NCBI GenBank assembly: GCA_015655535.1
Contig: JAATEW010000328.1
Span: 1-35,513, forward strand
Source: Hyphomicrobiales bacterium
Lineage (GTDB): Bacteria > Pseudomonadota > Alphaproteobacteria > Rhizobiales > Beijerinckiaceae
Direction of reading: 5' to 3'
DNA: 35,513 bases
The position numbers were made by a program, and so were the translations under genes. Below are positions 1 through 35,513 of this stretch, piece after piece; position 1 is the stretch's first letter; every line of letters starts with the position of its first letter. A model generated the notes under the pieces. The model saw only the letters and a list, made by a program, of their open reading frames with translations, made no database searches and was not told where the DNA came from.

Positions 1-330
1 ATGTGCCGCCGCCCTGCACAGGCGTGTCGCCCGAGCCCGTCGTCGGATCGCCGGTCGTGGGTGTATCGCCAGCATCTCCGGTCGATGTGCCGCCACCCTG
101 GATCGGGGTATCGCCTGAGCCCGTCGTGGGATCGCCGGTCGCAGGCGTACCGCCAGCATCTCCGGTCGATGTCCCGCCGCCCTGCACCGGCGTATCGCCT
201 GAGCCGGTTGTTGGATCGCCCGTCGCAGGCGTACCGCCAGCATCTCCGGTCGATGTACCGCCACCTTGCACCGGTGTGTCGCCTGAACCTGTCGTCGGAT
301 CACCGGTTGAGGGGGCGGCGCTAGAGCCTG
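1..330 (-). repeat. 84-bp (28-aa) in-frame tandem repeats in the candidate T1SS substrate
   Basis: The core agcatctccggtcgatg recurs at about 71, 155 and 239, exactly 84 bp apart; flanking partial units continue to the left edge. Confidence 0.9.
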
Positions 331-964
331 TCGTATGGTCTCCGGTTGATGGCGTGCCGCCGGTCGATGTCCCGTCACCATGGATCGGGCCGCCGGCAGG
401 GCTGCCCCCTTGTGCTGGCGGATTGGCGGCGTCGGCTGCAAGGCCCGGTGCTGCGGGCGTATTCCCATCCGCCGAAGCGCCGCCACCACCACCGCCACCG
501 CCACCGCCGTGCGATGGATTGGTCGGGACTGGACCAATGGATGGAGGAGGCGAGGCGACATTCACGCTTGGCACAAATGCAGCCGATCCCAGGGCTATAT
601 GATCGAGCGATCCTCCTGCGTGCAGGGAGACCGCGGATATGTCGGAAGGGTTAGTTGCGTCCTCTGCGCCAGAGTTGCCGCGCAGCGATGCGCCGTCATC
701 ACCGGCGCGAGCTTCGGCAACCGTCTGCTCTTGGTCTTGTGAAGGCGGCGCTGCTTGATCCTGTTCCGGCTGTGCGCCGCCCGCTCCGGCCCTGCTGGCA
801 TCGCTTGGGGCCGCGGCCTCACCTTCAACACCTGTGTCCCACCCGATCGCTGCCTCTTCCCGCGCGGGGTCAGGTCGCCCGATGGGTTTCTCAACGGCTT
901 TTTTTAAGCCTGAGTCCGATGGTTTCGGAGTTTTGCCGGCCACTTCCTTCTTGAACTTGGCCAT
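1..964 (-). CDS. Candidate T1SS substrate / repeat-containing surface protein, N-terminal part only (runs off left edge)
   Basis: Absent from the ORF track, but the minus frame starting at ATG 964..962 (MAKFKKEVAGKTPKPSDSGLKKAVEKPIGRPDPAREEAAIGWDTGVEGEAAAPSDASR...) has no stop to position 1. SD-like AGGAGG lies just upstream. Contains a poly-Gly run and 28-aa repeats (GGTPATGDPTTGSGDTPVQGGGTSTGDA). Immediately downstream of hlyD-like and ABC genes on the same strand. Confidence 0.8.
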   Translation of the reverse strand, partial: MAKFKKEVAGKTPKPSDSGLKKAVEKPIGRPDPAREEAAIGWDTGVEGEAAAPSDASRAGAGGAQPEQDQAAPPSQDQEQTVAEARAGDDGASLRGNSGAEDATNPSDISAVSLHAGGSLDHIALGSAAFVPSVNVASPPPSIGPVPTNPSHGGGGGGGGGGASADGNTPAAPGLAADAANPPAQGGSPAGGPIHGDGTSTGGTPSTGDHTTGSSAAPSTGDPTTGSGDTPVQGGGTSTGDAGGTPATGDPTTGSGDTPVQGGGTSTGDAGGTPATGDPTTGSGDTPIQGGGTSTGDAGDTPTTGDPTTGSGDTPVQGGGT

Positions 965-976
965 CGCCGATACCTC

Positions 977-2323
977 CTAACGCTCCCGGAACGCGGTATC
1001 CAAAGTGTAGTAAATAGGCTTCAGCAGATATTGGAATATGGTCTTCTCGCCCGTCAGAATGGTTGCCTCACCGGTCATTCCGGGTGTCACCACATGCGCT
1101 TTGTCTACACCTACGTAGGGTTGGTCGAGTTCGATTTCGACCAGGATAAAGGGCGCTTGACCTGGACTGTTTGTCGTATTCTGAGCCGCGATACGCACAA
1201 CCTTGCCGGGGATCGTGCCGAAACGGCTGTAATCGAAAGCGTCGGACTTCACGCTGGCTTTCTGGCCGACGCGCACGAAACCGATGTCGCGCGGCGAGAC
1301 ATGCGACTGCATCAAGACGCCGCCATCCGTCGGCACGATCTCGCATACCGTTCCGCCGGCCGGAATCACCGTGCCGATCGGTGTTTCGGAGATTTTTTGC
1401 ACGATGCCATTGACCGGCGACCGGACCTCGATGTCGCCGGAACGGCTTTGATAGGCGGCTTGCGTCGCCTTGAGTTCGTTCATTTGCTCCATGATGTCGG
1501 CCCGCTGATTGCGGGCATCGGCCGCGGACTTGGCAATGATGGCCTCGCGCTCCGCATCGAGCCGCTTGATGCGTGACTCATGCTGGTCGATCGAGGCCGT
1601 GAGCTGTGCGTGGACCCGCTGGCCTTGAGCTGCCTGCTCTTCGACCTGGGCGAGACGATTGCGCGCGATGACACCAATATCCGCGCCTTCACGTATGCGT
1701 TTCACAAGGTCCTGGCTGGCCGTCATGCTGGTCTTGGCGAAAGGAATCTCGTCCTCCGCGGCGGCAAGAGCCGATTTTTCTTCGTCGACCTGCCGGTTGT
1801 TCTGTTCCAAGTTGCTGTCGAGCTGACGCACTTGCCCTTTATGCAACGAGAGCGCTTCAGCGACTTGCGCGGGATATTGCGTCTCGAATGGCTTGAAGTT
1901 GGGGTCGCGGCGGTCGGCGAAGGCGTCGAGCCGCTCCATCTGGATTTGCAAATAGGCCATGCGCACTTGCGTGCGTTCGATATCGCGGATCAAATCGGTG
2001 GCACGAAACTTGGCGATCAATTGCCCGGCTTTCACGCGTTCGTCGTTATGCACCAGCATCGACGAAATTGCGCCGCCCTCCGGTGTCTGAATGACCTGGA
2101 CGCGTTGCACCGGTATGAATTCGCCACGCGCGCGCGCGATCTCGTCAACCTTGACGACAAAGGAAAGGCCCAAAAGAATCGCCACGAGGCCGATGACGCC
2201 GATCAGCAGCGCGCTAACGCCGCGCGTGACCTGAACGTAATCGACGTCGCTGCCGATCTGCCCGGCGGGCCTGCGCTCCTGGGCGACGGAAACCGCGATA
2301 TTGTCTCCCTTACGAATGTCCAC
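977..2323 (-). CDS. HlyD family type I secretion periplasmic adaptor (membrane fusion) protein
   Basis: 448 aa; one N-terminal TM segment, long coiled coil, lipoyl-like segment (VQVIQTPEGGAISSMLVHNDERVKAGQ...) and C-terminal RSPVNGIVQKI...GGTVCEIVP typical of HlyD adaptors. Confidence 0.93.
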   Translation of the reverse strand: MDIRKGDNIAVSVAQERRPAGQIGSDVDYVQVTRGVSALLIGVIGLVAILLGLSFVVKVDEIARARGEFIPVQRVQVIQTPEGGAISSMLVHNDERVKAGQLIAKFRATDLIRDIERTQVRMAYLQIQMERLDAFADRRDPNFKPFETQYPAQVAEALSLHKGQVRQLDSNLEQNNRQVDEEKSALAAAEDEIPFAKTSMTASQDLVKRIREGADIGVIARNRLAQVEEQAAQGQRVHAQLTASIDQHESRIKRLDAEREAIIAKSAADARNQRADIMEQMNELKATQAAYQSRSGDIEVRSPVNGIVQKISETPIGTVIPAGGTVCEIVPTDGGVLMQSHVSPRDIGFVRVGQKASVKSDAFDYSRFGTIPGKVVRIAAQNTTNSPGQAPFILVEIELDQPYVGVDKAHVVTPGMTGEATILTGEKTIFQYLLKPIYYTLDTAFRER

Positions 2324-2332
2324 GCGATCCTC

Positions 2333-4525
2333 CTATGCGAATTTCGCCGCGGATTGCACGATCGGGCCGGCATGCCGGACATTGCCGCGTTCGATGATCA
2401 CTATCTGATTGCTGCTCTTGATGTGGGCGGTCGAATAGGGCGTCCATATCACCGTCGTTCGGCCACGAATGGAATCAAGATAGGCTTCGACCTTTTTGTC
2501 CCAGAGCGGATCGCCGCCGATGCCGACGCCGTCGAGCAGAAGCACTGCCGGTGCAGCGATCGTCGCCGCGACGAACGCAACGATGTAGCGGAACTTCAAT
2601 TCGGCGTGGTCTACGCTGAATGAATTGAGGCGGCGATCCAACACGCTCGCGGGCGCGCCAGCAAAAACCGGCCATGTCTCCCACTCTGGGCCGAGCACGC
2701 GCGCGAAGGCCGATAAAGCTTCATCGTCCTGCAGCGCGGGAACCCGCAACCGCAGATATTCGCGCACCGAGATCGGCAGAGCGGGGACCACTTGCGGCAC
2801 GTAGCCGATCCAAGCCCGGTATTCTACCGGATCGAACTGCCGGATGTCGCGGCCATTGACGAGCACGCGCCCCGATTGCGGCCGGCGCAAACCGGCGAGA
2901 CATTCGAGCAGTACCGTCTTGCCGCCCGCGTTCGGACCGACAATCGCAACGCGCGCGCCGGCTGGCGTCGAGAACGACACGCCGTTCAATGCGGCTTCCT
3001 GATCGACGTCAGGCCGATAATAGAGGCGGTCAACAGTGAATGCGACTTCGGTGAGCCCGAACGGGCTCGCAATCTCGACGCTTGCGCGTTCTGTCGGCGT
3101 CGCCATCAATTGATTGAGCTGGCTTATCGAACTCCCGACCTGTCGCAGCCGGACGAGAGAGCTGAAGGCCTGCTGCGCCGGCACGACGATCCGCCAGATC
3201 AGCATCATCGATGCGATCAATCCGCCCGAATTCATAGTACCATCGAGCACCAGCAAGATACCGACGCACATGGTTGCAAGCACGGTGAGCATGCTCAGAA
3301 TCTGGCCGATCGCCTGCGCGCGGGCTATGGCGATCGCGTAATCGCAATTCCGCGCGGCCGCGTCGCGCGCGTGTTCGGCGAACTGATTGAGCCACTGGCT
3401 TCCCGCGCCTACGCGATAGAAGGCGTTGATCCCAAGCAGAGCGGCGCCGGCCTGTTCTTCGAGCCGCGCCGAGGCAATTCCTGCGGCGGAAGCCTTGCTT
3501 GAAACATAGTCCGCCGTGGGAAAGGCGAGGGCCGCGTAGCAAAGCAGCGCTATGATGGGCACGAAGACCAGCCATCCGCCAAACAGCGCGATCACCAGGA
3601 CAAAGATCACGATGAACGGATAGTCGATCAGATAGGCTCCGCCGACGCCACTCAAGAACTGCCGCGCATTTTCGAAGCTGCGCATGCGAATGACGTTGTT
3701 CTGAACCCCGAGCTTGGCTATTGTATCGAGCGGAAAGCTCAGCATCTTGCGCATCGTCGTCTCGCCGATACGCGTGCCGGCCCAGCTACCCAAACGCGTG
3801 GTCACCAGCTGGCGCCCGATCCGCAGCCCCCAACTCCCAAGAATGGCAACGGCCGCGAGCAATGCCATCCCCCAAATGGTGTCGATGGCTTCCGACGGAA
3901 TGACGATGCTGTAGACAGCCATCGTATAAAGAGAGACGGCAAGCGCCAACAAGTTGATGAGCGTGCTCATCGCGAAGAGCGCGAAGAGTGCGTCGCGCAC
4001 GCGTTCGAACAGGCCGCGGAACCAGTTGGGCCGCGCTTCGTCGATCGGGTGGAAATCAGTGGCCGGGTCGATAGCCAGGATGGTGTCGCCGGAGGCCGGC
4101 TGAAATGTCGCTTGCGTGCCGGCTATCAGCCAGCGATCCCTGCCGTCCGGCTGGCCGAGATAGACGGCGACGTCGTTGCCATGCAGGACAAGGCTTCCGG
4201 CCCGCAGCCGCATCGTGTCACGGGCCTGACCCTTCGCCGTGACGTGACGGACGCGGAAGCCGATCTCCGCCAGAAGCCGTTCGAGATGCGCGATTGAAAA
4301 ACGCACATCCTGCTGCGGCAGCAAAGCGGCAAGACGGCGGCCGGTCCCTGGCCATCCCAATGCCACCAGCATCGGCGGCAAAGCGGCGGCTATCGATGAA
4401 TTGGCTTGGCGTTCAGAACCGACAACGTCGCTCAAGCGCTTGAGCCAAATGGCTTCGCTCCAGCCCGCCGGCAACTGCGGTGGAGACGGTTGAGGGACGA
4501 GCGCCAAAGGTGCCGCATTATCCAT
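2333..4525 (-). CDS. T1SS-type ABC permease/ATPase with N-terminal extension; NBD keeps Walker A but has a degenerate signature and Walker B
   Basis: 730 aa; N-terminal C39-like-sized domain, multiple TM segments, then VAIVGPNAGGKTVLLECLAG (Walker A) and IGYVPQ (Q-loop). Confidence 0.88.
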   Translation of the reverse strand: MDNAAPLALVPQPSPPQLPAGWSEAIWLKRLSDVVGSERQANSSIAAALPPMLVALGWPGTGRRLAALLPQQDVRFSIAHLERLLAEIGFRVRHVTAKGQARDTMRLRAGSLVLHGNDVAVYLGQPDGRDRWLIAGTQATFQPASGDTILAIDPATDFHPIDEARPNWFRGLFERVRDALFALFAMSTLINLLALAVSLYTMAVYSIVIPSEAIDTIWGMALLAAVAILGSWGLRIGRQLVTTRLGSWAGTRIGETTMRKMLSFPLDTIAKLGVQNNVIRMRSFENARQFLSGVGGAYLIDYPFIVIFVLVIALFGGWLVFVPIIALLCYAALAFPTADYVSSKASAAGIASARLEEQAGAALLGINAFYRVGAGSQWLNQFAEHARDAAARNCDYAIAIARAQAIGQILSMLTVLATMCVGILLVLDGTMNSGGLIASMMLIWRIVVPAQQAFSSLVRLRQVGSSISQLNQLMATPTERASVEIASPFGLTEVAFTVDRLYYRPDVDQEAALNGVSFSTPAGARVAIVGPNAGGKTVLLECLAGLRRPQSGRVLVNGRDIRQFDPVEYRAWIGYVPQVVPALPISVREYLRLRVPALQDDEALSAFARVLGPEWETWPVFAGAPASVLDRRLNSFSVDHAELKFRYIVAFVAATIAAPAVLLLDGVGIGGDPLWDKKVEAYLDSIRGRTTVIWTPYSTAHIKSSNQIVIIERGNVRHAGPIVQSAAKFA

Positions 4526-6122
4526 GGCGAGGTCTCCTCTCGATACGGATTTTCTGATCGGCGAGTTGCACCAGGTCGGGATTGCCGGACACCATGAAGA
4601 TTGTGGTGCGTCCTTTGAGCCCTTTTAGAATGTCCACGAGCCGGCGCATGCCATCGAGGTCGAGCGTGCCGCCGACCTCATTGAGGCAGAGGATCGCGGG
4701 GCGCCGTACCAAGGCACGGATCAAGCCGATGCGAACGGCGATGCCGGGGCTTACGATATCGGCGCCGCCCGGGCCGAGCGCCGTCATGACTCCCTGCCGC
4801 AAGCTGTCGACAAAAGCGTCGAGCCCAAGATACGGCATAAGCCTCATCGCATCGGCATTATATTGCGGGCTGAACAAGGTGAGATTTTCGAGTAGCGAGC
4901 CGCGGATCAGTTCGGGATGGGCGCTCACCATCGCGATTTGCTGTTTGAGAGTCTGGCTGTCGTAGGCCGAAGGTGGACGGCCATCGAATGTGATCGTAAG
5001 ATCCAAGGCATCGTCGAGTTGGGCTACCATATCGAGCATGGCGGTCGCCGTGATCTGGTCGGATGCCTCGATAAGGACGACGTTGCCCGGCTCGATCGAT
5101 ACTGTTTCGCCTTGGATCGCCGCGCCGCTTATCGCGATGGCACCACCGCGAAAGACCTGTTCGCCGCTGCCGCTCCACAAAGGCGCCAAGGGCAAGGACA
5201 AGACATCTTCGATCTTCCGTTCCGCCGCATCACGATGACCAAGCCTGGTCAAATAAGCGAAAGCCGCCATGGCGGGGGCGATCGATCGTCCGGCGATCAA
5301 TGTGCAGGCCGCGAGGCCGCCAGTCGTGATTTGGCCGTCGATCACCATGAAAGCGCCGAAGGCGACGACGGCGACCGTCGATAGCTGACTGAGAAGAGCG
5401 CCGTTCTCGCGGATCAATGCCATATGATTTTCCACGCGCGCGCTCGCATCCATCGTGCGCACGACGGCGTCGCGATAGCGTTGGGTCAACATGGTCTCGG
5501 CCGCCATGGCCTTGACCTCAACAATGCCGCCAAAGATTCCCCAGGTCAGGTCGCGGCGATGGGCTTCGGCCGCTTCCAAGTCGAGCACCGCGCGATTACC
5601 CGCGCGCATGACGATCAAGGCGGCGATCAAGGCGACGAAAGTCAATGCGAGCGGGATCAGCGCGAGCCAAGTGCCGATGTACGCAACGAGCCCGATATAG
5701 ACAGCCACGAATGGCAATTCATGCAGGGCCGCGGCGGCATTGCCGGACCAAAAATCGCGGACCTGGCCGACGGAACGCACGGCGTCCAAGAGCGCCGGCG
5801 TGCCCATGGTATGAACCGCCTTGCCGCTGGCCCGCATGAGACGCTCGAAAAGACGCAACGTCATCCGGCTTTCGAAAACCGCGCCGACATAGGCAAACAG
5901 CACGGCGCGGCCATAGCGCAGCAAGGCTTCCAAGAGAACGGCAATTGTGACGCCGATCACCAGCACGAATGTCGTGGAATAGGCGGCGTTGGGCAGGATC
6001 CGGTCGTAGGTCTGGAGAAGCCCAAGCGGGACGGCAAGCGAAAGCACATGCGCGCTGAGCGAGGTGACGACCGCCAGCGCGGTTACACCTACAGGCTTTA
6101 CCTCGTCTACGTAGTGCGACAC
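4518..6122 (-). CDS. T1SS-type ABC transporter subunit with Walker A-less NBD
   Basis: 534 aa; N-terminal TM domain typical of T1SS permeases (AVPLGLLQTYDRILPNAAYSTTFVLVIG) followed by an NBD-like domain. Overlaps the next gene by 8 bp. Confidence 0.87.
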   Translation of the reverse strand: MSHYVDEVKPVGVTALAVVTSLSAHVLSLAVPLGLLQTYDRILPNAAYSTTFVLVIGVTIAVLLEALLRYGRAVLFAYVGAVFESRMTLRLFERLMRASGKAVHTMGTPALLDAVRSVGQVRDFWSGNAAAALHELPFVAVYIGLVAYIGTWLALIPLALTFVALIAALIVMRAGNRAVLDLEAAEAHRRDLTWGIFGGIVEVKAMAAETMLTQRYRDAVVRTMDASARVENHMALIRENGALLSQLSTVAVVAFGAFMVIDGQITTGGLAACTLIAGRSIAPAMAAFAYLTRLGHRDAAERKIEDVLSLPLAPLWSGSGEQVFRGGAIAISGAAIQGETVSIEPGNVVLIEASDQITATAMLDMVAQLDDALDLTITFDGRPPSAYDSQTLKQQIAMVSAHPELIRGSLLENLTLFSPQYNADAMRLMPYLGLDAFVDSLRQGVMTALGPGGADIVSPGIAVRIGLIRALVRRPAILCLNEVGGTLDLDGMRRLVDILKGLKGRTTIFMVSGNPDLVQLADQKIRIERRPRHG

Positions 6123-6529
6123 CGAGATACCCCCTACATGAGCTGTTGGGGGCTGCCGGCGAAAGATTAAAACGATATTGCGTTTTTGTCTTGCTTCAAT
6201 TCTAAGCGTGCTTAAGCTTAAAGCTGTGATGTTGATTTAAAATTGCAATATGTAACGCGTCGACTCGCGCTGGCTTATGATGTTGGGGCTCTCGCTTTTG
6301 TTTCAAATGGTCTGCAAGAAGGTACCATGTCGATTAGGGACTTGGCACAATGCTGGCGAGTCGTAACGAGCGCGCACGACGCAGTATGAACCACCGCCGC
6401 AAGCACCGGGCTATGGCGAGCCTCGAAGCGAAGCGAATGAACAAAGTTCTTAATCCCCGGCGGGAGCCACGTTCGCGGGCCTCATGAAACGCGCCGGAGA
6501 ACACGTGATCATCTCGTCGCCCCGCGCCC

Positions 6530-6952
6530 CTATTTCAGCACCGTGTTCTTGTCCTCGCCCTCGGTCATGTCGATCACCAGCAGCTTGACGGGCTCGGTTC
6601 CGATATTGGCGCCCTGGTGCCATTGATCGATCGATTCCACGATGAAGTCGCCGGTCTTATACGCGTCGACCTTGCCGTTCTCGCTGTTGATCACCTGCAA
6701 GGTTCCGGACAGGACGTAGCCGTAACGCGGGAAAGGATGCTTGTGCTCCGGCAGCACCGCTCCCGCCGCTATGTCGTAAACCGACACGCTGATATGCGCG
6801 TCTTTCTGCGGCAGCACGATCTTTTGTCCGCTCGACGTCACGGAGGTCGACAGCACCGGACTTATGACAATTGAACTATTCTCCAGGGCCCCGCCCGGCG
6901 GCGCGACAAGGATCAGAGCAAACGCGAGCGCGAGCAGCTTGACATGTCTCAT
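6530..6952 (-). CDS. Exported cupin-domain protein
   Basis: 140 aa; signal peptide MRHVKLLALAFALILVAPPGGALE and cupin motifs (GAVLPEHKHPFPRYGYVLSGTLQV ... WHQGANIGTEPVKLLVI). Confidence 0.8.
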   Translation of the reverse strand: MRHVKLLALAFALILVAPPGGALENSSIVISPVLSTSVTSSGQKIVLPQKDAHISVSVYDIAAGAVLPEHKHPFPRYGYVLSGTLQVINSENGKVDAYKTGDFIVESIDQWHQGANIGTEPVKLLVIDMTEGEDKNTVLK

Positions 6953-7142
6953 GGGAAATCTCCTCGCGCCGACTTTAAAGCCGCGAGCCTAAGCCAATGT
7001 TTCAGCCAAGGTGAAACATGTTACCGATGAAACCGGTCGAATTCGTCGAAATCCTTCGGGGGCTTCGCCGCCGGCCCAGGCGCCTCTACTTATTCCCGTC
7101 ACCACGGGCTAATATGGCTGGCTTCCTTCCATCGAACACGCG

Positions 7143-8969
7143 GTGACGGCTGTGGACCTAGGCCCTGCATGGCTGAAACGGACATTCGGTGTAGGCGCCG
7201 GCACCGTCCCGGCAAATGACGCGATCCGTTCCGCCCTGACCCTGCCGCTCGTGCTTGGCGCGGCCTTCATGCTCACCGGCCAGGAAGCAACGATTTATGC
7301 CGGGCTCGGCGCGCTGCTGGTCGTGCTCGGCGAACGCGGCGGCACGACAGGCCAGCGCATGTTCAAGGCCGGCGCAGGCTTGCTCACCGGCACTTTCGCC
7401 ATGGCCTTCGGGCCGCTCACCTCCGGCACGGGTTTGCTGCCGCTCCTGGCCGTCGCGGGCTTTGCGCTGATTTCGGGCGTACTGAGTTCCTTCGGCACGG
7501 CGCTTTCTTTCGCCGGTATGCAGCTTCTCGTGCAAATGTCGATCGCGGGCGGCCTCAGCATTCCATTGAGCCAGGGCGCGAAATTGGAGGCCTATATAGC
7601 AGGCGGCCTCGCGGCATTGGCAGGCGTGTGGATTCAAAGCGCCCTGGAAGAGACGGAGCGCCAATATGGTGAGCGTCTTGCCACCGTGCTCGAAGCCCTC
7701 GCCCTTTGGGGCCGGTCCGTCTCCGCCAATTGGGTGCTGTCGGATGCACAGCCGGTGCGCGCGCTTCGCTTCGCGGTCGATGCGCGTCTTGCCGAGGCGA
7801 GCGACCTGATCCTCACCGCGCGGCCCCTGCGCAAAAGCCGGCAATCGGCTCTGGCGCAGCTCAGTGCCTTGCGAGACCAAATATCCGTGCAGGTCACGGA
7901 GGCTTTCACGTCGTCCGCACGGCCGGACAAGATGGTGCTCGCCGCGATCGAAGAAAACGCGGCGAAGCTCAAATCCTTTCGGCCGGACGCGCCTCATTCG
8001 GCCGAGCCGCTGCCTGCGGCGAGGCCGGCCATTCCGATCCACTGGCTGATCGAACAATCGCTCTTCGCGCGCGCGACATGGGTCTTCGTGCTGCGGCTCG
8101 TGATCTGTATGGTCATCGCCGAAATTATCCGTCAAGTGACGCCGCTCGGCCATGCCTATTGGATCCTATTGACCGTCGCGCTTGTCCTAAAGCCCGATCT
8201 CGCCTCCGTCTTTTCACGCTCGCTGCAACGCGGTTTCGGCACGGCCCTGGGCCTGCTGATCGGCTGGATCGCGATGTTTCTCTCGCCCGGCCTCGTCATT
8301 CTTCTGGTGATAGCGCCGCTTTGCGCCGCAATCCCCTATTCCGTGCGACGCAATTACGCTTGGTTCTCCGTCATCATCACGCCGCTCGTGTTCATCCTGC
8401 TCGATTTCGGCGGGCCTGTCGGCACGGACGTGCTTGTCCAGCGGCTTGATCATACGGCAACCGGGTGCGGCATCGTTCTTCTTTTCGGCTATGCGCTTTG
8501 GCCTGCGACATGGCGGCCGAGCGCGCGGCCCGAGATCGCGGAGATCTGCGATGCGCTCGCGGCTTTTATAGATTGCAAAGGCGCCACGACAGTCCAGCGC
8601 GCCGATGCGCGGCTTGCTATCGCACGCAAGATCGCGGCGCTGCGCAGCCGCGCGGCGCAGGCCTTGAGCGAACCGGAACCGATGCGGATGCGGGCGCAGC
8701 ATTGGAGCGATGTCACCGAAGCGCTCGACGATGTGCTCGTCAAAGCGGTGCTTCACGATCCGGCGGCCAACGCGGAGACCGTCGAAGCGCCCAAGCAAAT
8801 GTTGCATGTGCTGGCGTCGCGCTTGCGCGAACGCGCAGCGATTCGCCAGTCTTTGCCGGCGCCGGGGCATGATGCGCTCGCCAAAAGCGTGGACGCCTTG
8901 GGACATAGGATAGCCGAGCTTCGCCTTTATGGTGAGGCCGTGCAAAACCCCGCGCATCACGCGTCATGA
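7143..8969 (+). CDS. FUSC family inner-membrane protein (putative aromatic acid exporter-like)
   Basis: 608 aa; two membrane blocks with repeated FUSC-like organisation (second: HAYWILLTVALVLKPDLASVFSRSLQRGFGTALGLLIGW). GTG start. Confidence 0.82.
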   Translation: MTAVDLGPAWLKRTFGVGAGTVPANDAIRSALTLPLVLGAAFMLTGQEATIYAGLGALLVVLGERGGTTGQRMFKAGAGLLTGTFAMAFGPLTSGTGLLPLLAVAGFALISGVLSSFGTALSFAGMQLLVQMSIAGGLSIPLSQGAKLEAYIAGGLAALAGVWIQSALEETERQYGERLATVLEALALWGRSVSANWVLSDAQPVRALRFAVDARLAEASDLILTARPLRKSRQSALAQLSALRDQISVQVTEAFTSSARPDKMVLAAIEENAAKLKSFRPDAPHSAEPLPAARPAIPIHWLIEQSLFARATWVFVLRLVICMVIAEIIRQVTPLGHAYWILLTVALVLKPDLASVFSRSLQRGFGTALGLLIGWIAMFLSPGLVILLVIAPLCAAIPYSVRRNYAWFSVIITPLVFILLDFGGPVGTDVLVQRLDHTATGCGIVLLFGYALWPATWRPSARPEIAEICDALAAFIDCKGATTVQRADARLAIARKIAALRSRAAQALSEPEPMRMRAQHWSDVTEALDDVLVKAVLHDPAANAETVEAPKQMLHVLASRLRERAAIRQSLPAPGHDALAKSVDALGHRIAELRLYGEAVQNPAHHAS

Positions 8970-9068
8970 GTGTGTAACAAATACCACGCGTGTGAGGCTC
9001 GCTTTGACCGCGACACAAAACAAATTTAGATAGGCCCGTTCGTTCCATGAGCCGAGAAGAGGCCTTCT

Positions 9069-9671
9069 ATGCGCTTTCGTATTTTTCCCGCCGCGACCGC
9101 ATTGAGCACACTGATCTTGTTGAGCCTTTCCGTTCCCGCCTTCGCGCAAGGCAGGCCGCCCGCCGCGCCGCCGCCCGGCGCTGGTCCCCAAGGCGGACCG
9201 CCGCCCGGCGCACAACCCGAACAGCCCGCGGTGAAACAGATGGCGCTTACCGATAAGCAGATCGAAGACTCGCTCGCGGCCAATGCGGAAATCAGCCCGA
9301 TCATCGATAAATTGCCCGAGGACGCGGCGCCCGATCCCAAGATCATCGCGCAGCTCGACGGGATCGCCAAAAAGCACGGTTTCGCCAGCTTCGCCGACTA
9401 TGACAATGTCACCGCCAACATCAATCTCGTGCTCGCCGGTTTCGATCCCGAGACGAAAAAATATGTCGGCCAGGACGTTGTCCTGAAAAAGGAAATCGCC
9501 GAAGTGCAGGCCGATAAGAAAATGGCTCCCGCCGAGAAAAAAGAAACGCTGTCCGAATTGACCGCGGCCTTGAAATCGGTCACGCCGCTGCAATTCCAGT
9601 CGAACACCGCCGTGGTCGGCAAATATTACGACAAGCTCAGCGAAGTCATGGGCGGCCAAGACAAGCAGTAG
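9069..9671 (+). CDS. Exported hypothetical protein with Pro/Gly-rich N-terminal region
   Basis: 200 aa; clear signal peptide (ATALSTLILLSLSVPAFAQG), then PPAAPPPGAGPQGGPPPGAQPEQP, then an alpha-helical domain. Confidence 0.75.
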   Translation: MRFRIFPAATALSTLILLSLSVPAFAQGRPPAAPPPGAGPQGGPPPGAQPEQPAVKQMALTDKQIEDSLAANAEISPIIDKLPEDAAPDPKIIAQLDGIAKKHGFASFADYDNVTANINLVLAGFDPETKKYVGQDVVLKKEIAEVQADKKMAPAEKKETLSELTAALKSVTPLQFQSNTAVVGKYYDKLSEVMGGQDKQ

Positions 9672-9708
9672 TTTTCAACTGACAGCTATGCAGAAAATGC
9701 CGCGGCGG

Positions 9709-11136
9709 TCAGCGCCGCGGCTCCACATTTTGATTGAGACTGAAGAAATTCGCAGGATCGTATTTGGTCTTGAGTTCGACCAGCCTGGCATGATTGGCGC
9801 CGAAGGCTTCACGAACCGTATCGCGGCCTTCGTCACCGATAAAATTCAGGAAATAGCCGTGGCTTGAATAAGGCCGTAGCGCTTCCGAAAAGTCGCGCGT
9901 CCAGGCGATGTGGGTCTTACTCTCGTCCGGATCCGTCCATTGCGCCTCGATCCCGATATTATATGTCGCCTGGCGATGCGCGAAGGCCGTATCGGCGCTG
10001 CTGACACGGCCGATCGCACCGCCGAATACTTGGATGATCGTCCGGCTCAAAGGAGATTGAGCCAGATTGCCATGCGCGACAAGCAAGTCGATGGCATCGT
10101 CGCTCAAGTCTTTCAAAAACGTCGATCTCCAATAATTATGCGTGCCGTCCATATTGGGCGGATCGGCCAGCGTTTGCATAGCCTGGTAGGGTATGGGCTC
10201 AATCGCATCGAAAATGTGCGATCCGAATGCGCGCAAAGGCTTCAGGATACGTTCGCCTTCGGAAAGATCGCCGCAATAGCAAGCCATCACGCCCACGACC
10301 GGCAGGCCCTCGGGCGTCGACAATAGGCCCGCGTAGGCCGTGAGTTCCTCCGGCGCGGTCGTCATAAAATGACGATAGAAGCGCAACACGGGCGCCGCCT
10401 GATCGCGCAGGTAAAGAATAAGGCCGCCCAATACGGTTGAAACCGGATGAGCCCGGTAAAGGAACGAGGTGACGATGCCGAAATTGCCCCCGCCGCCGCG
10501 CAAGCCCCAGAATAAATCCGCATTTGTCTTGGCGTCGGCGGTGGTGATCTCGCCCTCGGCCGTGACCACTTCAAAGGAAAGAACGTTGTCGCAGGTCAAT
10601 CCATATTTGCGCGACAGCCATCCGATACCGCCGCCCAGCGTCAGGCCGGCGATGCCGGTTTTCGAGACGACACCTGCCGGAACCGCCAAGCCATGCGGAT
10701 GCGTCGCGCGGTCGACATCGCACAGAAGCGCGCCCGCTTGGACGCGGACAGTCCTCGCCGCCGGATCGACGGAGACCTCCATCATGACCGACATATCGAT
10801 GACAATGCCGTCGTCGCACACCGCCCGCCCGGCGACATTGTGACCACCGCCTCGGACCGCCACGAGAAGATTTTGCGCGCGCGCAAAATTCACGGCGCTA
10901 ACGACATCGGCAACGTTCACACACCGCGCGATCAAGCCCGGAGATCTGTCGATGGCTGCATTCCAGACGCGGCGCGCCTTGTCATATCCGTCGTCGCCGG
11001 ACTGCAGCGCCTGCCCGCGAAATTCGCGCCTAAACGCTTCGATAGTGGCTTTGTCTATGACGGTGCCGTCGCGCCGCTTGAGGGTGTGAATTATCACGAT
11101 CTTCCTTGCCGAAATGGGAGGATGAGGGCGCCACAT
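9709..11136 (-). CDS. FAD-binding (berberine-bridge-like) oxidoreductase
   Basis: 475 aa; LLVAVRGGGHNVAGRAVCDDGIVIDMS, TGIAGLTLGGGIGWLSRKYGLTCDN, WGLRGGGGNFGIVTSF and a C-terminal YDPANFFSLNQN BBE motif. Start may be internal. Confidence 0.92.
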   Translation of the reverse strand: MWRPHPPISARKIVIIHTLKRRDGTVIDKATIEAFRREFRGQALQSGDDGYDKARRVWNAAIDRSPGLIARCVNVADVVSAVNFARAQNLLVAVRGGGHNVAGRAVCDDGIVIDMSVMMEVSVDPAARTVRVQAGALLCDVDRATHPHGLAVPAGVVSKTGIAGLTLGGGIGWLSRKYGLTCDNVLSFEVVTAEGEITTADAKTNADLFWGLRGGGGNFGIVTSFLYRAHPVSTVLGGLILYLRDQAAPVLRFYRHFMTTAPEELTAYAGLLSTPEGLPVVGVMACYCGDLSEGERILKPLRAFGSHIFDAIEPIPYQAMQTLADPPNMDGTHNYWRSTFLKDLSDDAIDLLVAHGNLAQSPLSRTIIQVFGGAIGRVSSADTAFAHRQATYNIGIEAQWTDPDESKTHIAWTRDFSEALRPYSSHGYFLNFIGDEGRDTVREAFGANHARLVELKTKYDPANFFSLNQNVEPRR

Positions 11137-11274
11137 ATGGAGGGCAGCGCGCTACGCAGGAATTGCAGAACCAGGCCGCCGCGTTACCGATGTAATGGCG
11201 CAATGAACCGCACTGGCCCTGCCGCGTTGAGAGCGGCGGGCAGAGGCGTCCCGAACCCAGCGAGAGGGACGAAA

Positions 11275-12543
11275 ATGGGCGAGCCTGACAGCGGCGCCTT
11301 GCGGCGCGACGAGACCGCGCTCGATTGGCTCAATTTCTGTTTGGCCGACGTCAAGGACGGACTTGGTCCTTTCCTCGCGATCTTTCTTCTCTCCGGCGAG
11401 CATTGGAATCCGGGCAGCATCGGGATCGTGCTGACGATCGGCGGCTTGGCGACCGTTCTAGCGCGAGGGCCGGCTGGCGCCCTCGTCGATACCATAACTT
11501 GGAAGCGCAGCTTGATTGCCGTCGCCGCCGGCGCCGTGAGCATTGCGACGATCGCGATGGCTTTGGTGCCGCGCTTCTCGCCGGTCGCTCTAGCGCAAGC
11601 AGCCAGCGGCATCGCGGATGCGGTCTTTCCCGTCGCGATCGCCGCGATCAGCCTTGGCATTTTCGGCCGGAAAAAGCTGACCCATCGCATCGGCCGCAAC
11701 GAGGCCTTCAATCATGCCGGCAATGTCGCGACGGCGGCCGTCGCGGGCGTCGCCGGCTATGTATTCAGTCCGAGCGCCGTCCTCTGGGTTGTCGCCATCC
11801 TTGCGGCTCTAAGCATTTTCGCGACGTTTCGGATCGACGGCAAGAGCATCGACCACAGGCTGGCGCGCGGCGCCGATGACGGCGATCATGGCAAAACCGA
11901 GAGCAATGCTTTCGAGGTTTTCATCGGCAACAGGCCATTGCTGCTCTTCACCATCGCCATAACGCTCTTTCATTTTGCCAATGCGGCCATGTTGCCGCTC
12001 GTCGGCGAGGAACTCGCCAAGACCAATCAAAATGCCCGTAGCCTTTTTATCGCGTCTTGCATCATCGTCGCGCAGATCGTCATGGTGCCGATGGCCATTC
12101 TGGTCGGGCGCAAGGCCGATCAATGGGGCCGCAAGCCGCTCTTTCTCGCCGGATTCGCCGTGCTTCCCCTCCGTGGCCTTCTTTATACGCTGGTGCAAGA
12201 TCCGGTCGCGCTCATCGCGATCCAAATTCTCGACGGAATCGGCGCAGGCATTTTCGGTGCGCTGTTTTTCATCGTCGTCGCCGATCTGACAAAAGGCAGC
12301 GGCCATTATAATCTGGCGCAAGGGGCGTCTGGCGCCTGTTGGGGCTTCGGCGCGGCGCTGAGCAACACCGTCGCAGGGCAGATCGTCAATATGTTCGACT
12401 ATTCCGCAGCCTTTCTGTTTCTCGCCGGATGCGCGGTCATCGCCCTTTTGGTGTTTCTCTTCGGTGTTCCGGAAACATTGGGATGGGCACCGGCAAAGAC
12501 GCCGGGCCGGCGCTCGGCCGCTGAAGCCTCGGCAGACGCCTGA
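11275..12543 (+). CDS. MFS transporter
   Basis: About 12 TM segments; in-frame ATG 11275 (MGEPDSGALRRDETALDWLNFCLADVKDGLGPF) preceded by a purine-rich RBS. The ORF-track start at 10693 runs antisense through the oxidoreductase gene. Confidence 0.88.
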   Translation: MGEPDSGALRRDETALDWLNFCLADVKDGLGPFLAIFLLSGEHWNPGSIGIVLTIGGLATVLARGPAGALVDTITWKRSLIAVAAGAVSIATIAMALVPRFSPVALAQAASGIADAVFPVAIAAISLGIFGRKKLTHRIGRNEAFNHAGNVATAAVAGVAGYVFSPSAVLWVVAILAALSIFATFRIDGKSIDHRLARGADDGDHGKTESNAFEVFIGNRPLLLFTIAITLFHFANAAMLPLVGEELAKTNQNARSLFIASCIIVAQIVMVPMAILVGRKADQWGRKPLFLAGFAVLPLRGLLYTLVQDPVALIAIQILDGIGAGIFGALFFIVVADLTKGSGHYNLAQGASGACWGFGAALSNTVAGQIVNMFDYSAAFLFLAGCAVIALLVFLFGVPETLGWAPAKTPGRRSAAEASADA

Positions 12544-12545
12544 GC

Positions 12546-13814
12546 ATGGAATCGAGCCTCTCGTTCGCGCAGCTTTTGACATGGGCGATCGCCGGCGCGG
12601 CCACGCTTGGCGTGATTCTCCGGCCTTGGAACCTGCCCGAAGCTCTATGGGCGGTTCTCGGCGCGGCGCTTCTGATTGTCCTCGGCCTGCTGCCGATGGG
12701 GGATGCGCTCACCGGCGTTACGAAAGGCACCGACGTCTATCTCTTCCTGACCGGCATGATGCTGCTCGCCGAAATCGCCCGGCAGGAGGGCCTGTTCGAT
12801 TGGCTCGCGGCCATCGCGGCACGTGGCGCCAAAGGCTCGGCGCATCGGCTGTTCTGTTTCATTTACGCCGTCGGAACGCTCGTCACGATCTTTCTCTCGA
12901 ACGATGCGACGGCCGTCGTCCTGACGCCCGCCGTTGCCGCCGCCGTCAAGGCGGCCAAAGCCGAAGAGCCCCTGCCCTATCTTTTGATCTGCGCCTTCAT
13001 CGCCAATGCCGCCTCTTTCGTCTTGCCGATCTCGAACCCCGCCAATCTCGTCATTTATGGAAACCATATGCCGCCGCTGATCGCGTGGCTGACGCATTAT
13101 GCGCTTGCCTCGATTCTTTCGATCGGTGCGACCTTCGCGGTCCTCTATTGGACTCAAAGCAAAGCACTGAAACAGAAAATCGCGACGGATGTTTGCGTGC
13201 CCAAACTCTCGCGGGCGGGGAAAGTCGCCGCCATCGGCATAGCGACGACCGCGGCGGCTTTGCTTACGGCCTCTGCTTTCGACATTCAGCTCGGCTGGCC
13301 GACGGCCGTTGCAGGCGCGGCGACAGCCACGGTCGTTTTGATCGGCGAACGAAAAGCTCCTTGGACCATGATGAAAGATATCTCGTGGAGCGTGCTGCCG
13401 CTTGTCGCCGGGCTCTTCGTGCTCGTCGAAGCACTCGGCCACACGGGCCTCATTCATATGCTCGGCGCGTATCTGCATGAGCAAGGCACGCATTCCGCGG
13501 ATGCGACGGCATGGGGCACGGGGGTGGCCGTCGCTTTCATCAGCAATCTGATGAACAATCTGCCCGCGGGCCTGATCGCGGGCAGCGCGGTCCAAAGCGC
13601 ACAGGTGCCAGATCAAGTCACCCGCGCGATTCTGATCGGCGTCGATCTCGGCCCCAACCTGTCCGTGACGGGCTCGCTTGCGACGATCCTTTGGCTCACC
13701 GCCTTGCGGCGTGAAGGCTTGAGCGTCAACGCATGGACATTCCTGAAACTGGGATGTCTCGTCATGCCGCCCGCGCTCCTCCTGGCGCTCGCAGGCGCGA
13801 TCACCTTTCGTTGA
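12546..13814 (+). CDS. ArsB/NhaD-superfamily (arsenical pump-like) membrane transporter
   Basis: 422 aa polytopic; FLSNDATAVVLTPAV, FVLPISNPANLVIYG, NNLPAGLIAG motifs of the ArsB/anion-transporter family. Starts 3 nt after the MFS stop. Confidence 0.85.
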   Translation: MESSLSFAQLLTWAIAGAATLGVILRPWNLPEALWAVLGAALLIVLGLLPMGDALTGVTKGTDVYLFLTGMMLLAEIARQEGLFDWLAAIAARGAKGSAHRLFCFIYAVGTLVTIFLSNDATAVVLTPAVAAAVKAAKAEEPLPYLLICAFIANAASFVLPISNPANLVIYGNHMPPLIAWLTHYALASILSIGATFAVLYWTQSKALKQKIATDVCVPKLSRAGKVAAIGIATTAAALLTASAFDIQLGWPTAVAGAATATVVLIGERKAPWTMMKDISWSVLPLVAGLFVLVEALGHTGLIHMLGAYLHEQGTHSADATAWGTGVAVAFISNLMNNLPAGLIAGSAVQSAQVPDQVTRAILIGVDLGPNLSVTGSLATILWLTALRREGLSVNAWTFLKLGCLVMPPALLLALAGAITFR

Positions 13815-13869
13815 AACCGCTGGCAAGTCACGATCACGATAGCGTGGGTGCCGCGCCCCGTCGCGGCGC

Positions 13870-14982
13870 TCACCTGTTTCCGTCGACAATGTCGCCGAAG
13901 AGGCCTTTCACGCCGTGCGGCGGCGCGCGCCAATATTGCGGCGGCGCATCGACCGTGCCGCCAAGCGCGGCTGCCGCATGCCAGGCCCAGCGCGGATCAT
14001 AGAGCATGCCGCGCGCGAGCGAAACGAGATCGGCCTTGCCGCTGGCAACGATCTCTTCAGCCTGTTTGGGCTCGGTGATGAGGCCAACCGAGAACGTCGT
14101 GAGTCCGGTGGCTTTCTTCACGCCTTCGGCCAAAGGCACCTGATAACCCGGCGCGATCGGGATTTTCTGCAAAGGCGACACACCGCCGGACGAGACATCG
14201 ATCCAATCGACGCCGCGCTTTTGCAGCTCCTTCGCAAGAGCGATCGTTTGTTCGAGATCCCAGCCGCCCTCGACCCAATCGGTTCCGGAGACGCGAAAGC
14301 CGACCGGCTTCTCCGCCGGGAAAACGGCGCGCACGGCCTCGAAGACTTCGAGCGCCAGGCGCATGCGATTTTCGAGCGAGCCGCCATATTGGTCGGTGCG
14401 GTGATTTGCGATCGGCGAGAGAAACTCATGAATGAGATAGCCGTGCGCGCCATGGATTTCGAGCGCGTCTATGCCGAGCCGCGCGGCGCGTTGCGCCGTC
14501 GCGACAAAGGCGTCGCGCACCCGTTTTATCCCTGCCGCGTCGAGCGCTTGCGGCGGCAGCTCACCTTCGCGATGCGCAACGGCGGAAGGCGCATAGGTTA
14601 CCCAGCCGCCTTCATCGAGCGGAATTTGCTTGCCGCCTTCCCATGGCTTGTAGCTCGAACCTTTGCGGCCGGCATGCGCGATCTGCATCGCGACGGCGGC
14701 CTTGGAATGTTTGCGGATCGCGGCCAGGATCGGCCGCAGCGCCTCTTCCGTCGCATCATTGTAAAGACCGAGACAGCCGGGAGTGATGCGACCGTCGGCT
14801 TCGACATGCGTCGCCTCGATGCAGAACATGGCGGCGCCCGAAAGCGCCATCGCGTTCATATGAACCATATGCCATGAAGTGGCCTCGCCGTTCTCCGCCG
14901 AATATTGGCACATGGGCGAGACGGTGACGCGGTTGCGGAGCGTCAGGCCCCGCAGCGTGATGGGAGAGAACAATACGCTCAT
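13870..14982 (-). CDS. NADH:flavin oxidoreductase / Old Yellow Enzyme family (NamA/YqjM-like)
   Basis: 370 aa; LFSPITLRGLTLRNRVTVSPMCQYSAENG, AMQIAHAGRKGSS, EIHGAHGYLIHEFLSPIANHRTDQYGGSLENRMRL. Confidence 0.95.
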   Translation of the reverse strand: MSVLFSPITLRGLTLRNRVTVSPMCQYSAENGEATSWHMVHMNAMALSGAAMFCIEATHVEADGRITPGCLGLYNDATEEALRPILAAIRKHSKAAVAMQIAHAGRKGSSYKPWEGGKQIPLDEGGWVTYAPSAVAHREGELPPQALDAAGIKRVRDAFVATAQRAARLGIDALEIHGAHGYLIHEFLSPIANHRTDQYGGSLENRMRLALEVFEAVRAVFPAEKPVGFRVSGTDWVEGGWDLEQTIALAKELQKRGVDWIDVSSGGVSPLQKIPIAPGYQVPLAEGVKKATGLTTFSVGLITEPKQAEEIVASGKADLVSLARGMLYDPRWAWHAAAALGGTVDAPPQYWRAPPHGVKGLFGDIVDGNR

Positions 14983-15033
14983 GATAGCTTCCGTATCGAG
15001 GACCGACCCGTCGAATATAGAGCGGCGATCCGG

Positions 15034-15417
15034 TTAAGCCACAGGCCCTTCGTTGATCTCGACGCGATCGGCATAAAAGGCCAGATGATCCTTGATCGGC
15101 GCGACGGACTCATAAGGCTGCTCATAGGTCCAAACCGCATTGGCTGCCTTGTCTCCGCCGATTTGCGGGACGCTGTAATAGGACGCATCGCCTTTATAGG
15201 GGCAATAGGTCGAAAGATCCGTCCGTTCCAGGAACGACATGTCGGCATCCTTGCGCGGAATGTAGAGAACCGCCGGGTAGGTAGATTCCCGCAGGATCAA
15301 AGCGTCTTTCGTATCGGCGATGACCTTGCCCGCGACGGAGACGGTGACATGCGTCTTGCTGGGTTCGATGGTGATGGGATGGGTCTCATCCGGGATCTTG
15401 ATAGTCTTGGTTGTCAT
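15034..15417 (-). CDS. DUF427 domain-containing protein
   Basis: 127 aa; ESTYPAVLYIPRKDADMSFLERTDLSTYCPYKGDASYYSV is typical of DUF427. Confidence 0.9.
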   Translation of the reverse strand: MTTKTIKIPDETHPITIEPSKTHVTVSVAGKVIADTKDALILRESTYPAVLYIPRKDADMSFLERTDLSTYCPYKGDASYYSVPQIGGDKAANAVWTYEQPYESVAPIKDHLAFYADRVEINEGPVA

Positions 15418-15448
15418 TTTTAGACTCCTTCAACTCAATCGAGCCGAT

Positions 15449-15567
15449 CCCTCATCCTGAGGAGCGAGCCAAGCTCGCATCTCGAAGGACGAGGGATCGG
15501 TATTTTCTTCGTAGTCAAAACCCTCGCCCTTCGAGACGCTTGCTACGCAACCTCCTCAGGATGAGGG
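15449..15567. repeat. Inverted pair of dispersed palindromic (REP-like) elements
   Basis: ccctcatcctgaggagcgag...ctcgaaggacgaggg (15449-15495) and the reversed copy ccctcgcccttcgagacg...cctcctcaggatgaggg (15521-15567); related elements at 22345-22449. Confidence 0.8.
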
Positions 15568-15596
15568 TTTAAGCTCCGGCCCATTGAGTACCCATC

Positions 15597-16342
15597 CTAG
15601 TGAGCCGTTACGCCGCCATCGACCGAGAATGACTGTCCGGTGATGAAGGATGCCTTATCCGAGGCAACGAACAAAATGGCCTCGGCGATCTCGTCAACCG
15701 TTCCGATCCGCTTCATCGGAACGTCTTGCGCGATATGCGCCATGCCTTCTTCGCCGCCGGTGAAGCGGTTCAGCATGCCCGTTTCGATCGGGCCCGGCGC
15801 CACGGCATTGATACGTACACCGACGTGCCGACCTCGATCGCCGCGGACTTCGTCATGCCTTCGACGGCATGCTTACTCGCGACATAGACCGAAGCCCCGC
15901 CGGCGCCGACCTTACCGTAAGCCGACGACACATTGATGATATTGCCATGATGCTCCGGCAGCATCACCCTGAGCTCGTGCTTCATGCTCAGCAACGTACC
16001 AAGCACATTGGTGTCAAAGGTCGAAGCATAGTTCTCAGCCGACTCATCCGTCACCTGATGCGGCTTGCCTTCGGTGCCGGCATTATTGACCGCCACATCG
16101 AGCCGGCCGAAGCGGGCGACCGTCTGATCGACCAGGTTTTGGACTTCGTCCTCATGGCGGACGTCGGCGCGGATGAATTCGGCCTCAACGCCAAGCCCGC
16201 GCAATTCCTTGGCGAGAGCCTGACCTTCCGCATCGCGGCGTCCGGAAACGACGATACGGGCGCCCTCCTGGGCGAAAGCAAGCGCCGTGGCGCGGCCAAT
16301 GCCGGTCAAAGCGCCGGTGATCAAGACAACGGGAGTAGCCAT
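15597..16342 (-). pseudogene. SDR family oxidoreductase, split by an apparent 1-nt frameshift
   Basis: N-terminal part MATPVVLITGALTGIGRATALAFAQ...SVYVASKHAVEGMTKSAAIEVGTS continues in another frame as (VRIN)AVAPGPIETGMLNRF...ITGQSFSVDGGVTAH. Adding one G near 15820 restores TSGVRINAVAPGPIETG. Confidence 0.85.
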
Positions 16343-16385
16343 GGAAATTCTCCTAAAAGGATCACAACATCGCGTGTTGTGATCT

Positions 16386-16409
16386 AATAATACGTACGTC
16401 CGTATTATT
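16386..16409. promoter_or_regulatory. TetR-type operator-like palindrome in the SDR promoter region
   Basis: aataatacgtacgtccgtattatt; the 18-bp core AATACGTACGTCCGTATT is a 16/18 palindrome lying between SDR and tetR. Confidence 0.6.
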
Positions 16410-16457
16410 GTTCCGACAAGCTGGAGAATTCGGTTCACAAACGCGTGAACAGACCCA

Positions 16458-17039
16458 TTAACGCAGTACCACTTCGAAAAGCACCCGCTTGAACCGATCG
16501 ACCGGCGCCGGGTCGCGCTCGGTCTTGGCAAGCAAGATGGCGCCCTGGAGAGACGAGACGATAAAGCCTGCCACGTCCTCGCAGTTCATATCCGCCCGCA
16601 ACAAGCCGGCCTTGGCGGCGGCCTTCAGGCAATAGGCGACGCCGGCCTGGACCTCGGCGAATATGGCCATAAGCCGATGCCGGATCGCTTCGCTGGACTC
16701 CACCACTTCGGCGCTAAAATTGCCGAGCAAACAGCCATTTTTCATGCCGTCGCGATTGAGTGCGGCCTTATTGGCCTCGATAAAATCCGCCAGCCGCTGC
16801 AACGGCGGAAGCGCGTCATTATAGAGCGTCGCGCGAATCCGGTCGCGGCTCGTGGCGAAATAGAGATCGAGGATCTCCAGGCCGAAGGCCTCTTTCGAGG
16901 CGAAATGATTGGTGAAGGAGCCTTGCGGCACCCCGGCCGCCTGAACGATGTCGCGGACACTCGCGCCGCTGAAGCCGCGCTCATGCACGAGCCTCAAGCC
17001 TTCGCTCAAGATTTTTTCGCGATGTGAAACCTTTGCCAT
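16458..17039 (-). CDS. TetR/AcrR family transcriptional regulator
   Basis: 193 aa; HTH segment MAKVSHREKILSEGLRLVHERGFSGASVRDIVQAAGVPQGSFTNHFASKEAFGLEIL. Confidence 0.95.
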   Translation of the reverse strand: MAKVSHREKILSEGLRLVHERGFSGASVRDIVQAAGVPQGSFTNHFASKEAFGLEILDLYFATSRDRIRATLYNDALPPLQRLADFIEANKAALNRDGMKNGCLLGNFSAEVVESSEAIRHRLMAIFAEVQAGVAYCLKAAAKAGLLRADMNCEDVAGFIVSSLQGAILLAKTERDPAPVDRFKRVLFEVVLR

Positions 17040-17044
17040 CGCTC

Positions 17045-17066
17045 TAATATGGCCGTCCGTATTATA
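17045..17066. promoter_or_regulatory. Second TetR-type operator-like site, directly upstream of tetR
   Basis: taatatggccgtccgtattata; shares CCGTCCGTATTAT-type half-site with 16386-16409 (core 14/18 palindrome). Confidence 0.5.
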
Positions 17067-17151
17067 TGGTCAAGGGGCGGCTGTTCCCATTCCGGCCGCT
17101 TTCCCGCCTCAAAGCTTCAACGCAGCCAATATCAGCAAAGGTCATCAATCC

Positions 17152-17739
17152 ATGGTCAACAGGCGCGCTTGGACCCTTTCTCGGGCCCTATGGTTTTCCT
17201 CGGCGCTCATCGCCCTTTCCTTTTCGCCGGCACAAGCAAACAGCCTGCTCAGCAGCGGACCCCTGGCCGATTTCCTCAACATCTTTCATCAGCAGGCCAT
17301 TCCGCCTCAGGTGGTGATCTGGAAGCATCCGGAATTCAAGAAGGGCGACATCGTCATCTCGACCACGGAGCGGCGGCTCTATTACGTGCTGGGCAACGGC
17401 CAAGCCATCGAATATGGCGTTGGCGTCGGGCGCGAGGGCTTTAGCTGGTCGGGCACGAAGATCGTCTCGCGTAAGCGCGAATGGCCGGATTGGACGCCGC
17501 CCGCCGCCATGCTGAAGCGCCGTCCCGATCTGCCGCACCACATGGCGGGCGGCATCGAGAACCCGCTCGGCGCGCGCGCGCTTTATCTCGGCTCATCCGA
17601 ATATCGCATCCATGGTTCGAACGAGGAAGATACGATCGGCGCCGCGGTTTCCTCGGGCTGCATCAGGATGACGAACCGCGATGTCGTCGATCTGTACAAT
17701 CGCGTGAAGGTCGGCACCAAGGTCGTCGTGCTGAAATAA
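17152..17739 (+). CDS. Exported L,D-transpeptidase (YkuD domain)
   Basis: In-frame ATG 17152; signal peptide then ISTTERRLYYVLGNGQAIEYGVGVG ... YRIHGSNEEDTIGAAVSSGCIRMTNRDVVDLY (HGxx...SxGCIRM). Confidence 0.95.
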   Translation: MVNRRAWTLSRALWFSSALIALSFSPAQANSLLSSGPLADFLNIFHQQAIPPQVVIWKHPEFKKGDIVISTTERRLYYVLGNGQAIEYGVGVGREGFSWSGTKIVSRKREWPDWTPPAAMLKRRPDLPHHMAGGIENPLGARALYLGSSEYRIHGSNEEDTIGAAVSSGCIRMTNRDVVDLYNRVKVGTKVVVLK

Positions 17740-17774
17740 GGCGGGTCACGCCCCGACGAAAAGAGTTGCCAGCC

Positions 17775-17801
17775 GGGAATAAATCGCCCCCGCAAGCGTC
17801 T
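17775..17801 (+). promoter_or_regulatory. Candidate ECF-type promoter (GGGAAT-16-CGTCT)
   Basis: gggaataaatcgcccccgcaagcgtct, 16-nt spacer between ggaat and cgtc, upstream of the lipoprotein gene in an ECF sigma locus. Confidence 0.35.
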
Positions 17802-17835
17802 CCTGGAGGAGTTCGACCTCCCAGGAGAAAGCCAG

Positions 17836-18225
17836 ATGCTGAAATACTATCTTCGCACGATCGCCGCCATTCTCGCTCTATCGGCCGGTCTCGCGACCTC
17901 CGCCTATGCCGACGCACCGGTGAAGACCGCCGCGACCGCCAAAGGCCAGACGCTTGTCGACGGCAAGGGCATGACGCTCTACATATTCGCCAAGGACACC
18001 GACGGAAAATCGGCTTGCAACGGCGGCTGCGCGGCCAATTGGCCGCCGCTCGCCGCAGCGGATGCCGACAAGACCTCCGGCGATTATTCGATCCTGACGC
18101 GCGACGATGGCGCCAAGCAATGGGCCTACAAGGGCAAACCCCTTTATACCTGGGCGAAGGACATGAAGCCCGGCGACATCACCGGTGACGGATTCAACGG
18201 CGCCTGGCACGTCGCCCAACCATAA
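17836..18225 (+). CDS. Exported COG4315-like secreted repeat lipoprotein family protein
   Basis: 129 aa; signal peptide plus GQTLVDGKGMTLYIFAKDTDGKSACNGGCAANWPPL ... DGAKQWAYKGKPLYTWAKDMKPGDITGDGFNGAWHVA, the duplicated motif of this family. Confidence 0.9.
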   Translation: MLKYYLRTIAAILALSAGLATSAYADAPVKTAATAKGQTLVDGKGMTLYIFAKDTDGKSACNGGCAANWPPLAAADADKTSGDYSILTRDDGAKQWAYKGKPLYTWAKDMKPGDITGDGFNGAWHVAQP

Positions 18226-18281
18226 GAGGTCCGGCGCCGTCTGCTAGGCAGCGCCATTCCGTCAAAAAAACAGAATCATAG

Positions 18282-18314
18282 AGCCTTGGTTCTGATTCCA
18301 TCAGAACCAAGGCT
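18282..18314. terminator. Perfect 15-bp hairpin between lipoprotein and ECF sigma genes (terminator/attenuator candidate)
   Basis: agccttggttctgat tcc atcagaaccaaggct; T-rich 3' flank (ttaggttttt) and A-tract 5' flank. Confidence 0.65.
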
Positions 18315-18336
18315 TTAGGTTTTTAACGGATATCTT

Positions 18337-18846
18337 ATGATCACCGACGACATGTCAACGCGTCTCGAACAGCAGATTCCGGCGCTGCGGCGCTACGCTT
18401 TCGCGCTGCTTCGCGATCACGATGGTGCGGACGATCTTGTGCAGGATTGTCTCGAACGGGCCCTGGCGCGGTTGCATCTGCGCCGGGACGATGGAAATCT
18501 CCGGGCATGGCTTTTCACGATTTTGCGCAATCTTTACATCAATGCCCATCGCAACAGGAAGCGGCGCGGCACGCATGTTGAAATCGACGCCTTCGCGCAG
18601 AGCCTTCCAGCCGATGCGGACAATAGTCTTGAGGCCCGCGAAGCGCTTTCGGCGCTCGATCAGCTTCCGGAAGAGCAGAAATCTCTGCTTTTGCTCATCG
18701 GCGTCGAAGATTTTTCCTATGAGGAAGCAGCGCAGGCGCTCGGACTGCCCATAGGCACGATCATGTCGCGACTGTCGCGCGCGCGCCAACGCTTGCGGAC
18801 CATTATAGAAACCGGCAGGCCCGCGTTTCTCCGGAGAGTGAAATGA
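18337..18846 (+). CDS. ECF subfamily RNA polymerase sigma-70 factor
   Basis: 169 aa; LRRYAFALLRDHDGADDLVQDCLERAL (region 2) and PEEQKSLLLLIGVEDFSYEEAAQALGLPIGTIMSRLSRARQRLR (region 4). Confidence 0.96.
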   Translation: MITDDMSTRLEQQIPALRRYAFALLRDHDGADDLVQDCLERALARLHLRRDDGNLRAWLFTILRNLYINAHRNRKRRGTHVEIDAFAQSLPADADNSLEAREALSALDQLPEEQKSLLLLIGVEDFSYEEAAQALGLPIGTIMSRLSRARQRLRTIIETGRPAFLRRVK

Positions 18847-19703
18847 CTGATAGTGAAGGCCCCATCGGTCAAGCGCCGGTCGGCCGAGCCCCCATTGGCC
18901 AACCCCCCATTGGCGAAGACGACCTCCAGGCCTTCATCGACGGGCGCCTGCGGGGTACGCGTCTTTCGTTGGTCGAGGCCTATCTCGCCGCGCATCCGGA
19001 TATTGAAAAAGAGGTAGCAAAAGATCGCCGCCATCGCGAGAGCTTGCGTGCGCAATTGGAACCTAAATTCGCCGAACCGATCCCGCAGCGTTTGCGGATC
19101 GCAAGCCTGCGCGCGGCGCGTTGGGCGAAATGGAACCGACGGTTGCCGGCAACAGCCGCGGCTGTCGTGCTCTTCGCCGCCGGTGCAGGAAGCGGCTTTA
19201 TCGCAAGCAGGCTGCAATTTGACGGATCGCTTAGCACGCCCGCTCGCACGACCATGGCCGTCGCCCGCGATGCGAGCACGGCCTATAAGACATTCGTCGT
19301 CGAGGTCGTGCATCCGGTCGAAGTCAATGCCGCCAATGAAGCGCATCTGTTGCAATGGCTGTCGAAGCGGCTTGGCCGCCCCTTGAAGGCGCCCGACCTC
19401 GCGCGCTTCGGCTATCGTTTGATGGGTGGCCGCTTGCTGCCTGGCGGCAGCGGCGCCGCGGCGCAGTTCATGTATGACGATGCCAGCGGCAAGCGCCTGA
19501 CCGTCTATGTGCAAGCCGGTCAAAATGCCGAGACGGCGTTCCGCTTCAAGCAGGACGGCGATGCCTCGACCTTCGCCTGGATCGATCAGGGCTTCGGCTT
19601 CGCGGTGACGGCGATCGCCGATCGCGGCGAACTCCTGCCGATCGCCGAAGCGATCTATACCGACTTCGACGGCGACGATCCGAGCACCCCGAAGAAGAAC
19701 TGA
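18843..19703 (+). CDS. Anti-sigma factor (transmembrane)
   Basis: 286 aa; ATGA overlap with the ECF sigma gene; EDDLQAFIDGRLRGTRLSLVEAYLAAHPDIEKEV (anti-sigma N-terminal helix pattern) and one TM segment. Confidence 0.88.
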   Translation: MTDSEGPIGQAPVGRAPIGQPPIGEDDLQAFIDGRLRGTRLSLVEAYLAAHPDIEKEVAKDRRHRESLRAQLEPKFAEPIPQRLRIASLRAARWAKWNRRLPATAAAVVLFAAGAGSGFIASRLQFDGSLSTPARTTMAVARDASTAYKTFVVEVVHPVEVNAANEAHLLQWLSKRLGRPLKAPDLARFGYRLMGGRLLPGGSGAAAQFMYDDASGKRLTVYVQAGQNAETAFRFKQDGDASTFAWIDQGFGFAVTAIADRGELLPIAEAIYTDFDGDDPSTPKKN

Positions 19704-19762
19704 ACGTCCCGCGTCACCGCATTGCCGGCCTTGGCGGCAACAGGCGCTTTTAGGCCGATGCT

Positions 19763-20800
19763 CTAAGCTTCGATCACGACTTTCAGCGCGTGGGTCTTCG
19801 CGGCGTCACCGAAGGTCTCGTAGGCGTCCATGATCCGGTCGAGCTTGAAGCGATGCGTGATGAGCTGCGCCGGTTCGAGCTTATGTGAGACAACCGTCTT
19901 GAGCAGCATGGGCGTCGTCACCGTATCGACGAGCCGCGTCGTGATCGCGATATTGCGATCCCATAGGTGCTCAAGGTGCAGATCGACTTTGACGCCATGG
20001 ACGCCGACATTCGCGATAATGCCGCCGGGCGCGACGATATCTTCGCAGGTGATGAAGCTCGCCGGCACGCCGACGGCCTCGATCGCCGTATCGACGCCGC
20101 GGCCGCCGGTCAGTTTCATCACGGTCTCGACGGCCTTGCCGTCCTTATTGTTGATGATTGCCGTCGCGCCGAACCGCTTCGCGATATCGAGACGATTGTC
20201 GTCGAGATCGATCATGATGATCTCGCCCGGCGAATAAAATTGCGCGGTGAGGAGCGCCGCGAGACCGATCGGACCTGACCCTACAATGGCGACGCTCGAT
20301 CCCGGCTCAACCTTGCCGTTGAGAACGCCGCATTCGAAGCCCGTCGGCAGAATGTCGCTCAGCATCACGAGCGCCTCTTCGTCGGCGCCGGCCGGAATAT
20401 GATAGAGGCTCGTGTCGGCGAAGGGAATGCGGACATATTCCGCCTGCGTCCCATCGATCTTGTTGCCGAGAATCCAGCCACCGTTGACGCAATGCGAATA
20501 CATGCCGCGGCGGCAATAATCGCATTTGCCACAAGCCGAGATGCAGGACACGATGACGTGATCGCCTTGATGAAAAGCAGTGACGGCGGCGCCCACCTTC
20601 TCGATGACACCGACACCTTCATGGCCTAAAATGCGACCGGGTGCGCAGGTCGGCACGTCGCCCTTGAGAATGTGCAGATCCGTGCCGCAAATCGTTGTCT
20701 TGAGGATTTTGACGATCGCATCGGTCGGTTGTGCGATCTCAGGCATCGGACGCTCTTCGAGCGCTTTCTTGTTCGGTCCCTGATAGACAAGCGCCTTCAT
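19763..20800 (-). CDS. Zinc-dependent alcohol dehydrogenase family protein
   Basis: 345 aa from ATG 20800 (MKALVYQGPNKKALEERP); CGTDLHILKGDVP, GHEGVGVIEKVG, CGKCDYCRRGMYSHC, GSGPIGLAALL. SD GGAGAAG supports 20800 over the ORF-track start 20884. Confidence 0.95.
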   Translation of the reverse strand: MKALVYQGPNKKALEERPMPEIAQPTDAIVKILKTTICGTDLHILKGDVPTCAPGRILGHEGVGVIEKVGAAVTAFHQGDHVIVSCISACGKCDYCRRGMYSHCVNGGWILGNKIDGTQAEYVRIPFADTSLYHIPAGADEEALVMLSDILPTGFECGVLNGKVEPGSSVAIVGSGPIGLAALLTAQFYSPGEIIMIDLDDNRLDIAKRFGATAIINNKDGKAVETVMKLTGGRGVDTAIEAVGVPASFITCEDIVAPGGIIANVGVHGVKVDLHLEHLWDRNIAITTRLVDTVTTPMLLKTVVSHKLEPAQLITHRFKLDRIMDAYETFGDAAKTHALKVVIEA

Positions 20801-20888
20801 GATATCTTCTCCACCGATGGCCATAGCGCGTCGCGGATAACGCGTATCCTCGCCTTCCATGCGGATAATGTGCATCGGCGCCAATTCA

Positions 20889-20908
20889 ACCTTGATTCAG
20901 GTCAAGGT
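20889..20908 (-). promoter_or_regulatory. FNR/FixK-like box upstream of the Zn-ADH gene
   Basis: accTTGATTCAGGTCAAggt: perfect palindrome ACCTTGA-N6-TCAAGGT, close to consensus TTGAT-N4-ATCAA. Confidence 0.55.
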
Positions 20909-21081
20909 AACTGCGCTTCAAACAAAGATGAACCAAGCATGGCCTTCGCAAGGTGCGTGTTCAAACATTCATTCTCTGCAATTTTTCGATCATCTTTACC
21001 AATTCTCGGAGATCGGCCTAACAGATTGGTAATCCTCCCTCGCCTACGCTAGCGGCCTCAATTTTCATTTGGGTTGCCGCA

Positions 21082-22329
21082 ATGAATTTCATCACAATCT
21101 GCCTTTTGATCGGAGTCATGATCGGCTGTGATACAGCCTTGGCCGAAGAGTCGGGCAATACCCCCGCCACGGATGCCTCAAACCCATTCAGCGGCCCGCT
21201 GAACATCGAAGGGGCCTTTCCGAAAATCACCATTGCCGGCGAGGATCTTTCCAGTCCCTTTACCATTGCCCATTCGATGGAACAGGCGATGTATCAGAGC
21301 CTCTATTACAGCCATTACAATTTGATTTTTACGCCCGTGCATACGCCGGTTTTGAAAGACATGCCCAGTGCTTTTGATGCGCAGGGCCGTCCTTTGTGGT
21401 TCGACGGATCGAATGGCGAACAGTCACTCAAAAGATTGGTAAGCGAGCTCCTGAGCCGCGAGCAGATAGCAGACCTTGATCGCCTTCTGGACGACTGGAG
21501 CAATCCGTCTGAACGTCTCGCCGACGGCAGGCCCAAGCTCATGATGTTCAAAAAAGCACTGACTCAGGAGATGTCATCCATCCCTGATCGAAATAAGGCC
21601 TATGAACATATTCGTCAGTGGAGAGAAAAGTTCCCCCATTCACGTGCAGCCGCCTTAATCGAAGCCGTCTACTGGGTGCAATATGCGTGGACCGCGAGGG
21701 GGAGTGGTTATAGCGACACTGTTACATCAGAAGGGTGGGATCTCTTTGGGGAAAGGCTTAGAAAAGCCGAAGCTGTCCTTATTGAGAGCGAACCCTACGC
21801 TGCAAGCAGCGCCTTGTGGGGCAATATCTACCTCGATGTCGGCAATAACCTTGGCTGGCCGAAGGCGAGGCTTTTGACGTTCTTTCGAGATCAAGCGGGA
21901 AAGTACAAAGATTTCGATCCTCTTTATTCCACAACATTCATTTATCTCCAGCCGAAGTGGGGAGGAAGTTGGAAGCTTGTCGACTCCCTTGTCACAGAAG
22001 CCGTCAAAGACAGGTATCAGCTGGATGCCAATGCAATGTACGCACAGCTCTATTGGCGATTGGCTCAAAACCAACATTTACAGGCCGATCTCTCAGAGAG
22101 CTCGGCCGATTGGGACAAAATGAAACGTGGATTTGAAGACCTGATGCGTCTTTACCCACACAGTGCTTTCAATCTCAATAATTTCGCGGCGGCTGCGTGC
22201 GTAATGGGCGACAAGGAAACCTTCCAAAGCCTGAGATTTCAAATTGGCAAGTATGTTACGCCGGAGTCATGGCCCGATAATTATTCGCCCGATTTATGTG
22301 AGCATAAATTCGCAACCCAACCCTTGTGA
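21082..22329 (+). CDS. Exported DUF4034-like protein
   Basis: 415 aa; signal peptide MNFITICLLIGVMIGCDTALAEE; TPR-like helical region and YLQPKWGGSWKLVDSL reminiscent of DUF4034. Appears less GC-rich than its neighbours. Confidence 0.6.
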   Translation: MNFITICLLIGVMIGCDTALAEESGNTPATDASNPFSGPLNIEGAFPKITIAGEDLSSPFTIAHSMEQAMYQSLYYSHYNLIFTPVHTPVLKDMPSAFDAQGRPLWFDGSNGEQSLKRLVSELLSREQIADLDRLLDDWSNPSERLADGRPKLMMFKKALTQEMSSIPDRNKAYEHIRQWREKFPHSRAAALIEAVYWVQYAWTARGSGYSDTVTSEGWDLFGERLRKAEAVLIESEPYAASSALWGNIYLDVGNNLGWPKARLLTFFRDQAGKYKDFDPLYSTTFIYLQPKWGGSWKLVDSLVTEAVKDRYQLDANAMYAQLYWRLAQNQHLQADLSESSADWDKMKRGFEDLMRLYPHSAFNLNNFAAAACVMGDKETFQSLRFQIGKYVTPESWPDNYSPDLCEHKFATQPL

Positions 22330-22344
22330 CAAAGGCTCCGCCGC

Positions 22345-22449
22345 CCCTCGCCCTTCGAAGCCGCTTTCAGCGGCTCCTTAGGGTGAGGGCTAGGTGGCTA
22401 GAAACCCTCATGCTGAGGTCCGAGCGAAGCGAGCCTCGAAGCACGAGGG
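22345..22449. repeat. REP-like palindromic elements (second locus)
   Basis: ccctcgcccttcgaagccgctttcagcggctccttagggtgaggg and ccctcatgctgaggtccgagcgaagcgagcctcgaagcacgaggg; same family as 15449-15567. Confidence 0.8.
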
Positions 22450-22552
22450 TTTCTCCTTCGGTTGGAGCATCACACTTCGCCATTCATCCAACGGCGGACA
22501 TTTTCGGCGAGGCGGCAAGAGATGAATGGATAGGTCAGAACGGCTCGCGCGG

Positions 22553-23329
22553 TCACTCCCCCTCATCATCATCCTCAACCAACACCCCATCGCCATAATC
22601 CACCTGCGTCAGATAAAGCCCCTCGGGCGGCGCGACAGGCCCGCAACGGCGGCGGTCATGGGCATCGAGCGCCGCTTTCATATCGCGCGCTTTCCATTTG
22701 CCGGAGCCGACATTTTCAAGCGAGCCGACCATGGAGCGCACCTGCCGGTGCAGGAAAGACCGCGCGCTCAGACGAAATTGGATCTCCTCGCCATATTTCG
22801 ACACGTCGAAGCGCTCCAGCGTGCGCACAGGGCTCACAGCCTGACATTGCGAGTCACGGAATGTCGAGAAATCATGCTCGCCCAAGAGAAGTTGCGCGGC
22901 CTCGTGCATGGCCTCTGCATTTATTTTGCGTTTCAAATGCCAGGCACGGCCAGCCTCGACGGTCAAAGGCGCGCGGCGATTGACGATGCGATAAAGATAA
23001 TGCCGGCGGATCGCCGAGAAGCGCGCGTCGAATGTGTCCAGCACTTCTTCGGCGGAAAGAATGGCGATCGGGTTCGGCCGCATATGCGCGTTCAGCGCCT
23101 CGCGCAAGACATCCACGCGCCATGCGCGCGACAGATCAGCATGCACAACCTGCCCCAGCGCATGAACGCCCGTATCGGTACGACCCGCGCCGCGCAAGCG
23201 GATGTCTTCGCCGGTGAGCGCTAGGAATGCCGCTTCCATCACCTCCTGCACCGACAGGCCGTTCTTCTGCGTCTGCCAGCCGACAAAGGGCGTGCCATCA
23301 TATTCGACGATGAATTTATAGCGGGGCAT
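22553..23329 (-). CDS. truA: tRNA pseudouridine(38-40) synthase TruA
   Basis: 258 aa; [34 protein letters not shown] ... [19 protein letters not shown] ... [19 protein letters not shown]. Confidence 0.97.
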
Positions 23330-23353
23330 CGTTAAGAGCTCGTCATGCGCGGG

Positions 23354-23701
23354 CTAGGGCAGCCCCGTCTCTGCCTCGCATGTCGCTCCGCTTGCATGGA
23401 TGAGGAGTACGTCTCGGTCGGCGAACACGAAGCGATAGTTTCCGTTAGTTTCTGGCAGCACCTCGCTAATCCAACCACCGACCGCTTCCTCTAGATTTCC
23501 TTTGACGATTGTTACCGAAACGAAAGTTAAACCAACGGGACACTTCTCACCTTCGGGCTTGCTTAAACCCCTTTCATTGACCCATTCATCATCGATTTTG
23601 ATTTCTACGTCGCCTGCTAGAAGGTGTGCGAAAGTCACCTTTGCATCGTGTAGATTACCACGATCAAAGAACCACTTGTCATCAATAGCTACAACACTCA
23701 T
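23354..23701 (-). CDS. Hypothetical protein between truA and fmt
   Basis: 115 aa ORF collinear with fmt and truA; no family recognised; locally lower GC. Confidence 0.5.
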   Translation of the reverse strand: MSVVAIDDKWFFDRGNLHDAKVTFAHLLAGDVEIKIDDEWVNERGLSKPEGEKCPVGLTFVSVTIVKGNLEEAVGGWISEVLPETNGNYRFVFADRDVLLIHASGATCEAETGLP

Positions 23702-23752
23702 CGTACGTTTCCGAAATTTCTATAAGTATATTTCAAACCCTTTTAAAAATAC

Positions 23753-24694
23753 TCATTTAAGCGCCATCCCCGCCGCAACCTTCGTGCCGCGCAGAAAATC
23801 CTGGGCTGACATCGGCGCTTTGCCGGAGCGCTGCACTTCGATCAAACGCACCGCGCCGGTGCCGCAGGCAATGGTCAGAGCGCCGTCGAGCGCGGTCCCG
23901 GACGCGCCAAGTCGCGCTCCTTGCCCTTCGGCGAGCGTGCTGCGCAGGACTTTCACCCGCTCCACACCCTTGCCGAAATCGGCCTCGAAAAAAGCGCCCG
24001 GAAAAGGCGAAAGCCCGCGAACGATATTGTGAACCTCATGCGCTGGTTTGGTCCAATCGATGCGGGCTTCGGCCTTGTCGATCTTATGAGCGTAAGTCAC
24101 GCCTTCTTCGGCTTGCGGCGTGAAGGTGAGCTTATTCTCCGGCAAAGCCGAAAGCGCATCTACCATCAGCTCCGCGCCCAACGGCGACAATTGATCGTGC
24201 AGCTCACCCGCCGTCATGTCAGGCGCGATTGGAATGCGTGCAGTCATACCCACAGGCCCCGTGTCTAGCCCCTCTTCCATGCGCATTACCATGACGCCTG
24301 TCTCGCTATCGCCCGCCATGATGGCCCGCTGGATCGGCGCCGCGCCACGCCAACGCGGCAAAAGCGAGCCATGAAGATTGAGGCAGCCTTTCGCAGGCGC
24401 GTCGAGAATGGGTTTCGGCAGGATCAAGCCATAGGCGACGACGACCGCGACATCGGCCGCATGGCTCGCGAAAAGCGTGGCTTCTTCCTCCGTGCGCAAG
24501 GTCTTCGGCGAGAAAACCTTGAGCCCGTGTTTTTCGGCGCAAACCTGCACAGGCGAGGGCGTCAGATCGAGCCCTCGCCTGCCGCCGGGTTTCGGCGCAC
24601 GCGTATAGACGGCCACGACCTCATGCTCGGCAGCGATGATGGCTTCAAGCACCGGCACCGAAAAATCCGGCGTACCCATGAAGATGATGCGCAA
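23753..24694 (-). CDS. fmt: Methionyl-tRNA formyltransferase
   Basis: 313 aa; [19 protein letters not shown] ... [42 protein letters not shown]. Confidence 0.97.
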
Positions 24695-24731
24695 AGGAAG
24701 CCTATTAAGGTCAGGACGCCATCAATGGGCC

Positions 24732-24818
24732 GTCATTGCGAGGAGCGGAGCGACAAAGCAATCCATGCTTCCACCCGAAGGATTGGCTCTGGATTGCTTC
24801 GCTTCGCTCGCAATGACG
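24732..24818. repeat. Palindromic repeat (left flank of the Cys-rich ORF)
   Basis: gtcattgcgaggagcggagcgacaaagcaatcca ... tggattgcttcgcttcgctcgcaatgac. Confidence 0.8.
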
Positions 24819-24826
24819 AAACGTTT

Positions 24827-25243
24827 TCATCTTATAAACGGTTCGGCGCTTTCCGGCAGCCACGCCGCGCGCCAGATGGCCCGCGCTTGTTCGATCTCGG
24901 CTTGCGGCCGCGACTGCGTAGCATCCATGACTCGGGCGCGCACGGCTTCGTCAACCAATTCGTCATGGCCTTGCGCGTCGCAGCCGGCACCGGCCGCGCA
25001 GAGAAGCGCGGCAGCTTCGCTGACCGCAACCGTTCCGTAGACGGATGCCGGAACCGGAGCGAAACGCGAGGGCGTGAGGATCAACCCGCAGCCGAAGCCG
25101 CTCTCCAATTCGGCGAGCGCCGGACATGGGCCGGGGCGCGGCCCAAAGACCTTTTTCGCAAGGCCGCACAATTCATCCTGGCAGCATCGCCCGCAGGCAT
25201 TGCAAGGCTGCCCATAGGTTGGCTTATCAAGCATACCGAGCAA
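24827..25243 (-). CDS. Small Cys-rich protein, CxxCGxCC motif (YkgJ/UPF0153-like metal or Fe-S binding candidate)
   Basis: 138 aa; QPCNACGRCCQDELCGLAKKVFGPRPGPCPALAELESGFGCG. Confidence 0.6.
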   Translation of the reverse strand: MLGMLDKPTYGQPCNACGRCCQDELCGLAKKVFGPRPGPCPALAELESGFGCGLILTPSRFAPVPASVYGTVAVSEAAALLCAAGAGCDAQGHDELVDEAVRARVMDATQSRPQAEIEQARAIWRAAWLPESAEPFIR

Positions 25244-25266
25244 GCCTCGTCATTGATGAAGGCGAT

Positions 25267-25345
25267 CGTCATTGCGAGCGAAGCGAAGCAATCCAGCCTA
25301 ACCAATCGAGCCGATACGTGGATTGCTTCGCTTCGCTCGCAATGA
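25267..25345. repeat. Perfect 28-bp inverted repeat with 23-nt spacer
   Basis: gtcattgcgagcgaagcgaagcaatcca (25267-25294) and its exact reverse complement tggattgcttcgcttcgctcgcaatgac (25318-25345). Confidence 0.9.
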
Positions 25346-25369
25346 CGGCTCAACGGTTAATCTTAGACC

Positions 25370-25942
25370 CTAGGCCGCAGGCATGTCCTTGGGAAGGCCG
25401 GACTTCTTCTCCGGCTTCTCGGATCCGTCGCGCTTCGCCGCTTTCTGGAATTTCTTGATGACGCGATCGCGCTTCAGCTTCGAAATATGATCGATGAAGA
25501 GCACGCCGTTCAGATGATCGATCTCATGCTGGAGGCAGGTTGCGAGAATGCCATCCGCCTCGATCTCTTGATGCTTGTTGTCGCGGTCGAGATAGCCGAC
25601 GCGCACGCGCGCCGGACGAATCACCTCTTCATAATATTCCGGGATGGAGAGACAGCCCTCTTCATAAGAGGACGTCTCTTCCGAGGCCCAGAGAATTTCA
25701 GGATTGGCGAAGACCATCGGGTCTGCCGAGGCAGAATCGTCCTTGCGCTTGGCGACGTCGATCACGATGATGCGTTTGGGGATGGCGATCTGCGCCGCCG
25801 CGAGGCCTATGCCCGGCGCGTCATACATCGTCTCCAACATATCGGTCATGAGCGCCCGGACAGCGGAATCGACCTCGGGGACGGGCTCGCATACGTTGCG
25901 AAGCCGTGGATCTGGAAGGGTGATGATCGTGCGTAGTGCCAT
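25370..25942 (-). CDS. def: Peptide deformylase
   Basis: 190 aa; [38 protein letters not shown]. Confidence 0.97.
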
Positions 25943-25974
25943 GGCCTACGAAATAATCATCAATGCGCTTGAGG

Positions 25975-26379
25975 TCAATTTCCTTGGAGATTGTCCGGCC
26001 CGAAAGCCTCGGGCAGCAGCGCGCCGAGCGTGAATGTCGCCCGGATACCTTCTGACCCAGCCGCATAAATTTTGGCATCCGGCCCAGCGAATTCCCGGAT
26101 TCGCTGGCGGCAGGCCCCGCAGGGCGTCACCAAAGCCGGCCCATCGCCCAAAACCAGGATTTCAGCGATTTGGCGCTCGCCCGACGCGATCATGGCCGAG
26201 ATTGCGCTGGCTTCGGCGCAAATGCCCACCGGATAGGCCGCATTCTCGACATTGGTACCGGAAAAGATCGCGCCCGACGGCGTCACCAGAGCCGCGCCGA
26301 CCGCAAAACCCGAATAAGGCGCATAGGCGTGGCGCCGCACGGCGCTGGCCGCCTCGAACAGAGCTTGAACCTTGTCCAT
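25975..26379 (-). CDS. cdd: Cytidine deaminase
   Basis: 134 aa; AYAPYSGFAVGAALVTPSGAIFSGTNVENAAYPVGICAEASAI and PCGACRQRIREF zinc-binding motifs. Confidence 0.96.
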   Translation of the reverse strand: MDKVQALFEAASAVRRHAYAPYSGFAVGAALVTPSGAIFSGTNVENAAYPVGICAEASAISAMIASGERQIAEILVLGDGPALVTPCGACRQRIREFAGPDAKIYAAGSEGIRATFTLGALLPEAFGPDNLQGN

Positions 26380-26479
26380 GCGTCCTCTACTTCGGGTACT
26401 GGCCTTCGGGCTGGAACTTGCTGCTCTATCCCTCTAGAACCAGCGGCAAAAGCGACAATCTCCGCTTCCCAATAGGATC

Positions 26480-28912
26480 TTGATGAAATTCACCCTTTCC
26501 TGGCTCAAGGATCATCTTGAGACCGAGGCCTCGCTCAATGAGATCGTAGCCACGCTGACGCGCATCGGGCTCGAGGTCGAATATGTGGAAAACCCGGCTG
26601 AGGCTTTGCGGGATTTTACGATTGCCACCGTGATCGAGGCGAAGCCGCATCCCAATGCCGACCGGCTGCAGGTCTGCATGGTCGATACCGGCGCCGGTGC
26701 GCCGGTGCAGGTCGTCTGCGGCGCGCCCAATGCGCGGACCGGGCTGAAATCCGTCTTCTCTCCGCCCGGCACCTATATTCCGGGCAAGAAGATCACTTTG
26801 GGCAAGGGCGTGATCCGCGGCGTCGAATCGCTTGGCATGCTCTGCTCCGGCGCCGAACTCGGCCTCTCCGAGGATCATGACGGCATTTTGGAACTGCCTG
26901 ACGACGCACCCCTCGGACAGTCTTACGCGGCCTGGGTCGGCCTCGACGATCCGCTAATCGATATCAATCTCACGCCGAACCGGCCGGATGCCATGGGCGT
27001 CGAAGGCATAGCCCGCGATCTGGCCGCAGCGGGCCTCGGCAAGTTGAAGACCCATAAGATCGCGCCGACGCCCGGCCAATTCCCCTGCCCAGTCGCGGTG
27101 AAGCTCGACTTCGCGCCTGAGGACGCGCATCTGGCGCCGGCCTTCGCATTGCGCCTCGTGCGCGGCGTCAAGAATGGCCCGAGCCCGGACTGGCTGCAAA
27201 AGCGCCTGAAGGCGATCGGTCTGCGACCCATCAACGCGCTTGTCGATATCACCAATTATCTCGCCTTCGACCGTGCGAGACCCTTGCATGTCTTCGACGC
27301 CAAGAAGGTTCATGGCGATCTGGTGGTGCGCCGCGCCAAGGATGGCGAAGAGATTCTGGCGCTCGACGGCAAGACCTACAAGCTCGATGACAGCATGGTC
27401 GTCATCGCGGATAACAATGGCGTCGAATCGATCGCCGGCATCATGGGGGGTGAGGCCTCCGGCTGCGATGAGGCGACGACGGATGTCCTGATCGAATCGG
27501 CTTTGTGGGACCCGACCAATATCGCGCGTTCAGGCCGCAAGCTCGGCATCACGTCGGATGCGCGCTATCGCTTCGAGCGCGGCATCGATCCGGCTTTTTG
27601 TCTGCCGGGCGAAGAACTCGCCACCCATCTCGTGCTGCAATTTTGCGGCGGCGAGCCTTCCGAAATCGCGCTTGCCGGCAAGATCCCCGAGCCCGATCAC
27701 CGCATCGACTTCCCCTGGAGTGAGGTCAAGCGGCTGACCGGCCTTGAACTGCCGCTTTCCGACATGGCGGCGATCCTTGAGAGATTAGGATTTGAGCTCG
27801 CGCTCGCCGATGGCAATAGCGATCGCGTGATGGTCAAAGTGCCCTCCTCTCGGCCGGACGTCGAAGGCAAGGCCGATCTTGTCGAAGAGATCGTGCGGAT
27901 TGCAGGCATAGACAATATAGCTTCGGTGCCTTTGCCCCGGCTCGATCAGAAGATCGCCGAGCCCGTTCTGACTTTGCTGCAAAAGCGCACCCGCGCCGCC
28001 AAACGCGCGCTGGCTTCGCTCGGCCTTGTCGAGGCTGTGACCTGGTCCTTCGTCGCCAAGGAACGCGCTGTTTTGTTCGGCGCGGCGCCTCCCGTCGAAC
28101 TCGCCAATCCGATCGCGGCGGAACTCTCCGCCATGCGCCCGAGCCTGCTGCCGGGTCTAATCGCTTCGGCGCAGCGCAATGCCGATCGCGGCCTGGGCGA
28201 TGTGGCTTTGTTCGAAGTTGGCCAGATCTTCAAAGGATCAGACGAAAAGGACCAGTTCGTCGCGGCGGCGGGCGTCAGGCGCGGCACGGCGAAGCCGCAA
28301 GGCGCCGGGCGCCATTGGGCTGCGCCCGCTGCGAACGTCGATACATTCGATGCCAAGGGCGACGCCTTGAGCCTTCTTGCCTCTTTGGGCGTGGCTTTAG
28401 GCGGCTTGCAGGTCGTATCCGGCGGGCCGGACTGGCTTCATCCCGGCCGCTCGGCTACGCTGCAATTCGGACCCAAAAACATCATCGGCTGGTTTGGCGA
28501 ATTCAATCCCCGCCTTCTGGCTGCGATCGATGTTGAAGGCCCGCTGGTTGGCTTTGAAATCCTGCTCGACGACATACCGGCGCCGAAATCAAAGCCCACC
28601 AAGGCAAAGCCGAAGCTCGACCTATCGGAGTTCATGCCGCTGCAACGCGATTTCGCCTTTATCGTCGACCGTGCCGTGAAGGCCGGAGATATCGTCAAGG
28701 CGGCGCAGGCCGGCGAACGCAATCTCGTTACGCAAGTGACGGTCTTCGATGTGTATGAAGGGCAAGGGGTCCCGGAAGGCAAGAAATCCGTAGCCATCGG
28801 CGTGACGCTGCAACCCCGCGACAAGACTTTGACCGAGGCCGAGATCGATGCCGCCGCGGGCAAGATCATCGCCGAAGTCGAAAAGAAAACCGGTGCAAAC
28901 CTGCGAGGATAG
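26480..28912 (+). CDS. pheT: Phenylalanine--tRNA ligase beta subunit
   Basis: 810 aa; MKFTLSWLKDHLETEASLNEI, tRNA-binding domain, B5 and FDX-ACB domain (LQRDFAFIVDRAVKAGDI ... ADIVKAAQ). Start may be ATG 26483. Confidence 0.98.
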   Translation: MMKFTLSWLKDHLETEASLNEIVATLTRIGLEVEYVENPAEALRDFTIATVIEAKPHPNADRLQVCMVDTGAGAPVQVVCGAPNARTGLKSVFSPPGTYIPGKKITLGKGVIRGVESLGMLCSGAELGLSEDHDGILELPDDAPLGQSYAAWVGLDDPLIDINLTPNRPDAMGVEGIARDLAAAGLGKLKTHKIAPTPGQFPCPVAVKLDFAPEDAHLAPAFALRLVRGVKNGPSPDWLQKRLKAIGLRPINALVDITNYLAFDRARPLHVFDAKKVHGDLVVRRAKDGEEILALDGKTYKLDDSMVVIADNNGVESIAGIMGGEASGCDEATTDVLIESALWDPTNIARSGRKLGITSDARYRFERGIDPAFCLPGEELATHLVLQFCGGEPSEIALAGKIPEPDHRIDFPWSEVKRLTGLELPLSDMAAILERLGFELALADGNSDRVMVKVPSSRPDVEGKADLVEEIVRIAGIDNIASVPLPRLDQKIAEPVLTLLQKRTRAAKRALASLGLVEAVTWSFVAKERAVLFGAAPPVELANPIAAELSAMRPSLLPGLIASAQRNADRGLGDVALFEVGQIFKGSDEKDQFVAAAGVRRGTAKPQGAGRHWAAPAANVDTFDAKGDALSLLASLGVALGGLQVVSGGPDWLHPGRSATLQFGPKNIIGWFGEFNPRLLAAIDVEGPLVGFEILLDDIPAPKSKPTKAKPKLDLSEFMPLQRDFAFIVDRAVKAGDIVKAAQAGERNLVTQVTVFDVYEGQGVPEGKKSVAIGVTLQPRDKTLTEAEIDAAAGKIIAEVEKKTGANLRG

Positions 28913-28917
28913 ACTCT

Positions 28918-29451
28918 GTGAGAGATGACGTATTTTCTGGCGAAGCCCTAGTTCAAAATAGTGCCCCGGCAAGCCTGGTCCAAAGGCGGCGGCGCTTTGG
29001 CCGCGCCGCTCTCACTCTTACCTTGATGTTTGCCATTTTCGCTGCGAGCCCAGCGCTTGCCGAACCGCGCACGATCGCGGATTGCGAGAAGATTCAGGAG
29101 GCGGACGCCTATAATCAATGTCTCGCCAGCTTCGGCCCTGCCGCGCATAAGCACGGTGTTTCGGCCGATCCGGAAGGCGGTGGCAATGGCGGCGGGGGCG
29201 TTTCGACCGCGGCGGCCAGGCGCGGCCATGGTGCGCATGCGTCGCATGCCTCGCCCCATGGATCACATGGGCGAGGCCGCCATTATCATGCCGCGCGGCC
29301 GGGCCGCCATGCGACAGGGCATTATGCGCCGAAGCGTCAGTATGGACATCCATCGTCGAAGCACATGTCTTCGAAGCATCAAGCGTCGGGACATCATGCC
29401 GCGCCGGCGCACGGCGGGCGCCAGCACATGGAATTCAAGATCAAACGCTGA
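28918..29451 (+). CDS. His-rich exported protein
   Basis: GTG start 5 nt after the pheT stop; arginine-rich signal peptide RRRRFGRAALTLTLMFAIFAASPALAEP; C-terminal half rich in His/Gly/Ser (GHGAHASHASPHGSHGRGRHYHAARPGRH...). Confidence 0.65.
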   Translation: MRDDVFSGEALVQNSAPASLVQRRRRFGRAALTLTLMFAIFAASPALAEPRTIADCEKIQEADAYNQCLASFGPAAHKHGVSADPEGGGNGGGGVSTAAARRGHGAHASHASPHGSHGRGRHYHAARPGRHATGHYAPKRQYGHPSSKHMSSKHQASGHHAAPAHGGRQHMEFKIKR

Positions 29452-29504
29452 GCCCTGCTCTGCGGCGGGGCTCATATATCATGACTTCCCGTTCGAAACG
29501 CCTG

Positions 29505-29578
29505 CAACTTTTCGGGATCATGACTTTTCCAGCCGCATGATCTTATCCGAAAAGTCTGCAACTTTTCGGGATCATGCT
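29505..29578. repeat. Direct/inverted repeat cluster (CTGCAACTTTTCGGGATCATG)
   Basis: ctgcaacttttcgggatcatg appears twice, about 60 bp apart, with an inverted partial copy (gcatgatcttatccgaaaag) between; lies between convergent gene ends. Confidence 0.75.
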
Positions 29579-29937
29579 TGTGCGGGAAGCGCGCCCTTCA
29601 CCTTCTCGACGATCGCCTTGAAGGCTTCCGGTTCACGGATCGCGAGTTCCGACAAAACCTTGCGGTCGATCTCGATGCCCGCCTTGCCGAGGCCGTCGAT
29701 GAAGCGCGAATAGGTGAGGCCCAGTTCCCGCACGGCGGCATTGAGGCGCTGGATCCACAAAGCGCGGAAGGTACGCTTCTTCACGCGGCGGTCGCGCGTC
29801 GCATATTGCATCGAGCGATCGACGGCCGCTTTCGCGGTACGGATCGTATTCTTGCGCCGGCCATAAAAGCCTTTGGCGGCGTCGAGGGTTTTCTTGTGCT
29901 TGGCGTGCGAGGTGACGCCGCGTTTTACGCGAGCCAT
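29572..29937 (-). CDS. rplT: 50S ribosomal protein L20
   Basis: 121 aa; [42 protein letters not shown]. Confidence 0.99.
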
Positions 29938-29987
29938 GGCATAACTCCAAAATTCAAGGGAACGGATAAAAGATCAGACGCGCACCA

Positions 29988-30188
29988 TCAGCCGTTGGGC
30001 AAAAAGTACTTGATGATGTTGTCACCATCGCTCTTGAACAGAACATTGGTGCCGCGCAGATTGCGGATCTGCTTGTTTGTTCTCTTGATCATGCCATGGC
30101 GCTTGCCGGATTGCGCATAGACCACCTTGCCTGTGCCGGTGATCTTGAAGCGCTTCTTGGCGCCGGATTTCGTTTTCAACTTGGGCAT
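29988..30188 (-). CDS. rpmI: 50S ribosomal protein L35
   Basis: 66 aa; [47 protein letters not shown]. Confidence 0.99.
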
Positions 30189-30513
30189 TTGCTCGTCTCC
30201 GTCTGGCGGATGCGGCGTTGTTTTCTTAAAAGAAAAATCGCCTTATGAGCATGTCCCGGAAAAGCTGTTCGACTTTTCCGATCAGGACATGCTTCATCCA
30301 AGGAGCTCGTTCGTTTCCGAACAAGCGAAAGAACCGCCACGGCAGCCCTGAATGGCCGGGCGGTTCGGAAGGCGGGTTTATAAGCGCAATGGCAGGCGAA
30401 ACGCAAGCGGCCTCCAGCGTAATCCTCACATGCCGAAAAGCCGCGTTCTAATAAAGAATTAACGCGCGGGCGCATAATCTGCCGCTTTCGCAATCAAGCT
30501 GTCGGGCGCGCCC

Positions 30514-30747
30514 ATGTTCGTTTCGGCCGTTAATTCCATCCGCGGGACCGCTCCCGTCAAAAAGACGGCGAAGCCCGCCAAAGTCAGTAAGCGCGCCGCA
30601 GCCGAAGCCGATGGCAAGGTTGGCAAAGCCACACGGCAGCAGGCCAAGGATGCCGGGCGCGACCGTCAGGCGGCACCGAAATCTCCCGCAGCCATGAGTT
30701 CGCCCGCTGTCCAGGCCGCTTTGACCTTTTTGAAGCCTGGCCTCTGA
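30514..30747 (+). CDS. Possible small Lys/Ala-rich protein
   Basis: 77 aa ORF in the unusually long rpmI-infC gap, opposite strand; no family or clear SD recognised. Confidence 0.35.
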   Translation: MFVSAVNSIRGTAPVKKTAKPAKVSKRAAAEADGKVGKATRQQAKDAGRDRQAAPKSPAAMSSPAVQAALTFLKPGL

Positions 30748-30816
30748 CAAAAAGAAAAGAGCATGATGCGGTGAAGCGATCATGCTCTAACAATCTAGTG
30801 CGGGTGAAGCTCGGGC

Positions 30817-31356
30817 TTAACGTGGCGCGAGCACCATCACCATCTGGCGGCCTTCCATCGAAGGCTCAAGTTCGACCTTGGCGGCGCCAAGCGTCTCGGC
30901 CTTCACCTTTTCGAGCAGGCGGAAGCCTAGATCCTGGTGGGCCATTTCACGACCGCGGAAGCGCAAGGTGACCTTGACCTTGTCGCCCTCCTCAAAAAAG
31001 CGGCGCATGGACTTCAGTTTGGTGTCGTAATCATGCTCGTCGATTCCCGGACGCAGCTTGATTTCTTTGATTTCAACGATTTTCTGCTTTTTGCGGGCCT
31101 CGGCGGCCTTTTTCTGCTCAAGAAAACGGTATTTGCCGTAATCGAGTATCTTGCAGACCGGCGGTTCCGCCGTCGGAACGATCTCGACAAGATCGAGCGA
31201 GGCCTCATCGGCCAAGGCTTGCGCTTCCGAAACTTGCACGACGCCGCGATTATGACCTTCGGCGTCGATTAATTGGACCTCACGGGCGCGGATTTCACGA
31301 TTGATGCGCGGCCCCTCTTTCTGCGGGGCCGTAGGGGCTTTCATTGGACGGCGAAT
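30817..31356 (-). CDS. infC: Translation initiation factor IF-3 (likely AUU start)
   Basis: [69 protein letters not shown]. The frame extends 4 codons upstream of ATG 31344 to ATT 31356 (I/M-RRPMKAP), 7 nt after AGGAGA. Confidence 0.95.
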
Positions 31357-31517
31357 GGCATGCTCTCCTTATGTTGATGATCGAACCCGAAGTGTCCCGC
31401 TCACTGCAGCAATTGCAGGCGACGCATCCGGACCCGTTTAAAAGATCGGTTGTATGGGGCCGGAAGTCAATCAACGCTGAGGTTTTTAGGACGCTCTTTA
31501 ATATTCGGCCTGTGTTT

Positions 31518-32732
31518 TCAGACTCTCTGTGCAAGTAAAGCCACATAGGCGGCCAGGGTTTCACTGCACATCCGGTCGACCGAAAAATAGGTCTGCACGA
31601 AAGCGCGGCCGCGAAACGCCAGCATATCGCGTGCCGAAGCGCCGTAATTCAAAGCCTCACCGATCGCGCCGGCGAGCGCGCCTGCGTCATGCGGCGGCAC
31701 CCGCCAGCCGGTGCGCCCGGAGGCTTCGACTTCGGGCGGCGCCAGGACGGTTTCCGGCGCGGCACCGAGATCGGTGACGACAACCGGCGTGCCGATCGCC
31801 TGGGCTTCGACCGTCACACGGCCGAAAGCCTCCGGCTCCGTCGACGGCACGACAACGACGGCCGCGGCGAGATGCGCCGCCGGCATGTCGCTCCAATGTC
31901 CGACGCGCCGCACGATATTTTGCAGATGCGCTTTTTCGATCTCCTGATCGATCTCGCGCACATAGGCATTGCGGCCTTGCGGATCGCCCGCGAAAATGAA
32001 TTTCGTGTCGCTGAGGCCGGATTCGACGAGCCGCTTCGCCGCCGCGATCAGAAGCTTGTGCCCCTTCCACGGGCTAAGGCGCGCCGCGAGCAGCACGATC
32101 CTTTCATCCGGCGCGACGCCCCATTGCCGCCGCACCGCTTGAACCCGCATCGGATCGATGGCGGAAGGCGAAAAGGCCCGCAGATCGATGCCGCGATAGA
32201 TGATCTTCGTCTTCGGTACGGCTTCGGGATAGATTTTGGCGATCAGATCCGCCGTATAATGCGAATTGGCGATCACCATATCGCCTTGCGCCATGACGGA
32301 ATTATAGCGCTGCTTCAAGGCCGCCTTGCCGGAATAGGCGCCGTGAAACGTCGTCACGAAAGGGGTTTTGGTCAGCCGCGTCGCGCCATGCGCGACCCAG
32401 GCCGGCGCGCGCGACCGCGCATGGACGATATCGACCCTCTCCGCCTTGATCAGCTTGGCGAGACGGCGGACGTGAAGAGCCATGGCGATCGGGTTTTTGG
32501 TCTTGGCCGGAAACGGCACCCAGATTCCGCCTTTCGCCTGCAATTCGCTGACAAGCCGGCCGCTTTCGCTTGCGACAAGCGCCCGGGCGCCTGCTTCGGC
32601 CAACGCGGCGGCAATGTCGATCGTCGTCTGCTCGGCACCGCCGGCCGAGAGTTCCGGCAGGATTTGAAGAATGGTAAAGCCCGCGAGCGGATGCCCGGAT
32701 CTATCTGCGAAGGAACTTGAACCTTCGTGCAT
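31518..32732 (-). CDS. Glycosyltransferase family 4 protein
   Basis: 404 aa; ILQILPELSAGGAEQTTIDIAAAL, LLAARLSPWKGHKLLIAAAKRL, VVVPSTEPEAFGRVTVEAQAIGTPVVVTDLGAAPETV. Confidence 0.95.
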   Translation of the reverse strand: MHEGSSSFADRSGHPLAGFTILQILPELSAGGAEQTTIDIAAALAEAGARALVASESGRLVSELQAKGGIWVPFPAKTKNPIAMALHVRRLAKLIKAERVDIVHARSRAPAWVAHGATRLTKTPFVTTFHGAYSGKAALKQRYNSVMAQGDMVIANSHYTADLIAKIYPEAVPKTKIIYRGIDLRAFSPSAIDPMRVQAVRRQWGVAPDERIVLLAARLSPWKGHKLLIAAAKRLVESGLSDTKFIFAGDPQGRNAYVREIDQEIEKAHLQNIVRRVGHWSDMPAAHLAAAVVVVPSTEPEAFGRVTVEAQAIGTPVVVTDLGAAPETVLAPPEVEASGRTGWRVPPHDAGALAGAIGEALNYGASARDMLAFRGRAFVQTYFSVDRMCSETLAAYVALLAQRV

Positions 32733-32900
32733 CGTGTCAGGCCGCGTTCAACGGAGCATTTTCAACAAGAGGGAACACCGATTACCTAATCAGACAAGCC
32801 GATTTGATAGGCCCGAAATGCGATCAAACAATTAAAGAGCCTGATCGTCATCCGACCCGAAACGATCATGCTCTAACAACATCATAAGGCGACCATAGGA

Positions 32901-33722
32901 ATGAACGGGCAAGATCCGCAATTTGAGCTCGCCACAAAGAGCAGTCTTCCACAGTTCATCCGCGTCGGGAAGCCGCCGTCCGAGCGGCGGATCGCCTATC
33001 TCAGCCGTGCCGCGCGCAAAGGACAAAAGAAGCGTCCTGGCGTCATCTGGCTCGGCGGTTTCAAATCCGACATGCGCTCGGTGAAGGCGTCGGCGCTCGA
33101 TGCCTGGGCCGAGGACCAGGGCCGGGCTTTTCTCAGATTCGACTATTCGGGACATGGGGACTCCGATGGGCCGTTCGAGGAGGCCACGATCGGCGATTGG
33201 CTTGAAGAAAGCCTGGCTGTCTTTCGGTCCAAGTCGTCGGGACCGCAGATTCTCGTCGGCTCGTCGATGGGCGGCTGGCTGGCGCTTCTCGCCGCGCGCG
33301 CCTTGCAGGCTTCCGGCGAAGAAAAACGCCTCGCCGGATTGGTGCTGATCGCGCCCGCTGTCGATTTCACAGAACGGCTCATCTGGGACAGGCTTTCGCC
33401 GGAGGCCAAAGCCGACATCGAGACCAAGGGCGTCTGGCTGCGGCAATCCGCCTATTCGGCCGCGCCCTATCCGATCACGCGCAAGCTGATCGAAGAGGGC
33501 CGCCAGCATTTGCTCTTCGATAAGATCATCCGGACCTATTGCCCCGTGCATATCTTGCAGGGGTTGAAGGACGAGGACGTCCCGCCGGCGCATGCCATGG
33601 CGCTAGTCGAGCACCTCGTCGGCGACGCAGTCGTGCTGACCTCAATCAAGGACGGCGATCACCGGCTGTCGCGGCCAGAAGACATCGCCCGCCTCATCGC
33701 CGCGATCGAGGCGATCGCCTGA
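32901..33722 (+). CDS. Alpha/beta hydrolase
   Basis: 273 aa; FLRFDYSGHGDSDGPFEEATIGDW, ILVGSSMGGWLALLAA (GxSxGG nucleophile elbow), C-terminal DGDHRLSRPEDI. Confidence 0.95.
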   Translation: MNGQDPQFELATKSSLPQFIRVGKPPSERRIAYLSRAARKGQKKRPGVIWLGGFKSDMRSVKASALDAWAEDQGRAFLRFDYSGHGDSDGPFEEATIGDWLEESLAVFRSKSSGPQILVGSSMGGWLALLAARALQASGEEKRLAGLVLIAPAVDFTERLIWDRLSPEAKADIETKGVWLRQSAYSAAPYPITRKLIEEGRQHLLFDKIIRTYCPVHILQGLKDEDVPPAHAMALVEHLVGDAVVLTSIKDGDHRLSRPEDIARLIAAIEAIA

Positions 33723-33725
33723 TTT

Positions 33726-34214
33726 CTATGGTTTTGCTCCGAACAGACGGCGATCCCAAAAAACAGGTTCGTGCAGACTTGCCCGAACGTGGCGGAACTC
33801 CGGATGGCTGGGATTGATCAGAATATTACGATCGAGACGCGCGATGACGCTGGGCACGATCAAGATCAAGCTGCGTTTCTCGATGCACCACGCCTCGCCG
33901 AAAAGCTTGCTGACGGTCGCGGGCATCAGATCCCACCCAGAGAGGCTGGGCGGTGAAAACACCTCATAGGTGATCCCGGGCGGGATGGTGATCTCGACAT
34001 AATGCTGGTGCGGCGGCAGCATTCCGCTGCCATGGACGAGCTTTTCGAGCAGGGCCGTGGAGAAATGCTCGCTGGCATAGATGATCGCGCTACCGGGCGT
34101 ATTCCATCGCCCTGGTGCGATTGTCGATCCGGTGGCGTCGAAAATCGGATAGGCGCCGTGCGGATCTCCAATTCGAAAACATGTGAGAACGCGGTCGAGG
34201 ACCTGCCCCGTCAC
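33726..34214 (-). CDS. RES-domain toxin
   Basis: 162 aa; [54 protein letters not shown] is typical of RES toxins (Arg/Glu/Ser residues). Confidence 0.88.
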
Positions 34215-34642
34215 GCAGCGCTGCCGTATTTCAGCCCACCAAGGATATCGACGACCATCTCCGCCCCGAATTCGTTTTGAATCACGACGTCGATCGGCCG
34301 CTTGTCTTCGATCATCGGATGCGGACGGAACAGGAAGTCGCGCGCGGCCTCGTCGCTTTCCCAGACATCCCGGGCAAGACCCCAGACACGCGCCACGCGT
34401 GCGAGGCGCGTCCCCTCCTCGGGCGAAAGCCGATGAGCCGTCTTTCGCCGTTCATAGGTCGCCTTCGGAATGAACCGGTACTTGAATTGGACATCGCCAG
34501 GCGCGAGAAGTTGGGAGACCCGCTCCAGCACGCCAACCGGCAGGCCGTGCTCGATGCGGGAGATCAAGCCAAACGGCGACCTTACGTCGCGATCTTTGGC
34601 GGAAAGCCCCAGTACATCCGCCATCCCGCTGAAATCGAGCAT
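34211..34642 (-). CDS. Xre/MbcA/ParS-family antitoxin (DUF2384-like)
   Basis: 143 aa from ATG 34642; [88 protein letters not shown] overlap with the RES gene. Confidence 0.88.
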
Positions 34643-34694
34643 ATATGCCTCCGTCCGAATGAGACTAAATATAGCCTCGGATGGAACTGGCCGC

Positions 34695-34725
34695 AAGCAT
34701 GCCCCAAGCATGCCCCAAGCATGCC
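34695..34725. repeat. 11-bp tandem repeat (aagcatgcccc, about 2.8 copies) upstream of the RES/Xre operon
   Basis: aagcatgcccc aagcatgcccc aagcatgcc, about 55 bp upstream of the antitoxin start. Confidence 0.8.
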
Positions 34726-34855
34726 TACGAATCGTGGCCGGCCACGTCTCGACAACCTGCCTGCCCGCGTGTATAGAAACCGGCTTCAACTTAAAACAGC
34801 GTGCCGAAACGCCTGCCCGGCCGTAACGCCAGGCAAAACGGCAAGGATGACCCAA

Positions 34856-35299
34856 ATGAACATTATCCAAACGCTCGAGGCCGAACAGGTCGCGAAATTC
34901 AACGCCGTCAAGACCATTCCGGACTTTCAGCCGGGCGACACCCTGATCGTCAACGTCAAAGTCAAGGAAGGCGAGCGCACCCGCGTGCAGGCCTATGAAG
35001 GCGTCTGCATCGCTCGCACCGGCGGCGGCCTCAACGAAAGCTTCACAGTCCGCAAGATCTCCTATGGCGAAGGCGTCGAGCGCGTCTTCCCGGTCTTCTC
35101 GCCCAATATCGACTCGATCAAAGTCGTGCGCCGCGGCAAGGTCCGCCGCGCCAAGCTCTATTATTTGCGAGACCGGCGCGGCAAGGCTGCCCGTATCGCC
35201 GAGAAGAAGGAGACGCCCGCGGCAAAGGCCGCGCGCGAGGCCGCCAAGAAGGAAGCCAAGGCAGAGGCCAAGGCAAAAGTAGCGGCCAGCAAGGAATAA
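34856..35299 (+). CDS. rplS: 50S ribosomal protein L19 with Ala/Lys-rich C-terminal extension
   Basis: [114 protein letters not shown]. The ORF-track start at 34277 is spurious. Confidence 0.98.
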
Positions 35300-35358
35300 A
35301 CGCCTGGCGGCGTCTGAACGCCGGGTTCAAGCCGCAAGCGCCTTTTGGAGAATGCGGG

Positions 35359-35513
35359 ATGGCGGACAAAGAGGGTGATACCGGCCCCGAAACCAGCTAC
35401 ACGGGCCCCGAAAACGAATGGGACTTCGATTTTGCCCGCCGGCTGATGGGCAAATATGTGATGGCCTCGTTCAATTATCTGGAGCCCGACGGCGTCACCG
35501 TGCGGATGCACGA
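35359..35513 (+). CDS. Hypothetical protein, N-terminal fragment (runs off right edge)
   Basis: ATG 35359 MADKEGDTGPETSYTGPENEWDFDFARRLMGKYVMASFNYLEPDGVTVRMH, open to window end. Confidence 0.5.
   Translation, partial: MADKEGDTGPETSYTGPENEWDFDFARRLMGKYVMASFNYLEPDGVTVRMH

Follow-up and report, generated by a model that had tools for sequence, protein, structure and literature searches.

The window, that is, the whole stretch of 35,513 nucleotides analyzed (from base 1 of contig C257 onward), encodes two unlike ABC half-transporters, A and B, which probably combine into a heterodimeric type I exporter. A single ATP-binding site would be left in it, where hydrolysis is predicted to be very slow or absent. 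The opposite site, composed of the A Walker A and the B signature, is dead as judged from the aligned motifs. The pair is part of a broad Proteobacteria family of A–B–HlyD operons that scores too low to pass the curated models checked. Its combination of features appears undescribed in the literature searched: among open-licence publications, no paper was found on an A–B–HlyD family with degenerate nucleotide-binding domains (NBDs).

Operon layout and predicted folds

All genes and motifs of the window described below are on the minus strand, where the gene order is A, B, HlyD and then the gene of the likely exported protein, beginning at 964. Subunit A (4518–6122; 534 aa, GTG start), obtained by ORF calling, is an ABC exporter half-transporter consisting of a transmembrane domain (TMD; ABC_membrane match 3e-21) and a degenerate NBD. 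Subunit B (2333–4525; 730 aa, ATG start), likewise from ORF calling, includes a C39-like domain, a TMD and an NBD, with matches to ABC_membrane and ABC_tran. The C39-peptidase-like N-terminal domain of B (residues 1–167; 4025–4525) was assigned from the AF2 model, whose alignment to HlyB in full length spans about 696 columns; its putative name is taken from HlyB. The third gene encodes an HlyD-type membrane fusion protein of 448 aa (977–2323), scoring above the TIGR01843 cut-off (308.9 vs 208.65 bits). The fourth, recognized from its sequence and N-terminal alignment, is represented by its 5' part only (1–964; start MAKFKKEV), is open at the contig end and contains an 84-bp tandem repeat array (1–307; TRF score 439). 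The ATG of B overlaps the stop of A, with 8 bp shared, and ribosome-binding-like purine-rich stretches precede all four starts, so the genes look like one coupled operon. This layout, with ABC genes beside an HlyD-type adaptor and a large putative substrate, is that of a type I secretion system (T1SS) in the broad sense and was also seen in relatives.

With Pfam ABC_tran, A was narrowly under the cut-off (22.2 vs 25 bits) and B above it. The top NCBIfam match of both halves was the LssB/LapB-type model TIGR03375 (B 269.9 and A 241.0 bits), but neither is a member, both being far under its cut-off of 693.1 bits; they were also far under the cut-offs of TIGR01842 and TIGR01846. Related loci share cadherin-like adhesins with LssB/LapB-type systems, which differ in having one ABC protein instead of two halves. 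When A and B were modelled singly, AF2 gave pLDDT values of 92.4 and 87.0, respectively. HlyB was the best PDB fold for both, with PCAT1, TM287/288, TmrAB and others close, and in the model the A NBD retains its predicted fold despite the motif loss.

Motif states of the two NBDs

The motifs were read by alignment with the canonical T1SS ABC protein of the same genome (contig C24) and with relatives. The window clade comprised 13 A–B pairs, 11 from Bradyrhizobium and two from this genome (the window and contig C190). In B, the Walker A GPNAGGKT (2915–2938) follows the pattern GP[NS][AG]xGK[ST] in all 13 pairs, and the Q-loop GYVPQ (2792–2806) is invariant among them. The signature position of B, aligned at VDHAELKFR (2588–2614), has no LSGGQ, and in its Walker B, LLLDGVGIGGD (2510–2542), the catalytic Glu is replaced by Gly, the segment LLLDG being invariant across the clade. 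The H-loop position, IWTPYSTAH (2423–2449), varies between the clade pairs, with His in eight, Tyr in four and Ser in one. The eight pairs with His also have Asp right after the Gly (LLLDGDG). In the window and in three Bradyrhizobium pairs the x of LLLDGxG is Val or Thr, and the H-loop residue is the Tyr.

The A NBD has the Walker A position EASDQITATA (5040–5069), with the Lys missing in 13/13 clade pairs, and the Q-loop position AMVSA (4920–4934), where Ala replaces a Gln present in 0/13. According to the alignment, its H-loop position FMVSGNP (4578–4598) has Gly instead of His, and its Walker B and D-loop, LCLNEVGGTLD (4659–4691), have Asn instead of Asp and retain the Glu. The signature VSPGIAVRIG (4725–4754) takes the form [VI]SPG[IM]A[AV]RI in all 13 pairs and looks like a version of the family signature LPxG[IVL]xQR, in which case it has been retained, not lost.

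These states are those listed for both NBDs in the original prediction. Two refinements apply: SPGIAVR, which it listed among the degenerate motifs, looks like a retained signature in view of the conservation across the clade, and LCLNEVGG still has its Glu. That signature loss is an alignment artefact was rejected, as canonical exporters processed alike keep the signature, mostly as LSGGQ with a few SAGQ or SGGE/SGGM; one of the canonical control ORFs, L025, proved to be a B-type protein. Neither site of the window combines Walker A, Walker B Glu, LSGGQ and H-loop. In the putative heterodimer one site is degenerate, with the A Walker A and the B signature both gone, and the second site is not catalytically complete, as the Walker B Glu of B is Gly in 13/13 clade pairs.

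Distribution of the family and pairing of A and B

The scan of named genomes found the nearest pair in Bradyrhizobium iriomotense (67%; locus L050, the same as L141) and further ones in Pseudomonas, Novosphingobium, Rhodoferax, Shewanella, Vibrio, Magnetospirillum, Azospirillum and others. The close form was present in 10 of the 272 Bradyrhizobium genomes and in only one of the 397 genomes of the window's own family, namely the window genome itself, which may point to lateral transfer or misbinning.

In nearly all of the 80 loci fetched, A is followed by B, and then by HlyD where the contig extends. The order A–B–HlyD–substrate is the same in B. iriomotense, some other Bradyrhizobium and Pseudomonas. 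In the wider family, 11 loci have A and B as a single ORF, a natural fusion, and two fusions occur within the window clade (L143 and L150). The tree, built from 87 sequences, set A, B and the canonical exporters each apart by a branch (support 100, 99 and 86, respectively), and the branching of A largely mirrored that of B. The distances within A and B were strongly correlated (Mantel r 0.914, a value reached in 0 of 2000 permutations). Because of the separate clades, the congruent divergence and the natural fusions, an A:B heterodimer is very likely and the simplest reading of the sequences. The original prediction had put forward, as one of two possibilities, an obligate heterodimer whose composite site is unusual, and this is well supported by these observations together with the adjacency of the genes.

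Partition of motif loss across the family

The family counts were based on 77 complete pairs, i.e. 154 NBDs. LSGGQ was found in 0 of the 154, and A mostly has LPxG[IVL]xQR. The Walker A Lys was retained in 55 of the 77 A and 75 of the 77 B sequences, the Walker B Glu in 54 and 69, and the H-loop His in 33 and 67, respectively, while the signature Gly was retained in 72 A and 31 B sequences. The conserved site of the family would therefore be the one in which the B Walker motifs face the A signature, the opposite site being in erosion. Where A is without the Walker A Lys, the signature Gly of B is also gone in 19 of 22 pairs, although these pairs are related and the counts not independent. In the tree sample, pairs with a wholly unrecognizable A Walker A fell in one set of 16 rows (support 100).

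Many distant members of the family keep Lys, Glu and His together with the partner Gly. At the other end are eight pairs in which Lys and Glu never occur together in one site, namely the window, C190, L050–L053, L121 and G049, the last of these with Arg in place of the Walker A Lys. The sister lineages L051–L053 have Asp at the Glu position and keep the H-loop His, whereas the window clade has Gly.

Selection and the possibility of decay

The main motif states recur in 12 further homologous pairs, from genomes of soil bacteria of the genus Bradyrhizobium, including the isolate B. iriomotense, and from contig C190, which holds a second A–B pair of the window genome with 55 and 58% identity. Pairwise NG86 dN/dS was 0.08–0.30 in both NBDs, the B NBD being the best conserved domain; as many dS values were near or above 1, weight was put on the close pairs L144–146 and L147–148 (dS 0.15–0.45), for which the NBD omega was 0.08–0.24. 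Purifying selection, as estimated from these sequences, is acting on both NBDs.

Extreme motif loss in an assembly of 451 contigs, 79% complete and 3.6% contaminated, could point to decaying pseudogenes, or to draft-genome sequencing or frame errors that mask the motifs. We regard this as highly improbable, as the motif states are conserved in 13 pairs and the dN/dS of the NBDs is low: relaxed selection was rejected on the latter, and error on the recurrence of the main states in 12 homologous pairs, the isolate included. The ORFs are also intact and overlapping, and their fold was predicted with high confidence. The motif-poor pair looks like a real working variant. The original prediction had argued from the intact operon against simple decay, and both the ratios and the recurrence of the states agree with it; it had named masked canonical motifs and a dN/dS near 1 as grounds for giving it up, and what was found was recurrence and a ratio far from 1.

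Exported protein and genomic setting

The gene after HlyD has an N-terminus of approximately KKAIDRPIGQPDxAREExxIGW that is common across the clade and more loosely shared with Pseudomonas, and its product has a C-terminal stretch YLALAQ...DYxQxA...DQL common within the clade. Between these ends the bodies vary, with cadherin-like repeats in L149, L051 and L054, and in L141 and L150 low-complexity sequence rich in Gly/Asp/His/Thr, which has neither Cys nor RTX nonapeptide arrays. The likely exported protein of the window is repeat-rich and Cys-free, and no Cadherin_4 domains were found in the window genome. The end of contig C279 has the repeat of the window and an open frame of 703 aa in which the conserved C-terminus is present, probably the rest of the same gene. 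The large repetitive protein is probably a surface adhesin exported by A–B, a link suggested by the gene order and the conserved ends.

Several Bradyrhizobium A–B loci and C190 adjoin diguanylate-cyclase-like genes, one of them being also near an EAL gene; PAS-GGDEF was confirmed for the C190 neighbor, and the other neighbors were assigned by sequence likeness. Such neighbors would fit regulated adhesion. The window genome and the Bradyrhizobium genome G534 each have two A–B pairs and one close HlyD. The idea of orphan A–B pairs without HlyD was weakened, as four of the five Bradyrhizobium genomes concerned have a close HlyD. In three of these four the HlyD is located about 10–12 kb from A–B; in G533, HlyD and then a 2711-aa substrate lie across a diguanylate-cyclase-like gene from A–B.

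Comparison with known systems

The best sequence match of the A profile, as well as the best fold of both halves, is HlyB of E. coli (PDB 7sgr, 8dck), which the pair resembles also in the C39-like domain of B and in the HlyD partner. HlyB is a homodimer with full motifs, while A–B has unlike halves, no LSGGQ and no complete catalytic site. T1SS with two ABC proteins and half-degenerate heterodimers are each already known.

In the atypical T1SS of Vibrio MARTX toxins, RtxB and RtxE are both required and have been proposed to form a heterodimer, working with RtxD and TolC (PMC3034196, PMC4316617). The original prediction that T1SS ABC proteins are normally homodimers thus needs the qualification that two-ABC type I systems exist (PMC3034196, PMC4316617). 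RtxB/RtxE and A–B have in common two unlike ABC halves and one HlyD-type protein, and the two distinct halves studied here are co-inherited and sometimes fused. In MARTX systems the HlyD-type gene is located between the ABC genes, whereas the window and most relatives have the order A–B–HlyD, not ABC–HlyD–ABC, with fusions among the relatives; the MARTX substrate is a toxin and the A–B substrate would be an adhesin-like protein.

Asymmetric sites, one of them degenerate, are also shared with TAP, TmrAB, TM287/288, BmrCD and MsRv1273c/72c. These half-degenerate exporters keep one site with the catalytic Glu, while in the window clade the Walker A Lys and the Walker B Glu never share a site. We know of no HlyD-type partner for exporters of the TAP/TmrAB type. 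In half-degenerate heterodimeric exporters, the power stroke can come from the binding of ATP (PMC7756269, PMC7205462).

Mechanism

In the mechanism that we consider probable, the obligate A:B heterodimer would be the inner-membrane engine of a T1SS and would export the neighboring large repetitive protein together with HlyD and a TolC-like channel, presumably encoded elsewhere. The residual site, made of the Walker A, Walker B and Q-loop of B and the SPG[IM]A signature of A, would be the only one to bind ATP and would close the NBDs. As B is without the catalytic Glu, hydrolysis at this site should be very slow or nil. Export would then be driven or gated by the binding of ATP, and the pump would be reset when the nucleotide is slowly hydrolyzed or is released. 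TmrAB offers a parallel, as one of its translocation steps is driven by ATP binding (PMC7205462); its Glu-to-Gln mutant has a turnover of about half an hour (PMC7756269). Against this mechanism it can be said that repeated export of long chains is hard to energize at near-nil hydrolysis, and that the closest relative with a solved structure, HlyB, does hydrolyze ATP as it pumps. We infer that the exporter would be driven or gated mainly by ATP binding.

An ordinary asymmetric exporter, still usefully hydrolytic because another acidic residue or a substrate-assisted route replaces the Glu, is the less likely reading, even if the nearest sisters (Pseudomonas, Novosphingobium and Rhodoferax) have Asp at that position and an H-loop His, 8 of the 13 clade members have the His and the Asp of LLLDGDG, and ABCB1 with ABCB11-like residues at one site is still active (PMC7756269). 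It fits poorly with the window and the three Bradyrhizobium pairs with Tyr at the H-loop, as no conserved acidic substitute is visible in them. It is rather unlikely that the type I engine works without effective hydrolysis in such a way that ATP binding only gates the conduit and the chain is driven mainly by other means. The chain could in that case be driven, for example, by one-way binding or by folding once outside the cell, or by repeated rounds in which ATP is bound and released. We find it quite improbable that A–B is a non-energizing scaffold, gate or regulator, with force coming from another ABC protein or from extracellular folding or binding of the substrate. The two pairs with one close HlyD in the window genome and in G534, the separate canonical T1SS ABC protein of the former and the GGDEF or EAL genes beside several loci would be consistent with it, but the strict conservation of the B Walker A, the B Q-loop and the A signature suggests that nucleotide binding matters, and the canonical ABC protein on contig C24 comes with its own HlyD.

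Significance

Within this single family of exporters, whose gene layout is fixed, the sites range from near-complete to fully Glu-less, and this natural series lets an old question, the shares of ATP binding and hydrolysis in the work, be tested in a protein exporter. The findings suggest that half-degenerate engines of two parts occur widely in adhesin-type secretion, beyond the MARTX systems, and that the curated models checked miss them.

The second pair of the two unlike ABC exporter halves, A and B, in the same genome was found on contig C190 (locus L009, 1084–5033). Its main motif losses are those of the window pair, except that the H-loop position of B is His. No HlyD gene was found adjoining this pair, and a divergent PAS-GGDEF gene is present beside it (L009, 5195–6508).

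A and B also occur naturally fused as a single ORF of approximately 1064–1380 aa, in loci L064, L067, L068, L092, L098, L109, L113, L115, L120, L122, L126, L143 (7483–11346) and L150 (4375–8175), those of L098 and L115 being incomplete because of contig ends.

The gene of the predicted exported protein is probably split between the ends of contigs C257 (window 1–964) and C279 (L154, 7605–9716), which have an 84-bp repeat in common. The C279 part includes a short folded-looking segment, by eye similar to a carbohydrate-binding module, without a Pfam match. The large predicted exported proteins of L141, L149/L156, L150/L155 and L051 make up one family, with conserved termini and unrelated bodies, these being cadherin-like or of low complexity, and no RTX arrays were seen in them.

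Elsewhere in the window, a FUSC-type efflux protein (7143–8969) is followed by a secreted-looking ORF of 200 aa (9069–9671) with no Pfam match, and an 11-bp unit, GCCCCAAGCAT, is repeated 3.3 times with 96% matches (34690–34725).

The sister branch formed by L054–L060, excluding L057 (Shewanella, Colwellia and Vibrio), lacks the Walker A of A and the Q-loop Gln of B, with both the Walker B Glu and the H-loop His retained in B. This branch is an intermediate for comparisons of hydrolysis.
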